DNA from: Hyalangium gracile
GTDB lineage: Bacteria; Myxococcota; Myxococcia; Myxococcales; Myxococcaceae
Direction: 5' to 3'
Length of the DNA stretch: 64,000 nucleotides
Assembly (NCBI RefSeq): GCF_020103725.1
Contig: NZ_JAHXBG010000027.1
Location: 62,001 to 126,000 of the forward strand
Shown: in pieces, positions 1 through 64,000 of the stretch
How positions within the stretch are numbered: the stretch's first letter is position 1
How the letters are laid out: the number at the start of each line of letters is the position of its first letter
The notes under the pieces: generated by a model
What the model was told of the DNA's origin: nothing
The model's input: the letters and a program-made list of their open reading frames with translations, nothing else
Databases searched by the model: none
Program-made: the position numbers and the translations under genes

Positions 1-1287
1 GAGCCGGGCGGCACGCGCTACGTGAAGCTGCTGGACTTCGGTCTGGCCAAGCAGGGCCAGAGCGGCGCCGCCGCGCGCACCGCGCAGACGCGCACGGACA
101 TGGTGGTGGGCACGCCCGAGTACATGGCGCCGGAGCAGGCCCGCGGCCAGGCCGTGGGGCCGATGACGGACCTGTACGCCATGGGCGTCGTCACCTTCGA
201 GATGGTCACCGGCCGGCTGCCCTTCATCGGCACCTCGCCGGTGGACCTGCTGATGAAGCACGTGGACGCGCGTCCGCCGCGGCCCTCGGAGTTCGTGCCC
301 GAGCTGCCGCCCGCGCTGGATGCCTTCATCCTGCAGATGCTGACGAAGGACCCCGAGGCGCGTCCCAGCTCGGCGGACGCCCTGCGGCAGCAGCTGCACC
401 GCCTGCGCCGCACGATGCTGCGGCCCACGCGCGCCCAGGCCTCCGCCAACGGGGCGACCGGCGGCACGCGAGTGCCCACGCCCGGGCCCGCGCCCGCCAC
501 GCTGCCTCCCGAGCCCACCACGTCTCCGTCCGCCGCCGCGGCGCCCAGGGCCGCCTCCGCGGACGCCTCGAACGCGCCCACCGACGAGCTGCCCAAGCGC
601 TCCGAGCCCGCCACGGTCCCCAACGACATCGTGAAGGTGGAGGACCCGGCGCCGCGTCAGCCCCAGGCCCCGACGCCCATCGCTCCCGAGGTCATCCCCG
701 CGGAGGTTCGCGCCGCGAGCCGGCCCGCGCCCATGCGGCGCCTGATGCCGATGGTGGTGGGCGTCGTGGCGTTCCTGGCGGCCGTGGGCCTGCTGCTGTG
801 GAACCGGGACACGCCCGCTCCGGACGTGAAGCCTCCGGCCGTGGCCAACCCCGAGCCCACCCCGCCTTCCGACAAGCCGGGGCCGCCGGCGCCTCCTCCG
901 GTCGATCCGGTCCTGGCCAACCCCTCTCCCGGGACGAGCCCGGTGTCGCCGAACCCGGCGAACCCCACCCCGCCCCCGGAGACCGCGAAGCCGCCGGAGG
1001 ACAGCAAGGCCGTGGCGCAGCCCGAGACGCCCAAGCCTCGCAACACCAACCGCCCCAGCTCCGGCACCGTGGCCGGCGCGTCCGAGATGCTCGAGAACAT
1101 CGACCGGCTCGAGCGCGATCTGAATGCGCGCCTGGCCCGCGGTCAGGAGATCCAGGGCGCGGAGCTGGCGCGCAAGAAGTTCCGGGAGCTGCGCGCCGAC
1201 ACGCGCAAGGCGCGCGACGCCGAGGACCTGCGCGAGGTCGCCAAGACGCTCGACTTCCTGGAAAAGGCCCTGCTCAAGCGGCAGTAG
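1..1287 (+). CDS. Ser/Thr protein kinase, C-terminal part (start lies before the window)
   Basis: The reading frame is open from the first base, so this is the C-terminal part of a Hanks-type Ser/Thr kinase. The visible part begins just before the DFG motif (KLLDFGLAK), continues through the activation segment (GTPEYMAPEQA, the APE motif) and the C-lobe helices, and ends the catalytic domain near residue 140 of the visible part. A Pro/Ala-rich linker follows. A single membrane helix sits around residues 240-265 (VVGVVAFLAAVGLLLW), then a long Pro-rich, presumably extracytoplasmic stretch, and a charged, probably coiled-coil C-terminus of about 70 residues (LERDLNARLARG region). The kinase is therefore cytoplasmic and anchored by one helix. 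The nucleotide loop and HRD motif are outside the window, so activity cannot be judged here. It ends 57 bases from the convergent gene at 1345-2121. Confidence 0.93.
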   Translation, partial: EPGGTRYVKLLDFGLAKQGQSGAAARTAQTRTDMVVGTPEYMAPEQARGQAVGPMTDLYAMGVVTFEMVTGRLPFIGTSPVDLLMKHVDARPPRPSEFVPELPPALDAFILQMLTKDPEARPSSADALRQQLHRLRRTMLRPTRAQASANGATGGTRVPTPGPAPATLPPEPTTSPSAAAAPRAASADASNAPTDELPKRSEPATVPNDIVKVEDPAPRQPQAPTPIAPEVIPAEVRAASRPAPMRRLMPMVVGVVAFLAAVGLLLWNRDTPAPDVKPPAVANPEPTPPSDKPGPPAPPPVDPVLANPSPGTSPVSPNPANPTPPPETAKPPEDSKAVAQPETPKPRNTNRPSSGTVAGASEMLENIDRLERDLNARLARGQEIQGAELARKKFRELRADTRKARDAEDLREVAKTLDFLEKALLKRQ

Positions 1288-1344
1288 CCGCCGCGGGCCA
1301 CCGCCGCGCGCGCTGCTGGCGAGAGGCGCTGCCTGCGAGGAGCG

Positions 1345-2121
1345 CTACTTGCGAGAGGCGCAGAACACCGGCTGCGCCATGGCGTTGTTGACCTTGTCCG
1401 CGCTGAGCAGCTGCTCCCCGGCGGTGTACTTGAGGATCAGGTCCCGGTTCTGCTTCATGATGGCCTGGTTCACGCACGCCTTCAGGTCGTAGTAGTAGCC
1501 GTACGGCGGCAGCGCGAGCTGCAGCTCGGCGAGCTCCGAGAGCGAGAGCTTGTCCAGCTCCTTCCCGAAGAGCTTGAAGGCCACGTCCTCCACGCCCACC
1601 AGGCCGCGCTCGAAGGTGATGATGGCCAGGTCGTAGGCGATGAGCTGATCCTTCTGGAGGAAGGCATGGAGCTTGTTGGCGGCCACCGTGAGCTCCGTCT
1701 CGTCGCGTACCCCCAGCTTCCAGGCGATGCGCAGGGCCAGCAGGCGCTCACAGGCCCCGTCTCCCTCGGGCTGGCCGCCCGTCGTGATTCCGACGAAGAG
1801 CCGCCAAGCCCACGCCGCCCCATCCTCTCGAGGCGTCTGGAAGAAGCGGGGACAGCCCATCTGGGTGATGTAGATGGCCACCAGATCCTTCGGCAGCCGG
1901 CTGAAGTCCGGGCGGTTGAAGGTGATGGGGCGGTCCGGCTTCACGTACATGCCGGACACCAGGCTCATCCGCTCGCCTTCGATGCTGTGCTTGAGCTGCT
2001 TCTCGATGTCGAACTCGCTCTCCATCGAGGGCAGCTTGCTCGCGTTGTAGAGGTAGGAGATCGGGACGAGCACCCCGGCGAGCCCCAACAAGAACAGAAT
2101 GAACCAGATGATGGCCTTCAC
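1345..2121 (-). CDS. Membrane-anchored, degenerate GT51 (peptidoglycan glycosyltransferase-like) protein
   Basis: The 258-residue protein has an N-terminal membrane anchor (IIWFILFLLGLAGVLVPISY, residues 4-23) and a soluble domain that resembles GT51 glycosyltransferases. The best part is near residues 180-215: a GVEDVAFKLFGKELDKLSL stretch followed by an ELAELQLALPPYGYYYDLK-like segment, matching the family pattern of a G-V-x-x-A-A-x-x-Y-F-G-K helix and an A-x-L-A-x-L-P-x-P-x-x-Y strand. The expected catalytic motif E-D-x-x-F-x-x-H is not intact. The equivalent stretch reads TQMGCPRFFQTP, with no acidic pair, so I infer a non-enzymatic or altered relative. The start is GTG at 2121, because the membrane anchor begins there; the longer open frame upstream is antisense to the divergent reductase gene. 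The LpoA-like lipoprotein at 4464-6608 makes a cell-wall role plausible but unproven. Confidence 0.72.
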   Translation of the reverse strand: MKAIIWFILFLLGLAGVLVPISYLYNASKLPSMESEFDIEKQLKHSIEGERMSLVSGMYVKPDRPITFNRPDFSRLPKDLVAIYITQMGCPRFFQTPREDGAAWAWRLFVGITTGGQPEGDGACERLLALRIAWKLGVRDETELTVAANKLHAFLQKDQLIAYDLAIITFERGLVGVEDVAFKLFGKELDKLSLSELAELQLALPPYGYYYDLKACVNQAIMKQNRDLILKYTAGEQLLSADKVNNAMAQPVFCASRK

Positions 2122-2178
2122 AGCCCCAAGGCTACCAGGGCAGCGCCCAAACGGCTCGCGGGTTAAAACGAGGAAGAC

Positions 2179-2868
2179 ATGACCCAATGGCACCCCGCCA
2201 CCCTGGTCTCCCGCTCGCCCGCGGCGGATGGACTGACCGACCTGACGCTCGATCTCTCGGACACCCCCCTGACGGGTGCCCACCAGCGGCCAGGCCAGTA
2301 CGTCCACCTGCGCCTGCCCGGCCATGAGGAGGGGCTGTTCGCGCTGGCCTCTCCCCCGGGTACCGCGAGGTGGGACCTGCTGGTGAAGGAGGGCAGCCCG
2401 CTGACGAGCGCGCTGCTGGTGCTGCCGCTGGGTGAGCGCGTGGAGGTGAGCCCTCCCAAGGGGCGCGGCTTCCCGTTGGATCAGGCCCGGGGGAGGGATC
2501 TGCTCCTGTTCGCCACCGGCTCGGGCATCTCGCCCATCCGCTCCGTCATCGAGAGCATCCGGCGGGAGCGCCAGACCTATGGCCGGGTGACGCTGTACTT
2601 CGGCGTGCGTACACCTGGCGCCTTCGCCTACGCGAGGGACTTCGAGGCGTGGGAGCAGGCCTCCATCCGCGTGGTGCGCACGGTGAGCCAGCCCGGCGCC
2701 AGCGGGTGGCAGGGGCTCACCGGCTACGTGCAGGCGCACCTGGCCGAGGAGCCCCTCACGCCGGGCACGCTGGCCTTCGTGTGCGGCCAGCAGGAGATGG
2801 TGCAGGGCGTGGTGGCGGCGCTCCGGGCGCGAGGGCTGCCCCCGGAAGCCATCTGCCAGAACTTCTAG
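2179..2868 (+). CDS. FAD/NAD(P)-binding oxidoreductase of the ferredoxin-reductase type
   Basis: The 229-residue protein is a stand-alone FNR-like flavoprotein. The N-terminal half is the FAD-binding beta barrel, with RPGQYVHLRLPG near residue 37 in place of the usual R-x-Y-S motif. The C-terminal half is the NAD(P) domain, with ATGSGISPIRS near residue 114 (dinucleotide-binding loop), FGVRTPGAFAYA, and the terminal VCGQQEMVQ segment that packs on the nicotinamide. No iron-sulfur ligands or extra domains are present, so an electron-carrying partner must be encoded elsewhere. The length suits single-subunit members of the family. A GAGGAAG ribosome-binding site lies just before the ATG. It is divergent from the GT51-like gene, with 57 bases between the starts, and abuts the end of the WD40 gene. 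The substrate is unknown. Confidence 0.85.
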   Translation: MTQWHPATLVSRSPAADGLTDLTLDLSDTPLTGAHQRPGQYVHLRLPGHEEGLFALASPPGTARWDLLVKEGSPLTSALLVLPLGERVEVSPPKGRGFPLDQARGRDLLLFATGSGISPIRSVIESIRRERQTYGRVTLYFGVRTPGAFAYARDFEAWEQASIRVVRTVSQPGASGWQGLTGYVQAHLAEEPLTPGTLAFVCGQQEMVQGVVAALRARGLPPEAICQNF

Positions 2869-4467
2869 TCAGCGCCGCTCCACCGAGGCCGACTCGTAGA
2901 GCACCTGGAAGAGCGCCGCGGCCGGATCACTCTCCTGATCTCCGATGGGGTTCTGCGGCGTCCACGCCGCCACGCCGATCCAGCGCCCGTCCGGGCTGAA
3001 GCGCACGCGGCGCACGGACCAGCCGAAGCCGCGCTGCCCCTGGAGCTGCTCCTGCCCCTCGGTGAGCAGCAGCACGCGCTTGTCCCAGCCGCCGGTGACG
3101 AGCGAGCGGCCATCCGGAGAGATGCCGGCGCTGGACACCACGCCGCCGTGGATGGACCACTTCTGGAGAATCCTGCCGGAGGCGGCGTCCACCAGCGCGC
3201 CCGCATTGAAGGCGGCGGTGGGCTCCTGGACGCCCTTCTTCTCCCGCTCGTACACGGCGCGGCTGCGCTCGGCCTTCTCCTCCGAGAAGGCCACGCCCAG
3301 GCGCAGGCCCTTCGCGTCCAGGGTGACGTCGTTGACGTAGCCCTCGAAGGCGAAGTCCGCCTGGGGCGCCAGCGTCAGCCCCTGCGTCTCCGCGCCGGGA
3401 GCCGGGCCCGCCTTCGAGGTGAGGATGGCCTCGTGGGTGGACTCGTCGAAGGAGACGTCGAAGCGGTCCGTGAAGGGCGTGCCCAGCACTCCCTGGGCGC
3501 CCGAGGGGACGCACACGTCGCACACCGCGATGTCCACGCCCTCCACCGGCATGGACTTGAAGCGCAGGGACTGGGCACGCGCCAGCCGCGCCACCGTGTT
3601 GCCCAGCGGCGTGGGCACCGTGACGGTCTCCTTGAGGAAGGCCACGTCGATGCCGGCCTGGCCCGCGGCCTCGGTGGTGAGGATGATGGCCGGGGCGCGC
3701 GTGTCCACCGCGAAGGTCACCTGCGCCTTGCCGTTGACGGCGCCCCGCACCACGGTGAAGCCGCCGCGCCGCTCGAAGAGCACCCGGGCCTGATCCGTGC
3801 GCAGCGCCTCCTCGCGGGTGGCCCACACGCGCACGTGCTTGTCCCAGCCTCCCGAGTAGAGCGTCCCGTCCCGCGCGAACGCGAGCGCGCTCACCTGCCC
3901 CATGTGGGCGCGGGACTCGAAGATGAAGGAGAGCTGCGGCAGGGTGAAGATGGAGACGAGCCCCCGCGCGCTGCCCGCGACGATGTAGCGGCCGCTCGGG
4001 TGGAAGGCCACCGCGGTGAGCGGCTCCTCCGTCACCACCTGGCCCTTCGGCTCGCCGGTGGCGCCATCGAAGAGGCGCACGGCGCCATCCCGCCCCGCCG
4101 TGGCCAGCAGGCCGCCGTCCGCGGAGAAGGCCACCGCCTCCAGGTCCGCCTCGTAGGTGTTCACGTTCTTGTCGGACACGAGCACCGGCGGCGTGCCCAG
4201 CGTCCACAGCCCGAGCAGGTAGAACTTCGAGCCCAGGTGCGTGTACGCCACGCGGGAGCTGTCCGGGGAGAAGTCCAGGGACCAGACGAAGTCCTTGTTG
4301 TTGAGCACCGGCCCGTCCCCCAGCTCCTTCGGGGCTCCGGCCAGGTAGCCGCCCGGCGTCTGCTCCAGCCGCGAGAGCGTGTCCGAGGAGAGCGTGGCGG
4401 GCTTGTGGGCACAGCCCGCTCCGAGCACCAGCGCCGCGGCGAGCAGCAGACGCACCTGCTGGCTCAT
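2869..4467 (-). CDS. WD40 beta-propeller lipoprotein with an inserted retropepsin-like domain
   Basis: The 532-residue protein begins with a lipoprotein signal (LLAAALVLGAGC, Cys at about 19). Propeller-like blades follow: DFSPDSSRVAYT, AFSADGGLLATAGRDGAVR, AFHPSGRYIVAG and AFARDGTLYSGGWDKHVRVW before residue 230; and VNDVTLDAKGLRLGV, ISPDGRSLVTGGWDKRVL and RFSPDGRWIGVAAW after residue 360. Between them, at about residues 234-352, lies a segment with the pattern of pepsin-clan AA (retropepsin) proteins: VNGKAQVTFAVDTRAPAIIL, an LARAQSLRFKSM strand, then VDIAVCD and GVLGTPFTDRFDVSFDE. The active-site triad, normally D-T/S-G, reads D-T-R. Family knowledge predicts outer-membrane attachment and protein binding; peptidase activity is doubtful. 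The ATG overlaps the stop of the LpoA-like gene by four bases, so the two are translationally coupled. Confidence 0.85.
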   Translation of the reverse strand: MSQQVRLLLAAALVLGAGCAHKPATLSSDTLSRLEQTPGGYLAGAPKELGDGPVLNNKDFVWSLDFSPDSSRVAYTHLGSKFYLLGLWTLGTPPVLVSDKNVNTYEADLEAVAFSADGGLLATAGRDGAVRLFDGATGEPKGQVVTEEPLTAVAFHPSGRYIVAGSARGLVSIFTLPQLSFIFESRAHMGQVSALAFARDGTLYSGGWDKHVRVWATREEALRTDQARVLFERRGGFTVVRGAVNGKAQVTFAVDTRAPAIILTTEAAGQAGIDVAFLKETVTVPTPLGNTVARLARAQSLRFKSMPVEGVDIAVCDVCVPSGAQGVLGTPFTDRFDVSFDESTHEAILTSKAGPAPGAETQGLTLAPQADFAFEGYVNDVTLDAKGLRLGVAFSEEKAERSRAVYEREKKGVQEPTAAFNAGALVDAASGRILQKWSIHGGVVSSAGISPDGRSLVTGGWDKRVLLLTEGQEQLQGQRGFGWSVRRVRFSPDGRWIGVAAWTPQNPIGDQESDPAAALFQVLYESASVERR

Positions 4468-6608
4468 GAGCCCGAGCCTCCCGTCGCCGTCTCCGGCGGC
4501 AGCTCCTTGACGCCCTTGTTGTCCACGGACAGCAGGAAGAGCGGCTTGACGGCCTCGCGCTTGTCACTGAAGGAAGTGCGGCCCGTGGCGCCCTCGAAGT
4601 TCTTCAGGTTGAAGAGCGCCTCGCGCATGTCGGCGCGGGTGTTGGGGCGCTGCTTCTGGATGAGCTGCCGCAGCATCATCGCCGAGTCGTAGCCGATGGC
4701 CTCCAGCAGGCCCGGCTCGCGGTCCACGTCCTTGTAGGCCTCGCGGAAGGCCTGGACGAACTTCCTGGTGGCCGGCCGCTGCGAGTCGATGAAGAAGCCG
4801 TCCACGTACACCGAGCAGGTGACGAACTTGCCGCCGCGCTCGATGAGCTCCGGCAGGCCCGAGCGCCCCTTGGGGCTGCTCCACGTGTTGGTGCCCAGCA
4901 GCGTCACCGTCTTCAGGTCCTTCTTGCCCGTCGTCTTGCGGATGCGCTCCAGGTCCCTCGGGTCGCACGCGTTGGTGACGATGTCCTCCACCGCGAGCGC
5001 CGGGCCCACCAGGCTGACGCGCTTCCAGTCGTCCGGGATGAAGATGGCGTCGAAGTCGATGACGGGCTCCAGGCCGCTCTTCACCTTCTCCACGGCCTTG
5101 CGCTTGCGGAACGCGTCCAGCTCCTGCGAGTTCACGTCGCGCATGCCCTCGATGTAGTCGGCGCGGTCCTCCAGGTAGTAGCGGCCGACGAGCTTCTTGG
5201 CCTCGTTGGTGAAGGTCGTCTGGTCGTGCGCGTAGCTCTCCGCGCCGCGCACGGTGCCGCCGTTCTCCAGCACCTCGTCCCAGAAGCCGTTGGCCATCTC
5301 CACGCCGTAGGGGATGTTCGGGTAGAGCATCGCGAAGCGCTTGAAGCCCCGTACCTTCATCGCGTAGTCCGCGATGGCCTGCGCCTGCGCGGAGTTGGTG
5401 AGCATGTTGCGGAAGATGTAGGAGCCGATGTCGGTGATGCCCTCGGCGCGCGTCATCGTCAGCAGCGGCACCTGGAGCTCCTCGGCCACCAGCGCGGCGC
5501 GGCGCGAGTCATCCGGCAGCAGGGGCCCGAGGATGGCGATGGCGCCCTCGTCGAAGGCGAGCTGCTCGACGGCCTGGCCGGCCAGCGTCACCTCGCCCTG
5601 GGTGTCCTTGACGATGAGCTCGATGTCGCTGCCGTTGAGCGCCAGCTGCACGCCGCGCAGCACCGCCTCGCCGATGGGCTTGTAGCGCCCCGTCATGGGC
5701 AGCAGCACGCCCACCGTCTTGGGACGCACCTCCACGCGGCGCGAGGAGCGGGCCAGCAGCTCCTTGGCCTGCGCGGCGAACGGGTGGCTCGGCGCCTCCT
5801 GGAGGAAGCGCTGGAGCGTCTCCTCCAGCCGCGTCCAGTCCCGCAGGTGGTAGTAGATGCGCGCCAGCTTGAAGGTGAGCACGGGCCAGGCCGGGTGCCG
5901 CGGAGACATCCCCTCGGCCACGCGGGCCACGTCCACGAAGGCCGCGCGGCCCTCCACCAGCTGCTCCACCCGGGCCACGGCCTCCTTCTGCTCCTCGGGC
6001 GTCTTCGCGTCTCCGGCCGCCTTCACGGCGATGTCGAGCGCCGCGCCGTACAGGCCCGCGCCCTCGGCGGCGCGCGCGGCGTCCTCGAGGAGCTTGTCAC
6101 GCTCGGGGCCCTCGGCCCGCTCGGCGAGGCTGGAGAGCGTCTGGTAGGCGTCCCGGTAGGCGCCCACCTCCAGCGCGGACAGGGCCAGCTTCTTCTTGGC
6201 GTCCTCGGACTGGGGGTGGAGCGGGTTCTCGAAGAGCAGCTCGTTGAAGGCCTTGCGCGCGTTGGCGTAGTCCTCGGACTCGAAGTAGAGGACGCCGGCG
6301 CGGTAGAGCGCCTCCTGGCTCGCGGTGGTCTCCGGGTACGCCTTGCGCACGCCGATGAACACCTCGGCCGCCTGCTTCTTGTCCGTCGCCCGGGCCGCGG
6401 ACTCGATGGCCTGGGCCAGCGCGGCGTCCGCCGCCGCGTCCTTCCTGGCCTCCACCCGGGGGCGGGTCGGCAGGGAGCCGTCCTCGGAAGTGGTTCCGTC
6501 GGTACCTCCACCGCCTCCACGCACGGGAGACGACGTCTTCGGACAGGCGGTCAGCAGCAGCGCCAGCGCCAGCCCCAGGGCTCGGCGCGAAGTGGTGAGG
6601 ACTTCCAT
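4464..6608 (-). CDS. LpoA/LppC-like lipoprotein: TPR region plus periplasmic-binding-protein domain
   Basis: The 714-residue protein has a lipobox (LALLLTAC, Cys 22) and a Gly-rich linker. TPR-like helical repeats run from about 70 to 320 (ALYRAGVLYFESEDYANARK, LTFKLARIYYHLRDW). From about 340 a type I periplasmic-binding-protein domain follows (VGVLLPMTGRYKPIGEAVLR, GAIAILGPLLPDDSRRAA). The order TPR then LppC-type binding domain is that of LpoA, the outer-membrane lipoprotein that activates penicillin-binding protein 1A in enterobacteria; it also resembles branched-chain amino-acid receptors. Function as a PBP activator is inference. The chosen ATG at 6608 directly precedes the signal peptide; an in-frame ATG at 6623 would add five residues. 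It is the first gene of a two-gene operon with the WD40 lipoprotein (ATGA overlap). Confidence 0.85.
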   Translation of the reverse strand: MEVLTTSRRALGLALALLLTACPKTSSPVRGGGGGTDGTTSEDGSLPTRPRVEARKDAAADAALAQAIESAARATDKKQAAEVFIGVRKAYPETTASQEALYRAGVLYFESEDYANARKAFNELLFENPLHPQSEDAKKKLALSALEVGAYRDAYQTLSSLAERAEGPERDKLLEDAARAAEGAGLYGAALDIAVKAAGDAKTPEEQKEAVARVEQLVEGRAAFVDVARVAEGMSPRHPAWPVLTFKLARIYYHLRDWTRLEETLQRFLQEAPSHPFAAQAKELLARSSRRVEVRPKTVGVLLPMTGRYKPIGEAVLRGVQLALNGSDIELIVKDTQGEVTLAGQAVEQLAFDEGAIAILGPLLPDDSRRAALVAEELQVPLLTMTRAEGITDIGSYIFRNMLTNSAQAQAIADYAMKVRGFKRFAMLYPNIPYGVEMANGFWDEVLENGGTVRGAESYAHDQTTFTNEAKKLVGRYYLEDRADYIEGMRDVNSQELDAFRKRKAVEKVKSGLEPVIDFDAIFIPDDWKRVSLVGPALAVEDIVTNACDPRDLERIRKTTGKKDLKTVTLLGTNTWSSPKGRSGLPELIERGGKFVTCSVYVDGFFIDSQRPATRKFVQAFREAYKDVDREPGLLEAIGYDSAMMLRQLIQKQRPNTRADMREALFNLKNFEGATGRTSFSDKREAVKPLFLLSVDNKGVKELPPETATGGSGS

Positions 6609-6722
6609 GGTGGGGGGGTGCATAGCAGTGTGGGTGCGCCTCCGTCGACAATCGAGCGACCGGAAGATTCCGGGGAAGACGTCTCGGCGCTTGCAGTGCC
6701 CATGCCCCTTCCAAGTGCCTGA

Positions 6723-6745
6723 CACTCCGAGGGCTTCTCGGAGTG
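6723..6745. terminator. Perfect 9-bp hairpin between two minus-strand genes
   Basis: CACTCCGAG (6723-6731) and CTCGGAGTG (6737-6745) are perfect inverted repeats around the 5-base loop GGCTT. The element lies about 70 bases past the stop of the kinase fusion (6818) and 115 bases before the LpoA-like start (6608), both on the minus strand. No T-run follows on either strand, so it may be a Rho-assisted or processing hairpin, or an operator, rather than a classical terminator. Confidence 0.45.
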
Positions 6746-6817
6746 ACCGCGGGTGCTGAACCGCGCCTTGCGGTCAGGAGGGCTCGCACGCTCGGAGGAA
6801 GGCAGCCCGCCCGGCAC

Positions 6818-9800
6818 TCAGCCCGCGACGGCCGCCATGGAGCGGCGAGGCTGGAGGGAGCGGCGCACCTTGGCCGCGAGCACGTCCGGGTTCACCGGGT
6901 AGGTGAGCACGTCATCCGCTCCGGCATCGAGCCCCTCCTCCACCACGCCCGGGTCTTCCGGCGGGGCGAGGAGGAAGATGGGCAGTGCGGCGGTGGGCGC
7001 GGCGGCTCGCAGCAGGCGGGTGAGCGCGGTGCCCTCCCCGTCCGGTAGACGCGAGCCCACCACCAGCGCGCTGGCGCCCCCTTCCAGCAGCTCCCGGGCC
7101 CGCGCCATCGAGTCCGCGAGCAGCACGCGCACGCCCTCGGCCAGGAAGCGCGCCTGGAAGGTGGCGGAGCGAGCCGGGTCGGGCTCGGCCAGCACGATGG
7201 TGGGCGAGGTGGCGTCTCCCAGCACCAGCTCGGAGACCTCGGCGGCCAGGGCCTCCAGGGCGACGGCGGGCACCCGCCCCTCCTCCCGCAGGCGCACGAG
7301 CGCGCGCGAGGCATCGTCCGGCGTCGGAGAGCCCGTGCCGACGGCCTCCATCAGCGCGGTGGCGGCGGTCAGCGCCAGGGCCGCTCGGCCTGGAGGAGTC
7401 GCCGAGCCTTCCGTGGGTGCGCCCAGCACGGAGGCCAGCTCGCCCGCATCCCGGCCGAACACCGCGCGCACGGCCTCGCACCTGGGCCGGGCGAAGGTGC
7501 CCTTGCCCTCGAGGCGCGCGGCACAGGCCATGGCGTAGGCGGCGGCCGAGGCGCGCTCCGCCTCCGCCCTGCCCGCACCGAGCCGGAGCGCCACGCGCCG
7601 GGCCAGCTTCGCCAGGGCCGCGCCCTGCACACCGGCTCCTCCCAGGGCGGCGAGCGCCGCATCCAGCACCCGGGCGTGCAGCCGGGCCGCGCGTCCCAGC
7701 GGTCCGGCCTCGCCGCCGAGCGCCTCGGCCAGCGAGGGCAGCACGCGCACCTCCATCGCGGGAGCCGCCGCCAGGAGGCGGGCCACCACGGCGGGCGCGT
7801 CCTGCAGGGTGTCGGCCGCGACGAGGGCCACTTCGATGCCGCCGAGGGCCACGGCGCGCTCGGCCTCCGCGCTGGAGCTGCCGGCCGCCGCGACGCCCTG
7901 ACGCGAGAAGAGACGCACGGCCGCCTCTCGCTGCTCCGGATCATCCGCCACCACCAGCATCATGCGAGCCAGGGAGCGGGGCGGAGAGCGTGTCGGCTGC
8001 GGCGCCGGAGCAGGCGGCGGTGCGGGAGTCTGCGGCGCTTGAGCCTGAGCAGGCGTGAAGGAGGTCTCGTCGAGGACGCGCTCGCGAGTGCGGGTGTGCT
8101 TGTCCGCGAAGGGGGTGACGCCGAGCTGCGTCTCCGACGCGCTCACCTTCATCATGTTGGCCCAGTCGGGGCCCTCCCGCGGATCCTCGCCGCGGTAGAA
8201 GCGGTTGATGGTGCGGCGGATGGCTCCCTCGCTGGCGAGGATTCCGCGCACGGCGTAGCCGGTACGGAACTGGAGCTCGTCCAGACGCTCCAGGTTCTGC
8301 GGCTCGCGCATGGCGCAGAACAGCTCCTTGCCCTGGAGCGTGAGCGGCACGGCCTCGAAGCGCTCGGCGTGCTCCACCGGCAGCAGCGACAGCAGCGGCG
8401 TGGGCACCGGCAGCGTGCGGAGCTGGTGCTCGGCGATGAAGGGAATGCCGAGCTGCTCGCCGATGGCGGCCACCAGCTCCTCGTCCGTGACGAGGCCCTC
8501 GGCCACGAGCCGCTCGCCCAGCTTGCCGCCCTCGCGGCGCTGCCGCTCGAGCATGCCTCGGAGCTGCGCCTCCGTGAGCTTGCCCGCGGCGAGCAGCAGC
8601 TCTCCCAGCGGGCGGCGCACCGACGGACGCGGGCGCAGCGCGCCGAGCTGGAGGAGCTGCGCGGTCGCGGAGCGCTGCGGCAGGACGATGCGGCGCGAGG
8701 GCTCCGGCGGGACGGTCCCCTGTGGCAGGGGAACGGGCGTGAGGCGGCGCCCCGGCTCGGGGTTGCCCACCGGGCCCTGCATGGGCGGTACGGCGGGACG
8801 CTGCATCTCCGGCCGGCTGTGGGTGCGGATGGCGACCGTCTTGGCTCCCGCCATCACGGGCGCTGGCACCGGTGGGGCGCTCGGAATGGGCGGTGGCGTC
8901 TTCGGCACGGCGGGGCGCGGCGGCTCCTGCGGTGCGTTGCGGAGCGGAATGGTGCGCGAGCCTCCCGGAGGAGAAGCTCCCTCGGCGCCCAGGCGGATCT
9001 CCTCGCCGCGCGACTCCACCGTCCCCGGAGTCCCCGTGTCCAGCGGCGAGCGCCGTCCGGGGAAGGTGCGCGCGAAGAGCCGGGCCACGTCCTGCGGGCC
9101 CACGCGCAGCCGGTGATCGAAGAGGAAGTTCTGCAGCGCGTCCGACAGGTCGCGCGCGCGCTGGAAGCGGGCCACGGGATCCGGCGCCAGCGCCCGGGTG
9201 ACGATGCTCCACAGAGGCGCGGGCACGCCCGGCACGGGCACCACCGTCTTCACGTCGAAGGAGGAGATGTTGCGAAGGATCTGGAAGTAGTCCGGTCCGC
9301 AGAAGAGCTGCTGGCCCGAGAGCAGCTCATAGAGCAGCAGCCCCAGGAGGAAGAGATCCGCGCGTTGATCCACCGCGCCACCGCGCACCTGTTCCGGGGC
9401 CAGGTAGCCCAGCTTGCCCTTGACCACACCGGCCTGGGTGCCGCTCTGGAAGTTGGCGGCCTTGGCGATGCCGAAGTCGGCGAGCTTCACCTCGCCCGCG
9501 GCGGCGATCATCACATTGGAAGGGTTGATGTCGCGGTGGATGATGTTGAGCGGGCGGCCGGACGCATCGAGCTTCTCGTGCGCGTAGGCGAGGCCCTCGG
9601 CCACCTGCTGGACGATGAAGCACACCTCGCGCAGGCCCAGGCCTACCTGCTGAGCGGCGGCGGCGCGCTGGAGGGCGCGGAGGTTCTCGCCGTCCACGAA
9701 CTCCATCACCATGTAGTACTGGCCGCGAGCACACCCCAGGTCGAACACCTGGACGACGTTGGCGTGCTGGAGCGAGACCGTGAGCTTGGCCTCGCGCAGG

Positions 9801-9955
9801 AACAGCTCGATGAACTCCTTGTCCTGAGCGAGCGAGGGCAGGACGCGCTTGACCGCGACAGGCTTCTCGAAGCCCTCGGCTCCGACGACCTTCGCGAGGA
9901 AGACTTCCGCCATGCCGCCCGCGGCCAGCTTGCGGACGAGTCGGTACGTGGCCAC
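6818..9955 (-). CDS. Ser/Thr kinase fused to a GspE N-terminal-like domain and pseudo-receiver domains
   Basis: The 1045-residue protein starts at GTG 9955, preceded by a GGGGGGAG ribosome-binding site. Residues 5-280 are a kinase: glycine loop LAAGGMAEVF, VAVK lysine at 36, IIHRDINPSN catalytic loop (Asn in place of the usual Lys after HRD-I), and DFGIA. A Pro-rich linker follows. Residues about 445-590 match the GspE N-terminal/MshEN type (LGELLLAAGKLTEAQL, GLVTDEELVAAIGEQLGIPF), known from type II secretion and type IV pilus ATPases and often a c-di-GMP binder. Residues 660-775 and 919-1045 are receiver-like; the last reads ALVVGSRLPDGEG, with Gly where the phosphorylated Asp is expected, and has no intact acidic pocket. 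I infer a signalling scaffold joining phosphorylation to second-messenger or motility-ATPase-like input. It is divergent from the toxin gene at 10228. Confidence 0.85.
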   Translation of the reverse strand: MATYRLVRKLAAGGMAEVFLAKVVGAEGFEKPVAVKRVLPSLAQDKEFIELFLREAKLTVSLQHANVVQVFDLGCARGQYYMVMEFVDGENLRALQRAAAAQQVGLGLREVCFIVQQVAEGLAYAHEKLDASGRPLNIIHRDINPSNVMIAAAGEVKLADFGIAKAANFQSGTQAGVVKGKLGYLAPEQVRGGAVDQRADLFLLGLLLYELLSGQQLFCGPDYFQILRNISSFDVKTVVPVPGVPAPLWSIVTRALAPDPVARFQRARDLSDALQNFLFDHRLRVGPQDVARLFARTFPGRRSPLDTGTPGTVESRGEEIRLGAEGASPPGGSRTIPLRNAPQEPPRPAVPKTPPPIPSAPPVPAPVMAGAKTVAIRTHSRPEMQRPAVPPMQGPVGNPEPGRRLTPVPLPQGTVPPEPSRRIVLPQRSATAQLLQLGALRPRPSVRRPLGELLLAAGKLTEAQLRGMLERQRREGGKLGERLVAEGLVTDEELVAAIGEQLGIPFIAEHQLRTLPVPTPLLSLLPVEHAERFEAVPLTLQGKELFCAMREPQNLERLDELQFRTGYAVRGILASEGAIRRTINRFYRGEDPREGPDWANMMKVSASETQLGVTPFADKHTRTRERVLDETSFTPAQAQAPQTPAPPPAPAPQPTRSPPRSLARMMLVVADDPEQREAAVRLFSRQGVAAAGSSSAEAERAVALGGIEVALVAADTLQDAPAVVARLLAAAPAMEVRVLPSLAEALGGEAGPLGRAARLHARVLDAALAALGGAGVQGAALAKLARRVALRLGAGRAEAERASAAAYAMACAARLEGKGTFARPRCEAVRAVFGRDAGELASVLGAPTEGSATPPGRAALALTAATALMEAVGTGSPTPDDASRALVRLREEGRVPAVALEALAAEVSELVLGDATSPTIVLAEPDPARSATFQARFLAEGVRVLLADSMARARELLEGGASALVVGSRLPDGEGTALTRLLRAAAPTAALPIFLLAPPEDPGVVEEGLDAGADDVLTYPVNPDVLAAKVRRSLQPRRSMAAVAG

Positions 9956-10227
9956 GTGAACTCCCCCCAGAGCTTCTGGTGGTGGCAGCCCAGATGCGCA
10001 TGGCCCCGCGAGATGGTGAGTGCCTGCTCGGTTTGATCGTGACGAACGTCGAGTCGCGGGCACTCGAGCGCGCCGGCGCCTGACAAAGCGTCGAAGGTTG
10101 AGCAGGCACACGCCCACCGCACAGGTAGGAGCGACTACACCGAGGTAATCACGGCGCACGAAGACGACCAGTGTCTGCCGTGAGCCACCGGGTGCAATCC
10201 CGAATGGCCCGGTCCTAGAGTCGACCG

Positions 10228-11625
10228 ATGGCGACGATGGGCCTTCGACTAGCGCTGATCATGCTGGTGGCGCTGGCGTGGATGACCGGCTGTGCGACCT
10301 CCAGCGTCGGTGGCCGACAGTCCACTCCTCAAGGCGGAGCGGCCTCAGCCGATCCCTGCCAGGACGGCGGCTGTTTCGGCTTCTCGAAGCAGCAGGATGA
10401 CCTTCAGCTCCTGCTCCAGGCCGCAAGTGTGGAGGAGGACTCGAGGCTCGAGGTGGAAGAGGAGCTGGAGCCTGATGAGGCTCGGGCGCTGTGGGAGCGC
10501 CTGGCTCGTACCCGAACGACCTTGCGGAACTTCGGCCCGCGCCGCTCCCTCGTCTTCCTGCTTCGCCAGGTGCTCTCTCGGGATGAGGACGTGCCCTACT
10601 CCGAGCTGGTGCGGCGCGTGGGCGCCTTTCAAAGCCTGGTGGTGATGCGCCCCGACGGCTACCTCGTCAGCGCCCTCTCCGGAAAGTCCATCCAGCGCAT
10701 GGGCCGCCTGGAGCTCCGCGACGGCAGGCTCATGGCGGGCAACTTCGAGGTGGGAGCCTTCTACCGGGACAAGGGCGGCGTCTTCTATCCCGTGGACGAG
10801 TCGTTGAACCTCTCGGGCGGCCTGGTGGGCGAGCTGGGCCTGGAGCGCGACTGGTTCAACGCCGCGCTCGATGGCAGCGAGGATGCCCTGGTGGAGCTCG
10901 GCCACGCCCTGGCTCGCTTCGTTACCTCTCCCGTTCGCAGCCTCCAGGGCCTCCAGCAGCTGCCGACCGCCGTGGCCGGCCTCATTGCCTCTTCGCCCGA
11001 CTACTTCGCTCGCTACTCCGCCCTCCCTCTTCAGGAGCAGATCCGGGAGGCTTCCCGGCTCTCCACGCACCTGCTCATGCTGTACGGCAGTGCCGCGGGG
11101 ACGACGGCACGCATCGGCACGACGACAGCCGAGCTGCCCGTGCTGTCACTCTCGGCCGAGGGCGCCCTGCTCATCGAGCAGGTGGCGCTTCCCATGGGCA
11201 CGACCACCGCGGCGCTGGGAACCAGCGTGGGTGCCGTCTACGTCCTGATGGGCTCAGGCCAGGCTCCACCCGAGGGCAGTCCTGGTCAGGTCTCGGGCGC
11301 CGCAAGGACGGCTGGCAGCGGCTTCAGGGCCTTCACGGAGAGCAACTTCCGCGAGAACCTCGCGCGCCTGACCGGCCAGCTTCCCGATGGCGCACACGCT
11401 CATCACGTGTTCCCTCAGAAGCTCGCAAGGAAGTTTGAGCAAGCCGGGATCAACGTCCACGACCCGAGGTTCGGTGCCTGGTGGGAGCGCTCCAGCCACC
11501 TCAAAAATGCAGCCGAATACACCAAACGCTGGGAATCGTTCTTTGATAGGGAGCGCACGTTCGAACAGATCCTCCAGCATGGAAGAGAGTTGGGAGGCGA
11601 ATTTGGGTTCCAAGTCCACTTCTAG
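10228..11625 (+). CDS. SitA-like polymorphic toxin lipoprotein
   Basis: The 465-residue protein has a lipoprotein signal (LIMLVALAWMTGC). A long middle region (residues 60-370) contains Glu-rich and hydrophobic Ala/Gly-rich segments. The C-terminal tip of about 85 residues begins with HAHHVFPQKLARKF and contains GINVHDPRFGAWWERSSH, a His-rich HNH/AHH-like nuclease signature. This build (lipoprotein leader, variable tip, downstream small gene) is that of the myxobacterial SitA toxins, which are passed between siblings by TraA/TraB outer-membrane exchange. The tip (about 11380-11625) is visibly less GC-rich than the body of the gene, as expected for an exchangeable module. The next gene starts inside its 3' end and is the presumed immunity gene. 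Assignment to a particular SitA family and to nuclease activity is inference. Confidence 0.75.
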   Translation: MATMGLRLALIMLVALAWMTGCATSSVGGRQSTPQGGAASADPCQDGGCFGFSKQQDDLQLLLQAASVEEDSRLEVEEELEPDEARALWERLARTRTTLRNFGPRRSLVFLLRQVLSRDEDVPYSELVRRVGAFQSLVVMRPDGYLVSALSGKSIQRMGRLELRDGRLMAGNFEVGAFYRDKGGVFYPVDESLNLSGGLVGELGLERDWFNAALDGSEDALVELGHALARFVTSPVRSLQGLQQLPTAVAGLIASSPDYFARYSALPLQEQIREASRLSTHLLMLYGSAAGTTARIGTTTAELPVLSLSAEGALLIEQVALPMGTTTAALGTSVGAVYVLMGSGQAPPEGSPGQVSGAARTAGSGFRAFTESNFRENLARLTGQLPDGAHAHHVFPQKLARKFEQAGINVHDPRFGAWWERSSHLKNAAEYTKRWESFFDRERTFEQILQHGRELGGEFGFQVHF

Positions 11626-12205
11626 GCCCTTCCCTGGCTTCGACAAGCTCTTCTATCTAGGGGGCTCGGGGAGCACGAGGGCGTTCAGAGGCGATGTGGA
11701 TGTGGGGACCGACGCCTTCGGCCTGACTCGTGCCGAAGTCCACCCGACTCCCCCGCTCCCGGTTCAGTGGGCCATGGGGCAGGCGAAGCCAGGCGATGTG
11801 GTCTGGACGACCATGGCAACCATGGTCATCGTCTCGGACGCCGTGGTGCAGTTGCTGCGCTCGCACGGGTTCACCGGGTGGTCTCTCTACGACGTCGCCG
11901 TCCGGGACAAGCAGGGACAACTCGTCCCAGGCCATCACGGGCTGGCCATCACCGGCCGCTGCGGAAACATCGACTGGGCCAGTGGCATCGAGGTGCCCAG
12001 GATTCGTCCCACCGGCATCTTCCCCGTCTGGAAGGGGCTCTTCTTCGATCCCGACTCCTGGGATGGCTCCGACTTCTTCATGCCCGCCGAGCGCGTCGGC
12101 CACAAGCTCGTCGTGGAAGAGGTGAAGAAGGCGTTCGAGCGCGCGAAAATCCGCAACGTGGAGTTCACGCGCCTGGATCAGTTCGAGCGGTCCTGGAAGC
12201 TCTGA
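11579..12205 (+). CDS. Probable immunity protein paired with the upstream toxin
   Basis: This 208-residue soluble protein has no signal peptide. Its start (ATG 11579) overlaps the toxin gene by 47 bases in another frame. The frame is open further upstream, but that part only shadows the toxin. Aromatic and acidic segments such as FDKLFYLGGSG, GWSLYDVAVRD and GLFFDPDSWDGSDFFMP suggest a compact binding protein resembling Imm11/DUF1629-type immunity proteins, which I recognise only by general pattern. Position directly after the toxin tip and lack of export signals fit cytoplasmic neutralisation of a toxin delivered by kin. The ribosome-binding site is weak, so translation may depend on coupling to the toxin, or the real start may be somewhat later. 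It converges on dnaJ. Confidence 0.65.
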   Translation: MEESWEANLGSKSTSRPFPGFDKLFYLGGSGSTRAFRGDVDVGTDAFGLTRAEVHPTPPLPVQWAMGQAKPGDVVWTTMATMVIVSDAVVQLLRSHGFTGWSLYDVAVRDKQGQLVPGHHGLAITGRCGNIDWASGIEVPRIRPTGIFPVWKGLFFDPDSWDGSDFFMPAERVGHKLVVEEVKKAFERAKIRNVEFTRLDQFERSWKL

Positions 12206-12221
12206 TCAGGACCGCCCTGCC

Positions 12222-13352
12222 CTAGCCGAACAGCTCCTTCACCTTGTCGAAGAAGCTCTTGGACTGCGGATGCGACTCCTCGCCCGAAGCCTCCGCGAAC
12301 TTCTCCAGCAGCTCGCGCTGCTTGGACGACAGCTCCGTCGGCGTCTCGATGATGACGCGCACGTGCTGGTCCCCGCGCTGCTGGCTGTGCAGGTGTGGAA
12401 TACCCTTGCCCTTCAACCGGAACACCTTGCCCGACTGAGTGCCCGACGGAATCGTCATCTTCACCTTCCCGTCCAGCGTGGGCACGTCGATCTTCGCCCC
12501 CAGCGCCGCCTGCGTGAAGGAGATGGGCACCTCGCAGAACACCTCGTAGTCCTCGCGCTGGAACAGCGGGTGCTCGCGGACGATCACCGTCACGTACAAG
12601 TCACCCGGCGTGCCGCCCCGGTCTCCCGGCTCGCCCATGCCCGACAGGCGCACCCGCGTGCCGTTGTCCACGCCAGCCGGGATGTTCACCTCGATCACTT
12701 CCTCGGACGGCACCTTGCCCGAGCCCTTGCACTTCGAGCACGGATCCGGAATCACCGCGCCCGTGCCGTTGCAGTCGCTGCACGTGCGCGACACCGCGAA
12801 GAAGCCCTGCGTGAAGCGGACCTCTCCCACGCCGCCGCACGTGGCGCACGGCTTGGGCGGCATGCCGCTCTTGCTGCCCGAGCCGCTGCACGTCTCGCAC
12901 TTCTTCGGTCGCGGAATCGGTACCTTCGGACGGCAGCCGAACGCCGCCTCCTCGAAGGAGATCTCCAGGTTGTAGCGCAGGTCCGCCCCACGCCCCGGGC
13001 CTCCACGGCCACCCCGGCCGCGCGCGCCTCCGAAGATCTCTCCGAAGATGTCCCCGAAGATGTCGTTGATGTTGACGCCCTGGAAGCCGCCGAAGCCCTC
13101 GAAGCCCTGGCCGCTGGCGCCCGCATGGCCGAACCGGTCATACCGGGCCCGCCGCTCGGGATCGCTCAGCACCTCGTACGCCTCGGAGGCCTCCTTGAAC
13201 TTCTCCTCGGCCTCCTTGTTCCCCGGATTGCGGTCCGGGTGGTACTGGAGGGCCACCTTCCGGAAGGCACTCTTCAGCTCCTGTGGGCTGACGTTCTTCT
13301 GGACGCCGAGAATCTCGTAGTAGTCGCGCTTCTGTCCCGCCGCCGCTGGCAT
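12222..13352 (-). CDS. dnaJ: Chaperone DnaJ
   Basis: The 376-residue protein has the complete type I DnaJ layout. An N-terminal J domain carries the HPD motif (YHPDRNPGN near residue 37), which stimulates DnaK ATP hydrolysis. A Gly/Phe-rich linker follows ([10 protein letters not shown], residues 75-115). Four zinc-finger repeats lie at about 145-215 ([32 protein letters not shown]). C-terminal substrate-binding and dimerisation domains complete it. Length and order are typical. No dnaK or grpE is nearby, and it is a single-gene unit here. Its start lies 10 bases from an 81-base imperfect stem (13362-13442), and the likely Shine-Dalgarno AGGGG falls in the proximal arm, suggesting structure- or temperature-dependent translation if the transcript includes the whole stem. 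Many myxobacteria carry several dnaJ copies; whether this is the main one cannot be seen. Confidence 0.97.
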
Positions 13353-13361
13353 CGCGTCAAA

Positions 13362-13442
13362 CCCCTGGATTTATTGGCCTTTTCAACCTGCGTAGAAACC
13401 TGATCCACTATAACGCAGGGTTTGAGGCCAGCAATCCAGGGG
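13362..13442 (-). promoter_or_regulatory. Long imperfect stem covering the dnaJ leader and ribosome-binding site
   Basis: On the plus strand, CCCCTGGATT (13362-13371), TGGCCT (13375-13380) and AACCTGCGT (13385-13393) pair in order with ACGCAGGGTT (13413-13422, one bulged G), AGGCCA (13425-13430) and AATCCAGGGG (13433-13442). Small internal loops separate the stems, and the apical loop is 19 bases. In the dnaJ-sense RNA the arm nearest the start contains AGGGG, the only plausible ribosome-binding sequence. The apical loop holds TATAGT on the dnaJ strand, which could be a -10 box with a weak TTGCTG 16 bases upstream. If that promoter is used, the transcript lacks the distal arm and the repeat would act as DNA. 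A terminator for the gene at 13460 is the third reading. Confidence 0.55.
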
Positions 13443-13459
13443 TGTGAGCGAGTCGTCGG

Positions 13460-13930
13460 TTACACCATCCAGACGCGGTTGGCCGTCAGCTCCATCCGGG
13501 CCAGCCGCCGCTTGAGTGCCGGGTCCACCGGGCCAATCGCGGACCACTTCGGCACCACGAAGTGCAGCTCCGCGTTGTAGAGCTTGGCCGCGCTGGCCAG
13601 CAGGCTCCAGCGGTTCTCCGTGATGGGATCCTCCACCATCTCCGGGGTGACAATCTCCAGGATGATGGGGGTACGAGCCGAGTCCGTCTGCCGGCACGTG
13701 AAGTCCGGCCGATGGTCCTCGATCGTTCCCGAGAGAATGGGCGGTGGCATGAAGCCAGGCAGCCTCGCTTTGATGTCCGTGTACCCGATCGTCCGGAAGT
13801 ACTCAGCCATGAGCCACAGGAGCCGCCGGCGCTCCTCGTCCTCGACCACCGGCTCACAGCCTGGACTGAACAGCGCCTCTTTTTGGTTCGTATCGTTGAT
13901 GTCCATGGCTTCCGGAAAGCTGTCCGCCAC
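13460..13930 (-). CDS. Hypothetical protein, possibly a PD-(D/E)XK-like fold
   Basis: This 156-residue soluble protein (GTG start at 13930; an ATG at 13906 would give 148 residues) is not a family I recognise. The central part reads EDHRPDFTCRQ followed about 14 residues later by PIILEIVTPEM, then a helix with LLASAAKLYNAELHFVVPK. The spacing of the PD and the E inside a hydrophobic strand recalls PD-(D/E)XK nucleases. The expected ExK is EIV, so the catalytic Lys is missing, and the idea rests on secondary-structure pattern only. It lies upstream of dnaJ on the same strand, with the long stem between them, and diverges from the ABC exporter gene at 14057. Neither start has a strong ribosome-binding site. 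Confidence 0.6.
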   Translation of the reverse strand: MADSFPEAMDINDTNQKEALFSPGCEPVVEDEERRRLLWLMAEYFRTIGYTDIKARLPGFMPPPILSGTIEDHRPDFTCRQTDSARTPIILEIVTPEMVEDPITENRWSLLASAAKLYNAELHFVVPKWSAIGPVDPALKRRLARMELTANRVWMV

Positions 13931-14056
13931 ACCGGCCTACAGCAACGTACGGGCCAGCGTGCGGCGGCAGGAGGGCCGCACAGCAGGCAGGGGAGCGTCC
14001 CGAGCCCCCCGAAGCGCCTTGGACCCGGCCAGCCAGGGTGAGAGAGTCCGCGCGCC

Positions 14057-15820
14057 TTGGCGCCCCGTCCCTCCCCGCACATCTACCGTCGACTGCTGAG
14101 CTATCTGCGGCCGTACCGGCGGCTGCTCGTCGCGGGCCTGGGCGCCTCGGTGCTGGCGGCGGTGGCCACCTCGGCGTACGCGTGGGTGGTGGGGCCGCTG
14201 CTGCGCGCGGTGCTCACCGGTGAGGCCGTGGCGGTGGCCGGCTTCAGCCTGCCTCCGGACCAGATGCTGCGCCGGCTGCCGCTGCTCGTGGTGGCGGTGG
14301 CCGCGGTGAAGGCCACGGCCCAGTTCCTCCAGGGCGGGTGGATGCAGCGGCTGGGGCAGCGGGTGATGGCGGATCTGCGCGGCTTCTTCTACGCGCGGCT
14401 GCTCACCCAGCCCCCGGCCTTCTTCGAGCGGCGCCACTCCGGCGAGCTGCTCTCACGCTTCACCGCCGACATACCCCTGGTGGAGTTCTCGGTGACGCAG
14501 GCCCTGTCCTCCTACGTGAAGGACGGGATGCAGATTGTCGCGCTGCTCGTCACCTGCGCGGTGATTGACGCGAAGCTCTTCCTGCTCACCTTCGTCGTCA
14601 TGCCGGCCACGGTGTTCCCGGTGTCGCGCTTCGCGCGCTCGCTGAAGAAGGTGGCCACCCGCTCCCAGGCGAGCCTGGGCGCGCTCAGCTCGCTCACCGC
14701 CGAGCAGCTCCAGAACCTGCCCGTGGTGCAGGCCTACGGGGGAGTGCCTCGGGCGCTGGCCACCTTCGACGCGGAGGCCGAGCGCTACCTGGGCGCCATG
14801 CGCCGCTCGCTCTTCCTGCGCGGCGCCTTCAGCCCCACGGTGGAGATGCTGGGCATCGTCGGCGTGGCGCTGGTGGTCATGTGGGGTGCTCGCGCGGTGG
14901 CGGCCGAGCCCGCGCTGGCCGGGCGGCTGCTCTCCTTCATCGCTGCGGCGCTGCTGCTCTACCAGCCGGTGAAGTCCCTCAGCGGCACGCTCTCGCAGGT
15001 GCTCACCGGCCTGGTGGCCGCCGAGCGCCTCTTCGCCATCGCGGACGAGCCCGCCCCGCCCGACGAGGGCCGCGAGGCCGCGCCGCTGTCCCGGGCGCTG
15101 GTGCTGGAGGACGTGCGCGCCACGTACCTGGACGGCCGCGAGGGCCTGCGCGGGGTGAGCCTCACGGTGCCCGCGGGCGCGCGGGTGGCGCTGGTGGGCG
15201 CCTCGGGCGCGGGGAAGACGACGCTCTTCTCGGTGCTGCTCGGCTTCCTGCCCGCGAGCGGAGGCTCGGTGCGGTGGGATGGCGTGCCGCTGCCGGAGCT
15301 CAAGCCCTCGAGCGTCCGCGCGCAGCTGGCGTGGGTGCCCCAGGAGCCCGTCCTCTTCTCCGGCACCGTGCGCCACAACCTGCTGCTGGGCCGCCCCGAG
15401 GCCACCGACGCGGAGCTCTGGGAAGCCCTCGCGCTGGCGCACGCGGAGGACTTCGTGCGCACGCTGCCCGGTGGCCTGGACGAGCCGGTGGGCGAGCGCG
15501 GCTCGAGGCTCTCCGGCGGACAGCGGCAGCGGCTGGCCCTGGCGCGCGCCTTCCTGCGCCGGCCCTCGCTGCTGCTGCTGGACGAGCCCACGAGCGCCCT
15601 GGACGCGGCCAGCGAGGCGGCGGTGGGCGCGGGGCTGGCGGAGCTGATGAAGGGCCGCACGGTGCTCGTCATCGCCCACCGGCTCTCCACGGTGCGGGAC
15701 GCGGACCTCATCGTCGTGCTGGACGCCGGCCAGGTGGTGGAGTCCGGCACCCACGCGCAGCTGGTGGCGCGCCAGGGCCGCTACGCCCAGCTGCTCGGGG
15801 AAGGCGCCGTCGCCGCCTGA
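14057..15820 (+). CDS. MsbA-type ABC exporter (fused membrane and ATPase domains)
   Basis: The 587-residue protein is a half-transporter: an N-terminal six-helix membrane domain (residues about 15-310) and a C-terminal nucleotide-binding domain. The ATPase part has Walker A GASGAGKTT (near 385), a Q-loop WVPQEPVLFSG, the signature LSGGQRQRLALARA, Walker B LLLLDEPTSALD and the H-loop IAHRLST. It should work as a homodimer that flips lipid-linked or hydrophobic substrates across the inner membrane; MsbA-like lipid A export is possible but not shown. Translation starts at TTG 14057, about ten bases after an AGGGTGAGAGAG stretch, because the first membrane helix begins soon after and no ATG or GTG fits. 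It diverges from the small gene at 13930. The membrane gene at 15875 follows after 54 bases and may be cotranscribed. Confidence 0.93.
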   Translation: MAPRPSPHIYRRLLSYLRPYRRLLVAGLGASVLAAVATSAYAWVVGPLLRAVLTGEAVAVAGFSLPPDQMLRRLPLLVVAVAAVKATAQFLQGGWMQRLGQRVMADLRGFFYARLLTQPPAFFERRHSGELLSRFTADIPLVEFSVTQALSSYVKDGMQIVALLVTCAVIDAKLFLLTFVVMPATVFPVSRFARSLKKVATRSQASLGALSSLTAEQLQNLPVVQAYGGVPRALATFDAEAERYLGAMRRSLFLRGAFSPTVEMLGIVGVALVVMWGARAVAAEPALAGRLLSFIAAALLLYQPVKSLSGTLSQVLTGLVAAERLFAIADEPAPPDEGREAAPLSRALVLEDVRATYLDGREGLRGVSLTVPAGARVALVGASGAGKTTLFSVLLGFLPASGGSVRWDGVPLPELKPSSVRAQLAWVPQEPVLFSGTVRHNLLLGRPEATDAELWEALALAHAEDFVRTLPGGLDEPVGERGSRLSGGQRQRLALARAFLRRPSLLLLDEPTSALDAASEAAVGAGLAELMKGRTVLVIAHRLSTVRDADLIVVLDAGQVVESGTHAQLVARQGRYAQLLGEGAVAA

Positions 15821-15874
15821 GCCGTCCGCTCCACGCTTGCCCGAAGGCCCTCGCTTTGCGAGCGTCGCCCCGCC

Positions 15875-16255
15875 ATGTCGCGCGAGCCGTCGCCGCTCAA
15901 CCTCAACGCCCTGCTCCTGGTGCCCGCGCTGGTGCTGGCGGCGGGCGCCTGCTGGGCCGTCGCGGTGCGTCAGACGGCCCTGGCCGCCGCGGCCACCCTC
16001 ACCCTCTTCCTGGTGCCCGTCGTCTTCCGCCTCATGACGCGCAGCTGGTACCGCGGGCTGGTCATCCGCGGGCTGGGCCTGTTCTTCCTCGGCTTCAACG
16101 TGCCCATGTTGATCTGTGGATTCTTCGCCCGTGCCAGCATCGGCTGCGAGCCGGGCAAGTGCATGGGAGTGGTCATCCTCGGCGCCATGCTCGCGCCCAT
16201 CGTCGGCCTGCTGTTCACCGTCGTGTACTGGCTGGTCGGTCGGCCTCCAGTCTGA
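15875..16255 (+). CDS. Small four-helix membrane protein of unknown function
   Basis: The 126-residue protein consists almost entirely of hydrophobic helices at about 10-30, 34-52, 64-86 and 97-120, with a short N-terminal soluble part. Two cysteines in IGCEPGKCMG lie between helices three and four and could form a disulfide. No family is recognised. It lies 54 bases after the ABC exporter and 37 bases before the next membrane gene, all on the plus strand, so joint transcription is likely. The ATG at 15875 is clear because the hydrophobic region begins at residue 11. Confidence 0.75.
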   Translation: MSREPSPLNLNALLLVPALVLAAGACWAVAVRQTALAAAATLTLFLVPVVFRLMTRSWYRGLVIRGLGLFFLGFNVPMLICGFFARASIGCEPGKCMGVVILGAMLAPIVGLLFTVVYWLVGRPPV

Positions 16256-16292
16256 CTTACCAGGGATACCCCGGGCACCTAGTTTCCCGGAA

Positions 16293-18317
16293 ATGCTTGT
16301 TACCGCCAGACCGAGCGTCACTCCGGGTGGGGTTGCGGCCGCGACCGCGCCCATGACCGTTCTGCTCTCCTCATGGCTGCTCGTGGCATGGGCGGGGGGA
16401 CCTGAGGAGCTGTCTCGCATCATGAGCACCGCGGGGACGTTCACCTCGCTCGTGGTGATCTCGGGTCTGGTGGAGCTGGCCTTCCTGACGGTGATGGTCT
16501 GTCACACCGGCAACGGGCGCGTGGTGCCGCTGGCCGTCATGCTGGGCATGGCCACCCTGCCGTGGACGGTGGGGCTGCTGGGCACGGAGACCGTCATCGA
16601 CCGGACCTTCACGGCCATCGCCGGGCTCGAGGCCCCGGACGCCCGCACCGCGCTGGCGCTCGGCGTGGCGGAGGCCATGGCCGCGCGGATGCTCGGCGCG
16701 TGGATGAGCATGGCGCTGCTCATGGGGCTGGGGCTGGGGCTGGCCATGACCGGAGCCTCCTCGGACGCGCCGTGGCGCTCGGCGCCTCGGGGCACCACGG
16801 CCAGCCTGCTGTTCGGCATCGTCGTCGCCTTCGTGCTGGCCGCCCTCGCCCTGGTGGGCGCGATGGAGGCCCACCAGCTCTTCACGGGGCTCACCCGCCT
16901 GGTACGAGCGCCCCTGCCGGAGCACGTGGGCCTGCTGAGCCAGGTAACCGAGGAGCTGGCGCACCTGCGGCCCATCCGCCAGGCCTGCGAGGCCCTGCTC
17001 CTCACCCTGGGCGGCGTGCTCCTCGTGTGGCAGCTCCGCCGCGCCACGCGCCCCGCCCGGGGGTGGATGGGCAGCGCCTTCCTCGTCGCCTCCGTCACCG
17101 CCCTGCTCGTGCTGGACGGCCACCCGCTGCGCCTGGCGGAGCTGCGCGCCCGCAACGCGGGGCTCGACGCTCCGTCCCTGCCGCGGGACTTCCAGACGCT
17201 CTCCACGCCGCGCGCCTCCACGCCGCGCCCGCTCGTCGCCGTCGCCACGCTGGAGGGCCTGTTGCCCACCGTCGGCTCCCGGCTCTCCTGGAGCGCTCCG
17301 GCGCGGACGCTCGCCGAGGCCCTCTCCGCCTCGCTCCACTCCACCTCCAGCACGGCCCCTCGGGGCGGAGCCACTCCCGAGCCCGTGCTGCCGCTGCTGG
17401 TGGACGCCCGGCTGTCCGGTGCCTCCGTGCGCCACCTCATCCAGGCCAGCGCCCTGGCCGGAGCCCGCTCCGTGGAGTTGGTGGGGCAGCAGCCTCACGC
17501 CGCCAGCCCCGCGACGCTGGAGTGGTTCCAGTCCCGGCAGCCTCTCTTCTCCCTGCTCGCGGCCAGGGCGGGCATGCTGCAGCTCCTGCTTCCCGCCGCC
17601 CTGCCAACCCCGAGCAGCCTCTCCTGGCGCGCCCGGCTGGAGAAGGGGGGCCGGCTGAGCCTCTCGCCGCTTCAAGGCGGCGTGCCGCTGACGCTCTCCG
17701 TGCAGGCCACGCTGGCGGAGATCCCCGCGGACCTCGCGGGGACGTTCGTCGGGCTGGAGCTCTCGGACGACGTCTCCCTGAAGGAGCTCGGCGCCGCGGC
17801 CGAGGTGCTCGCGCTGGCGGGCGCCTCCGCCGTGGCGCTGCTCGAGGTGGACTCCGCCGTGGCCGGGCCCGCCCAGGGCGGTACGGAGATCCTCTGGAGT
17901 CCCGCGCGGTGGAGTGCTCCGGCTCCCGGCCTCCCCTCGCCCGAGCTCCTGCGCCGCGGGCTGGAGGTGAAGCGCTACGGGTGGGAAGCGCTGCGAAAGG
18001 CCTCGGAGCGGCCGCGCGCCCAGGCCCCTCGCCGCCAAGCTCCCCGGCCCGTCTCCGTCCTTCAGAGGAGCCAGACGAGCAGCGCGATGGCCACCAACAG
18101 CCCGAACCCGAACACCACCAGCATCATGACGCCCTCGCCGCTGGAGGACGGGGGGACGTTCGGCGCCGCCTCGGAGTCGGGCTTCATCTCCCGGAACGGG
18201 TCCGCGGTCAGCCCAGGCTCCCGCGACGGCTCGGCCGAGGGGGAGCCGCTGGAGGCCTCCCTCATGGCCAGGCCCTCTCGCGCGAGCGCCAGCACCCGCT
18301 TCATGTGGAGTATGTAG
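16293..18317 (+). CDS. Polytopic membrane protein with two degenerate ExbD/TolR-like units
   Basis: The 674-residue frame starts at ATG 16293; an ATG at 16353 directly before the first helix is an alternative. The N-terminal 280 residues have about seven membrane helices (TSLVVISGLVELAFLTVMV, LLFGIVVAFVLAALALVGAM, FLVASVTALLVL). The remainder is soluble, presumably periplasmic. Two segments, LPLLVDARLSGASVRHLIQ near 370 and ELSDDVSLKELGAAAEVLAL near 490, each end in an A-G-A-x-x-V strand and resemble the periplasmic part of ExbD/TolR (L-x-A-D-x-x-V-x-x-x-x-V). This is a weak pattern match. The frame runs about 255 bases past the end of the convergent gene (18062-18676); the last 85 residues are simply antisense to it, so the native stop may have been lost. 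Confidence 0.7.
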   Translation: MLVTARPSVTPGGVAAATAPMTVLLSSWLLVAWAGGPEELSRIMSTAGTFTSLVVISGLVELAFLTVMVCHTGNGRVVPLAVMLGMATLPWTVGLLGTETVIDRTFTAIAGLEAPDARTALALGVAEAMAARMLGAWMSMALLMGLGLGLAMTGASSDAPWRSAPRGTTASLLFGIVVAFVLAALALVGAMEAHQLFTGLTRLVRAPLPEHVGLLSQVTEELAHLRPIRQACEALLLTLGGVLLVWQLRRATRPARGWMGSAFLVASVTALLVLDGHPLRLAELRARNAGLDAPSLPRDFQTLSTPRASTPRPLVAVATLEGLLPTVGSRLSWSAPARTLAEALSASLHSTSSTAPRGGATPEPVLPLLVDARLSGASVRHLIQASALAGARSVELVGQQPHAASPATLEWFQSRQPLFSLLAARAGMLQLLLPAALPTPSSLSWRARLEKGGRLSLSPLQGGVPLTLSVQATLAEIPADLAGTFVGLELSDDVSLKELGAAAEVLALAGASAVALLEVDSAVAGPAQGGTEILWSPARWSAPAPGLPSPELLRRGLEVKRYGWEALRKASERPRAQAPRRQAPRPVSVLQRSQTSSAMATNSPNPNTTSIMTPSPLEDGGTFGAASESGFISRNGSAVSPGSRDGSAEGEPLEASLMARPSRASASTRFMWSM

Positions 18318-18676
18318 CGGTCCTCGCCCTCGTACGTCTCGAGCGCCGCCGCGGCCCGCATGAGCCGCAAGGGCACCAGCTGCGGATCGGTGTGGACGAT
18401 GGGGGAGGCCGGGCCCGCCTTCGAGCCGCCCTCCACCTCCACCCGCCCCGTGCGCAGCCCCTCGCCGCTGGTCCACACGTAGTGGTCCTCCAGCAGCGTC
18501 AGCTCCTGGCGCTGCACCCGGCCCTCCAGGTCCACGAGCGACAGCAGCTCGGCCCCCTGGGAGCACATGTGCCAGACCGAGCGCTGGCCGTGGTCTCCGG
18601 GAGGCCCCTCCACGGCTCGCACCCGGTAGAGCGCCTGCACCGCTTCCTTCAGCTTCTCTGGCGAGGGGTTGTTCAT
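18062..18676 (-). CDS. Tail-anchored hypothetical protein
   Basis: The 204-residue protein starts at ATG 18676 (MNNPSPEKLKEAVQ). The N-terminal 130 residues look like a compact alpha/beta domain with a helix, then strands (SLVDLEGRVQRQELTLLEDH) resembling a small ligand-binding or DUF-type fold, followed by a helical segment (AAAALETYEGEDRYILHMKR). A Pro/Ser-rich linker leads to one C-terminal membrane helix (VMMLVVFGFGLLVAIALLVWLL) that ends at the last residue. The protein is therefore probably cytoplasmic and tail-anchored. No family is recognised. Its 3' end overlaps the convergent plus-strand membrane gene, and its start is divergent from the operon beginning at 18741, with only 64 bases for both promoters. 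Confidence 0.7.
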   Translation of the reverse strand: MNNPSPEKLKEAVQALYRVRAVEGPPGDHGQRSVWHMCSQGAELLSLVDLEGRVQRQELTLLEDHYVWTSGEGLRTGRVEVEGGSKAGPASPIVHTDPQLVPLRLMRAAAALETYEGEDRYILHMKRVLALAREGLAMREASSGSPSAEPSREPGLTADPFREMKPDSEAAPNVPPSSSGEGVMMLVVFGFGLLVAIALLVWLL

Positions 18677-18740
18677 CCGTCGGCGAAGCCTAGCATGCAC
18701 ACGTGCGTCTCCCCGCTCTCGGAGCTAGCGTCCCTGTCCC

Positions 18741-19505
18741 ATGAGCCGCTCACGGGGAAGAGGCACCGACTTCGAACACCACTTCGAGAGCGCACAGACG
18801 CTCGACGGGCTGCTGGAGCTCGCCGGCAGCTCCTGCGACACCACCGAAGTCATCGTCCGCATGCGCACTGCCCAGGCCGAGGGGCAGCCGCACACCGCCG
18901 TCATCCCCACCCTCTTCCCGAGGGAGCCGCGCTTCCCCTCGCCCGAGGTGGCCCAGCGGCTGTTCCAGAACCTGCTGGGGCTCTGGGACCTGGTGGCCGA
19001 AGGCAAGCCCCTCCGGACCGAGGAGGGGCCCCGGCCGCCCCGGCCCAGGAAGGTCAAGCCCGTGCCGCCCCCCGCATTCGCCCCCGGTGAGCCAGGGAGC
19101 GAATTCGTCGAGGCCGCCTGGCGTTATCTGGAAGACGACGAGAAGGAGCGGACCCGGCGGATGCACTCCTTCGACAACCGGCAGGGCGCGCTGCTGGGCA
19201 CCCTTGACGGCATGGGCCTCACGGACGAAGGATACGCGGCAGCCCGCCACCTGCTCTTCGAACTGCACGCCATGTTGGAGCTGGGCTGGCCGCCGGGACT
19301 TGCCAGTGTGGACCCGGCGGTGCTGGAGAGGGAGGACACGGAGGCTCCGCCGGTGCCCGAGGCCCTCGCCGCTTACGCGGAAGAAGCGCTGTTCGAGGCG
19401 GAGCAGGATGAGGAGCACCCCCTCTCTGCCGAGGAGTCCGCGCGGGTGCGCACCCTGGTGCGACGCGGGCTGGCGGCGCTGTGGAAGGCCCGGAAGGGAA
19501 GTTGA
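18741..19505 (+). CDS. Conserved-looking hypothetical protein, first gene of a sigma-factor operon
   Basis: This 254-residue, acidic, soluble protein has two helical domains separated by a Pro/Arg-rich linker (residues about 93-116). The first contains TPTLFPREPRF-like segments typical of small globular domains; the second has helices such as EAAWRYLEDDEKERTRRMH and EGYAAARHLLFELHAMLEL. I do not recognise a family and see no signal peptide or membrane segment. It is followed after three bases by the gene at 19509 and then by a sigma factor, so the three are almost certainly one transcript. A role in controlling or sensing for that sigma factor is possible by position only. Confidence 0.7.
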   Translation: MSRSRGRGTDFEHHFESAQTLDGLLELAGSSCDTTEVIVRMRTAQAEGQPHTAVIPTLFPREPRFPSPEVAQRLFQNLLGLWDLVAEGKPLRTEEGPRPPRPRKVKPVPPPAFAPGEPGSEFVEAAWRYLEDDEKERTRRMHSFDNRQGALLGTLDGMGLTDEGYAAARHLLFELHAMLELGWPPGLASVDPAVLEREDTEAPPVPEALAAYAEEALFEAEQDEEHPLSAEESARVRTLVRRGLAALWKARKGS

Positions 19506-19508
19506 CGG

Positions 19509-20069
19509 ATGGCACGAGACAAGGACGACAACGACGGCGGCGGTTTCTCCGGCAAGCGCAACAAGAGCTGGCGCGAAATCGACGCGATGCGAGGCAAGAG
19601 CAAGAGCCACTCGCGTCAGGATGACCCCGCCCAGCAGCGGATTGAACGCAGCGCCTCCTATCAGAAGTACAAGGCGGCCGCGGACGCCCTCTTCACCGGC
19701 GGCGAGCTGCCCCAGGGGCTGGCCGAGAAGTTCGACCCCGAGGGCAAGCGCAAGACGCAGAAGCAGGCCATGCAGAAGCTGCAGCAGGCCGAGTCCCGCC
19801 AGGAGTGGGTGCAGGGCGTCGTCGACTACCTGGAGAAGTACCCGGAGCTGCCCGAGGACGCGTACTTCCTGGACAGCCTGCTGGACCACCCCCGCGAGCG
19901 CATCGCCGACAAGGCGCTGGCGAAGCTGGAGGCCATGGAGGGCGAGGGCAAGCTGAAGACCAAGGTGCCCAAGAGCCTGGATGAGCGCCTCAAGTCCATC
20001 CAGCTCACCAGCATGGATCCGGAGATGCAGGGCCGCGCCAAGGCGCTGCGCGAGAAGCTCAAGGCCTGA
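19509..20069 (+). CDS. Conserved-looking hypothetical, charged helical protein
   Basis: The 186-residue protein is very rich in Lys, Glu, Asp, Arg and Gln. The N-terminal 60 residues are Gly/Ser/Lys-rich and probably disordered (DDNDGGGFSGKRNK). The rest is predicted helical (QAMQKLQQAESRQEWVQGVV, FLDSLLDHPRERIADKALAK), resembling an ARM/HEAT-like or tetratricopeptide-like helical bundle. No family is recognised. It starts three bases after the previous gene's stop and ends 15 bases before the sigma-factor gene. The charged disordered head and helical body would suit a nucleic-acid- or RNA-polymerase-associated protein, but that is conjecture. Confidence 0.7.
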   Translation: MARDKDDNDGGGFSGKRNKSWREIDAMRGKSKSHSRQDDPAQQRIERSASYQKYKAAADALFTGGELPQGLAEKFDPEGKRKTQKQAMQKLQQAESRQEWVQGVVDYLEKYPELPEDAYFLDSLLDHPRERIADKALAKLEAMEGEGKLKTKVPKSLDERLKSIQLTSMDPEMQGRAKALREKLKA

Positions 20070-20084
20070 GCCAGCAGCGGTACA

Positions 20085-20720
20085 ATGGCGTCCATGACGC
20101 CTCAACAGCGCGAAGAGCTGGAGCGCGACGTCCGCCTTCTGTGTGAGCAGGGACAGCCGGAGCGCGCGGCCGAGACGGCCATCCGCGGGTATGGCCCGGA
20201 GATCCTCGGCGTGCTGCTGGCCACGCACCGGGACGAGGAGGTGGCCGACGAAGTCTTCTCCCAGTGGAGCGAGCGCCTGTGGAAGGGGCTCGGCGGCTTC
20301 ACCTGGTCCTGCTCGCTGCGCACGTGGGCCTATACGCTGGCGCGCAACGTCTCCATCAGCTTCCAGCGCAACGCGCGCTTCCGCGAGCGGCTGCACCCGC
20401 CCATGCCGGACTCGGAGGCGCTGTCGGCCATCGCGCAGCAGGTGCGCACACAGACGAAGCCCTACCTGCGCACCGAGGCCAAGAGCAAGCTGGCCGAGCT
20501 GCGCGACAGCCTGCCACCGGAGGACCGCACGCTCCTGGTGCTGCGCATCGACAAGGGCCTGGAGTGGAAGGACCTGGCCCGGGTGATGCTGGGCGAGGAG
20601 GCCGAGGTGTCCGACGCGCAGCTCTCCAAGGAGTCCCAGCGGCTGCGCAAGCGCTTCCAGCTCCTCAAGGAGCGGCTCATCGAGCAGGGACGCAAGGAAG
20701 GGCTCATCCCCGAGGAGTGA
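20085..20720 (+). CDS. RNA polymerase sigma factor, ECF-like
   Basis: The 211-residue protein has sigma-70 family regions 2 and 4 only, as in ECF sigma factors. Region 2 (about residues 30-105) contains VADEVFSQWSERLWKGLGGF and SLRTWAYTLARNVSISFQRN, the helices that bind the -10 element and core polymerase. Region 4 (about 145-200) has the D-S-L-P-P-E-D-R-T-L-L-V-L-R segment, then WKDLARVMLG and a basic recognition helix (LSKESQRLRKRFQLLKERL). Start ATG 20085 is chosen by position; ATG 20094 is possible. No anti-sigma factor with a membrane helix or zinc motif is adjacent, so regulation is unclear; the two hypothetical proteins before it in the operon are candidates. Confidence 0.9.
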   Translation: MASMTPQQREELERDVRLLCEQGQPERAAETAIRGYGPEILGVLLATHRDEEVADEVFSQWSERLWKGLGGFTWSCSLRTWAYTLARNVSISFQRNARFRERLHPPMPDSEALSAIAQQVRTQTKPYLRTEAKSKLAELRDSLPPEDRTLLVLRIDKGLEWKDLARVMLGEEAEVSDAQLSKESQRLRKRFQLLKERLIEQGRKEGLIPEE

Positions 20721-20735
20721 GCCCGCGCCGCGGCC

Positions 20736-23700
20736 TCAGGGCCTGGACATGGACGGCATGACGATGGTCGACAGCCGCTCGGGGGCGCGGACGGCCTGGC
20801 GCGCCATCCACTCCTCGGACTGGCGGATCAGCGCCCGCCCCTCGTCCCCGCCCAGCAGCTCTCCGCGCCGGCGCTGGATGGACGTCATGGCCAGCGCCAT
20901 GCCGTGCGCGCGCGCCGCCTCCTCCGCCACCGAGAGGTACCGCAGCGCCTCCGCGTCGTTCCCCTGTCTCCAGGCGACGCTGGCCCGGAGCATGGTGCCG
21001 AGCGGCGCCGCGGCCCAGCTCACCTGCTCGCGCTCCAGCGCCCTGGCCGCCCGGAGGACTTTGCGCAGCACGCGCGTGTCTCCGCCAGGCGCGGCCTCCA
21101 GCTCCACCAGCGCATCCCAGTAGCCGGTCTCGATGCGCAGGGCCGGCACGGCCATCAGCCCCGAGCGCAGCAGCAGGAAGCGCCTCGCACGGGTGATGGA
21201 CAGCGCTCGCTGGCTCTCCCCCAGGTAGAGGGCGAGCCGTAGCTGCGCCGCGGAGTCCCGGTAGTGCTGGATGTGATAGCCGCGCTGCGTCCAGCCCTTC
21301 ATGGCCGTGCGCAGCGTCTCCCTGGCTCGCTCGGGCTCATCCGCGACCAGGTGGACGAGGTAGTCGGTCGTCACGCGCACCATCGTCTCGCAGTGCAGGT
21401 TGCCTCGCTCGCGAGCTTCCTCGAGCAGCGACTTCACCAGCGCGGCCATGCGGGGGAACTCGCCCATATGCCACAGGCTGATGGCCCACTGGGTCCGCGC
21501 GAAGTCCAGCTCCCACGGCACTCCCGCGCAGCGCTCCTGGAGCACCGAGGTTGCCTCGCGCAGGAGCGGCTCGGCCTTCCGGTAGTCCCCACGCGTCATG
21601 GTGGAGATGCCCATGCTGAGCAGGGCCATCCCCAGCGCGTGCGGATGGCCCTCGTGCTCCGCGAGCTCCCGGGCCCGGCGCAGCAGGTGCTCGGTCTCCC
21701 CGGTGTCCCGGCCCCCGCGCAGCGCCTGGATGATGGCGTGCAGGGACAGGGCCCGGGAGAGCCGATAGGGCTCCCCCGCCTCGAGCGCCAGGAGCATGTT
21801 GCGCGTCTGGAAGTCCGCGGAGCGCAGGGGGTTGGTGATGGTCAGCCCCAGCGCCGCGGCCCAGGTGGTGTCGATGAGCCGCAGCGTCTCCTCGGGCAGC
21901 GCCGTGGCGGGCCGGAGCTGGAAGTCGAAGCCCCGCCGCCTGAGCCGGAGCTTGCGCACCGCCAGGGACAGCAGCGCTCCCACCGACGTGGAGGGCTGTG
22001 AGAGCCCCGCCTCGCGCAGCACGCGGGAAAGCACCTCCAGCCCCTCCTCCGTGTAGCCGCCCAGCAGGAGCTGCTCCATGGCCTGCCGACGATGCGCCAG
22101 CGCCTGGGCGGGCGCGCTCGCCTCCGCGACCTGGAGGTGCACCTTCGCCGCCTCCCGAGGCCTCCCCGCGCTGGAGAGCGCCTCTCCCATGCGGGCCTCG
22201 AGCGCATGCGCCTCATCCGCGGCCAGCGTCCGCGTCTCCAGCGCCGCGCGGTACAGCCGGGCCGCGCGATCGAAGGCCAGCACCTCGTGAGCCCGCGTGG
22301 CGGCCTGGACGGCGTAGCGCGCGGACTTCGGCAGCTCTCCCGCCTCGCGGAAGTGGAAGACGAGCTGCTCCAGCTCCGCGCGCCCGGACTCCTCCAGGGC
22401 CAGCGCGAGGCCCCGGTGGTGTCCCCGGCGCACCTGGGGCGCGAGTTGCGTGACGACCACCTCGCGGATGCGATCGTGGTAGGGCAGCAGCTCCTCGCGG
22501 CCCTCCACGCGCCGGACTCGCAGGAGCTGTCCCGCTCGGAGCAGGGCCAGGGCCTGGAGCTCCTCCTCTCCGCCCGGCGCCCCCGAGGCGGCGCGCGAGG
22601 CGCTCGTGCGTGCCAGGGGCTGGCCCGCCACGGAGATCACCTCCAGCAGCCGCCGCGCGGGCTCGGGCAACCGCTGCAGCCGGGCCTGGATGACGGCCTC
22701 CAGGCCCATCGGCATGTCACCGGGGCCGGCGCTCTCTCCAGCACGGGGGCTCGGCGCAGAGGACTCCTCGATGTACCGGGCCAGCTCCGTGAGGAAGAAC
22801 GGACTGCCGCGCCCCTCCGAGGCCAGCGCTGGCGTCGTGGGCAGTGCCTGCGCGCCCGTGCCGAGCAGCGCTTGCATCAGCGCCTCCGACTCGGTCGCCT
22901 CCAGCTCGCCCACCTCCACGTCGTGCAGGGCGAGCGAGGTGTAGGGCTCCTCGCGCAGCGCCCGGAGGAGTGTCGACAGGGCCGGGCTCGTCTCCGCCTC
23001 GTCCTGACGGTAGGAGGCGAGCAGCAGCAGGGCCGGCGCGGATGGAGGGCGCAGCACCTCCAGGAGCAGGGCCACGCTGTCGAGGTCTCCCCACTGGAGA
23101 TCATCGATGAAGAGCACCAGCGTCCCACGGCCCGCCAGGCCCACGAGCAGCTCTCGCAGCGCCAAGGCGCCGCGCCGGCGGAGCTGGGCCGGCTCTCCCG
23201 TCTCGAGCCGGCCCGGCACCGGCGCTCCGGGCAGCTGCCCGAGCACGGGAAAGAGCCTCGCCAGCGCGCCGAGCTCCGGCGGGAGCAGCGCCTTCAGCTC
23301 CTCGCGAGGCAGCCGCCGCAGGTACCGGCAGAGCGCGTCGACGAGGCTGTCGAGCATCTTGTAGGGCACGGACTCCTGCTCGAAGCAGCGGCCGGAGAGC
23401 ACCACCCGCTCCGGCTCCGAGCCCCGCGCCTGCAAATCCTCGAGGAAGCGGTTGGCCAGCGCGCTCTTGCCCATGCCCGAGGGGCCGTGGAGGAGCGCGA
23501 TCGCCGTGCGGCCCTCCCGCGAGTCCGTGAGCGCCTGCTCGAGCCTCTGGAGATGAACGGAGCGCCCGACGAAGGCCGCGCCGTGAGACGCGGGCCGCTC
23601 TCCCAGGCGAGGCCGGGCATCGGAGCGCGCCAGCCGCTCCAGCACCTCGGCTCCCGAGGGACGCTGCTCGGGAGCGGGCGCGAGCAGGTCCAGGCAGAGC

Positions 23701-24548
23701 GTCTCGAGATCCTCCGGCACTCCCTGGGAGAAGGTGCTCGGCGGCGGAGGCGGCGCGTTGGCCGGAGCCTTGATGGTGGGCGGGCGGCCCGTCAGCGCCT
23801 CGTAGAGCATCACCCCGACGGAGTACCAGTCCGCCGCGGGCCCGATGGGCTGGGCCGCGGCCTGCTCGGGAGACATGTAGCGAGGAGTCCCGGCGCCCTT
23901 CGCCTCCTGGAGCGCCGCCGCCATGTCCGTCACCAGGCCGAAGTCCAGCAGCACCACCCGTCCACCGTCCGCGACCATCACGTTGGAGGGCTTGATGTCC
24001 CGGTGCAGCTTCCCCGCGCCGTGCAGGAAGCCGAGCCCCTCGGCGAGTTGCCGGAGCGCATCCCGCAGGCGCTCCTCGTCGAACGGGCGCTCCGAGCCCG
24101 CCGGAGTCCGCACGGCGTCCAGGAAGGAGCGGCCCCGGATCAGCCCCATCGTGAGGAACCACTGCTCCCCGTCCGAGTGCAGCTCGTAGAACTGCACGAG
24201 GTTGGGGTGGGCCACCCCCGTGAGCGTGCGGAACTCCTGCTTGAAGAGCAGGAGCGCGCTCGGATCCCTCCGGCGCATGAGCTTGAGCGCCACCACCGCG
24301 TTGCGCTCGCGATCGTGCGCCTCGAACACCGCCCCGAAGGCCCCGGCGCCGAGCTGACGCTGGAGCACGAAGCGCTCGGAGCTCCAGCCTCGGACGAGCT
24401 CGGCCTTGCCGGACACCGCGGTGTCCGAGGTGAGCCCGCTCACCGGTGCGTCGGATACGTGCGCCAGCTCGCGAAGGAATGCGAGCGTCGAAGAACCTTC
24501 CCTGGAGACATCCTGGTCGCTCACGCCCGCAGCGTACTCCTTGCGCAT
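20736..24548 (-). CDS. PknK-like Ser/Thr kinase fused to a signalling ATPase and helical repeats
   Basis: The 1270-residue protein has an N-terminal kinase (residues about 50-310): LGAGAFGAVFEA glycine loop, VVALKLM lysine, LHRDIKPSNVMV catalytic loop, DFGLV and MSPEQ, all intact. An AAA/STAND-like ATPase follows with Walker A LLHGPSGMGKSAL (about 356) and Walker B TLVLFIDDLQWGDLDS (about 480). The last 550 residues are Ala/Leu/Arg-rich TPR-like repeats. This is the layout of PknK-type kinases common in myxobacteria, acting as large cytoplasmic integrators with the repeat region as sensor. The start is taken as ATG 24548; a GTG at 24524 is an alternative closer to the conserved region. The gene stands alone, 108 bases after the start of its region from the helicase, and converges on the sigma-factor operon. 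Confidence 0.93.
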   Translation of the reverse strand: MRKEYAAGVSDQDVSREGSSTLAFLRELAHVSDAPVSGLTSDTAVSGKAELVRGWSSERFVLQRQLGAGAFGAVFEAHDRERNAVVALKLMRRRDPSALLLFKQEFRTLTGVAHPNLVQFYELHSDGEQWFLTMGLIRGRSFLDAVRTPAGSERPFDEERLRDALRQLAEGLGFLHGAGKLHRDIKPSNVMVADGGRVVLLDFGLVTDMAAALQEAKGAGTPRYMSPEQAAAQPIGPAADWYSVGVMLYEALTGRPPTIKAPANAPPPPPSTFSQGVPEDLETLCLDLLAPAPEQRPSGAEVLERLARSDARPRLGERPASHGAAFVGRSVHLQRLEQALTDSREGRTAIALLHGPSGMGKSALANRFLEDLQARGSEPERVVLSGRCFEQESVPYKMLDSLVDALCRYLRRLPREELKALLPPELGALARLFPVLGQLPGAPVPGRLETGEPAQLRRRGALALRELLVGLAGRGTLVLFIDDLQWGDLDSVALLLEVLRPPSAPALLLLASYRQDEAETSPALSTLLRALREEPYTSLALHDVEVGELEATESEALMQALLGTGAQALPTTPALASEGRGSPFFLTELARYIEESSAPSPRAGESAGPGDMPMGLEAVIQARLQRLPEPARRLLEVISVAGQPLARTSASRAASGAPGGEEELQALALLRAGQLLRVRRVEGREELLPYHDRIREVVVTQLAPQVRRGHHRGLALALEESGRAELEQLVFHFREAGELPKSARYAVQAATRAHEVLAFDRAARLYRAALETRTLAADEAHALEARMGEALSSAGRPREAAKVHLQVAEASAPAQALAHRRQAMEQLLLGGYTEEGLEVLSRVLREAGLSQPSTSVGALLSLAVRKLRLRRRGFDFQLRPATALPEETLRLIDTTWAAALGLTITNPLRSADFQTRNMLLALEAGEPYRLSRALSLHAIIQALRGGRDTGETEHLLRRARELAEHEGHPHALGMALLSMGISTMTRGDYRKAEPLLREATSVLQERCAGVPWELDFARTQWAISLWHMGEFPRMAALVKSLLEEARERGNLHCETMVRVTTDYLVHLVADEPERARETLRTAMKGWTQRGYHIQHYRDSAAQLRLALYLGESQRALSITRARRFLLLRSGLMAVPALRIETGYWDALVELEAAPGGDTRVLRKVLRAARALEREQVSWAAAPLGTMLRASVAWRQGNDAEALRYLSVAEEAARAHGMALAMTSIQRRRGELLGGDEGRALIRQSEEWMARQAVRAPERLSTIVMPSMSRP

Positions 24549-24656
24549 GACGGACGCAGGACGCGGCGCGGCGCGGGCCTCGCTACTGGAGGCCCACACA
24601 CCCACGGATTAGCGTCAGCGCAACTTTCTCCAGGAGCTGAACGCCACTGTCGAGGC

Positions 24657-27600
24657 TCAGCGGTTGATGACGAAGCCGCAGGCCGAGTCGAGCACCACCT
24701 TCGCCCCGGAGAGCGCCTTCAGCAGACGCTCGTAGTGCGTGCGCTCCGCGTCCAGCTGCTCCTCGAGCGCCTCGGCCTTCAGCCCCTGGTGCCCCAAGGA
24801 CAGCCGCATCCGCTCCAGCGCGGCGTCGCGCTCGGCCTCGATGGCCTTGCGCGCCTTCGCCGCCAGCCTGCCCAGCTCCGCCTCGGCGGCCTTCTGGCCC
24901 ACCGGCACCGCCGTGTCCACGAAGGCGCCGATGTTCGGGAACGCCCGCGACACCTCGTCCCCCTTGAGCGCGCGCCCGTCCGCCTCCAGCACCGGCAGCA
25001 GGCTCGCGTCCGCCTTGGCCCCGCCCGGCGCCTCCGCCACCGCCACGTGCAGCAGCGTCCGCTCCAGGAAGCGCGCGAGCTGACGGCTCGGCACCCGGGC
25101 GCCCGGCGAGGTGTCCTCCGGCTCGGGCAGCTGCACGTGGTAGAGCAGCTCCAGCCCTCGCGCCTTCAGCGGCCCGCGCTTCTCCAGGAAGCGGAACCCG
25201 CTGCGCCCGTACGGCCCGTCCCGCAGGAAGCCGAACAGCGCCTCCACCAGCGAGTGCCCCGTGGCGAAGTACTCCAGCTCCTCGGCCTCCACCGCCGTGT
25301 CGCGCCAGAAGGTGCCCAGCACCGTCCGGTCCTCCATCACGTCCAGCCCCGGCAGCCCCTCCACGTTCAGCGCGTGGCCGAAGTGGAAGGCGCACTGGAA
25401 AGCCTCCACCTCCTCGTCCGTGTCCACCCGGATGCCCACCCGCTTGGCCAGCTCGGTGACGGTCTCCTCCAGCCGCTCGTCCAAGTCCCTCGCCACGCCC
25501 CAGAGCCCGTCCTCCAGCGGCTGAGCCTCGTCCTCCTCCTCCTCGTCCTCCTCGATGCCCATGCGCGCCTGCGCGCGCTTCACCAGCCGCTCCACCGCCG
25601 GCTTGTCGAAGGAGCGCAAGTCCAACAGCGGGTCATACGCGCGCTTCACCTGCGCCCGCGCCGCCTCCACCTTCGCCTTCAGCTCCGCCGCGTACGCCAC
25701 GCGCGCCTCGCGCGGCAGCAGCGCCAGCTCCGCCAGCCGGTCCTCCACCTCCTCCAGCACCGCGTCCAGGCCGCCCACCGTCTCGCCGAACACGCCCACC
25801 GCGTCCGCCAGCAGCATCAGTACGTCCGAGGCCAGCGTCCCCGCCGGATCGAACACGTGGATCTCCACCGGCTTCGTCTGGCCGATGCGGTCCAGGCGGC
25901 CGATGCGCTGCTCCACCGTCGCGGGGCTCCATGGCAGGTCGTAGTGCACCAGGTGGTGCGCGAACTGGAAGTTGCGGCCCTCGCCGCCCACCTCCGTGCA
26001 GACCAGCACCAGCGGGCCCTCCGGGTCCCGGAAGCGCGCCACCTGCCTGTCACGCTCCACCAGCGGCAGGTCTCCATGGTAGCCGAGCGCCTCGATGCCC
26101 TCGCGCCCCAGCTCCGTCTGCAGCGCCTCCAGCGTGTCGCGGCTCTCGGTGAAGACGAGCACCTTGGCCGCCGCCTCCGAGGCCCAGATGCCGCGCAGCA
26201 CGCCGAGGAACGCCACCAGCTTCGCATCCCTCGCCGGCAGCTTCAGGTCCGCCGCCTTGAGCGCCGGGTTGGCCTTCACCGCGCCCGTGAACGCCGCGGC
26301 GCTGGACTCCAGCCGGCGCAGCACGTTGGCCAGGGGCGCGCCGCGCAAGCTCGACGCCGCCAGCGCCGCCAGCGCCGCGTCACGCGTCTTCAGCTCCTCG
26401 GCCGTGGGCTTCACCGCGTGGCGGTGCAGCCGCCGCGTGGAGAAGCCGCCCACCACCGCGCGCCGGTTGCGCACCAGCCGATCCGACAGGCTGTACGTCT
26501 CCGCCAGGTGCTCCAGCAGCGCCTCCTTCTCCTTGAGCGCCTGGAGCTTCGCGTCCTCCGGGAAGCGCCTGGCCAGCGCCTTCACCGCCTTGGCCGGCTC
26601 GTTGCCCTCCAGCAGCGCGCGCACCGCGCTGGACAGCTCCTCCTGCCGCGCCAGCCGCTGCTCGAAGCCCTTCACCGTGGGCGCCGTCGCCGCGTCGATG
26701 AGCGTGAGCAGCCCGTGGTACTCGGCAGGGTCCAGCTGCATGGGCGTGGCCGTGAGCAGCAGCAGGCCCCAGCTGTTGCCCGCCAGCGCCTCGGCCGCCT
26801 CGAAGGCCTTCTCGCCCTTCAGGTGGTGCGCCTCGTCGATGATGACCAGGTCCCAGAACGCGTCCTCCTCGGCCACCGCGCGCCGGTGCTCCTCGGTGCG
26901 CGAGAGCATCTCCAGGCTCGTCACCACCAGCGGGAAGCGCTCCCACGGGGACACGTCCGGCTGCTCCTTCAAGGACTGCGCGTAGCGGTCCGAGTCCATC
27001 AGCGTGAAGAGCTGGTTGAACTTGTGGAACAGCTCCACCAGCCACTGCACCGTGAGGTGGCTCGGCGCCACCACGAGCACGCGCCGCGCCAGCCCCGACA
27101 GCCGCAGGGCGCTGAACACCATGCCCGCTTCAATCGTCTTGCCCAGGCCCACCTCGTCCGCGAGCACGAAGCGCGGCCGGCGCGCCGACAGCACCCGCTG
27201 CACCACGCCCACCTGGTGCGGCTTCACCATCACCCGGCTGGCCAGCAGCGCCCCCAGCGCGTCGCAGCGCCGCTCGTCGTCCAGCACCAGCGCCTGCTTG
27301 CGCAGCATGAAGGCCTTGGCGTCCCCCACCCGGCCCTCGCGCAGCGTGGAGAGCAGATCCGAGCGCGGCGGCAGCGCGCGCACCTCGGACTCCGGCATCT
27401 CGTCCTCCTCCCCCGTGTCCGCGTAGCGGATGACGTAGCGCCGCAGGCCTCGAGCGCCGGGCTCCTCCCGCACCACCGTGGCCTGTCGCCCCTTGGTGGT
27501 GACGATGGGCTCGCCAGTCGGCAGCGCGTAGGACACCAGCGCGCCGCCCTTCGTGGACACCAGCACCGGCGCGTCCTCCCGAGCAGGGAAGAAGACGACC

Positions 27601-27695
27601 GCCTTGGCGCCTCCCTCCTCGAGCATGGCGAGATGCCCCACGCCCCACTCGGGCTGGGGGAGGTAGCGGACCTTGATTCCTTCGACGAGGGGCAT
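24657..27695 (-). CDS. RapA/HepA-like SWI2/SNF2 ATPase
   Basis: The 1012-residue protein has an N-terminal small beta domain (GIKVRYLPQPEWGVGHL) like the Tudor-like head of RapA. The first helicase lobe starts near 150 (PHQVGVVQRVL, Walker A LADEVGLGKTIEAG, Walker B DLVIIDEAHH). The second lobe starts near 490 (VLVFTESRDTLEAL, FAHHLVHYDLPWSP, then QRIGRLDRIGQT with the arginine-finger motif VI). A long C-terminal region with coiled-coil and acidic runs follows (GIEEDEEEEDEAQ). RapA recycles stalled RNA polymerase by using ATP for backtracking relief; the size (E. coli 968 residues) and domain order agree. Start ATG 27695 is preferred; GTG 27701 would add two residues. It is the only SNF2-type gene in the window and appears to be transcribed alone. 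Confidence 0.92.
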   Translation of the reverse strand: MPLVEGIKVRYLPQPEWGVGHLAMLEEGGAKAVVFFPAREDAPVLVSTKGGALVSYALPTGEPIVTTKGRQATVVREEPGARGLRRYVIRYADTGEEDEMPESEVRALPPRSDLLSTLREGRVGDAKAFMLRKQALVLDDERRCDALGALLASRVMVKPHQVGVVQRVLSARRPRFVLADEVGLGKTIEAGMVFSALRLSGLARRVLVVAPSHLTVQWLVELFHKFNQLFTLMDSDRYAQSLKEQPDVSPWERFPLVVTSLEMLSRTEEHRRAVAEEDAFWDLVIIDEAHHLKGEKAFEAAEALAGNSWGLLLLTATPMQLDPAEYHGLLTLIDAATAPTVKGFEQRLARQEELSSAVRALLEGNEPAKAVKALARRFPEDAKLQALKEKEALLEHLAETYSLSDRLVRNRRAVVGGFSTRRLHRHAVKPTAEELKTRDAALAALAASSLRGAPLANVLRRLESSAAAFTGAVKANPALKAADLKLPARDAKLVAFLGVLRGIWASEAAAKVLVFTESRDTLEALQTELGREGIEALGYHGDLPLVERDRQVARFRDPEGPLVLVCTEVGGEGRNFQFAHHLVHYDLPWSPATVEQRIGRLDRIGQTKPVEIHVFDPAGTLASDVLMLLADAVGVFGETVGGLDAVLEEVEDRLAELALLPREARVAYAAELKAKVEAARAQVKRAYDPLLDLRSFDKPAVERLVKRAQARMGIEEDEEEEDEAQPLEDGLWGVARDLDERLEETVTELAKRVGIRVDTDEEVEAFQCAFHFGHALNVEGLPGLDVMEDRTVLGTFWRDTAVEAEELEYFATGHSLVEALFGFLRDGPYGRSGFRFLEKRGPLKARGLELLYHVQLPEPEDTSPGARVPSRQLARFLERTLLHVAVAEAPGGAKADASLLPVLEADGRALKGDEVSRAFPNIGAFVDTAVPVGQKAAEAELGRLAAKARKAIEAERDAALERMRLSLGHQGLKAEALEEQLDAERTHYERLLKALSGAKVVLDSACGFVINR

Positions 27696-28158
27696 AGGCA
27701 CTCAGAAGAGGTGATCGGACAGAAAGGGGGCTCGCCTCTTAACGCTCCGCCTTCGCGAAGGCCATCCCGCAGCGCGGGGCCTCGTCAGAGCGAAGCCGCA
27801 CGCCGTCCGCTCGCTCGACCCGACCTGTTGAGTCACCCCGCGAGCTCCGCGCCCGGCTCGCGCGCGCCAGCTCCCGCGCTCGCGATCAGCCGCCTCCGAC
27901 CCGCTTCGCTCGCTCGCCTTCTCGCTTCCAAAACCCCGGCGCCATACCCCTGCGGGCTCATCGTCTCCCGGGCCTTCCAGTGAGACCCTGTTTTCGCGAG
28001 CCTGATGCAGACTGGGAAGTCAAGAAAACCTTGGTGAGATATTGCTTTGACCCGTGCGGGAGACGATCCCAAAACGTCCTGTTTTCTCAATTGTTGGAGC
28101 GAAACAGGGCGATTTCGAACGGCCCACATTCAACACACCCGGATATTTTTCTTACTTG

Positions 28159-28186
28159 TTGAATTGTTCTGTTCGAAACGGATATT
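28159..28186 (+). promoter_or_regulatory. Possible sigma-70-type promoter for the cytochrome operon
   Basis: TTGAAT (28159-28164) and GATATT (28181-28186) are separated by 16 bases inside the AT-rich stretch. Each matches four of six bases of the housekeeping consensus. Transcription would begin near 28193, giving a leader of about 135 bases that contains the three hairpins at 28211-28308. The match is modest, and myxobacterial promoters often diverge. Confidence 0.35.
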
Positions 28187-28210
28187 CTTTTTATGGCTCG
28201 AAAATGACTC

Positions 28211-28308
28211 TTCCGGTGAAAGCCGGAAATGATGAACCTCTGGTAAGCTCAGATTAGTAGAGCAAACAGGGGACATAACAGAAAACCGGAGTGCCCTCTC
28301 ACTCCGGT
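28211..28308 (+). promoter_or_regulatory. Structured 5' leader of the cytochrome gene, unclassified
   Basis: Three stems lie in order. First, TTCCGG/CCGGAA (28211-28216 with 28223-28228). Second, CCTCTG/CAGGGG (28237-28242 with 28267-28272), enclosing a GCTC/GAGC stem (28247-28250 with 28260-28263). Third, a perfect 8-bp stem ACCGGAGT/ACTCCGGT (28285-28292 with 28301-28308), which ends ten bases before the AAGGAGGGG ribosome-binding site at 28316. The nested arrangement with conserved-looking A-rich joints (AAAC, GAAA) is riboswitch-like. I could not fit it to c-di-GMP-I/II, cobalamin, SAM, glycine or other classes known to me. The third stem could gate translation, or act as an anti-terminator or transcript stabiliser. 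Confidence 0.5.
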
Positions 28309-28329
28309 GATTCGCAAGGAGGGGCCACC

Positions 28330-30170
28330 ATGCGTGAGACGACCGAGACACTGGCAACGAAGTTCGAGACCACCCATCGGGTGGGGTTGCCGGGCGTCGG
28401 ACTCCTGCTCGCCGCTCTTGCCGCCTTTGCTTCCGCCTGTGGTCCCCAGGACGAGGCGGGCACCCCGGACGAGCTGAGCATCCAGGCGCAGGCCATCGAT
28501 GACGATGACGACAGCGATGACCGCCGCCGTCCCCCCCGTCGTCGGGCGGCAACGCGGTGGGCATCTCGCTCCTGGTGGAGGACGGCACGGCCACCCCGCT
28601 GCGCCTGAAGGCCGGCCAGGCCTTCTTCATCAACCAGATCGATCTGCGCGCGACGGCCACCTCCACTCACGACGAGGGCGTGCGTGGGCTGGACCGGACG
28701 GGCGACTTCAGCGGCCTGGGCTGGGGCGGCCTGCGCCTGGCCGAGGAGTCCTTCGAGCTGCTGGCCGGGCCGGACGGCTACAAGCGCCGCCGCTTCTACC
28801 GGGACGCCGCGTGGATGGACGTGCCCAGCTACTTCATGGTGGAGCAGGTGGACGCCCGCGGCCACCTCGTTGCCCTGCCCATCATCCTGAACGCGGGCTC
28901 CAACGATAAGCGCCGCGAGGACGACGACTTCTTCGTCCGCCGCTTCCGCGCCATCCAGTGGACGTACGGCTGCGTGAGCGAGTCGAGCTGCGTCGGCGCC
29001 AGCAACTTCCTGCAGGAGGCGCTGGTGGAGCTGCGCAACGCGCGCACCCCCTGCAAGAGCAAGAACTTCACCCTCCACCCGAGCACCAAGGCGCTGCGCC
29101 TGCGCTGGTCCCTGCGCCCGGTGGCCCCCTACACCATCCCCGTGGAGCAGGTGGCCCAGCCGGCCTACGCCTACGGCTTCGACATCGACGTGAACGCCAT
29201 CACGCCTCCGCGTGCGGATGGCACCTACGCGCCGGGTACGTCCATCCAGTTCCGCCTCACCCTGAAGGACGGCGCCGGCCGCCGCCTGCACCCCCAGGGC
29301 TCGCTTCCCACGTATAATGAGGTCATCTCCGGCTCCGTCGAGTCGGGCATCCAGTACTACCAGGCGTTCTTCGATCCGACGGCGACCTACTACCGGCGCA
29401 AGCACCGCGAGCGCATGCTGATGACGCAGATCATCGGACCGGCTCAGCTCATCAAGCCCATCCGCTCCATCATCGACATGGAGGGGTTCCTGGGCCCCAA
29501 CGACGTGCAGACGCTGGGCACGTTCGAGCGCGACGGGGTGTTCTCCCAGTTCCAGACCTTCCCCCCCGGCAACGATCTGTTCGGCGGCGCGTTCGATCCG
29601 GCCCACCTGGGCTGGGCCGCTCCGGTGAGCGACGCGTGGACCTATGACATCCCCGCCAACGCCGTGCCGGGCACCTATCTGGTCACCGTCAAGGGCCGCC
29701 GCACCTTCATGGGCGAGGACCTGCCGGCCAGCAAGACCATCGAGATCCAGGTCGGCACCCGGCAGCGCACCACCGCGCCGCTGACCACCGGCCCCTGCAA
29801 CAGCTGCCACAGCCAGGGCGGCGAGCTGAGCGCCGTGCTCCACGGCAACGACAACCGCGCCGCCTGCTCCGGCTGCCACACGCCGCTGGGCTTCGAGCTC
29901 GAGGGTCCCATCTTCGTGCGCGTGCACTTCATCCACTCGCGCTCGGACCGCTTCGACGCCGAGCTCGCCCAGTGCAGCAAGTGCCACCTGAGCAAGGAGA
30001 GCATCCAGCGCACCAGCAAGGCTGCATGTTTCTCCTGCCACAAGACCTGGTCCCGGCAGCACGAGGCCCAGTTCGGCCCGATCAAGAACATGTATGTGGG
30101 TGGTGGACGGGAGTCCTTCCAGCAGTGCACCAGTACCTGCCACACTACGCACCCGAAAAGCGGCCTCTAG
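28330..30170 (+). CDS. Multiheme c-type cytochrome lipoprotein, interrupted by a -1 frameshift at a C7 tract
   Basis: The signal peptide and lipobox (LLLAALAAFASAC) are read from ATG 28330, after an AAGGAGGGG ribosome-binding site. After the Asp-rich stretch the frame changes at C7 (28531-28537): one added C would join the DRRRPP end directly to GGNAVGISLLVEDG and give about 614 residues ending at 30170. The body has a beta-rich domain (residues about 80-450), then heme c sites CNSCH, CSGCH, CSKCH and CFSCH, and a fifth CTSTCH with three spacer residues instead of two. The protein is expected on the outer membrane or in the periplasm, with hemes attached after Sec export. As sequenced, only a short 93-residue product from the ATG or an unexported body from 28557 could be made. 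It heads an operon with FIST, kinase and receiver genes. Confidence 0.8.
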
Positions 30171-30199
30171 CCGCCCCCAACCTATTCAGGAGGTCCTCC

Positions 30200-31363
30200 A
30201 TGGCACAGGTGAAGATGCAGACGGCTCGAACCTCGGAGAAGGAGCCCGTCGCGGCCGCGGAGGACCTGCTGAAACAGCTGGGCGGTTTCCAGCCCAAGCT
30301 GGTCATGTTGTTCGCCTCGCGTGAGCGCGACCAGAGCGCGCTCAACCGCGCCGTGCGCGAGCGCCTGCCCAAGGGCTGCCGCCTGCTGGGCGCCACCACC
30401 GCCGGAGAGCTGGACAACACCGGCATCTACTCTGGCCAGGTGGTCATCGGCGCCCTGGCCGGTGACTTCGACGTGGGCCTGGGCATGGGCGTGGGCCTGA
30501 GCTCCGACGCGGTGTCCGCCGGCGCCACCGCCATCCGCAAGGCCTGCGAGGAGCTGGGCGTGCGGCAGGCGGACCTGGATCCGCGCAAGTACGTGGGCCT
30601 GGTGATCGACGACGGCTTCCGCTACAAGAAGGAGGAGCTGCTGCTCGGCATCCTCGAGAAGAACCAGACGCTGGTGCTCGTGGGCGGCGGCGCCAGCGAC
30701 GACAACCGCGACATGAGCAAGCAGTCCGCGCAGCTGCACGTGGACGGCGAGGTGGCCACCGACGCCGTCGTCGTCGGCCTGTTCCGCACCAACGCGCCCT
30801 TCGCCGCCCTGCGCTCGCACTGGTACATCCCCACCGGCGAGCGCATGACCATCACCAAGGTCGACGAGACGCACACGCGCGCGCTGGAGATCGACGGCAA
30901 GCCGGCGGCCCTGCGCTACGCGGACCTGCTCGGGTGCCAGCCGGCGGAGCTGGAGTTCGGCACCCCGAAGGGTTTCGCCGTCCGCCCGACCGCACTCCGA
31001 GTGGGGCGCGAGTACTTCATCCGCGCGCCCTGGAAGCCCATCCTCGAGGACAACTCCATTCTTTTCGCCAACTTGCTGGAGGAGGGCTCGGAGCTGGAGC
31101 TGATGAAGATCGGCGACATGGCCGGAATGACGAAAACCTTCTTCACCGAGGAGCTGCCCAGGCGGGTACACAACCCCCAGGCCGCCCTCCTGTTTCACTG
31201 CGGTGGGAGAATGTGGTACGCGAGCGCTACAGGTAAGGTGCCGGAGCTAGCCCAGACCTTGCGCTCCGCGCCCACGGCGGCTGGAATGAATGTGCACTTC
31301 GAGATCTACTCGGGGTTCCACATCAACACCACGCTGACCGTGCTGGCGTTCGGATCCAACTGA
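30200..31363 (+). CDS. FIST-domain sensor protein (NosP-like arrangement)
   Basis: The 387-residue protein has FIST N (residues about 30-225) and FIST C (about 230-375) domains without any transmitter. Typical stretches are KLVMLFASRERDQSALN, LLGATTAGELDNTG, LVLVGGGASDDNR and, in the C half, ALLFHCGGR. FIST proteins bind small ligands; the NosP subgroup binds heme and reports nitric oxide to a histidine kinase encoded next to it. The AGGAGG ribosome-binding site (30188-30193) lies six bases before ATG 30200. It follows the cytochrome gene by 29 bases and overlaps the hybrid kinase by one base (A of ATGA), so sensor and kinase are coupled. Heme binding is not demonstrated; I see no certain axial histidine assignment. 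Confidence 0.9.
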   Translation: MAQVKMQTARTSEKEPVAAAEDLLKQLGGFQPKLVMLFASRERDQSALNRAVRERLPKGCRLLGATTAGELDNTGIYSGQVVIGALAGDFDVGLGMGVGLSSDAVSAGATAIRKACEELGVRQADLDPRKYVGLVIDDGFRYKKEELLLGILEKNQTLVLVGGGASDDNRDMSKQSAQLHVDGEVATDAVVVGLFRTNAPFAALRSHWYIPTGERMTITKVDETHTRALEIDGKPAALRYADLLGCQPAELEFGTPKGFAVRPTALRVGREYFIRAPWKPILEDNSILFANLLEEGSELELMKIGDMAGMTKTFFTEELPRRVHNPQAALLFHCGGRMWYASATGKVPELAQTLRSAPTAAGMNVHFEIYSGFHINTTLTVLAFGSN

Positions 31364-34314
31364 TGAGCCTCTCCCCCACCGCGCAAACCGAAAGCCCAAC
31401 CCACCGCATCCTCCTCCTGACCAGCGAGCGTGAGACCGAACAGGTCCAGAGCGCGCTGCGCCGCTCGGCGCCGCAGGCCCAGGTGGAGCGTGTCACCAGC
31501 GCCGACGCGCTCACCACGGCGCTGGCCAGGCCGTGGGCGCTGGCGGTGATCGGCACCGAGGCCCCTGGGCTGTCACTGGCCCAGGTGCAGGCGGTGTGGA
31601 AGGACAAGGGTGGCACCACGCCCTTCGTGGTGCTGTCGCAGAAGTGGAGCGACGACACGCTGGCGGCCGCCACGCAGGCCGGCGCGTGCGACTACCTCAC
31701 CGAGGAGCAGCTGGGGCGGCTGGGGCTGGTGCTCGCGCGCGAGCAGCGCATGCGCTCCAGCCAGAACCGCCACGAGTCCTCCGAGGAGGAGCTCAAGCAG
31801 ACCAACTGGCTGCTCAACACCATCATCGACAGCCTGCCCTTCATCCTCTTCGTGAAGGATGCCAGGGAGCTGCGGCTCAAGGTGGCCAACAAGACGTTCG
31901 CCGACTCCTTCAAGGTCACCAAGGACTGGCTCATCGGGAAGCTGGACCACGACTACTTCCCCCAGGACCAGGCCGACGCCTTCGTGAAGGATGATCGCGA
32001 GGTCATCGCCACCAAGCGCATCAAGGTCTTCGACGAGGTGGCGCGCGTCGTGGATCAGGACCGCCGCTTCGGCACGCGCAAGGTGCCGCTCATGGACGAG
32101 AAGGGCGAGGTCCGCTTCGTCATGGGCGTCACGGAGGACATCACCGAGCGCCGCCAGAGCGAGGACGTGCTGCGCGCGTCCAAGGCGGAGCTGGAGGCGG
32201 CCAACAAGAAGCTGGCCGAGAGCCTCGAGGAGCTCAAGCGCTCGCGCTCCGTGTCCGCCCGCTCGCTGGCCAGCTACCAGCAGCGCGCCCTGCAGATGGA
32301 GATCATCCGTCAGCAGAACGAGGACCTGGACAGGCTCGCCACGGAGCTGGCCATCGCCAAGCGCAACGAGGAGGAGCGCGCCCGCGAGGCCGAGGCCGCC
32401 GCCCGCCTCAAGAGCGAGCTCCTGGCCAACTTCAGCCATGAAATCAGAACGCCCCTCAACGGCATCATCGGCTACTGCGACCTGCTGATGCGCGAGGAGG
32501 GCAGCCGGCTCACCGCGCACGGCCGGCGCGACCTGAACGTCGTCAAGACGAACGCCAAGACGCTGCTGGCGCTGATCAACGACATCCTGGACCTGTCCAA
32601 GATCGAAGCGGGCCGCGTGGAGGTGGTCGTCGAGCGCGTGGACGTGCAGGAGCTGGCCGAGGAGTGCCTGGCCACGGTGCGCGAGTACCTGAAGGGCAAG
32701 GACGTCGCGCTGACGATGAACATCGAGGAGCGCGCGCGCTACCTGCAGACGGACGCGCTGAAGCTGCGGCAGGTGATGCTCAACCTGTTGAGCAACGCGG
32801 CCAAGTTCACCGAGTCCGGCGAGGTGGCGCTGGGGACCAGGGCCGAGGGCAACGAGCTGGTCATGACGGTGGAGGACACCGGCGTGGGCATCCCGGCCGA
32901 CCAGGTGGACTACATCTTCGAGAAGTTCCGCCAGGTGGACGGCTCCACCACGCGCAAGGTGGGCGGCACGGGCCTGGGCCTGGCCATCGTGCGCGAGCTG
33001 AGCAAGGTGCTGGGCGGCAACGTCACCGTCACCAGCGTGCTGGGCCGCGGCTCCACCTTCACGGTGCGGCTGGCCGGCGTGCTCGAGAGCGCCGGGCCCA
33101 TGCCGTCGGCGCCCTCGGCCAACGCCGCGCCGGAGCAGGAGCCGGTGGCGGTGGAGGAGGTGGCCGCGAAGCTGGCGCCGCTGGCCGCCGGCAGCACGGT
33201 GCTGGTGGTGGACGATGATCCGCTCATGCAGCAGCTGGTGGTGGGCCAGCTGGAGCCCGCCGGCTTCAAGGTCATCCCCGCCGGTGATGGCGTGATGGCG
33301 CTGCGGCTGGCGCGCGAGGCGAAGCCCCAGGCCATCATCCTGGACATCCACCTGCCCCGGCTGGACGGCTGGTCCGTGCTCAGCCAACTCAAGAGCGAGC
33401 CGGGCCTGGCCAGCATCCCCGTCATCCTCGTGTCCGTGGAGGAGCAGCGCGCGCGCGGCTACTCGCTGGGCGCGTGCGAGTACCTGGTGAAGCCGGTGGA
33501 GCCGGACCGCCTGGTCGAGGTGGTGACGCGCACCCTGGGCAACGCGGCCCTGGCCAGCGGCGAGGTGCTGGTGGTGGACGACGACTCCAGCACGCGCGAG
33601 CTCGTCAGCCGCAGCCTGCGCCGCGCCGGCTTCTCCACCTCCGAGGCCCACAGCGGCGAGGACGCCCTGCTCAAGGCGCGCGTGTCGCCGCCGGTGCTCG
33701 TGGTGCTGGACCTGATGATGCCCAACCTCGACGGCTTCGAGGTGCTGCGGCGGCTGCGCTCGGAGAACCTCCACATGCCGGTGGTGGTGCTCACCGGCAA
33801 GGAGCTGGACGTGCGCGAGCAGTCCACGCTGCGCGACGGGCTGATCGCCTTCGTGCGCAAGGGCGGCCACGCCATCGACGAGGTGATTGGCCAGGCCAAG
33901 ACGCTGCTGCTCCAGAAGCGCGCGGCCGTCAACGGCCGGCCGCCCCGCATCCTCTACGTGGAGGACAACCCGCAGAACCGCGACATCGTCCGCCGCTACC
34001 TGGGCAACAACTACGAGCTGCTCGAGGCCGAGGACGGTGAGCACGGGCTGGAGCGCGCCCAGCGCGACACGCCGGACCTGGTGCTGATGGACCTGTCGCT
34101 GCCGCGCGTGGACGGCTGGGAGGCCACGCGCCGCATCCGCGCGCTGCCGGCGGCCATCTCCAAGGTCCCCGTCATCGCCGTCACCGCCCACGCCGGCCGC
34201 GAGTACCAGGACAAGGCCCTGGCCGCCGGCTGCACCGCCTACCTCACCAAGCCCCTGGATCGGGACCAGCTGCTGGATACCATCCGCAAGCACCTGGGGA
34301 AGAGCCATGCCTGA
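31363..34314 (+). CDS. Hybrid histidine kinase with PAS input and three receiver domains
   Basis: The 983-residue protein lacks membrane helices. Residues 10-120 resemble a receiver without the usual acidic residues (TQAGACDYLTEEQ). A PAS domain at about 145-270 (NTIIDSLPFILFVKDARELR, ending MGVTEDITERRQ) and a coiled coil lead to the HisKA domain, with the phosphorylated His in NFSHEIRTPLNG near 360. The HATPase domain follows (N-box NLLSNAAKF, G1 DTGVGIP, GGTGLGLAI). Three receivers begin at about 610 (VLVVDDDPLM), 735 (VLVVDDDSSTR) and 860 (ILYVEDNPQNR); the first and third have clear D-x-H/S-L-P phosphosites and the second DLMMP. The soluble kinase presumably takes its cue from the coupled FIST protein and passes phosphoryl groups to the receiver at 34307, with which it overlaps by eight bases. 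Confidence 0.95.
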   Translation: MSLSPTAQTESPTHRILLLTSERETEQVQSALRRSAPQAQVERVTSADALTTALARPWALAVIGTEAPGLSLAQVQAVWKDKGGTTPFVVLSQKWSDDTLAAATQAGACDYLTEEQLGRLGLVLAREQRMRSSQNRHESSEEELKQTNWLLNTIIDSLPFILFVKDARELRLKVANKTFADSFKVTKDWLIGKLDHDYFPQDQADAFVKDDREVIATKRIKVFDEVARVVDQDRRFGTRKVPLMDEKGEVRFVMGVTEDITERRQSEDVLRASKAELEAANKKLAESLEELKRSRSVSARSLASYQQRALQMEIIRQQNEDLDRLATELAIAKRNEEERAREAEAAARLKSELLANFSHEIRTPLNGIIGYCDLLMREEGSRLTAHGRRDLNVVKTNAKTLLALINDILDLSKIEAGRVEVVVERVDVQELAEECLATVREYLKGKDVALTMNIEERARYLQTDALKLRQVMLNLLSNAAKFTESGEVALGTRAEGNELVMTVEDTGVGIPADQVDYIFEKFRQVDGSTTRKVGGTGLGLAIVRELSKVLGGNVTVTSVLGRGSTFTVRLAGVLESAGPMPSAPSANAAPEQEPVAVEEVAAKLAPLAAGSTVLVVDDDPLMQQLVVGQLEPAGFKVIPAGDGVMALRLAREAKPQAIILDIHLPRLDGWSVLSQLKSEPGLASIPVILVSVEEQRARGYSLGACEYLVKPVEPDRLVEVVTRTLGNAALASGEVLVVDDDSSTRELVSRSLRRAGFSTSEAHSGEDALLKARVSPPVLVVLDLMMPNLDGFEVLRRLRSENLHMPVVVLTGKELDVREQSTLRDGLIAFVRKGGHAIDEVIGQAKTLLLQKRAAVNGRPPRILYVEDNPQNRDIVRRYLGNNYELLEAEDGEHGLERAQRDTPDLVLMDLSLPRVDGWEATRRIRALPAAISKVPVIAVTAHAGREYQDKALAAGCTAYLTKPLDRDQLLDTIRKHLGKSHA

Positions 34315-34711
34315 GGGGGTGCTCCGCGTGCTGGTCGTGGATGACGACCCGGATCTGCTGGATCTGGTGGCGCGCTCGCTGCGCGCCTACGGCATCGAGG
34401 TGGAGACGCACCTGTCCGCATTGGGCGTCTCCACCCGCATCCGCGAGTCCAGGCCGGACGTGGTCCTCATCGACGTGAACTTCCCCTCCCTCAAGGGAGA
34501 CAAGGTGGTGTCGCTGGCGCGCTCCCAGGCGCCAGCGGGGACCAAGTTCATCCTCTATTCGGCCTCGGATGAGTCCCAGCTTCGCGCGCTCGCCAGCACC
34601 TCGGGCGCGGATGGCTACCTCTCCAAAAGCGTCCAGGGAGCCGAGCTTGCGCAGAAGATCGAATCCTTCCGCCACAAGCCTCCCCGCCCCACGCCCGTGC
34701 CGCTGGTCTGA
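34307..34711 (+). CDS. Stand-alone receiver (single-domain response regulator)
   Basis: The 134-residue protein is a receiver only: acidic pocket VLVVDDDPDLL, phosphosite VLIDVNFPSLKG, Thr/Ser position FILYSASDES and Lys in LSKSVQGAEL (Ser replaces the usual Pro after Lys). The C-terminal tail is a short Pro-rich piece with no output domain. It overlaps the hybrid kinase gene by eight bases and is its likely phosphoryl acceptor. It is a close paralogue of the receiver at 49496-49924: the stretches GTKFILYSASDES and SGADGY(L/I)SKSVQGA are nearly identical. How it acts without an output domain, by protein binding or as a phosphate sink, is unknown. Confidence 0.93.
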   Translation: MPEGVLRVLVVDDDPDLLDLVARSLRAYGIEVETHLSALGVSTRIRESRPDVVLIDVNFPSLKGDKVVSLARSQAPAGTKFILYSASDESQLRALASTSGADGYLSKSVQGAELAQKIESFRHKPPRPTPVPLV

Positions 34712-34782
34712 GTTCCGCTGTTTCAATGACTCGGCTGTCTGTCTTCTCTTGAATTCGCCCGTACGCTCTGGAGGGCCAAGCC

Positions 34783-36054
34783 TTGCGGACCCCTGACTAC
34801 AGTGAGGCTGAAAAGTTACGCCGCCAACTGGAGTCCCCCATGTTCAACCCGCTGCTGAAGAAGTGGGTGGGCAAGGGGGAGCTCGACTACGAGGTGTATC
34901 TGAAGACGGGCACGCTGCTGCACCTGCAGACGCCGTCGGAGGAGCTCGTGCACCACGACGAGCTGCTCTTCCAGGTGACACACCAGGCGCAGGAGCTGTG
35001 GCTCAAGCTCATCTCCCAGGAGGCGGTGGAGGTGGTGGCGGAGATGGATGGCGATCTGCTGTGGCCGGCCACGGGGCGGCTGGAGCGGATGCTGCGCACC
35101 ATGCGCTGCCTGGTGGCGGAGATGAACATCCTGGAGACGATGACGCCGGACACGTATCAAATCATCCGGCGCAGCCTGGGCAACGGCAGCGGGCAGGAGT
35201 CTCCGGGGTACAACGCCATGCGGGTGTCGGCGGAGGCCATGGAGGCGGCGCTGGAGCGGGTGCTGCGGCGGCGCAACCTGCGGCTGGTGGACGTCTACAA
35301 GGTCGGCTCGTTCGGCGCGGAGGACCTCAAGCGCATCTGCGAGCAGTTCGTGGACCTGGACGAGCTGTTCCAGACGTGGCTGTACACGCACTACCAGATG
35401 GTGCGCCGCATCATCGGCGTGGACCGCTCCATCAAGGCGCTGGACGGACTGCCGACGCAGGTGCTGGCGGGCCGCATGACGCTGCCGCTCTTCCGCAAGC
35501 TGTGGGAGGTGCGCGTGGAGATGACGAACGCGTGGCGGCGTGACGGTGGCTACGCGCCGGGCACGCGGCGGGCCTCGGGCACGCACCCGGCGGTGCCTCC
35601 CGCGGCGCACGCTCCGAACGCCTCGGGGCTGATCGCCGAGGCGGTGAGCGCCCACGCCGCGAGCGTTCCCCCTCCGGCTGCGTTCGCTCCCCCGGAGCCC
35701 TCGCCGCTGACGGCCTCCGCGCAGGCCCTGGCGGCGGCCGCAGCCGTCGTGGATCCCGCCTCCGCTCCCAGCGAGCCTGCCGTGGCGGGTGTGCCCGCCG
35801 TGGTGAGCATGGCCCCGCCGGAGGCGCCCGTGGACGATCCGTGGTCCCGGCCCGAGCCGCCCCGCCGCGGGCAGGCCACCCAGGGCGCGCCCCCGCCCGT
35901 GGCGCCCGCGGCTCCACCCGAGGTGGACCCGAACGATCCGTGGTCCAAGCCCGAGCCGCCCACCTCGCGCCGCGCCGCGCAGGCCCAGGAGGAAGCGAAC
36001 GCGGGTGGCGGTCCGCAGTGGTCCCGCCCGCCGAAGGACCAAGGACCGTTCTGA
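34783..36054 (+). CDS. kynA: Tryptophan 2,3-dioxygenase with a Pro/Ala-rich C-terminal extension
   Basis: Residues 1-262 of the 423-residue protein are a full tryptophan 2,3-dioxygenase, the heme enzyme that opens the indole ring of L-tryptophan to N-formylkynurenine. Recognisable parts are YEVYLKTGTLLHLQTP, HHDELLFQVTHQAQELWLKL (with the distal His and the substrate-binding region), ESPGYNAMR and WLYTHYQMVRRIIGV (proximal His). The start is TTG 34783, seven bases after GGAGGG; using the first ATG would remove conserved N-terminal residues. The last 160 residues are low-complexity, with two copies of D-P-W-S-(R/K)-P-E-P-P and a related QWSRPPKDQ near the end, an unusual tail for this family. 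The kynureninase-like gene follows after one base, and a methyltransferase after that. Confidence 0.95.
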   Translation: MRTPDYSEAEKLRRQLESPMFNPLLKKWVGKGELDYEVYLKTGTLLHLQTPSEELVHHDELLFQVTHQAQELWLKLISQEAVEVVAEMDGDLLWPATGRLERMLRTMRCLVAEMNILETMTPDTYQIIRRSLGNGSGQESPGYNAMRVSAEAMEAALERVLRRRNLRLVDVYKVGSFGAEDLKRICEQFVDLDELFQTWLYTHYQMVRRIIGVDRSIKALDGLPTQVLAGRMTLPLFRKLWEVRVEMTNAWRRDGGYAPGTRRASGTHPAVPPAAHAPNASGLIAEAVSAHAASVPPPAAFAPPEPSPLTASAQALAAAAAVVDPASAPSEPAVAGVPAVVSMAPPEAPVDDPWSRPEPPRRGQATQGAPPPVAPAAPPEVDPNDPWSKPEPPTSRRAAQAQEEANAGGGPQWSRPPKDQGPF

Positions 36055-36055
36055 C

Positions 36056-37198
36056 ATGGACACGACGCTCGCGGCGATCCGCGCCGAGTTTCCGCTGCTG
36101 GAGAAGTGCACCTACCTCAACAGCAACTCCACGGGCGCGTTCCCGCGGGGCATGGACGGGGTGTTGCAGCGCTACTCGCAGACGCTGCAGAACTGGCGGG
36201 ACGAGGCGTGGGAGGGCTGGTGGGCGGACTGGCTCGGCTACATGGACGCGGTGGCGCGCTTCATCGGCGGGCCGGTCGGCTCGGTGGTGACGGACACCAA
36301 CCTCACGACGCTGCTGGGCCGCCTGGCCACGTGCTTCGACTACCAGGGCGCGCGCAACCGCGTGGTGATGACGGACCTGGAGTTCCCCACCGTGCCCTTC
36401 CTGTGGAAGGGCTTCGGGCGCTACGGCGCGCAGGCGGTGGTGGTGCCCTCCGAGGGCGGGAGGATGGACGAGGAGCGGCTGTGCGCGGCCATCGATGAGC
36501 GCACGCTGCTGGTGAGCATCGCCCACGCCAGCTTCGCCACGGGCGCGCTGGTGGACCTGGCGCCCGTCATCCGGCGCGCGCGAGAGGTGGGAGCGCTGGT
36601 CATCGTGGACGCGTACCAGTCGGTGGGCGCGGTGCCCATCGACGTGGAGGCGCTGGGCGTGGACTTCCTGCTGGGGGGCGCGCACAAGTGGATGTGCGGC
36701 TCCACGGAGAGCGCCTTCCTGTACGTGCGGCCGGCGCTGCTGCCCACGCTGCGGCCGGCGGCCACGGGGTGGATCGCCGGGGAGAACCCGCTCAACTTCG
36801 AGCCGGCGCGCGACTGGGCGAGCACGGCGCGGCGGCTGGCGAGCGGCACGCCGGCGGTGCTGCCCTCGCAGCTGTCGCGGGTGGGGCTGGAGCTGCTGGC
36901 GACGGTGGGGATGCCCACCATCCGCACGCACTCGCTGCGGTGCACGGCGCGGGTGATGGAGCGCGCGGAGGAGGCGGGCCTCACGGTGGTGACGCCGCGG
37001 CAGGACGCCCGTCGCGGCGGCGTGGTGGCGCTGCGCTTCCAGGGAGACGCGGAGGTGACGCGCCGGATGGTGGCGCGGGGCTTCATCTGCAGCTACCGGG
37101 GCGCGCTGCGCGTGGCGCCGCACTTCTACAACACGCTGGAGGAAGTGGACCGCTTCATGGACGCCCTGGTGGCGGAGGCTCGGAGGGAGAAGGCATGA
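36056..37198 (+). CDS. Kynureninase-like PLP enzyme (aminotransferase class V fold)
   Basis: The 380-residue protein is a fold-type I PLP enzyme of the class V group. The cofactor Lys is in LGGAHKWMCGSTES near residue 225, and the Asp that binds the pyridine N is in LVIVDAYQSVGAVP. The N-terminal LNSNSTGAFPRG and the DLEFPTVPFLW segment are typical of kynureninase and related lyases, which cleave kynurenine to anthranilate and alanine. Cysteine desulfurase-like activity is the main alternative. Placement one base after tryptophan 2,3-dioxygenase and overlapping the methyltransferase (ATGA) favours kynurenine as substrate. A formamidase for the intermediate step is not in the window and must be elsewhere. 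Confidence 0.8.
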   Translation: MDTTLAAIRAEFPLLEKCTYLNSNSTGAFPRGMDGVLQRYSQTLQNWRDEAWEGWWADWLGYMDAVARFIGGPVGSVVTDTNLTTLLGRLATCFDYQGARNRVVMTDLEFPTVPFLWKGFGRYGAQAVVVPSEGGRMDEERLCAAIDERTLLVSIAHASFATGALVDLAPVIRRAREVGALVIVDAYQSVGAVPIDVEALGVDFLLGGAHKWMCGSTESAFLYVRPALLPTLRPAATGWIAGENPLNFEPARDWASTARRLASGTPAVLPSQLSRVGLELLATVGMPTIRTHSLRCTARVMERAEEAGLTVVTPRQDARRGGVVALRFQGDAEVTRRMVARGFICSYRGALRVAPHFYNTLEEVDRFMDALVAEARREKA

Positions 37199-38217
37199 GC
37201 AGCCTGGAGTTTTCACCCCGCGCGCTGCTGCACCTGCTCTTCAACGGTGCGCGGGCCATCGACGTGGTGGAGACGGCGTACCGGCTGGGGCTGCTGGAGG
37301 CGCTGGAGGCCGGCCCGGTGACGCTGGGGGCGCTGAGCCAGAAGTACGGCATGGTGCCCGGGCGGCTCTACAAGTTCCTGGACTGCCTGGAGAGCCTGGG
37401 GCTGGTGAAGCGCGAGCAGACGACGGACGCGCTCGTCGAGGCGCGCTACACGGCGGTGCCGGGCCTGCGCGCGGCGGCCGAGAAGGTGGTGGGGCCGCAG
37501 TCGCTGGAGCGGGACAGGGAGAAGTACGCCTGGAAGGCGCTGCACGGCCACCTGCCGGAGGTGCTGCGCGGGGAGAAGAGCATGCCCCGGGAGTCCTTCG
37601 ACTGGCCGCCGCAGACGCCCGAGCAGGTGGCGGGCTTCGAGGCGAGCATGGCCGCGGGGCTGGGCCCCATCCTCGAGGTGTTCCGCACGCACGGCCCCAG
37701 GCTGTGGGGCGCGGGGCAGAGGCTGCTGGAGGTGGGCGGCGGGGACGGCTCGCTGGCGGCGCACCTGCTGGAGCAGCACCCCGGGCTGAAGGTGGACGTG
37801 TACAACCTGCCGGCCACCGAGGCGCTGGTGGCGCGCACGCGGGAGAAGCACGGCCTGGGCGCGCGGCTGGGCTTCGTGGGTGGGGACTTCCTGAAGGAGC
37901 CGCTGCCCAAGGGGTATGACGCGCTCTCCTTCGTGCGGGTGCTGCACGACTGGCCGGCGGAGACGGCGCGCGAGCTGATGAAGGCGGCGTACGCGGCGCT
38001 GCCCTCGGGCGGGCGGCTCCTCATCTGCGAGGAGTTCCGGACGCCCGAGCGGCTGACGGCGCAGTTCTTCTGGTCCTACTTCCTCATGGGCGTGGACAGC
38101 TGCGTGAGCCGGCTGCGCGAGGTGGAGTACTACCTGCAGGCGCTGAAGGAGCTGGGCTTCCGGGCGCCCGAGGTGCTGCCGGGCCCGTTCGAGCTGGTGG
38201 TGGCCACGAAGCCCTGA
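37195..38217 (+). CDS. SAM-dependent O-methyltransferase (acetylserotonin/hydroxyindole type)
   Basis: The 340-residue protein has an N-terminal winged-helix dimerisation domain (FNGARAIDVVETAYRLGLLE, LYKFLDCLESLGLVKR) and a C-terminal class I methyltransferase fold. SAM motif I is RLLEVGGGDGSLAAHLL near 175, and the acidic loop after beta-2 is VDVYNLPAT. FVRVLHDWPAE contains the His-Asp pair used as general base in plant and bacterial O-methyltransferases of this family, and GGRLLICEEFRTP follows. It overlaps the kynureninase-like gene by four bases and closes the three-gene operon; a strong hairpin follows. The substrate is probably a tryptophan-derived aromatic such as a hydroxylated anthranilate or kynurenine product, by context only. 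Confidence 0.9.
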   Translation: MSSLEFSPRALLHLLFNGARAIDVVETAYRLGLLEALEAGPVTLGALSQKYGMVPGRLYKFLDCLESLGLVKREQTTDALVEARYTAVPGLRAAAEKVVGPQSLERDREKYAWKALHGHLPEVLRGEKSMPRESFDWPPQTPEQVAGFEASMAAGLGPILEVFRTHGPRLWGAGQRLLEVGGGDGSLAAHLLEQHPGLKVDVYNLPATEALVARTREKHGLGARLGFVGGDFLKEPLPKGYDALSFVRVLHDWPAETARELMKAAYAALPSGGRLLICEEFRTPERLTAQFFWSYFLMGVDSCVSRLREVEYYLQALKELGFRAPEVLPGPFELVVATKP

Positions 38218-38224
38218 AGCGGCA

Positions 38225-38258
38225 GGCTGGGATGGGACGCAGCCAACCCACCCCAGCC
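38225..38258 (+). terminator. Terminator-like hairpin after the kynurenine operon
   Basis: GGCTGGG-A-TGGG (38225-38236) pairs with CCCA-C-CCCAGCC (38247-38258) across a 10-base loop. This is an 11-bp stem with one A-C mismatch, starting seven bases after the methyltransferase stop. An outer AGCGGCA/TGCCGCT pair flanks it. There is no T-run, so termination may be Rho-assisted. Confidence 0.55.
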
Positions 38259-38396
38259 TACCCGAACGTGCCGCTGCACTCGTGAAGTTGGGGGAAGGGG
38301 GCAGAGGGGTCCAATCCACGAATGCAACGGCAGTCTGCGCTCTCCACGAGGAGCGCCGCTACCGTCCCCCGGGGCAATGAGGTGAGCCGCCCGGGC

Positions 38397-38825
38397 TCAG
38401 CGGCCCGTGTTCGCCCCATTACCGTCCGAGCCGCCCGTGCCACCGCCGTTGTTCCCCGCGCCGCCGGTGCCCGAACCCGTGTTGCCGCTCGGGCCCGAGG
38501 TGCTCGAGCCGCCGACACCCGAGCCGCCGATCCCCGTGCCCGAAGCGCCGCTGCTCTCGCCCGAGCCCGAGCCGCCGGTGCCGCCACGGGTGCCACCGCC
38601 CGAGCCGCTCGTGTCGGGGCTCGGGTTGAACGGCGTTCCCACACCGGAGCCCCTGGCGCCGGAGCCGGTCGCTCCGCCCTCGCCGCCGCTGGTGGTGCCG
38701 GTGTCCTGGCCCGTCTGCTCACCCGTCCGCTCCGCCGACTGCGAGCCCTTGCATCCCCAGCCCAGCAGCGTAGTGGCCGCCACCGCACCGACGAGCAGCG
38801 TGCTCCGAAAACCCTTCGTCCGCAT
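38397..38825 (-). CDS. Gly/Ser-rich low-complexity lipoprotein
   Basis: The 142-residue protein has a signal peptide with lipobox TLLGWGC (Cys near 25). After that it is almost only Gly, Ser, Thr, Asn and Asp with a few Pro and Ala, in irregular G-G-x and G-S-G repeats. It would be an outer-membrane-anchored flexible coil, possibly a surface spacer. I know no family for it. The codon pattern is strongly GC-rich at third positions. The high-GC repeat could also make the plus-strand frames look coding, but only the minus frame has a signal peptide. The gene stands alone between the methyltransferase and the membrane protein at 39073. Confidence 0.75.
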   Translation of the reverse strand: MRTKGFRSTLLVGAVAATTLLGWGCKGSQSAERTGEQTGQDTGTTSGGEGGATGSGARGSGVGTPFNPSPDTSGSGGGTRGGTGGSGSGESSGASGTGIGGSGVGGSSTSGPSGNTGSGTGGAGNNGGGTGGSDGNGANTGR

Positions 38826-39072
38826 GTGCGCTCACTCCCGTGTAAGAAGCGGGCACGAGGATGGGGCTCCTCCCGACAACACGGCATTGTCCTCAGGCTC
38901 AGGGCCAATGTGCCGCCGGCGAACAGTGCAGCCCCTGCCTCCCCGCCGCCGCTCCAGGCCAACTGGTCCGACAGGCATACCAGTTCGGACGAAAGCGCCG
39001 AGGGAGAGCGCTCTACCCTTTGATTGATGCCCCGGGGGCCTTGCGGTAGAGGGCCGACTGCACCCGAGGACC

Positions 39073-40422
39073 ATGGACACTCCCCAGACGCAGGGAACAC
39101 AGGCTCCGGCTTCGGACCCGGTGGAGGCGCGCTGGGTCCGGTACGCGCTCTTTCTCGCGCTGGGGCTGCCCGCGTTCCTGCCCCTCAACTTCGTCTATCG
39201 CTTCGGGGTGAACGTCCCCTTCTGGGACCAGTGGGAGTTCGTGCCCCTGCTGGTGAGCTTCCACGAGGGGCACCTCACGCTCGCCGAGCTGACGGCGCAG
39301 CACAACGAGCACCGCCTCTTCTTCCCGCGCCTCATCATGCTCGGGCTGGCGGCGCTCACCCGCTACAACGCGCTGGCGGAGATGTACCTCAACGTGGGGC
39401 TGCTGCTCGCCCTGGGCGCGGTGCTGCTCCAGGCGCACGTGCGCGCGTTCGGCGCCTCGAACCGCTCGCTGCTCGCGTTCCTGCCGGTTCCATGGCTCGT
39501 CTTCACCTTCCGGCAGAGCGAGAACCTGGTCTGGGGGTGGCAGCTCCAGATCACCCTGTGCGTGCTCTGCGGCGTGGTGAGCCTGCGGCTGCTGGAGGGC
39601 GTACGGGGGCTCGGGGCGCGATGGGCCGGAGCGGCGGCCGCAGCCTTCGTCGCGACGTTCTCGTTCGGCTCGGGGCTCGCGCTGTGGCCGGTGGGACTCA
39701 TCGCGCTGCTCTGGCAGGGACGGCGCGAGGGGCGCACTCCCTGGCGGGCGGTGCTCGGCTGGGTCCTGGCCGCGGCGCTCGCCTACGGCCTGTTCGCGTG
39801 GGGCTTCCAGCGCCCCGGCCACCACCCGGAGCCACAGGCGTTCCTGAAGAAGCCGGTGGACTCGGTGCTGTTCATGCTGGCCACGCTGGGCTCGGTGACG
39901 TCGGACACCTTCCCCACGGCGGTGGCCTTCGGGGCGCTGCTGCTCGTCGGCGCGGGGGGGGTGCTGCTGGAGGTGCGGCGGGGGCGCGTGGAGGACGGCC
40001 CGACGACGTTCGCGCTGGGGTTGATCCTCTTCGCGGGCGCGGCGGCGTTCCTGGTGCTCGTCGGGCGCGCGGGGTTCGGCCGGGAGTACGGGCTCACCTC
40101 TCGCTACAGCACCTTCACGCTGCTGGGCTTCGTGGGCCTGCACCGAGCGCTGCTCACGCTCCGGGAGCCGAGCCGCCGCGGCCTGCTCATGGGCGTGCTG
40201 CTCTGCGCGGCGATGACGTCAGGGTTCTGGTCCTTCACCAGCGGGCTGGACGCCGGCTACATCCTGCGCAACCAGGGCCGACAGAACCGCGAGGCCCTGC
40301 TCACTTTCGAGACGCGGAAGGACGAGGAGCTGGAGCGCATGTACGGCCACGTGTCCCTGGTCCGCCAGCGGGCGGTGGACTTGCGGCGCCTCGAGCTGAG
40401 CGTCTTCGCCCCGAAGCGCTAG
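39073..40422 (+). CDS. Polytopic membrane protein, GT-C-like
   Basis: The 449-residue protein has roughly ten hydrophobic helices and a soluble, charged C-terminal tail (FETRKDEELERMYGHVSLVR). A short acidic motif in the first loop (VNVPFWDQWEFVPLLVSF, near residue 52), then HNEHRLFFPRL, is the kind seen in GT-C glycosyltransferases that use polyprenyl-phosphate sugars. Family identity is not certain. It precedes, in convergent orientation, a minus-strand operon of a GT2 glycosyltransferase, an epimerase and a nucleotide-sugar dehydrogenase, which supports a role in glycan assembly. The ATG at 39073 follows an AGGACC stretch rather than a strong ribosome-binding site. Confidence 0.75.
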   Translation: MDTPQTQGTQAPASDPVEARWVRYALFLALGLPAFLPLNFVYRFGVNVPFWDQWEFVPLLVSFHEGHLTLAELTAQHNEHRLFFPRLIMLGLAALTRYNALAEMYLNVGLLLALGAVLLQAHVRAFGASNRSLLAFLPVPWLVFTFRQSENLVWGWQLQITLCVLCGVVSLRLLEGVRGLGARWAGAAAAAFVATFSFGSGLALWPVGLIALLWQGRREGRTPWRAVLGWVLAAALAYGLFAWGFQRPGHHPEPQAFLKKPVDSVLFMLATLGSVTSDTFPTAVAFGALLLVGAGGVLLEVRRGRVEDGPTTFALGLILFAGAAAFLVLVGRAGFGREYGLTSRYSTFTLLGFVGLHRALLTLREPSRRGLLMGVLLCAAMTSGFWSFTSGLDAGYILRNQGRQNREALLTFETRKDEELERMYGHVSLVRQRAVDLRRLELSVFAPKR

Positions 40423-40435
40423 TCAGCCCCGGCGC

Positions 40436-41185
40436 TCACCGGCGCGCGGCTTGCGGCACCAGCCGGCCGCGCACGCCCATCGCGTACCAGCGCAGGTAGT
40501 GCGGCAGCCACTTCATCAGCTTGAAGTTGCTCTTGCCCGCCACCCGGTCCGTCCACACCGTGGGCAGCTCCGCGATGCGCCGCCCCTGCAGGTGCGCCTT
40601 CACCGTCAGCTCCAGCGCCAGCTCGAAGCCTCCCTCGGACTCGATCTCCACCGTCCCCAGGAACTCCCGGCTGTACAGCTTGAAGTTGTTCGTCGCGTCC
40701 CACGTGGGCACGCCCGCCAGCACCCGCAGGCTCGCCCCCGCCGTGCGCGACAGCAACCCCTTCACCAGCGGGCCGCCCTTCTGCGCCCCACCCCGCGCGT
40801 ACCGGCTCGCCGACACCACCGCGTACCCCTGCCGGTACAGCGCGTACATCTCGTCCACGCACCCGTGGTCGTCCGACAGGTCCGCCATCGTCACCAGCAC
40901 CGCCCCGCCCTTCGGGCGCCGCATCCCCGTCTTCAGCGCCCCCAGCACGCCCTTCCCCTCGTTCTTCACCAGCCGGATGCGCGCATCCTTCTCCGCCAGC
41001 TCCCGCGCCACCGGCAGCGTCGTGTCCTCGTCCCGGTCATAGACGACCAGCACGTCGAACGGCGTGCGCACCTTGCTCGCCAGGCTCTCGTAGAAGGGGC
41101 GGAAGTTCTCCGCCTCGTTGTAGACGGGCACCACCACGTGCAGATCCGGCTCTGCCGGAGTGCGCTCGGGGCTCGACGCGGACAC
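40436..41185 (-). CDS. Family 2 glycosyltransferase (dolichol-phosphate-mannose synthase-like)
   Basis: The 249-residue protein is a GT-A fold enzyme of family GT2. It has LHVVVPVYNEAENFRPFYES at the N-terminus, DVLVVYDRDEDTT, and VLVTMADLSDDHGCVDEM, where the family D-x-D metal site is usually seen (D-L-S-D-D here). SRYARGGAQKGGPLVKGLLS is typical of polyprenyl-phosphate sugar transferases such as DPM1/ArnC-like proteins. No membrane helices are evident. It is the last gene of the three-gene minus-strand operon; the stop lies 13 bases from the convergent end of the GT-C-like gene. The sugar donor is not determinable, but upstream genes suggest a uronic-acid or hexose derivative. Confidence 0.88.
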   Translation of the reverse strand: MSASSPERTPAEPDLHVVVPVYNEAENFRPFYESLASKVRTPFDVLVVYDRDEDTTLPVARELAEKDARIRLVKNEGKGVLGALKTGMRRPKGGAVLVTMADLSDDHGCVDEMYALYRQGYAVVSASRYARGGAQKGGPLVKGLLSRTAGASLRVLAGVPTWDATNNFKLYSREFLGTVEIESEGGFELALELTVKAHLQGRRIAELPTVWTDRVAGKSNFKLMKWLPHYLRWYAMGVRGRLVPQAARR

Positions 41186-41206
41186 GCTGTCCTCCAGGGC
41201 GGACGG

Positions 41207-42229
41207 TTAGATGTTCCCCAGCTCCACCTGCTGCTTCACCCAGGGCACCACCTCGTCCAGCATCTTGTCCAGCGAGGTGGCGCACTGGAAGCCGAGCACC
41301 TTCTCGGACTTGCTCACGTCCGGCACGCGCTTCTGCACGTCGTACTTGAACGGCGGATCCGACTCCAGCCGCACCGGCTGCCCCGGCTTGAGCTTCTTCC
41401 AGATGGCCGACGCCAGCGTCCGCACGTCCGTGGACTCCGGCGTGGAGATGTTGAAGTCCTCGTTGAGCGCCGCCGGGTGCTCCATGCACACGCGGATGCC
41501 CTTGGCCAGGTCTCCGCCGTACGTGTAGTGCCGCACCTGGTCGCCCGAGCCCAGGATGCGCAGCGGGTCCTGGCCCTTCACCACCTTCTGCACCAGGTCC
41601 GGCACCACGTGGCTCATCGCCAGCTTCACGTTGCCGCTCATCACCTCGCGGTCGCTCTTCGCCCGCTTCTCGCCGATGCCCACGCAGTTGAACGGGCGAA
41701 CAATCGTGTACGGCAGCTTGTACTGCTCGTACGCGCCGCGCGCGAAGTACTCGCACGCCAGCTTCTGGAAGCCGTAGGTGGACATCGGCGGCGGCGAGGA
41801 CAGCTGCGCCCCCTCCGGCGTCGGGTACACCGTGGTGCTCTCGTACACCATCGAGCTGGACAGCACGGTGATCTTCTTCAGCGGCCTCTTGTTGGTGAAC
41901 GCCCAGATGGCCGCGTCGAACGTCGAGGCGATGATGCGCTCGTTCTCCGCCAGCAGGTCGTAGGCGAACTCGTGGAAGTAGCTGATGCCGCCAATCATCG
42001 CCGCGCCGGCCACCAGGTGGTCGCAGTCGGCCACCAGCTCCTTCATCAGCCGCACGTCCTTCGCGTCGCCCTCGATGAAGCGGTAGCGCGGGTGCTTGGA
42101 GTAGCTCTTCTCCACCGGGCCGTACTTCGAGAAGTTGTCGATGCCCACCACCTCGTAGCCGCTGGCCAGCAGCTCCTCGACGAGGTAGCCCGCGATGAAG
42201 CCCGCCGAGCCCGTAACGAGTGCCTTCAC
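41207..42229 (-). CDS. NAD-dependent sugar epimerase/dehydratase
   Basis: The 340-residue protein is an extended SDR enzyme. The dinucleotide loop is VTGSAGFIAGYL (G-x-x-G-F-I-x-G), the beta-2 acidic position is GIDNFSKYG, and the catalytic triad is Ser in SSSMVY with Tyr and Lys in STYGFQKLA (Y-x-x-x-K). IVRPFNCVGIGE is the usual substrate-site segment. It should convert a nucleotide sugar such as UDP-glucose or UDP-GlcNAc, or its uronate from the preceding dehydrogenase. GTG start 42229 is set by the four-base GTGA overlap with the upstream dehydrogenase gene and the position of the glycine loop. It lies 21 bases before the GT2 gene, so the three are one operon. Confidence 0.92.
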   Translation of the reverse strand: MKALVTGSAGFIAGYLVEELLASGYEVVGIDNFSKYGPVEKSYSKHPRYRFIEGDAKDVRLMKELVADCDHLVAGAAMIGGISYFHEFAYDLLAENERIIASTFDAAIWAFTNKRPLKKITVLSSSMVYESTTVYPTPEGAQLSSPPPMSTYGFQKLACEYFARGAYEQYKLPYTIVRPFNCVGIGEKRAKSDREVMSGNVKLAMSHVVPDLVQKVVKGQDPLRILGSGDQVRHYTYGGDLAKGIRVCMEHPAALNEDFNISTPESTDVRTLASAIWKKLKPGQPVRLESDPPFKYDVQKRVPDVSKSEKVLGFQCATSLDKMLDEVVPWVKQQVELGNI

Positions 42230-43416
42230 AGCTTGCCTCCGTGTCCCAGATGGTTCCACACGTCCACCACGGGCTTGCCGCGGTAGTCCAACGTCTTGTA
42301 CCGCTTGTGCGGCGCGCCGATGACGAACACGTCCGCCTGCTCCAGCACCTGCTCCTCCGCCACCAGCCGCGCGTCCGACACGTACGGATCGCACGTGAGC
42401 ACCTGCGCCGAGTGCAGCTCGAGGATCTTCTTCAGCTTGTAGGACAGCGACTCGCGCGGGTCATCGCTCTCCGCCTTGAAGGCCATGCCCAGAAGGCCCA
42501 CCGTCTTCTGCCCCAGGTCCGGCCAGCGCCGCTGCATCTGCTGCACCACGAACTGCGGCAGCCCCTCGTTCACCAGCATGGCGGAGTGGCCCAGGAAGAA
42601 CTGGTTGTTGTTGAAGGCCGCCAGCTGCATGGTGTCCTTGAACAGGCACGGCCCCGCGGCGAACCCCGGCATCGGCAGGTGCGCCGCGCGCGGGTAGTCC
42701 TTCTTCATCGCGTGCAGGATCCGGTACGGATCGATGTTCCACTCGGAGGCCACCATGTAGAACTGGTTGGCCACCGCGAAGGAGATGTACCGGTAGACGT
42801 TGGTGAAGAGCTTGGCCAGCTCCGCCTCCAGCGGCGACAGCTCGATGAGCTCCACCCCCAGCGGCGAGAACAAGTCCCGGGCCGCCTTCACCCCCTCCGG
42901 GCTGAAGCCGGAGATGATCTGCGGCAGCTTGCGAATCTCGTGCAGCGCCACGCCCTCGGCCACGCGCTCCGGGCAGAAGGCCACCTCCACCTTGCGCCCG
43001 CGCTTCTGGAAGTGCCGCTGCACCCGCTCGGAGGAGCCCGGGTACACCGTGGAGCGCAGCACCAGCGCCTGCCCGTCGCGCAGCACCTCGTCCAGCTGCG
43101 CCAGCAGCTTGTCGAACACCGCGAAGGACGGGTTGAGGTGCTCGTCCACCGGCGTGCCGATGACGGCCACCAGGATGTCGCACGAGGACAGGTGCTCCGG
43201 CGAGGTGGTGACGATGAGGCCGCGCGCGAGCGCCTCGCGCAGGGCCTGCTCGCCGCCCTCGTCCCGGAAGGGCATCTCGCCGCGCTTCACCTGCGCTACC
43301 GCCGCGGCGTTGATGTCGTAGATGATCACATCGTGGTGCGGGGCCAGGGCGAGCGCCAGTGGCAGGCCGACGTGGCCGCACCCCCCGATGATGGCAACTT
43401 TGAGTCTCATGGGCAT
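42226..43416 (-). CDS. UDP-sugar 6-dehydrogenase (WecC/Ugd family)
   Basis: The 396-residue protein has the N-terminal NAD domain (VAIIGGCGHVGLPLALALA), the middle domain with the catalytic Cys in GFAAGPCLFKDTMQLA near 257, and the C-terminal UDP-binding domain (VGLLGMAFKAESDDPRES, residues about 295-312). It oxidises a UDP-hexose to the UDP-uronate with two NAD+; whether UDP-glucose, UDP-GlcNAc or UDP-ManNAc is used cannot be told. It is the first gene of the operon and shares four bases with the epimerase. ATG 43416 and ATG 43410 are both in frame; a GGGGTG stretch suits either. This stretch lies in a hairpin arm (43420-43435), which may modulate translation of the operon. Confidence 0.92.
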   Translation of the reverse strand: MPMRLKVAIIGGCGHVGLPLALALAPHHDVIIYDINAAAVAQVKRGEMPFRDEGGEQALREALARGLIVTTSPEHLSSCDILVAVIGTPVDEHLNPSFAVFDKLLAQLDEVLRDGQALVLRSTVYPGSSERVQRHFQKRGRKVEVAFCPERVAEGVALHEIRKLPQIISGFSPEGVKAARDLFSPLGVELIELSPLEAELAKLFTNVYRYISFAVANQFYMVASEWNIDPYRILHAMKKDYPRAAHLPMPGFAAGPCLFKDTMQLAAFNNNQFFLGHSAMLVNEGLPQFVVQQMQRRWPDLGQKTVGLLGMAFKAESDDPRESLSYKLKKILELHSAQVLTCDPYVSDARLVAEEQVLEQADVFVIGAPHKRYKTLDYRGKPVVDVWNHLGHGGKL

Positions 43417-43419
43417 GAC

Positions 43420-43435
43420 ACCCCGAACACGGGGT
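43420..43435 (-). promoter_or_regulatory. Hairpin over the ribosome-binding site of the nucleotide-sugar operon
   Basis: ACCCCG (43420-43425) and CGGGGT (43430-43435) form a perfect 6-bp stem with a 4-base loop. In the operon's mRNA the arm next to ATG 43416 carries CGGGGT, the best Shine-Dalgarno match, four bases from that ATG. Pairing would hide it. Confidence 0.45.
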
Positions 43436-43704
43436 CCAGGCCCGTCTACGGGTTCAGCGCCACGAAATCAAGGCGGCAAGGCCCAGGCAACAGCGGACCG
43501 GGGCAGGGGAGGAAGCGTCTCTACCCCGGCCCGCTGGACAGCGACCTGCGGGGCACGGGCAGCGAGAGAAGGCAGGGAAGGAGGGATCCCACCGCCCATG
43601 CTGTCCCTAGAATGTGGATGGAAGGCGGCACCTCCCATTGTCCCCGAGTCGGAGGCTCTGCACGCTTGTCGCCACGCTGCCCCCCCCCAGCGGACGAGCG
43701 CGGC

Positions 43705-44382
43705 TCACACGGTCGCCGGGCGCTCGACGCCGAGCTGGCAGGCCAGCATCGCCATCTGCGTTCGGTTCTCCACATCCAGCTTCCGGTAGATGCTGGTGAT
43801 GTGCGCCTTCACCGTGCGCTCGGTGATGCCCAGGCACACGGCGATCTTCAGGTTGTCCGCTCCCGAGGCGATGTAGCCCAGCACCTCGCGCTCGCGCGAG
43901 GTGAGCCGCGAGAGCGCCCCCCGCGAGGCGGAGGACTCCTCCGTCGGCAGGGGACTGGGGAACAGCTCCGGAGGCACCAGCCGCTCGCCGCGCGCCACCC
44001 TCTCCACGGCCTCCAGGAGGTCCGCGCAGCTCACGTTCTGCTTGCACAGATAGCCCGCGGCCCCCGCGCGCAGGCAGCGCTCCACGTCCGTCGCGCTCCG
44101 GTTGCCCGACAGCACCAGCGGGCGCACCTGAGGATGGAAGTCATGCAAGAGCTCCACGGCCCGGAGCCCATCCGAGACCCCGGTGCCGTCCCGGTGCTCC
44201 AGCCGCAGGTCCACCAGCGCCACGTCCGGGGGCTGCTGCCGCGTGCGCGACAGGAAGTCCTCCACGGTGGAGCAGCGCGCGGTCACCTCGAAACCGAAGC
44301 TCTCGAAGATGTTCACCAGGCTCTCGAGGAAGAGCTGCTGATCCTCGAGGATGCCGATCCGCAGGTGCGTTCCTGTTACCAT
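43705..44382 (-). CDS. LuxR/NarL-type response regulator
   Basis: The 225-residue protein has an N-terminal receiver (IGILEDQQLFLESL, phosphosite VALVDLRLEHRDG, LVLSGNRSA, LCKQNVSCADL with the conserved Lys) and a C-terminal LuxR-type HTH (LTSREREVLGYIASGADNLK, then GITERTVKAHITSIYRKLDV), both full length. The phosphosite D is followed by L-R-L, and an 8-residue insertion follows where Pro normally occurs. It should activate or repress promoters when phosphorylated. No histidine kinase is adjacent in operon order, but the CheR-PAS and histidine-kinase pair starts divergently, 431 bases away. The gene ends next to a C9 run (43680-43688) that affects no coding frame. Confidence 0.93.
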   Translation of the reverse strand: MVTGTHLRIGILEDQQLFLESLVNIFESFGFEVTARCSTVEDFLSRTRQQPPDVALVDLRLEHRDGTGVSDGLRAVELLHDFHPQVRPLVLSGNRSATDVERCLRAGAAGYLCKQNVSCADLLEAVERVARGERLVPPELFPSPLPTEESSASRGALSRLTSREREVLGYIASGADNLKIAVCLGITERTVKAHITSIYRKLDVENRTQMAMLACQLGVERPATV

Positions 44383-44813
44383 TGTGACCCTCCAGGGCCG
44401 GTCGCTGAAGCCTCATCCAGAAAACCGAGGGCTCGCGTTCCATCTAATGGCAACGCTGATCGGGAAAGAAAGGCCTACCCGGCGCGTCCTGCGCCCCAGT
44501 GTTCAACAGGCGATCCCCATGGATTGAGTCCGAGCCCCGGCGGGCGGGCCAGCCGCTCCCAGCGGCGAGCACCCAGGGGCCAGGGCTTCTGCGGCAGCGC
44601 ACGCCATACCTCGGGAATGTCGAGCCCGCGGTCCTTGAGCACCCCTCGAGAGGGGCCCTCACCTACATGCGAGCTGTCCATCCTCGACCCCTGGAGGGAC
44701 TGTACTTTGGGACAATGGAGAACCACCGCTTCCCCAGGGAGCATCGGTTGGGGCTCTCGCCACGAGACACTCCTGCCCTTGCCTGTATGGCGCCGCGTAT
44801 TACAGGCTGTGTC
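44383..44813. other. Divergent intergenic region between the LuxR-type regulator and the CheR-PAS gene
   Basis: The 431 bases hold the promoters of both genes. No coding frame here has convincing character. One clear signal is an inverted repeat GCCTGTA (44781-44787) and TACAGGC (44801-44807) with a 13-base spacer, ending seven bases before the CheR start at 44814, where an operator or translational hairpin could lie. No strong -35/-10 pair is apparent in either direction. Confidence 0.5.
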
Positions 44814-46763
44814 ATGGCCAGCAAGCCGCAGCGGGACCCGGAGTTGGAGTCCATCCTCGAGAAGATCCGGCAGGTCAGGAACTTCGACTTCAGGAACTAC
44901 AAGCGTGCCACGCTCCAGCGCCGCATCGACAGGCGCATGGCCGCCACCCGCTGCAAGACGCGCGGCGCCTACCTGGCGCTGCTCGATCGAGACCCGAACG
45001 AGGTCAACACGCTGGTCTCGTCCATGCTCATCAAGCTCACCACCTTCTTCCGGGACACCGAGGTGTGGGCCTCCCTGGAGAAGGTGCTGCGAGAGCTGGT
45101 GCGCAAGCGCAAGCCGGATCAGGAGCTTCGCATCTGGAGCGCGGGCTGCGCCACGGGCGAGGAGGCCTACTCCATCGCCATCGCCGCCGCGGAGGCGCTC
45201 GGCCCGGGCTACCCAGGCCCGGAGCTGAAGGTCTTTGGCACGGACGCGGATGAGGGCGCCATCGCCTTCGCTCGCCGGGGCGTCTACTCCCCCCAGCAGC
45301 TCAAGGGCTGCTCCCAGGAGCGGCTGGAGCGGTGGTTCGTCCCCCACGGAGACGGCCATGCGGTGCGCAAGGAGATCCGCCGCGCGGTGGTGTTCGGGGT
45401 GAACAACCTCGTCTCGGACGCGCCCGTCTCCCGCATCGATCTCATCGTCTGCCGCAACGTCTTCATCTACCTGGACTCGGAGATGCAGAAGCGGGTGCTG
45501 TCGCGCTTCCACTTCGCCCTGCGCCGTGAAGGCGTGCTGGTGCTGGGCCGCTCGGAGCTCATCCCGTTCGCCGCCCGTCTGTTCGAGCCGGTGGACCTGT
45601 CCCGACGCATCTACCGCAAGGACGGCCGCCAGGAGCTCTCCCTGATGCCTCGTCAGCGGCTGCTGGCGAGCGTCGCGCGGGAGGCGCCGCCCGCGGACGA
45701 GCAGCCCTCCGCCGTGCAGGAAGCCCAGCGCAGGCTCTTCAAGGAAGTCATCGACTCGCAGCCTTGCCCGATGATCGCCACCACCCTGGAGGGCGTCGTC
45801 ACGCTCGTCAACCCGGCCGCCACCAGGCTCTGGTCCCGAGCCGAGCGCGAGCTGTCCGGCAAGCGGCTGGTGTCCCTGGGACTGCCGGGCCTGCCCCAGG
45901 AGCTGCTCGTGGAGCAGAGCGCCCGGGTGCTCTCGGGCCGCTCGGAGCGAGAGACGGCCGCGGGCCTCCTGGAGCACCCGAATTCGGCCGCGGTGGCCCT
46001 CCAGGCCGAGGTCATCCCCCTGCGAGGCGCGTCCAACGACACGCAGGGCCTGTTGTACGTGGCGCATGACGTGACGGCCCTGCGCACGCTGGAGCAGAAC
46101 ATCCAGCACGCCACGCAGGAGCTGAACGGCGTCAACCTCCGCCTGCAGAAGTCCAACGCGGAGCTGCGCGCCTCCAACGAGGAGCTGGAGACGACGAACG
46201 AGGAGCTCCAGAGCGCCAACGAGGAGCTGCAGACGACGAACGAGGAGCTCCAGTCCACCAACGAGGAGCTGGAGACGACGAACGAGGAGCTCCAGTCCAC
46301 CAACGCCGAGCTTGACGCCACCAACCGGGAGCTGGCCCACCGCACCCAGGAGATGGACGCGCTCAGCTTCATCCAGCGCACCACCATCCGCACCTTGTCC
46401 GCCGGAGTCGTGGTGCTGGATGCCAGCGGGCGCATCACCGCCTGGAACCTGGCCGCCGAGCGGCTCATGGGCCTCACCGAGCGCGAGGCCGTGGGACAGC
46501 TGCTGTGGACGTTGAGCATCCCCGCCTTGAAGCGCTCGCTGCTCACGCGCATCCGCAAGTACCTGGCGGACAACCGCTCGCTGCGCCTGGAGGACGTGAG
46601 CTATCAGCTGCCCCACGGCGGCCGTGGGCGCGCCATGCTGGTGGTCACGCCCCTCGTGCTGGGCGATCAGACCCTCGGCTCCATCCTCCTCTTCGAGGAC
46701 ACCACCCGCCTGGCCGCGCTCACGCAGGAGAAGCGGGAGCTCAAGGAGCGCTTGAGGAAATGA
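44814..46763 (+). CDS. CheR-type methyltransferase with coiled coil and PAS domains
   Basis: The 649-residue protein begins with a CheR domain: an N-terminal helical part, KLTTFFRDTEVW, SAM motif I WSAGCATGEEAYSIAIA (near 105), FGTDADEGAIAFARRG, and LIVCRNVFIYLD (near 215). CheR methylates chemoreceptor glutamates in chemotaxis, but stand-alone CheR-PAS proteins like this are tied to soluble signalling complexes. Residues 310-430 are a PAS domain. Residues 442-508 are a repeat-rich coiled coil built on N-E-E-L-(E/Q)-(T/S)-(T/A). Residues about 515-640 are a second PAS domain. The ATG at 44814 is preferred; one at 44787 would add nine residues. Overlap of four bases (ATGA) with the histidine-kinase gene indicates coupling; the CheB-like gene lies convergent beyond it. 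Confidence 0.93.
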   Translation: MASKPQRDPELESILEKIRQVRNFDFRNYKRATLQRRIDRRMAATRCKTRGAYLALLDRDPNEVNTLVSSMLIKLTTFFRDTEVWASLEKVLRELVRKRKPDQELRIWSAGCATGEEAYSIAIAAAEALGPGYPGPELKVFGTDADEGAIAFARRGVYSPQQLKGCSQERLERWFVPHGDGHAVRKEIRRAVVFGVNNLVSDAPVSRIDLIVCRNVFIYLDSEMQKRVLSRFHFALRREGVLVLGRSELIPFAARLFEPVDLSRRIYRKDGRQELSLMPRQRLLASVAREAPPADEQPSAVQEAQRRLFKEVIDSQPCPMIATTLEGVVTLVNPAATRLWSRAERELSGKRLVSLGLPGLPQELLVEQSARVLSGRSERETAAGLLEHPNSAAVALQAEVIPLRGASNDTQGLLYVAHDVTALRTLEQNIQHATQELNGVNLRLQKSNAELRASNEELETTNEELQSANEELQTTNEELQSTNEELETTNEELQSTNAELDATNRELAHRTQEMDALSFIQRTTIRTLSAGVVVLDASGRITAWNLAAERLMGLTEREAVGQLLWTLSIPALKRSLLTRIRKYLADNRSLRLEDVSYQLPHGGRGRAMLVVTPLVLGDQTLGSILLFEDTTRLAALTQEKRELKERLRK

Positions 46764-48094
46764 CCCCCCGCCGCCCCTCTCCGAGCGCCAGACGCGCCGA
46801 CCGCGACGAGCCTCCGGCCACCGGCAAGGACGGGCTGCTACGCAAGTACCAGGAGCTGCTCGCCAAGCACGAGGCGCTCGTCAGCAGGCTGGCGCTGCGC
46901 AACGAGGAGCACATCTCCACCCAGCGGCTCTCCGCGTGGGCGCTGGAGACGAGCGCGAGCGCGCTGGCGCTGCTGAGCAATGGCGTCGTCCTGCTGGCCA
47001 ACCGCCGCTGGCACGAGCTGTCCCGCGGCGGCCCCTGGCACCCCGTGCGGCAGGAGCCGCAGCGAGGCACCACGCTGCTGACGCTGCGACAGATCGCCGA
47101 GGCCGCCTCCGACACCTTGCACGCCGTGAAGGACCAGGGCGCTGTCGTGCTCCGCTACCAGGACAAGGCCGGGAGCCGGACCCTGGAGGTCCGCACGGAG
47201 CGGGTGGGCGCCCACATGAGGCACCGCCCCCAGCGCACCGTGCTGGTGCTCGCCCTGGACATCACCGCGCAGGTGCAGGCCGAGAAGGAGCTGGAGCAGG
47301 CCCGCCAGGCCCTCATGGAGCAGGAGCACCTGCGCGCCGTGGGGGAGGTGGCCTCGGGCATGGCGCATGATCTCAACAACACCCTCAATGCGATGAAGCT
47401 CCGGCTGGAGATGCTCGAGCGAGACCCGGCGTTCGCCGCGCGCAACCGCTCCCACCTGGACTCGCTGGTGCGTATCGTCAGCGACGCGAGCACGCGCATC
47501 CACCGCCTCCAGGACTTCGCGCGGCAGCGCCCCGAGGCGGTCGAAGAGCAGGTCCAGCTCGCCGACGTCATCCACGAGGCGGTGGAGATTGCTCGCAGCG
47601 ACCTGGAGCACCGCGCGGCGCGAGAGGGCGTCTCGGTGCACCTCGCGGTGGAGGTGCCCGCGCTGCCGCCGGTGCACGGCTCGTCGACGGACCTGCGCTA
47701 CGTCTTCATCAACCTGCTGCTCAACGCCCGGGACGCGATGCCCCGAGGCGGCACCATCCGCCTGCGCGGCCTCACCACCAAGGGCCAGGTCATCATCACC
47801 GTGGAGGACGAGGGCACGGGCATCCCCGAGACCGACCTGCACACCATCTTCCGGCCCTTCTTCACCACCAAGGGCGCCCATGGCACGGGCCTGGGCCTGT
47901 CGATGGCATATGGCGTGGTGTCTCGCATGGGGGGCACCATCTCCGCGGCCAACCGCCGGGAGGGGGGCGCCGTCTTCACCCTCCGCTTCCCCCTGCCCCA
48001 GGCGCCGCGGAAGGCCAGGCCTCCCCAGCAGGAGCCAGGCCCGCCCACGCCCCGGCAGCCCAGGCGCCCCGCCCGCCGCCGCACCTCGCGGTGA
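46760..48094 (+). CDS. Soluble histidine kinase coupled to the CheR-PAS gene
   Basis: The 444-residue protein has no membrane helix. Residues 20-60 are a coiled coil (LLRKYQELLAKHEALVSRL) and 65-185 a PAS-like domain (VLLANRRWHELSR, ending in LALDITAQVQAEKELEQ). HisKA follows with VASGMAHDLNNTLNAMKLRL, His at about 204. HATPase then has NLLLNARDAMPRGG, VEDEGTGIPETDL, FRPFFTTKGAHGTGLGLSM and a G2 box. The H-D-L-N-N form with PFFTTK is typical of NtrB-like kinases. Its C-terminal tail is Arg/Pro-rich. The four-base ATGA overlap makes it co-translated with CheR-PAS. The divergent LuxR-type regulator (43705) and the receiver at 49496 are possible partners, but neither is in the same operon. Confidence 0.95.
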   Translation: MTPRRPSPSARRADRDEPPATGKDGLLRKYQELLAKHEALVSRLALRNEEHISTQRLSAWALETSASALALLSNGVVLLANRRWHELSRGGPWHPVRQEPQRGTTLLTLRQIAEAASDTLHAVKDQGAVVLRYQDKAGSRTLEVRTERVGAHMRHRPQRTVLVLALDITAQVQAEKELEQARQALMEQEHLRAVGEVASGMAHDLNNTLNAMKLRLEMLERDPAFAARNRSHLDSLVRIVSDASTRIHRLQDFARQRPEAVEEQVQLADVIHEAVEIARSDLEHRAAREGVSVHLAVEVPALPPVHGSSTDLRYVFINLLLNARDAMPRGGTIRLRGLTTKGQVIITVEDEGTGIPETDLHTIFRPFFTTKGAHGTGLGLSMAYGVVSRMGGTISAANRREGGAVFTLRFPLPQAPRKARPPQQEPGPPTPRQPRRPARRRTSR

Positions 48095-48122
48095 GGGCGG
48101 CTCCGGTCGTCAGTCGCCCGGC

Positions 48123-49186
48123 TCAGCTGGAGCGTTCGGGGTTGTCACCCTCGCCGTCACCCTCTCGCGGAGAGAGCAGCGCCCCCTGCCGCCCGATGCC
48201 GTAGGTGGTCAGCTGGCGGATCGACTGGGCCTGCAGCTCGGCCTCCTCGGCGCGCCGGGTATAGCGCAGGGCCGTGTGCCCCTGGTTGCGCTCGCGCGCG
48301 CGACTGGCCATGCGGCGGGCCAGCCCCGCGTTCTCCTCGAGCGCTCGGATGGCGGCCCAGAGCGCCGCGTCCACCCGGCCCTCCTGCCCTTCCACGAGCA
48401 CCTCGCTGGTGTAGCCGTGGCCTACCCGGCAGCGGTAGCGCAGCAGCCCCGTGTCATCCACCTCGAAGAGGACGCCGCCACAGTCCGGGCAGGAGTAGTG
48501 CGAGGGCGCTCCCTCATTGGGAGGCATGTTGGTGGCGCGCGCGTCCGCCTCCAGCAGCCGCACCTCATGCTCCAGCACGGGGGAGGCCAGGCGCTTGCGC
48601 GTCAGCCGCACCGGAGTGGCCACCAGCCGGGTCAGCAGGGGCCCCATCCGGGCCAGCCGCACGCTGTGGTCCACCTCCACGTACTCCAGCGCGCTGCGCG
48701 GCATGTCCGCGCAGGCGGCGTCCTCGGGATCCTGCACCACCGCCACGCCCCCCAGCGCCTTCACCGCGAGCAGGCCCGCCGTGCCGCAGTTGCGCGCGCC
48801 GGTGAGCACGACGCCTATCACCCGGGGCCCATAGGCGCGCGCCGCGGAGCGGAAGAGCGGATCCACCGCGGGGCGGTGGCCGTTCTCCTGCGGCCCCTTC
48901 ACCACGCGCACGTAGCCGGGCTCCACCAGCAGGTGACGATCATTGGGCGCCACGTAGATGCGGCCATGCTCCAGGGGCTCTCCATCCCGGGGGTGGATGG
49001 CGGGCAGGGGCCCCACGCGCGAGAGGATCTGCGGCAGGACGCTGCGGTGCTCCGCGGCCAGGTGCAGGACGATGCAGACGCTCGCGGGAAGATCCGCCGG
49101 CAGCTGAGCCACGAGCTGGGAGAGCGCTTCGACCCCCCCATGGAGGCTCCGATGACGACAAGGTCGTGCGTGTAGCGCGGTGCCAT
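48123..49186 (-). CDS. CheB-like methylesterase with a zinc-ribbon tail, split by a frameshift at a C7 tract
   Basis: ATG 49186 opens with the CheB signature YTHDLVVIGASMGG, but the frame then breaks at C7 (49133-49139 on the plus strand). Adding one base restores GG-VEALSQLVAQLPADLP and the rest, giving about 354 residues. Of the Ser-His-Asp triad, Ser is in IGASMGG and His in VLHLAAEH. The Asp is not present: the motif L-T-G-x-x-N-D-G reads LTGARNCGTAG, so Cys takes its place and esterase activity is doubtful. The C-terminal region has a zinc ribbon (CPDCGG, then CRVGHGY) and a helical bundle. No receiver domain is fused. It converges on the CheR-histidine-kinase pair, with which it forms a CheBR-like soluble signalling set. 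Confidence 0.8.
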
Positions 49187-49426
49187 TCAGCTCCACTCGG
49201 TCGGAAGGCACCCCAACTCTGCGCACGATGCGCCCCCGGAGCAGCACGCGAGGCATGCGTGCCCGCCCGCCTCCTCTCCAGTCCTGCCTTCATAATTCCC
49301 GTCTGCCCGGAGTTTCCTGGATGAAATGACGGGCTATCCGGTGATTCGGCGTGTTTGGCGCTTCACTGCTTTCCGGGAGATGCCTGCTCGTCTACTCGGT
49401 TTTCGCGGGTGGATTCACACCCCCCC

Positions 49427-49455
49427 TTCAATGGGTGAGAAAGAGAGGCCATAAT
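49427..49455 (+). promoter_or_regulatory. Possible promoter of the second stand-alone receiver
   Basis: TTCAAT (49427-49432) and CATAAT (49450-49455) are separated by 17 bases, in an AT-richer stretch 40 bases before the receiver start at 49496. The -10 box matches five of six consensus bases and the -35 three. A GGGGG ribosome-binding run lies at 49486-49492. Confidence 0.4.
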
Positions 49456-49495
49456 CCCTTTACCCTGCTCGACAACCCTGCCCCCTGGGGGAACC

Positions 49496-49924
49496 ATGTC
49501 GGAAACCAAGATCCGCGTCCTCGTCGTAGACGACGACCAGGATCAACTCGTGCTCGCTGAACGTTCTCTTTCCTCCTACGGCTTCGATGTGAGGACGCAT
49601 CGGTCCTCTCTGGGCGTCTCCAACCTGGTGCGTTCGGTAGCGCCGGACCTGGTGCTGCTCGACGTGAACATCCCCGCGCTGAGCGGAGACAAGGTGCTGT
49701 CGTTGGCGCGCGCGCAAGCGCCGCTGGGCACCAAGTTCATCCTCTACTCGGCCTCGGATGAGTCCAAGCTGCGCTCGCTGGCGCTGTCGTCCGGCGCGGA
49801 CGGCTACATCTCCAAGAGCGTGCAGGGCGCGGACCTGGCCAAGAAGCTGACGGACCTCTACAAGCGAGGCCGCTCGGCGACCAGTCCCACGTCCAGCACG
49901 ACCAATCAGGCCATCAACAAGTAG
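49496..49924 (+). CDS. Stand-alone receiver, paralogue of the one at 34307
   Basis: The 142-residue protein is a single receiver: VLVVDDDQDQL acidic pocket, phosphosite LVLLDVNIPALSG, FILYSASDES, Lys in ISKSVQGADL. Its tail is a Ser/Thr-rich extension of about 18 residues. It is very similar to the receiver at 34307-34711 in all core segments, differing mostly in helices 1 and 5. The two may have arisen by duplication and compete for similar kinases. It is a single-gene unit; the gene at 49975 converges. The nearest kinase is the coupled one at 46760, and the CheB-like gene diverges from it. Confidence 0.93.
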   Translation: MSETKIRVLVVDDDQDQLVLAERSLSSYGFDVRTHRSSLGVSNLVRSVAPDLVLLDVNIPALSGDKVLSLARAQAPLGTKFILYSASDESKLRSLALSSGADGYISKSVQGADLAKKLTDLYKRGRSATSPTSSTTNQAINK

Positions 49925-49974
49925 CGCCGAGGCGCCCGGGTGGGCGCGGCCGGCCTCATGTCCTCGTGCTCTCC

Positions 49975-50694
49975 TCAGGGAGAGGCATGCTCGGGAAGCG
50001 GCCCGGCAAAGGCGCGCAGTGCCGCCAGCTCATCGCTGGCGGCTGCCTCCAGTAATTCCTCCGCCAGAGAGGGCAGCGGCCACTTCTCGGGGTCCACCCG
50101 GCGCATGGCCTCCAGCTGCGCCACGGCCTCGTCCCTCAGGCGAGCGACTCGGCCCCGCTCATCCAGGTCCTGCATGTCCTCGGCCCCGGCCACCATGAGA
50201 TGGAGGCCGACCATGCGCTCGAGGATCGTGGAGGCCGCGGAGACGCGCAGGCCGACCTTCCACTGGAGGTGTCCCAGCCGATAGCGCGCGCCCGGCAGGA
50301 GCTGGCTCCGCGTGGCCTCGGCTCGCTTGCGCAGCAGGTGCGGGCCGACGGTCGCCGAGGACTGCACCGCGACGATGAAGGCACCCATACCGGGCGTGGG
50401 CACGCCGGCCTCCTTCAGATGTTCGCGCGCGTCGAGGAAGGTCTGGCGGAAGGAGGTGTTCCTCCAGGTACCCAGTGCCGCGACGGGCTCCAGGGCGTCC
50501 ATCTCCTGCTTCGCGCGAGCCATCTGCCGGAGGTAGGCGGAGGCAACCGCGCGCTGGGTGTGAAGCGCGGCCTCGGGTGAATCGGTCGTGGAAGCGTGAA
50601 GCTCGGGCCTGTTTGGCAGCGCCAGCCACAGCATCCCCGCCACCATCGCCAGCAGCACCACCGCAACGAGCCCCCACCCCAGCAGCTTGCGCAT
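49975..50694 (-). CDS. Membrane-anchored hypothetical protein
   Basis: The 239-residue protein has one N-terminal membrane helix (LGWGLVAVVLLAMVAGMLWLAL, residues about 5-27) and an otherwise helical soluble part, presumably periplasmic. Segments such as SAYLRQMARAKQEMDALEP, TFLDAREHLKEAG and LRDEAVAQLEAMRR suggest a long helical bundle. I recognise no family. The start is ATG 50694 rather than TTG 50697 one codon upstream. It converges on the receiver gene at 49496 and its start faces the Cys-rich region at 50779. Confidence 0.7.
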   Translation of the reverse strand: MRKLLGWGLVAVVLLAMVAGMLWLALPNRPELHASTTDSPEAALHTQRAVASAYLRQMARAKQEMDALEPVAALGTWRNTSFRQTFLDAREHLKEAGVPTPGMGAFIVAVQSSATVGPHLLRKRAEATRSQLLPGARYRLGHLQWKVGLRVSAASTILERMVGLHLMVAGAEDMQDLDERGRVARLRDEAVAQLEAMRRVDPEKWPLPSLAEELLEAAASDELAALRAFAGPLPEHASP

Positions 50695-50778
50695 CAATGC
50701 CTCCCCGCTTCACTCGAAGCTGCTGCTGTCCAACACCCCACAGCCCTTCGTCCGAGTCGCTCTCCCCAACCTACCCGT

Positions 50779-50976
50779 CTGGCAGGCTCTTCACAGCACA
50801 CCGAGGAGGTGAAGGAGCGATGCAACGCGGCGTTCACTGGATGCCTCGAAAGTGACGTCCAGAGCAAGAAGGGTGGTCTGTGGGGTCATAGTCGCTGCAT
50901 CGACTGCCGCGATGAATGCATGCGTCAGAGAGGCATCTGGCCACAGCAGCTTCGGAACGGAAAGCCGTGCCGGTGA
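50779..50976 (+). pseudogene. Cys-rich C-terminal fragment, possibly an orphan toxin tip
   Basis: The frame ending at 50976 encodes a compact Cys-rich domain: C-N-A-A-F-T-G-C, then GGLWGHSRCIDCRDECMRQ, then GIWP and a final GKPC, six Cys within about 50 residues. It lacks a recognisable start; the first plausible in-frame codon is GTG 50809, only 55 residues from the end, and no signal peptide precedes it. Upstream of that, the frame shadows the divergent gene at 49975. The Cys pattern with WP near the end is like that of C-terminal modules of myxobacterial lipoprotein toxins, as I recall them. Its stop overlaps the ATG of the next gene (TGATG), suggesting coupling. It is either a decayed toxin end or a tiny peptide. 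Confidence 0.4.
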
Positions 50977-51461
50977 TGAGGAGGGCGAGTCGACGTGAGC
51001 GGAGATCGCGCGAGGTGGCCCGGGCGCTGGAGCAGCTGCTCGCCACGACGCTCGACGATTCCTACGAGCAGTTGGAGCCCCGGTTCAAGAAGCTGGAGAA
51101 GCAGCTTCTGGCTGCCGCAGCCTCGGACTTCGAACGAACGGAGATCCAGCGCCGCATCGCGGAGCGGCTCTTCTCCGAGGCATTCGCGCGCAACTGTCCC
51201 TGGCCCATCTTCAGCCGCCCCCTGCGGCGCCTCCAGCGACTGGGTTACTCGAACCTCGAGCGCCGCTATCACGTGGTCACCTTCTACGCCCTGTGGTGTG
51301 GGCGGCAGCCCGACCACGACAGCCGTGAAGCTCGACGTCTTCTGGAGGACCTCGAGGGACGCATCCGCAGACTGCCCCGCGGAGGGCGCCTTCGCAGAGG
51401 ACTCTCGAAGGGGCTCGAGGAGGTAAGGGCTCAGGCAGGCTTCATTCCCTCCTCCAACTGA
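50976..51461 (+). CDS. Hypothetical Arg-rich helical protein, coupled to the Cys-rich fragment
   Basis: The 161-residue protein starts at ATG 50976, overlapping the previous stop as TGATG (a GTG one codon earlier is possible). It is predicted helical and very basic: REVARALEQLLATTLDDSYE, IQRRIAERLFSEAFARN, PLRRLQRLGYSNLERRYHVV. It has no signal peptide or membrane helix. I do not recognise a family. The overlap with a Cys-rich toxin-like tip suggests an immunity protein, but a basic charge would be unusual unless the toxin is acidic. It ends 19 bases before the convergent small gene at 51481. Confidence 0.65.
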   Translation: MRRASRRERRSREVARALEQLLATTLDDSYEQLEPRFKKLEKQLLAAAASDFERTEIQRRIAERLFSEAFARNCPWPIFSRPLRRLQRLGYSNLERRYHVVTFYALWCGRQPDHDSREARRLLEDLEGRIRRLPRGGRLRRGLSKGLEEVRAQAGFIPSSN

Positions 51462-51480
51462 AAGGTCTATGCCCATCCGC

Positions 51481-51774
51481 TCATGGGGTGGACGGTGTGG
51501 CCTCCCGTCCATCCGGGGTCGGCGCTTCGAGCCGGTGGATGAGGAGGGTGCGCGCCGTGGCATCGACCACGAAGTGCACGCGCATCCCCCTCACGGCGGT
51601 GACGAAGCCGTCCTCTTCACGAGCCAGCAGCCGAGGCAGCCGCTCGGGCGAGCTCGCCCTCACCAGCAGGGCGAGGTTCTCCAGGTGCGTCTCCAGGTGC
51701 ACCCGCAGCTCGGGGGGCAGCACCTGGAAGCGCCTGCTTGCGGCACGTGTGTAGAGGAGACGGGGATGCCTCAT
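51481..51774 (-). CDS. Small hypothetical protein, weakly RelE/ParE-like
   Basis: From ATG 51774 the protein has 97 residues. The order helix-helix-strand-strand and the segment RGMRVHFVVDATARTLLIHR, with R-x-x-x-x-V-D-x-x-x-x-x-x-x-I, resembles the C-terminal strands of RelE/ParE-type toxins (Y-R-V-x-Y-x-V-D-x-x). The N-terminal half (LLYTRAASRRFQVLPPELR) also fits such a fold. Catalytic residues of RelE are not clear, and no antitoxin-like gene is next to it, so the assignment is tentative. The open frame extends upstream to 51864, but that part looks like antisense noise. Confidence 0.5.
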   Translation of the reverse strand: MRHPRLLYTRAASRRFQVLPPELRVHLETHLENLALLVRASSPERLPRLLAREEDGFVTAVRGMRVHFVVDATARTLLIHRLEAPTPDGREATPSTP

Positions 51775-51887
51775 GCGGTGGCCTCTGCCTCTGGAAGCTA
51801 GGCACGAGGCCGCCGGCCTGGACGTGAGCAGAGACGAGCATGCGGCCGAGCGCTCCGTCTCCACGCCGCTCAGGCGAGGTCCGAGGC

Positions 51888-53195
51888 TCAGCTCAGCAGA
51901 TCGGCCACTTCCTGGTAGACGCGGCGGAAGTCCCCACTGGCGGCGATGAGCCTCAGGTTCTGCGCCAGCCCGCCGGTGGAGCGGAAGAACATGATGGCCT
52001 CGGCGGGCGGGCGGATCTTCAGGAAGCGGGCCGCGTTCTTGGCGAAGTGGCGCTTCATGTCGCGGCTGATCTCGCAGGTGGCGAAGTCGTACGCGTGCGA
52101 GCGCATGGGCCGGCCGACGATGCGGAGCACCTCGTGGATGAGCTCCTCGGCCTCGGCCTCGGGCAGCTCCAGGGTGAAGCCCACCTCGAGGCTCAGGGGG
52201 AGGATGTCCAGGGGCTGGAGGTTCACGGCCTGGATGAACATGCGCCGGTTGGCGTCCACGAAGCGCTCGGAGAAGCTCTTGATGGAGCCGAAGTCCAGCA
52301 GGCCGAGCCGCCCGTCCTTCATCACCATGAAGTTGCCGGGGTGGGGGTCAGCGTGGATCTCCCCGGCGCAGAAGAAGGGCCCGTAGATGGCGCGGATGAG
52401 CTGGCGTGCGACGCGGAAGCGCTCCTCGGGGGGAGGCTCCGTCACCACCCAGTCCTTGAGCGTCTGGCCCTCGAGCAGCTCGAGGGTGAGCACGCGCTCG
52501 GCGGTGCGCTCGGAGATGACGTCGGGCACCTTGAGGTCCGGCAGCCGGGAGACGCTCTGGGCGAAGCCGCGGCACAGCTGGGCCTCGCGCTGGTAGTCGA
52601 GCTCCAGGAGGAACTCCTCGCGCACTTCCTGGAAGTAGGCGGTGCCATCCATGGCCTTGGACGCCTTGGAGACGGTCTTCACCACCATGCCGAGGCTGTC
52701 GAGGTCTCCCTGCAGGGAGTCGCCGACGCCGGGGTACTGCACCTTCACCACGACGGAGCGACCGTCCTCGAGCACGGCGCGGTGCACCTGTCCGAGCGAG
52801 GCGGCCGCGAGCGGCTGCTTGTCGAACTCGCGGAAGAGGGCCTCTGGGGGCGCGCCCAGCTCCTCGCGGATGACGCGGGCCACGGTGTCGTAGCCCATGG
52901 CGGGGGCCTGGTTCTGGAGGCGGGCGAGGACCTGGCGCACCTCGGGGGTGAGCAGGTCCGGGTCCATGGAGACGGCCTGGCCGAACTTCATGGCGGCGCC
53001 CTTGAGGTCTCCCAGGGTGGCGACGAGCTTCTCGGCCATGCCCTTGGTGAGCAGCTCCGAGTCCTGGCCGGCCAGTCGTTTGGCGCCGCTCTTGAGGGCA
53101 TCGGCGCCGAGCTGGGCGGACAGCCCGGCCAGCTTGCGCAGCCGGGTGAAGCGGCCCTGGGGTGGGAGCTTGTCGTCTGAGTCCGAGGAGGCCAT
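51888..53195 (-). CDS. AarF/UbiB-family atypical kinase (ABC1/ADCK)
   Basis: The 435-residue protein has the family hallmarks: the K-x-G-Q motif (GAAMKFGQAVSMD near residue 70), the Ala-rich loop AAASLGQVHRAVL replacing the Gly-rich loop, the VVKVQYPG lysine, the catalytic GEIHADPHPGNFMV (H-x-D-x-H-x-x-N), and the metal-binding LLDFGSIK. AarF/UbiB proteins are needed for ubiquinone or other isoprenoid-quinone synthesis, probably as ATPases that handle lipid precursors. It stands alone: about 175 bases separate its start from the Ser/Thr kinase end at 53372, with no clear promoter seen. The C-terminal membrane helices of UbiB are absent here, as in many bacterial relatives. Confidence 0.93.
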   Translation of the reverse strand: MASSDSDDKLPPQGRFTRLRKLAGLSAQLGADALKSGAKRLAGQDSELLTKGMAEKLVATLGDLKGAAMKFGQAVSMDPDLLTPEVRQVLARLQNQAPAMGYDTVARVIREELGAPPEALFREFDKQPLAAASLGQVHRAVLEDGRSVVVKVQYPGVGDSLQGDLDSLGMVVKTVSKASKAMDGTAYFQEVREEFLLELDYQREAQLCRGFAQSVSRLPDLKVPDVISERTAERVLTLELLEGQTLKDWVVTEPPPEERFRVARQLIRAIYGPFFCAGEIHADPHPGNFMVMKDGRLGLLDFGSIKSFSERFVDANRRMFIQAVNLQPLDILPLSLEVGFTLELPEAEAEELIHEVLRIVGRPMRSHAYDFATCEISRDMKRHFAKNAARFLKIRPPAEAIMFFRSTGGLAQNLRLIAASGDFRRVYQEVADLLS

Positions 53196-53371
53196 GGGAT
53201 GGAGATGATTAACGAGGAGGCGGTCGCCGGACGCAAGTCATGACGACGCTTTGCCTGGACGCCCCCCAGCCAGCCGTCCGGATGGCCCGGAGGTATCATG
53301 GGGCCATGAACATGGCGAAGCGCTGGCCGTCGCTTGAGCTCCCTCGGAACAGGCCGCTCTACATGCCGCGC

Positions 53372-55251
53372 TCAATGCCACCGCTCCACCGCCCGCCCGT
53401 TGACTTCCTTCGCGCCCACCGCGTGGCCGGGCTTCGAGCCCTCCCGCTTGTCCAGGCCTAGAGTGTTCCCGTTGACCAGCTCCACACAGATGGGCACGGA
53501 GCGCCCGTCCGGAAGGATGGCACGGCGATAGCGGCCGTAGATGCGATCCCCCGTCGTCCACAGGTGCCCCTCCAGTCGTGTCCCCTCCGGGGCTTTGCCC
53601 TCGTCCATGACAAGCGCCCCCGTCACGGGGCCGTCCTTGAACACCGTGTGAGCGTCCCCGCGTTTGGGCAAAGGTTGGGGAGTACGCCCCGTGGTCACAT
53701 CCACGAGGATCGCGGGTTGCGTGCCCCCCCATGTGGTCTGCGACACGCTCCAGTCCAGCTCCTTCTCCATCGCGTCCACGGCTTCCTGGGGGCACTCCTC
53801 CGGGTCCGGGCGCGGCTGCACGCCCGTGCATCCCGCTTCAACCCATGCGACGGTGAACACGAGCAGCGCGCAGCGCTGAACCTTCGAGAGCGCGCGGCGG
53901 GGGGTGGCCTTCTGTGGGGTGGGGACGCCGCGGGTGAGGGTGGGGGAATTCTCGGGCAGTGGCACGGAAGGGCTCGCCTCCTTCTGGGTAGGGAGCGGCG
54001 AGGGTAACTGAGCAGGGCGGCTTGTCGGCTTTTCGGCCAGCACTGGGGCGGGAGGGGAAGGCTCCGCTGGGGCGCTGCTGGCCACCGAGGGCACCTGCGG
54101 TTGCACGGGCCCGTGCAGCAGCGAGGTCGCCACGGCGGCCGCGAGCCCCCGAGCACCAGCAGCCCCCCGAGTGCCACATGCCCCCACTTCAGGCGCGCGC
54201 TGTGGAGCGCGCTTCTCCACGCTCCCTGCACGGCGGAGGGGTGAGCGGGGATGGGCGCCTCCTCGCTCCCGGGTGGCTCTTCCTCGACTGGCACGGGAGC
54301 CCCTTCGACGGGTTCTGGCGGGAGCTGCGCGACGACAGGATGAGGGCGGGTGTCGCGCCACTCCGGGCCCTCATACCGCTCGAAGTCCTCCAGCGGCCGC
54401 CGCGCATCCTTCGCCGTCGCGGGCCGCACCTCCAGCGACTGGTGGATCAGCATCATCGCATAGCTGCTCAGCTCCGAGGGCACGCGCCCCTGCGTCACCT
54501 TGAAGGGGGAAGGAGGAGGCACCACCCCATGGAGAGAGGGCCGATTCTTGGGGAAGTCGGCCGTTGGGTCCGTCAGCACGTCGTAGAGGTCCGCTCCGAG
54601 CGCGAAGATGTCGTCTGTCGCCTGAAAGGGATAACGCGCCTGGGGATTGAGGCGGTTCTCCCGCCAGAACTCCATCGCCTCCGGGCTGCGGTTGCGCGGC
54701 GTGCAGGGCGGCAACGGTGCATCCGTCAACTCCTCGGCCGCCGCGTAGTCCGCCGCTCCGAAGTCGATGATGACCGGCTCGCCCTGCTGGGTGACCATGA
54801 TGTTTCGCAGGCTCAAGTCCCGGTGGAACACGCCCCGCGCGTGCATGTGCTCCAGCGCGTCGAACAGCTTGCGGAACAGGACGACCACCTCATGCACCGT
54901 CGGGTACGTCCGCCGCACCCACTCCCCCAGCGTGTAGCCGTCCACGAAGTCCAGGACGACGTAGAGGAAACCGGAGCGAGGCTCCCTCCAACGGCCCTGC
55001 GCCCACATGCGGATGATGTGAGGGTGTCCGAGTTTCCCGAGGCAGACCGCCTCCCGCCTCGCACGCGCGTCCGTCTGCTTCGGATCTCCGCGATTGTCCG
55101 CCTGACAGGCCACCTTGAGCGCGAAGCGCTTCCCGTCCTTCTCCACCTCGTACACAACGCCGTAGCTGCCGCCGCCGAGCTTCCGGACGATGCGCCAGCC
55201 GTCCACCCGCTGACCGGGCTTGAGGTTCGTTGGATCCATTCGCCAGAACAT
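53372..55251 (-). CDS. Ser/Thr kinase with membrane helix and extracytoplasmic domain, interrupted by a frameshift
   Basis: ATG 55251 leads the kinase domain (about residues 15-290): LGGGSYGVVYEVEK, FALKVA, VFHRDLSLRNIMV (Ser in place of the usual Lys after HRD-x) and DFGAADYAA. A Pro/Glu-rich linker ends in the membrane helix HVALGGLLVLGG. There the frame breaks; one added base in C5 at 54146-54150 (C6 at 54163-54168 is possible) continues the helix as LAAAVATSLLHGP and then a Pro-rich stretch. The next part contains GCTGVQPRPDPEECP, with a Cys pair, and a C-terminal beta domain (GTRLEGHLWTTGDRIYGRYR) known from other DUF2381-linked myxobacterial kinases. The whole protein would have about 626 residues. 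It follows the DUF2381 gene by 22 bases and is the second gene of that operon. Confidence 0.8.
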
Positions 55252-55273
55252 GCCGTGCACCTCTCGCCTGTGG

Positions 55274-56188
55274 CTACAGCCTGACCAGAGGAGCGGACAG
55301 ACAGCGGCTCCCGTCCGCGGTGCACACCCGCAGCGAGTGCGGCTGTTGCAACCATGCTTCCGGCTTCCTCGCGGGCATCTCCACCTCGACGGCCACGCGC
55401 ACCGTACCGCCTGGAGGAATGGGGGCCTGTCCCGAGAGCACCGCGCGGGCGCGGCGTGGCGCCCCTCCTGCCGCGGGCGTGACTTCGGCCCACGCGGGCG
55501 CCCATGCTTCCTCCCCAAGGTTGTTGCCTTCGAAGACAATCACCGTCCACGTCGACGCCGCGAGCCCCTGGCACCGGGCGGCGCGAAACCCGCCTTCCCA
55601 CTCGCGGCACGCCTCCCAGGAGTTGCCAACCTGCACGCCGTCCGCGTTCACGAGCCCCGCGAGCGCCACGGCGGCCGGGCTCACCACCGGGGGCCGCGCT
55701 TTCCACTCCTCCAACTCCTTGGCTTGTGCGTCGCACCGCTCGCGCGTGGCAGCCAGCTCCACGTGGCACGCCTCCACCGCCTGCTGCGGGCGGCGCACGT
55801 TGACCACGGTGTCCACCGTGCCGGGCTGGCCGGTGAGCAGGAAGATAACGCTTTGGGGGGAGCCCTCTCGGTAGGTGAAGCGCAGCGCCAGCCGCTCCCT
55901 GGGCCCCAGCGGCATGGCCAGCAGCAGCGTGATGCCCTCGTTGCTCGGATCGACTCTGGCGAAGCGGGCGCGGCCCTCCACCTGGACAGACTCACGCACA
56001 ATCGGCGCATCCAGCAGGATGAGGGTGGGAACATCGGGCGAGAGGTAGAGCAGGGGCGCTTCACCCGCGTTGCCCAGCAGAACGATGGAGCGGGGAGAGG
56101 CAGCCCCCGCGGGCGCGGCCAGAGCCATAGCGGCAAGGCCCACCAGCAGGGAGGCGGACGCAAAAGGCGGGAGGGACGGTAGGAGCAA
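55274..56188 (-). CDS. DUF2381-family protein
   Basis: The 304-residue protein has an N-terminal signal peptide (LLVGLAAMALAAPAGA) and a two-part beta-rich mature region: RSIVLLGNAGEAPLLYLSPD near residue 33 and, later, ERLALRFTYREGSPQSVIFLL and the C-terminal CTADGSRC. The order and length match DUF2381 (TIGR02268), a paralogous family largely limited to myxobacteria and often encoded before a Ser/Thr kinase, as here. It is secreted or periplasmic, possibly the sensor that engages the kinase's extracytoplasmic domain. The start is TTG 56188, after a GAGG stretch; the first ATG would cut into the signal. A coiled segment (ACHVELAATRERCDAQAKEL) separates the two halves. Confidence 0.85.
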   Translation of the reverse strand: MLLPSLPPFASASLLVGLAAMALAAPAGAASPRSIVLLGNAGEAPLLYLSPDVPTLILLDAPIVRESVQVEGRARFARVDPSNEGITLLLAMPLGPRERLALRFTYREGSPQSVIFLLTGQPGTVDTVVNVRRPQQAVEACHVELAATRERCDAQAKELEEWKARPPVVSPAAVALAGLVNADGVQVGNSWEACREWEGGFRAARCQGLAASTWTVIVFEGNNLGEEAWAPAWAEVTPAAGGAPRRARAVLSGQAPIPPGGTVRVAVEVEMPARKPEAWLQQPHSLRVCTADGSRCLSAPLVRL

Positions 56189-56223
56189 GACGAGGGGACC
56201 TCACGGGTAGTCCCTCACCCTAG

Positions 56224-56619
56224 CAGACGAGCGCGGAGCGTCCGCGTCAAGCGACCCAGGTGCTCGAGCAGCTCGTGGAGCTCATCAACCCCACCGGCAC
56301 GCTGGGCATCGTGGGCGTCTACATGGCGCCGGATCCGGGCGCGGCGGACGAGGCCGCGAAGCAGGGACAGTTCCCGCTGCCCTGGGGCAAGGTGTTCGAC
56401 AAGGCCCTCACCATCGGCACCGGGCAGTGCCCGGTGAAGCGCTACAACCTGTTCCTGCGCGACCTCATCATCGCCGGCCGGGCCCGCCCCAGCTTCATCG
56501 TCAGCCACCGGCTGCCGCTCGAGGAGGCCGCGAGCGCCTATCGCAAGTTCGACGAGCGCCGGGACGGCTACACCAAGGTCATCCTCAAGCCCGGCCAGCG
56601 CCCCAGCGCGCGCGCCTGA
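56224..56619 (+). pseudogene. C-terminal remnant of a zinc-type formaldehyde/alcohol dehydrogenase
   Basis: The frame from 56224 encodes about 130 residues with the C-terminal part of glutathione-independent formaldehyde dehydrogenase (medium-chain dehydrogenase family): LVELINPTGTLGIVGVYMAP, TGQCPVKRYNLFLRDLI, FIVSHRLPLEEAASAYRKFD and TKVILKP. The N-terminal 250-odd residues, including both zinc sites and the catalytic core, are missing; an in-frame TAG stands at 56221. No start codon precedes the homology except an internal GTG at 56260. It is most probably the tail of a gene cut by a deletion or rearrangement whose other end is the DUF2381 gene start 36 bases away. Confidence 0.8.
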
Positions 56620-56670
56620 GGCGAGCCTCGTCCGCCTGGGAGCGCGCGCACGGGTGCGCTCCCCGCCCGC

Positions 56671-57678
56671 TCAGGGGTTGCCGCCGCCGCCGGAGGCGCC
56701 GTAGATCTGCCCGGTGGTGTAGCTCGCCGAGGGGCTCGCGAGCTCGACGTAGACGGTCGCGAGCTCCGCGGGCTGGCCGGGGCGGCCCATGGGCGTGCTC
56801 TTGCCGAACTGGGTGAGCTTCTCCTGCGGCTGTCCCCCCGTCACCTGGAGGGGCGTCCAGAAGGGGCCCGGCGCCACGCCGTTCACGCGGATGCCCTGTT
56901 TGGCCAGCTGCTTGGCGAGGACCTTGGTGAAGATGACGATCCCGCTCTTGGTCATCGAATAGTCGAGCAGGTTCTCGGGCGGCTCATACGCGACCACGGA
57001 GGCGGTGTTGATGATCGCCGCGCCCGGCTTGAGGTGAGGCAGGGCCGCCTTGGTGATCCAGAACATCGCGTAGAGGTTCGTCTTGAGGGTCCAGTCGAAC
57101 TGCTCGGTGGAGATGTCGAGCAGGGAGTCGTGGCTCTGCTGTCGGGCGGCGTTGTTGACGAGGATGTCGAGCCCGCCGAGCTTGCTCACGGCGTCGGAGA
57201 CGAGCTTGCGGCAGAAGGCCTCGTTGCGGATGTCGCCGGGCAGCGCCACCGCCTTGCGGCCCGCGGCCTTGATGAGCTCCACCACCTCCTGCGCGTCAGG
57301 CTCCTCCGGGGGGAGGTAGTTGATCGCGACGTCCGCGCCCTCGCGCGCATAGGCAATCGCGGCGGCGCGGCCGATGCCGGAGTCCCCACCGGTGATGAGC
57401 GCCCTGCGGCCGGTGAGGCGGCCACAGCCCTTGTAGCTCTTCTCCCCATGGTCCGGCCGGGGCTGCATCTTGCTCGTGAGGCCCGGCCAGGGTTGCGACT
57501 GGGCGGGGAACGGAGGCATCGGATACAGGGTGACGGGGTTCTGGAGCGGCCCGGCGGGAGCAGGCGGCGTGCCTCCGTCCTGGGCCAGCGCTGGCGTGGC
57601 GAACACAGCGGCGATTCCGGTGGCCATCCCCCCGACGACCTGACGGCGGGAAGGGGCGTTGTTCTCTTCCGAGTCCAT
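56671..57678 (-). CDS. Tat-exported short-chain dehydrogenase (YghA-like SDR)
   Basis: The 335-residue protein starts at ATG 57678 after a GGAGG site. Residues 10-33 form a Tat-type signal (SRRQVVGGMATGIAAVF, ending ATPALA), so the folded enzyme is sent to the periplasm. The mature part is a classical SDR: RALITGGDSGIGRA nucleotide loop, LDILVNNAARQ, catalytic Ser in NTASVVAY, Tyr-Lys in YSMTKSG, and RVNGVAPGPFWTP. The N-terminal extension before the Rossmann fold (PWPGLTSKMQPRPDHGEKSY) is that of the YghA/GSP39-like subgroup. A soluble NAD(P) enzyme in the periplasm is odd, since the cofactor is cytoplasmic; a co-folded cofactor could be carried along by Tat export. It converges on the formaldehyde-dehydrogenase remnant. 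Confidence 0.85.
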   Translation of the reverse strand: MDSEENNAPSRRQVVGGMATGIAAVFATPALAQDGGTPPAPAGPLQNPVTLYPMPPFPAQSQPWPGLTSKMQPRPDHGEKSYKGCGRLTGRRALITGGDSGIGRAAAIAYAREGADVAINYLPPEEPDAQEVVELIKAAGRKAVALPGDIRNEAFCRKLVSDAVSKLGGLDILVNNAARQQSHDSLLDISTEQFDWTLKTNLYAMFWITKAALPHLKPGAAIINTASVVAYEPPENLLDYSMTKSGIVIFTKVLAKQLAKQGIRVNGVAPGPFWTPLQVTGGQPQEKLTQFGKSTPMGRPGQPAELATVYVELASPSASYTTGQIYGASGGGGNP

Positions 57679-58016
57679 GGCTCTGCCTCCTATGAGAGGC
57701 GTCGGACCTAGAGGGGGGCGCTCCGCGAAGGAAGGAGCTTCTCTTCGGCGGACGTCGATGTGGCGGCTCACGAACAGCCCTTCACCCGTCCCGTTCGCGC
57801 CAGCACGGCAGGACCGTCGGGCAGCGCACGCTCGGCCTCTCGCTGGCCTGCCTGCTATGCGATACATGGCTAGAAGCCCCAAGCCCCGTCCTCTGTTACT
57901 TCATGCCGACGTCGGGCTCACGGGGACACGGCGGGGTCCGAGCTTCGAGGACACGATGTCTGGCAAGCCATCCCGCCTACCGTTTCCTTCCTTCGCCGCC
58001 TCACTGCGAGCTCGCC
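57679..58016. other. Divergent intergenic region between the SDR and the multi-PAS kinase
   Basis: These 338 bases separate two starts and must contain both promoters. The frame of the kinase is open across the right half, but nothing conserved-looking precedes the ATG at 58017. I see no strong repeat, promoter pair or small gene. Confidence 0.4.
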
Positions 58017-60557
58017 ATGTCTTCCCCGTCCTCTCCTGACTTCCAGCAGCTCTTCGAGAAGTGTCCGGGCCTGTACCTGATCGCCCTGCCGGACGCGGAC
58101 TTCACCCTGGTCGCGGTGAGTGATGCCTACCTGAGCGCCACGATGGCGACTCGCGAGGGCATCCTCGGCCGGCCCCTCTTCGAGGTGTTCCCCGACAACC
58201 CGGCGGACCCCAGCGCAACGGGCGTGCGCAACCTGCGCGCCTCGCTCGAGCGGGCGCGGGCCACCCGCTCGGCTGACACCATGGCCGTGCAGAAGTACGA
58301 CATCCGGCGTCCCGCGGCCGAAGGGGGCGGTTTCGAGGAGCGGTATTGGAGCCCCATCAACCTCCCCGTCCTGTCTCCCGAGGGCGCGGTGCGCTACCTC
58401 CTCCACCGCGTGGAGGACGTGACGGACTCCGTGCGCCTGGCCCGCCGGGGCGACGACGAGCGAGAGCGCACGACGGCCCTCCAGAGCCGGAACCTGGAGG
58501 TGGAGTTGCCGCGCCGGAGTCAGGAGCTCCAGACCGCCAACCAGGAGCTGCGTGAGGCGCTGCGGGCGCGCGACGAGGCGCTGGCCCAAGCCTCCCAGGC
58601 CCGCGCGGAGGCCGAGCGTCAGCGCGCCTGGCTCCATTCGCTGTTCATGCAGGCACCCACGGCCATCGCCATCTTCCGGGGGCCTCGGTACATCATCGAG
58701 CTGGCCAGTCACCTGATGTGCCGCATCTGGGGCCGCCACCCCGAGCAGGTGCTCGGCAAGCCCCTCTTCGAAGCGCTGCCCGAGGCCGCGGACCAGGGAT
58801 TCGAGGAGCTGCTCGATGGGGTGCTCGCCACCGGAGAGCCCTACGTTGGAAGGGAGCTTCCCGCGAGGCTGGCCCGCCTGGAAGGAGGTGCCCTCGAGGA
58901 CGTGCTCTTCAACTTCGTCTACGAGCCCATGCGCGACAGCCAGGGGCACGTGGAGGGCGTCATCGCCGTCGCCTCGGACGTGACCGAGCAGGTGCGGGCG
59001 CGACGGCAGACGGAGGCGCTCGCCGCCGAGGAGCTCCGCACCGCCGAGGAGCGGCTGCGCCTGGCCACGGAGGCCATGGGGCTGGGAACGTGGGACATGA
59101 ACCTCACCACGGACACTCTGGTGTGCGACGAGCGCATGTGCGCTCTCTTCGGGCTGCCAGCGAGCGCCCCCGTCCTCGTGGCTCCTTCCACCCTGTTCTC
59201 ACGCGTCCATCCCGAGGATTGCGAGCACCTGGAGCGGCTCACACGGGAGGCATTGGCACCTGGCGGCACGGGTGGCTTCGCATGCGAGTGCCGTGTCGCC
59301 CCCGGAGAGGGCCAGGAGGAGCGGTGGGTCTGCATGCAGGGCCGGGTTCACCTCGACGCGACGGGGCGTCCCGTGCGCTTCCTGGGCACGGGCCAGGACA
59401 TCACCGGGCGCAAGCGCGCCGCGGCGCAGCTGGCGCGCAACACGGCCATTCTCCAGGCCATACTCCAGAGCATTCCGGATGCCCTGTACGTGGGCGATGC
59501 CACCGGCATCAAGCAGGCCAACGCCGCGGCCTTGGAGATGCTGGGGTTCGGCTCGCTGGAGGAGCTGAACCAGAACGTCGCGCTCCTGGGGGAGCGTCTT
59601 CAAAACCGCTCCATCGAGGACGGCCACCGGCTCACGCTGGAGGAGGAGCCGTTCATGCGGGCCTTTCACGGGCAGCCGACCGTTCAAGAGGTGCGCACCC
59701 GCCACCTCGTGACGGGCAGGGAGCTGGTGGTGCGCTGCGCCGCCGCCCCCGTCCGTGTCGGGGACGAAATCGTGGGAGCCGTCGCCGTCAACACCGACGT
59801 GACCGAGCGCAAGCAGGCCGAGGCGGAGCTGCAGCAGGCCGCGGAGTTCCGCGAGCGCTTCATCGGCATCGTCTCCCATGATCTGCGCAACCCGCTCAAC
59901 GCCATCCTCCTCTCCGCCAACGCGCTGATGCGCTCCGACTGCGTGCTCCAGCAGCACTTGAAGAGCGTGCGGCGTATCGCCACCAGCGCCGAGCGCATGG
60001 GGCGGATGATCTCGGACCTGCTCGACTTCACGCGCGGAAGGCTGGGCGGAGGCATTCCCATCAGCTCCCGCCCGGCCCATCTGCGCTCCATCTGCCAGCA
60101 GGTGCTGGAGGAGCTGGGGGCCGGCAACGCCCAGCGGGAGCTGCGGCTGAGGACGCAAGGCGATCTCCGGGGCGAGTGGGACTCCGACCGGCTGGCCCAG
60201 CTGCTCGGCAACCTGGGCAAGAACGCGCTGGACTACAGCCCCGAGGACAGCCCGGTGGACTTCGTGGCGAGGGACGAGGGGGACACCGTGTGCGTGGAGG
60301 TCCACAACGGAGGCCCCCCCATTCCGGAGGACCTGCTCCCGCACATCTTCGAGCCCTTCCGGCGGTCCACGGACGACGGCCATCCGACATCCGGGCTGGG
60401 CCTGGGCCTGTTCATCGTCCAGCAGATCGCCCGGGCGCACGGGGGCCGGGTCGAGGTGAGCTCCACCGAGGCGGAGGGGACCACCTTCGCCGTGCGGCTG
60501 CCGCGCTCCGCCCCCATCCCGGAAGCGCAGGCCCGCCCCATGGCGGCCGCGCGCTAG
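58017..60557 (+). CDS. Soluble histidine kinase with four PAS/PAC units
   Basis: The 846-residue protein has no membrane helix. PAS-like units lie at about 10-150 (FEKCPGLYLIALPDADFTLV, ending YLLHRVEDVTDSVRL), 200-330 (SLFMQAPTAIAIFRGPRYI), 340-480 (ATEAMGLGTWDMNLTTDTL, a PAS_3 form with W) and 480-610 (ILQSIPDALYVGDATGI). A coiled coil joins the first two. HisKA is near 615 (GIVSHDLRNPLNAILLSANA) and HATPase near 710-830 (LLGNLGKNALDYSPED, VEVHNGGPPIPEDLLPHIFEPF, GLGLGLFIVQQI). The first PAS unit has an N-terminal extension of the kind seen in myxobacterial kinases. Start ATG 58017 is chosen because the first PAS follows directly. No response regulator is adjacent; an 18-base-loop hairpin separates it from the convergent kinase. 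Confidence 0.93.
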   Translation: MSSPSSPDFQQLFEKCPGLYLIALPDADFTLVAVSDAYLSATMATREGILGRPLFEVFPDNPADPSATGVRNLRASLERARATRSADTMAVQKYDIRRPAAEGGGFEERYWSPINLPVLSPEGAVRYLLHRVEDVTDSVRLARRGDDERERTTALQSRNLEVELPRRSQELQTANQELREALRARDEALAQASQARAEAERQRAWLHSLFMQAPTAIAIFRGPRYIIELASHLMCRIWGRHPEQVLGKPLFEALPEAADQGFEELLDGVLATGEPYVGRELPARLARLEGGALEDVLFNFVYEPMRDSQGHVEGVIAVASDVTEQVRARRQTEALAAEELRTAEERLRLATEAMGLGTWDMNLTTDTLVCDERMCALFGLPASAPVLVAPSTLFSRVHPEDCEHLERLTREALAPGGTGGFACECRVAPGEGQEERWVCMQGRVHLDATGRPVRFLGTGQDITGRKRAAAQLARNTAILQAILQSIPDALYVGDATGIKQANAAALEMLGFGSLEELNQNVALLGERLQNRSIEDGHRLTLEEEPFMRAFHGQPTVQEVRTRHLVTGRELVVRCAAAPVRVGDEIVGAVAVNTDVTERKQAEAELQQAAEFRERFIGIVSHDLRNPLNAILLSANALMRSDCVLQQHLKSVRRIATSAERMGRMISDLLDFTRGRLGGGIPISSRPAHLRSICQQVLEELGAGNAQRELRLRTQGDLRGEWDSDRLAQLLGNLGKNALDYSPEDSPVDFVARDEGDTVCVEVHNGGPPIPEDLLPHIFEPFRRSTDDGHPTSGLGLGLFIVQQIARAHGGRVEVSSTEAEGTTFAVRLPRSAPIPEAQARPMAAAR

Positions 60558-60588
60558 GCCGTCCGGTCCGAGGGCCTGGGCGACGGCC
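60557..60588. terminator. Bidirectional terminator-like hairpin between convergent genes
   Basis: GGCCGTC (60557-60563) pairs with GACGGCC (60582-60588) across 18 bases. The element sits exactly between the stop of the multi-PAS kinase and the end of the kinase-PilZ gene (60609), where a two-way terminator is expected. No T-run is seen on either strand. Confidence 0.4.
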
Positions 60589-60608
60589 CGGCTCCTGGCG
60601 CGAAGCGC

Positions 60609-62492
60609 TCAGCGCCCCATCGCTTCCGAGGAAGGCGGCGTGCTGCGCAGCCGGGCCCGCACCGTGCGCCAGCGCTTGAGCGCCTCCAGGTGGAGCGGAT
60701 CCACCCGCAGCGCCGCCTCGTACGAGCGCAACGCCTCCGCGAGCTTGCCCTGCGCGGCGAACGCATCCCCCGTGGCCAGGTGCAGCGTCGCGTGCCCCTC
60801 CGGCACGCGGTTGCGCGCCAGGAAGCGCCGGCGGCACTCCTCCAGCGCCGTCACCGTCAGCCCCGCCGACAGGCACCGCTGCACGCCCTCCAGGTTGCGC
60901 AGCTCCGCGTCATACTCCGCCCGGCGCTCCGGGTGACTCAGCACCTGGAACGCCTCCGCCACACGCTCCAGCGCTCGCTCCGCCCGCGCCCGCTGGCTCG
61001 GAGCCAGCGTCAGCTTCAGCAGCGGCTCGAGCGCCAGCCGCGCCTCGCGCGCGCTCACCCGCACCGTGTCGAAGTCCGCGTCCCACGTCGTCCCCAGCAC
61101 CCGGTAGTGGTCCCCCAGCAGCCGTCCCCCGAAGCGCTGCAGCACCGCCTCCGCCCGCTCGTCCTCCCGAACGTTGCTCACCGGTGGCGTCTGTGGCGCC
61201 ACCCGCTCGCCCGCCAGCAGCTTCTCGAAGGCCTCCTGGAAGCCCGGCGCCGTGTCTCGCAGCTGCACCCCGAAGCCCGGCGTCATGTGCCACTGATGCG
61301 CCTGCTCCGGAGACACGTGCCGCACCACCTGCCCCGTGCACGCCAGCTCTCCCCCCGGCAGCCGCAGCAGCAGCCCCACGTCCACCAGCAGCGGTGGAGG
61401 CGGCGACTGCGTGTGCAGGAACAGCCCCGTGCGCCCCACCCGCTCGCAGCGCAGCTCCGCCGACACCGGCTCGCCGCTCACCCGCACCCGCGCCGTGAAG
61501 GACGGCGGCGGCTCCCGCTTCGGCGCCAGCGCCCCTCGCAGCGCCTCCCGCAGCTCCCCGGCCGAGGCGAAGCGATCCTCCGGCCGCTTGGCCATCGCCC
61601 GCGCCAGCACCTGGGAGAGCGCTCGCGGCACCTGGGGCCGCACCTCGTGCGCCAGGCGCGGCGCCTTCAGCAGGTGCGCCATCAGCACCTCCGCCGGATG
61701 GTTCCCCGTGAAGGGCATCCGCCCCGTCACCAGGAAGTAGCCCATCACCCCCACCGCGTACAGGTCCGTGCGCGCGTCCACCGGCAGGCCGCCGCACTGC
61801 TCGGGCGACATGAACTCCGGCGTGCCCAGCACCGCCCCATCCTGCGTGGGCGTCATCCCCGTCGGGTACGTCAGCAGCTTGGCGATGCCGAAATCCAGCA
61901 GCTTCACCCGGTGCTTGCCGTGGCTGCCCGGCACCAGGAACACGTTGGCCGGCTTGAGGTCCCGGTGCACCACGCCGTGCGCGTGCGCCGCCCCCAGCGC
62001 GTCACACACCTGCGAGAGCAGATCCACCGCCAGCGCCAGCTCCAGCGGCCCCTGCGCGAACGAGGCCAGGCTCTGCCCCTCCAGGTGCTCCATCACCAGG
62101 TACGGGCGCCCCTCCCGCATGTCCAGGTCATAGAGCGTGACGACGTTCTCGTGCTGGATCAGCGTCAGCGTGCGCGCCTCGGAGAGGAAGCGGGACACCA
62201 GCCGTCTGTCCCTCGCCAGGTGCGCGTGCAGCACCTTCACCGCCACGCGCTTCTGGATGAGCGCATGCTCGGCCAGCCACACCGTGCCCATGCCGCCGCG
62301 CCCCAGCTCGCGCACCACCTGGAAGCTGCCGAACTTCTGCCCGACGAAGGAGTCCCCCTCCTCCGCCAGCTCCGGGACCGGGCTCGGCGCGCGGCGCGGC
62401 TCCACCGCCCCACCGCTCTGACGGATGAGCGTCGGGCACTCGGCCTCGAGGTGCGGACTCGCGCAGTTGCAGACGGACGGGGACGCTTGCAA
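60609..62492 (-). CDS. Ser/Thr kinase fused to PilZ-like, J-like and TPR regions
   Basis: The 627-residue protein starts at TTG 62492 (weak ribosome-binding site). Residues 1-35 hold a small Cys cluster (VCNCASPHLEAEC). Residues 55-315 are an intact kinase: LGRGGMGTVWLAEHA, RVAVKVL, VVHRDLKPANVFLV, DFGIAK, TPEFMSPEQ. Residues about 330-430 are PilZ-like (FTARVRVSGEPVSAELRC, RTGLFLHTQSPPPPLLVDVG, GQVVRHVSPEQ); the typical R-x-x-x-R is not clear, so c-di-GMP binding is uncertain. Residues 459-530 resemble a J domain (GDHYRVLGTTWDADFDTVRV, FQVLSHPERRAEYDAEL) but lack HPD. Residues 540-610 are TPR-like (ATGDAFAAQGKLAEALRSYE). This combined layout is unusual. It converges on the multi-PAS kinase; the partial histidine kinase on the same strand lies 271 bases upstream. 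Confidence 0.85.
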   Translation of the reverse strand: MQASPSVCNCASPHLEAECPTLIRQSGGAVEPRRAPSPVPELAEEGDSFVGQKFGSFQVVRELGRGGMGTVWLAEHALIQKRVAVKVLHAHLARDRRLVSRFLSEARTLTLIQHENVVTLYDLDMREGRPYLVMEHLEGQSLASFAQGPLELALAVDLLSQVCDALGAAHAHGVVHRDLKPANVFLVPGSHGKHRVKLLDFGIAKLLTYPTGMTPTQDGAVLGTPEFMSPEQCGGLPVDARTDLYAVGVMGYFLVTGRMPFTGNHPAEVLMAHLLKAPRLAHEVRPQVPRALSQVLARAMAKRPEDRFASAGELREALRGALAPKREPPPSFTARVRVSGEPVSAELRCERVGRTGLFLHTQSPPPPLLVDVGLLLRLPGGELACTGQVVRHVSPEQAHQWHMTPGFGVQLRDTAPGFQEAFEKLLAGERVAPQTPPVSNVREDERAEAVLQRFGGRLLGDHYRVLGTTWDADFDTVRVSAREARLALEPLLKLTLAPSQRARAERALERVAEAFQVLSHPERRAEYDAELRNLEGVQRCLSAGLTVTALEECRRRFLARNRVPEGHATLHLATGDAFAAQGKLAEALRSYEAALRVDPLHLEALKRWRTVRARLRSTPPSSEAMGR

Positions 62493-62628
62493 GGCAGGGT
62501 TCCGGGGCGACGCGGAGGGTCAATGTCCGGGCCCACCCACACCCGAACATGTGCACCCGATGCGACAACCGTGCCGACCCCGGCTCACACCTACCCATCA
62601 CTGCAAGTGCCCCACAAGCGGCTGATCG

Positions 62629-62657
62629 GATTCAGATTTCGGACACTGTCCTGAATC
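62629..62657. promoter_or_regulatory. Inverted repeat upstream of the kinase-PilZ gene
   Basis: GATTCAG (62629-62635) and CTGAATC (62651-62657) are perfect 7-bp inverted repeats with a 15-base spacer, in the 271-base gap between the histidine-kinase end (62764) and the kinase-PilZ start (62492). It lies 137 bases or more before that start, where an operator could be. A GGAAGA/TCTTCC hairpin after the histidine-kinase stop is a weak terminator candidate. Confidence 0.35.
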
Positions 62658-62763
62658 GCTCTCCTCCCGCGGGGCAGGGAGCCATGACGGCAGCCGGTAG
62701 GAATTCCAGCCCCACCTTGGGAAGAATTTTCAGTCTTCCGGCCGGGCCGCCCGCACGCGCGCC

Positions 62764-64000
62764 TCAGTGCACGGCCTGCCCCAGCAGCGCGGCGACGGCC
62801 GAGACGAGCTCCTCGGAGACCAGGAGGTTGCCCTTGGCCTCCGCCAGGTCCGGCACCCGCACCGTGTCCTCCGCGCCGGGCAGGCCCTCCTGACGGGCTG
62901 GCCGCAGCGGCAGGCGGACGGTGAAGGTGGAGCCCAGGCCGGGCCCCTCGCTCGCCACCTCCACCGAGCCTCCATGCAGCTCCACCAGGTGCCGCACGAT
63001 GGCCAGCCCCAGCCCCAGGCCGCCCTGCTCCCGGCCGATCTCTCCCTGGCGGAAGCGCTCGAAGACGTGGGGCAGCAGCTCGCGAGGGATGCCCTTGCCC
63101 GTGTCGCGCACCACCACCTCCACCGTGGCGCCGCGGGGGTGAGCGCTCAGCGCCACGCACCCGCCGCTGTCGGTGAACTTGATGGCGTTGGTGAGCAGGT
63201 TCCACAGCACCTGCTGCAGCCGCGTGGGGTCCGCCATCACCGTCTCGCTCAGCGGCCCCAGGTCGGCCATGAGCCGCACCCCGCGCATCTCCGCCGTGGG
63301 CCGCACGCTCTCCAGCGCCGCCTCCACCACCTCGCGCAGCGCCACCTCCTTCAGGTTCAGCAGCAGCTTGCCGCTGGTGATGCGCGAGACGTCCAGCAGA
63401 TCCTCCACCAGCTGGCGCTGCACCCGGGCGTTGCGCTCGATGATGGCCAGGCCGCGGCGCCGGCCGTGCTCGTCCAGGTCGTCCCGCTTGAGCAGCATCT
63501 GCGTCCACCCGAGGATGGACGTCAGCGGCGTGCGCAGCTCGTGCGAGAGCGTGGCGAGGAACTCGTCCTTGAGGCGGTTGGCCTCCTGGGCCGCGCGCTG
63601 GGCGCGCTGGGCCTCGCCGTAGAGCAGCGCGTTGTCCATGGCCACCGCGGCGCGCCGGCCCAGCTCCTCGGCCAGGGCCAGGTCCCTGGCGTCATAGCGG
63701 TGGCGCTTGCTGGCGATGACGAAGGTGAGCACGCCGAAGTTCCGCTCGCGCGCGCGCATGGGCACGTGGATGCAGGAAGAGAAGCCCACCTCGCGCAGCA
63801 GCGCCGCGTGCTCGGCGTCCGTGGCCAGCCGCTGCAGCAGCGAGTCCGGCACGTCCAGCAGCAGCTCGGGCGTGCCGGAGTCCAGCACCCGCCCCACCCC
63901 GGACGGGCTGCCCTGCCGCGGCGGGAAGCGCCGGTGCAGCTCCAGCAGCCGCTCGGCCTTGCCGCCCTCCACGTGCGCCACCGCCACGCGCGTCAGCCGC
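62764..64000 (-). CDS. GAF-type histidine kinase, C-terminal part (start lies beyond the window)
   Basis: The frame is open to the window's right edge, so the N-terminus is missing. The visible 412 residues start inside a GAF domain (LLLDVPDSLLQRLATDAEHA, CIHVPMRARERNFGVLTFVI, then LALAEELGRRAAVAMDNAL). HisKA follows with EFLATLSHELRTPLTSILGW, His near residue 155 of the visible part. HATPase then has NLLTNAIKFTDSGG, VVRDTGKGIPRELLPHVFERF and GGLGLGLAIVRHLVELHG. The C-terminal 45 residues have no receiver domain. It is a soluble-looking sensor kinase of the type with a GAF input, possibly preceded by PAS domains upstream. No regulator lies downstream in the window, so its partner is unknown. 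Confidence 0.95.
   Translation of the reverse strand, partial: RLTRVAVAHVEGGKAERLLELHRRFPPRQGSPSGVGRVLDSGTPELLLDVPDSLLQRLATDAEHAALLREVGFSSCIHVPMRARERNFGVLTFVIASKRHRYDARDLALAEELGRRAAVAMDNALLYGEAQRAQRAAQEANRLKDEFLATLSHELRTPLTSILGWTQMLLKRDDLDEHGRRRGLAIIERNARVQRQLVEDLLDVSRITSGKLLLNLKEVALREVVEAALESVRPTAEMRGVRLMADLGPLSETVMADPTRLQQVLWNLLTNAIKFTDSGGCVALSAHPRGATVEVVVRDTGKGIPRELLPHVFERFRQGEIGREQGGLGLGLAIVRHLVELHGGSVEVASEGPGLGSTFTVRLPLRPARQEGLPGAEDTVRVPDLAEAKGNLLVSEELVSAVAALLGQAVH

Follow-up and report, generated by a model that had tools for sequence, protein, structure and literature searches.

A conserved myxobacterial gene set for a pentaheme lipoprotein, a non-NosP FIST protein, a three-receiver hybrid kinase and a free receiver

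Introduction

Four consecutive genes of Hyalangium gracile encode a multiheme cytochrome (CYT), a FIST protein, a hybrid histidine kinase and a receiver. The question raised by this locus is what the FIST protein senses and whether the cytochrome contributes to the signal. Characterised FIST proteins act on adjacent soluble kinases (PMC12570481; PMC8846402; PMC12997753). An earlier note on this DNA had read the locus as a redox or nitric oxide (NO) circuit in which the exported cytochrome and a FIST protein of the NosP type both feed the kinase. Its operon, exported multiheme protein, cytoplasmic FIST protein and soluble hybrid kinase were retained in the present analysis, but the NosP assignment and the cytochrome input to the kinase were not. 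The gene set provides a testable case of what a non-NosP FIST protein senses, in a genetically tractable group, and it also invites an explanation for the very close tie between a soluble kinase and a multiheme electron-transfer lipoprotein. It further carries a caution: a FIST protein beside a kinase is not automatically a nitric oxide sensor.

Sequences and ortholog searches

The stretch of DNA analysed (the window) comprised 64,000 nt, positions 62,001–126,000 of contig NZ_JAHXBG010000027.1 in the H. gracile assembly GCF_020103725.1, and coordinates refer to it unless another locus is named. The genome is 11.7 Mb in size, and its closest named relative on FIST comparison is Hyalangium versicolor, whose FIST protein is 94% identical. 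A FIST-ortholog profile and a cytochrome-ortholog profile were searched against 195 Myxococcota genomes and high-scoring orthologs were counted.

Organization and conservation of the locus

Open reading frames and Pfam placed the four genes on the + strand in the order cytochrome, FIST, hybrid kinase and receiver, with gaps of 29, −1 and −8 bases. The positions, gaps and gene types of the earlier note were thus reproduced with two corrections, a frame break in CYT and an extra receiver in the kinase. The four genes would form one operon read as a single transcript. None of them encodes a transmembrane protein.

Orthologs of CYT and of the FIST protein were found in identical sets of 65 genomes each. 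In each of the 65, CYT is followed directly, after 25–70 bp, by the FIST gene on the same strand. A kinase gene and a receiver gene follow in each of the 27 distinct loci with enough sequence, and in all loci read the kinase gene overlaps the FIST gene or adjoins its end. The neighbourhood is therefore conserved in myxobacteria, as the earlier reading had called for, and the gene order is not unique to the source genome, since 65 of 65 genomes keep it. Chance adjacency, or an order peculiar to one genome, was ruled out on the same count.

The four-gene set is spread over Myxococcaceae/Archangiaceae, including a Myxococcus xanthus strain (L010), and occurs in one genome of another family of the order (locus L067). 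The order in L067 is cytochrome-FIST-kinase-receiver-kinase-receiver, i.e. kinase and receiver are duplicated together. This tandem duplication 3′ of the FIST gene (L067, 7857–13745) has a first kinase copy that seems frame-split near its third receiver. Extra FIST copies, about 70% identical and without cytochrome or operon kinase, were found in three large Myxococcus-group genomes (L068, L069 and L070); in the L070 paralog, the otherwise conserved His374 is Asn.

The cytochrome

The CYT gene (28330–30170, + strand) starts at ATG 28330 and encodes a signal with a lipobox (ASAC), as do many of its orthologs; its product is a predicted exported pentaheme lipoprotein. The gene is frame-broken near 28521–28540. 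The frame opened at ATG 28330 closes at 28608 and the heme part lies in a second frame, open from 28521 to 30170. The break falls within a C7 run of a C-rich, variable linker. Because CYT stands in one frame in all relatives holding the full gene, a sequencing or assembly error or a recent mutation is the preferred cause. Programmed frameshifting and phase variation were disfavoured, given that the C-run sits in a variable linker and that the relatives are in frame.

The pentaheme domain (29796–30143, + strand) contains four CXXCH motifs (CNSCH, CSGCH, CSKCH and CFSCH) followed by one CX3CH motif (CTSTCH), all conserved in 29 aligned sequences. In these sequences, His 441, 469, 472 and 544, which lie outside the motifs, are invariant and His 514 is retained in at least 90%. 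From the His counts, candidate second ligands may be proposed for all five hemes. Bis-His hemes are usually electron carriers, not gas binders. The N-terminal part was modelled as beta-rich, with a pLDDT mostly about 90 over residues 11–260; the heme domain gave no confident model. Foldseek matches listed were generic Ig-like folds with low TM-scores and MtrC was absent among them. With Pfam, weak matches below the cut-off were obtained to Cytochrom_c3_2 and Mtrc-MtrF_II-IV.

Extra CYT copies without FIST or kinase genes are present in four genomes of the Hyalangium clade (L071–L074). The L071 copy has genes for ceramidase, RecT and trigger factor beside it. Nearly all of the genomes with CYT also encode a more distant pentaheme relative, whose gene, in the loci examined, has further c-type cytochrome genes nearby. 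The H. gracile genome itself carries such a relative on contig C7 (L117, 6256–10512), with another cytochrome c in the same locus. Because of the candidate second His on five hemes and the solo copies elsewhere, CYT is more likely to be co-expressed for electron transfer than to be an input to the kinase.

The step in the earlier note by which the exported cytochrome feeds the kinase was accordingly dropped: the hemes are candidate bis-His hemes, solo paralogs exist and a membrane-spanning intermediary is missing. As the four genes encode no membrane-spanning protein, no signal path from the cytochrome to the cytoplasmic kinase is visible. A related scheme, in which a pentaheme surface lipoprotein and a new, non-NosP class of FIST protein together control how far a three-receiver hybrid kinase is phosphorylated, according to electron status across the envelope, appears very improbable. 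If it were true, a phosphorelay in the cytoplasm would register extracellular or periplasmic electron flow with no membrane receptor devoted to the task.

The FIST protein

The FIST gene (30200–31363, + strand) encodes a cytoplasmic protein of 387 aa with FIST N (PF08495, E 1.1e-33) and FIST_C (PF10442, E 1.7e-12), both above cut-off. It thus has the single-protein architecture of NosP and, as with NosP, its gene stands beside that of a kinase in all loci read. The earlier note had taken it for a protein of the NosP type, but it scored 162.6 bits against the NosP model (NCBIfam NF041558), for which the curated equivalog cut-off is 450. This cut-off was passed by none of the 195 Myxococcota genomes; a Variovorax control passed it with 461.8 bits. 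In the tree, the operon FIST proteins formed their own 11-row clade on a long branch of 1.51, away from every characterised FIST protein, and the NosP clade (100/98 support) excluded them. The residues C65, R226 and D333 (window numbering), invariant in the NosP clade, are replaced in the operon FIST protein, and Y366, likewise invariant there, is lost in most copies. NosP identity was ruled out on score, tree and clade residues.

The general FIST_C residues C334, E368 and H374-x-N376 are retained in the operon FIST copies. These C, E, H and N residues are not diagnostic of NosP or of heme binding, because FIST proteins that do not belong to the NosP clade have them as well. A search of solved structures with the operon FIST protein gave zero matches up to E=1, and the fold model, built from a too-shallow alignment, had a mean pLDDT of 47.5. 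As the protein falls outside NosP by sequence, heme or NO sensing is not implied. By this analysis, the case that it is a NosP is lowered, and the case that it may work like one, as an auxiliary cytoplasmic sensor of the adjacent kinase, is not. Since the protein is distant from all characterised FIST proteins, the NosP mode of action is transferred by architecture and not by orthology.

These results bear on the circuit of the earlier note, in which redox state or NO is sensed across the envelope by the exported multiheme protein and the FIST protein together. The strict linkage of CYT and FIST in 65 of 65 genomes speaks for it, as does the binding of heme and reporting of NO by FIST proteins of the NosP clade (PMC12570481). 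However, the operon FIST protein is not a member of that clade, kinase and FIST protein are soluble in an operon without a membrane protein, the candidate second His ligands of CYT fit electron transfer better than gas binding, and the same genome encodes a separate H-NOX. The circuit is therefore held to be decidedly unlikely.

A heme-supply circuit was also considered, in which the FIST protein senses labile heme and tunes the expression or assembly of heme-rich partners (CYT and the heme-dependent tryptophan dioxygenase encoded next to the operon). The FIST protein CdpA of V. cholerae has been reported to be heme-responsive (PMC8846402), the title of a paper cited in PMC12570481 says the same of B. 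thailandensis NosP, and heme proteins are abundant in the product set. Yet the NosP-clade residues C65, R226, D333 and Y366 are not retained as such, and this circuit is considered unlikely.

The hybrid kinase and the free receiver

The kinase gene (31363–34314, + strand) encodes a soluble hybrid histidine kinase of 983 aa (PF08448, PF00512, PF02518 and three PF00072). Its domains are a degenerate N-terminal receiver-like domain without the conserved phospho-Asp (31402–31737), identified by sequence reading and alignment and silent in Pfam; a PAS_4 domain (31828–32157); HisKA, with the H-box FSHEIRTPL, and HATPase_c (32410–33072); and three C-terminal receivers with Asp 661, 783 and 910 (33196–34284). 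The H-box, the ATP boxes and all three phospho-Asp are conserved in 33 aligned rows, as expected of a hybrid histidine kinase. The description of a soluble hybrid kinase with three receivers thus stood for the three predicted to be phosphorylatable, but it had missed the fourth, degenerate one at the N-terminus. Against the NahK/ErcS model NF041832, the kinase scored 212.8 bits over the kinase-receiver core, below the cut-off of 400. The degenerate receiver is missing from the L067 kinase and PAS seems missing from another (L078). Either N-terminal domain would therefore be dispensable, and the FIST protein remains the constant candidate sensor.

The last gene (34307–34711, + strand) encodes a free-standing receiver of 134 aa (PF00072) with a conserved Asp56 and no output domain. 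Another stand-alone receiver, 68% identical to it, is encoded at 49496–49849, and many Myxococcus genomes have a comparable paralog about 4 kb 3′ of the operon.

Promoter, leader and downstream genes

A sigma70-like promoter, TTGAAT-N18-TATTCT, was predicted 5′ of CYT (28159–28188, + strand). It is conserved in the alignment: a GTTGAA-type box and an ATTC/AATC-type box occur at similar spacing in the window and in 23 aligned relatives. The predicted 5′ leader contains the inverted repeat CTTCCGG-TGAAA-GCCGGAA (28210–28228, + strand), and a hairpin of the CCGG-GAAA-CCGG type recurs in many relatives. With Rfam, the leader gave a chance-level match (E 4.9) in the window and none at the gathering cut-off in seven relatives. 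On this result, a riboswitch or other known RNA in the conserved leader was rejected.

Immediately downstream of the receiver, on the + strand, Pfam identified genes for a tryptophan 2,3-dioxygenase (34840–36054), a kynureninase (36056–37198) and an O-methyltransferase (37195–38217). These kynurenine-pathway genes (34840–38217) are possibly an extension of the operon, or neighbours. The dioxygenase gene lies 3′ of the receiver gene on the same strand in 21 of the 27 loci, with a gap of about 75–270 bp, and is absent from the other six despite the retained four-gene set. Kynureninase and methyltransferase genes likewise lie beside the L067 cluster. The conserved adjacency suggests a link of the FIST operon with the kynurenine pathway. 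Literature searches linking FIST proteins with amino-acid metabolism, and on kynurenine genes in myxobacteria, yielded nothing relevant.

The FIST protein might accordingly bind tryptophan or a kynurenine-pathway metabolite, with the operon belonging to the dioxygenase-kynureninase-methyltransferase genes downstream. The dioxygenase gene just 3′ of the receiver gene in most loci and the gene pair beside the L067 cluster speak for this reading, and so does the original proposal, reportedly made by Borziak and Zhulin in 2007, that FIST domains bind small ligands, amino acids among them. The six loci without a dioxygenase gene and the width of the gap weigh against it, and this form of sensing is regarded as quite unlikely.

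Proposed mechanism

The favoured model is a FIST-controlled kinase-receiver phosphorelay with a co-expressed electron-transfer lipoprotein, to which we give a probability of roughly 0.6. From the conserved promoter, one transcript would supply both an exported lipoprotein that combines Ig-like domains with an electron-transfer domain of five hemes, and a cytoplasmic signalling unit of three proteins. The FIST protein would take up a small ligand and dock on the adjacent soluble hybrid kinase, thereby shifting the balance between its kinase and phosphatase activities in the manner of NosP with NosK/NahK. Candidate ligands are heme, NO and an amino-acid or kynurenine-type metabolite. From the kinase, phosphate would pass to its own three receivers and then to the free receiver, probably with an Hpt protein from another locus as intermediate; the free receiver may act by protein contact. 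CYT would serve electron transfer in the same physiological programme, being co-expressed and not an input to the kinase. We infer the FIST-kinase contact, the kinase-receiver pairing and the role of the cytochrome.

The favoured model is supported by the CYT-FIST linkage in 65/65 genomes with identical genome sets and by the full set in 27/27 loci; by the conserved catalytic and phosphoacceptor residues of kinase and receiver; by the one conserved promoter 5′ of all four genes; by the action of characterised FIST proteins on neighbouring soluble kinases; and by the solo CYT paralogs without FIST or kinase in four genomes. Counting against it, the strict CYT-FIST linkage exceeds what mere co-expression needs.

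Comparison with known systems

The earlier note knew of no described system with this set. A description of the exact four genes was not found in the literature searched, nor was any record of 'FIST domain' together with Myxococcus, but a FIST protein and a soluble hybrid kinase near a cytochrome c are known from the Pseudomonas ped/exa cluster, where the NosP-NahK homologs (ErcS′; PP_2663-PedS1) sit with cytochrome c550 (PMC12997753). As in the present operon, a cytoplasmic FIST protein is there co-cistronic with a soluble hybrid kinase, and c-type-cytochrome-linked periplasmic electron transfer (PedF/ExaB) is encoded in the cluster (PMC12997753). Unlike here, the FIST protein of Pseudomonas is a genuine NosP, and the cytochrome, encoded several genes away, is the c550 that serves PQQ alcohol oxidation. 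In the myxobacterial set, a pentaheme lipoprotein comes first in the operon and a free receiver last, the kinase scores 213 against the NahK/ErcS cut-off of 400, and no PQQ enzyme genes were seen near the operon. NosP-like FIST genes that adjoin kinase genes, with PedF (cytochrome c-550) genes or genes associated with PQQ alcohol dehydrogenase in the vicinity, were also noted on four plasmids of Alphaproteobacteria (L112–L115; Sphingobium, Paracoccus, Sinorhizobium and a Rhodobacteraceae strain).

With MtrC/OmcA, CYT shares a lipoprotein signal, a beta-rich N-terminal part and a pentaheme domain with a weak match to PF22113. That match reached 21.1 bits, below the cut-off of 30, which places CYT outside the MtrC/OmcA family; unlike those proteins, it has five hemes, not ten, and its last motif is CX3CH. 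An extracellular electron conduit of the MtrCAB type was rejected, as the genome gave no family match to an MtrB/PioB-type porin (PF11854).

In the NosP-NosK-NosR operon of Burkholderia pseudomallei, the FIST protein inhibits autophosphorylation of the kinase (PMC12570481). Both operons combine a FIST protein, a soluble kinase and a response regulator. NosR bears an HD-GYP output, though a degenerate one, and the published description of NosK includes no receivers, whereas the present operon has a three-receiver hybrid kinase, an output-less receiver and a cytochrome. A FIST protein and a soluble hybrid kinase near cytochrome c genes are therefore already known; what is new is that the operon opens with a pentaheme lipoprotein gene, that its FIST protein is of a non-NosP class, and that a three-receiver kinase and a free receiver complete it.
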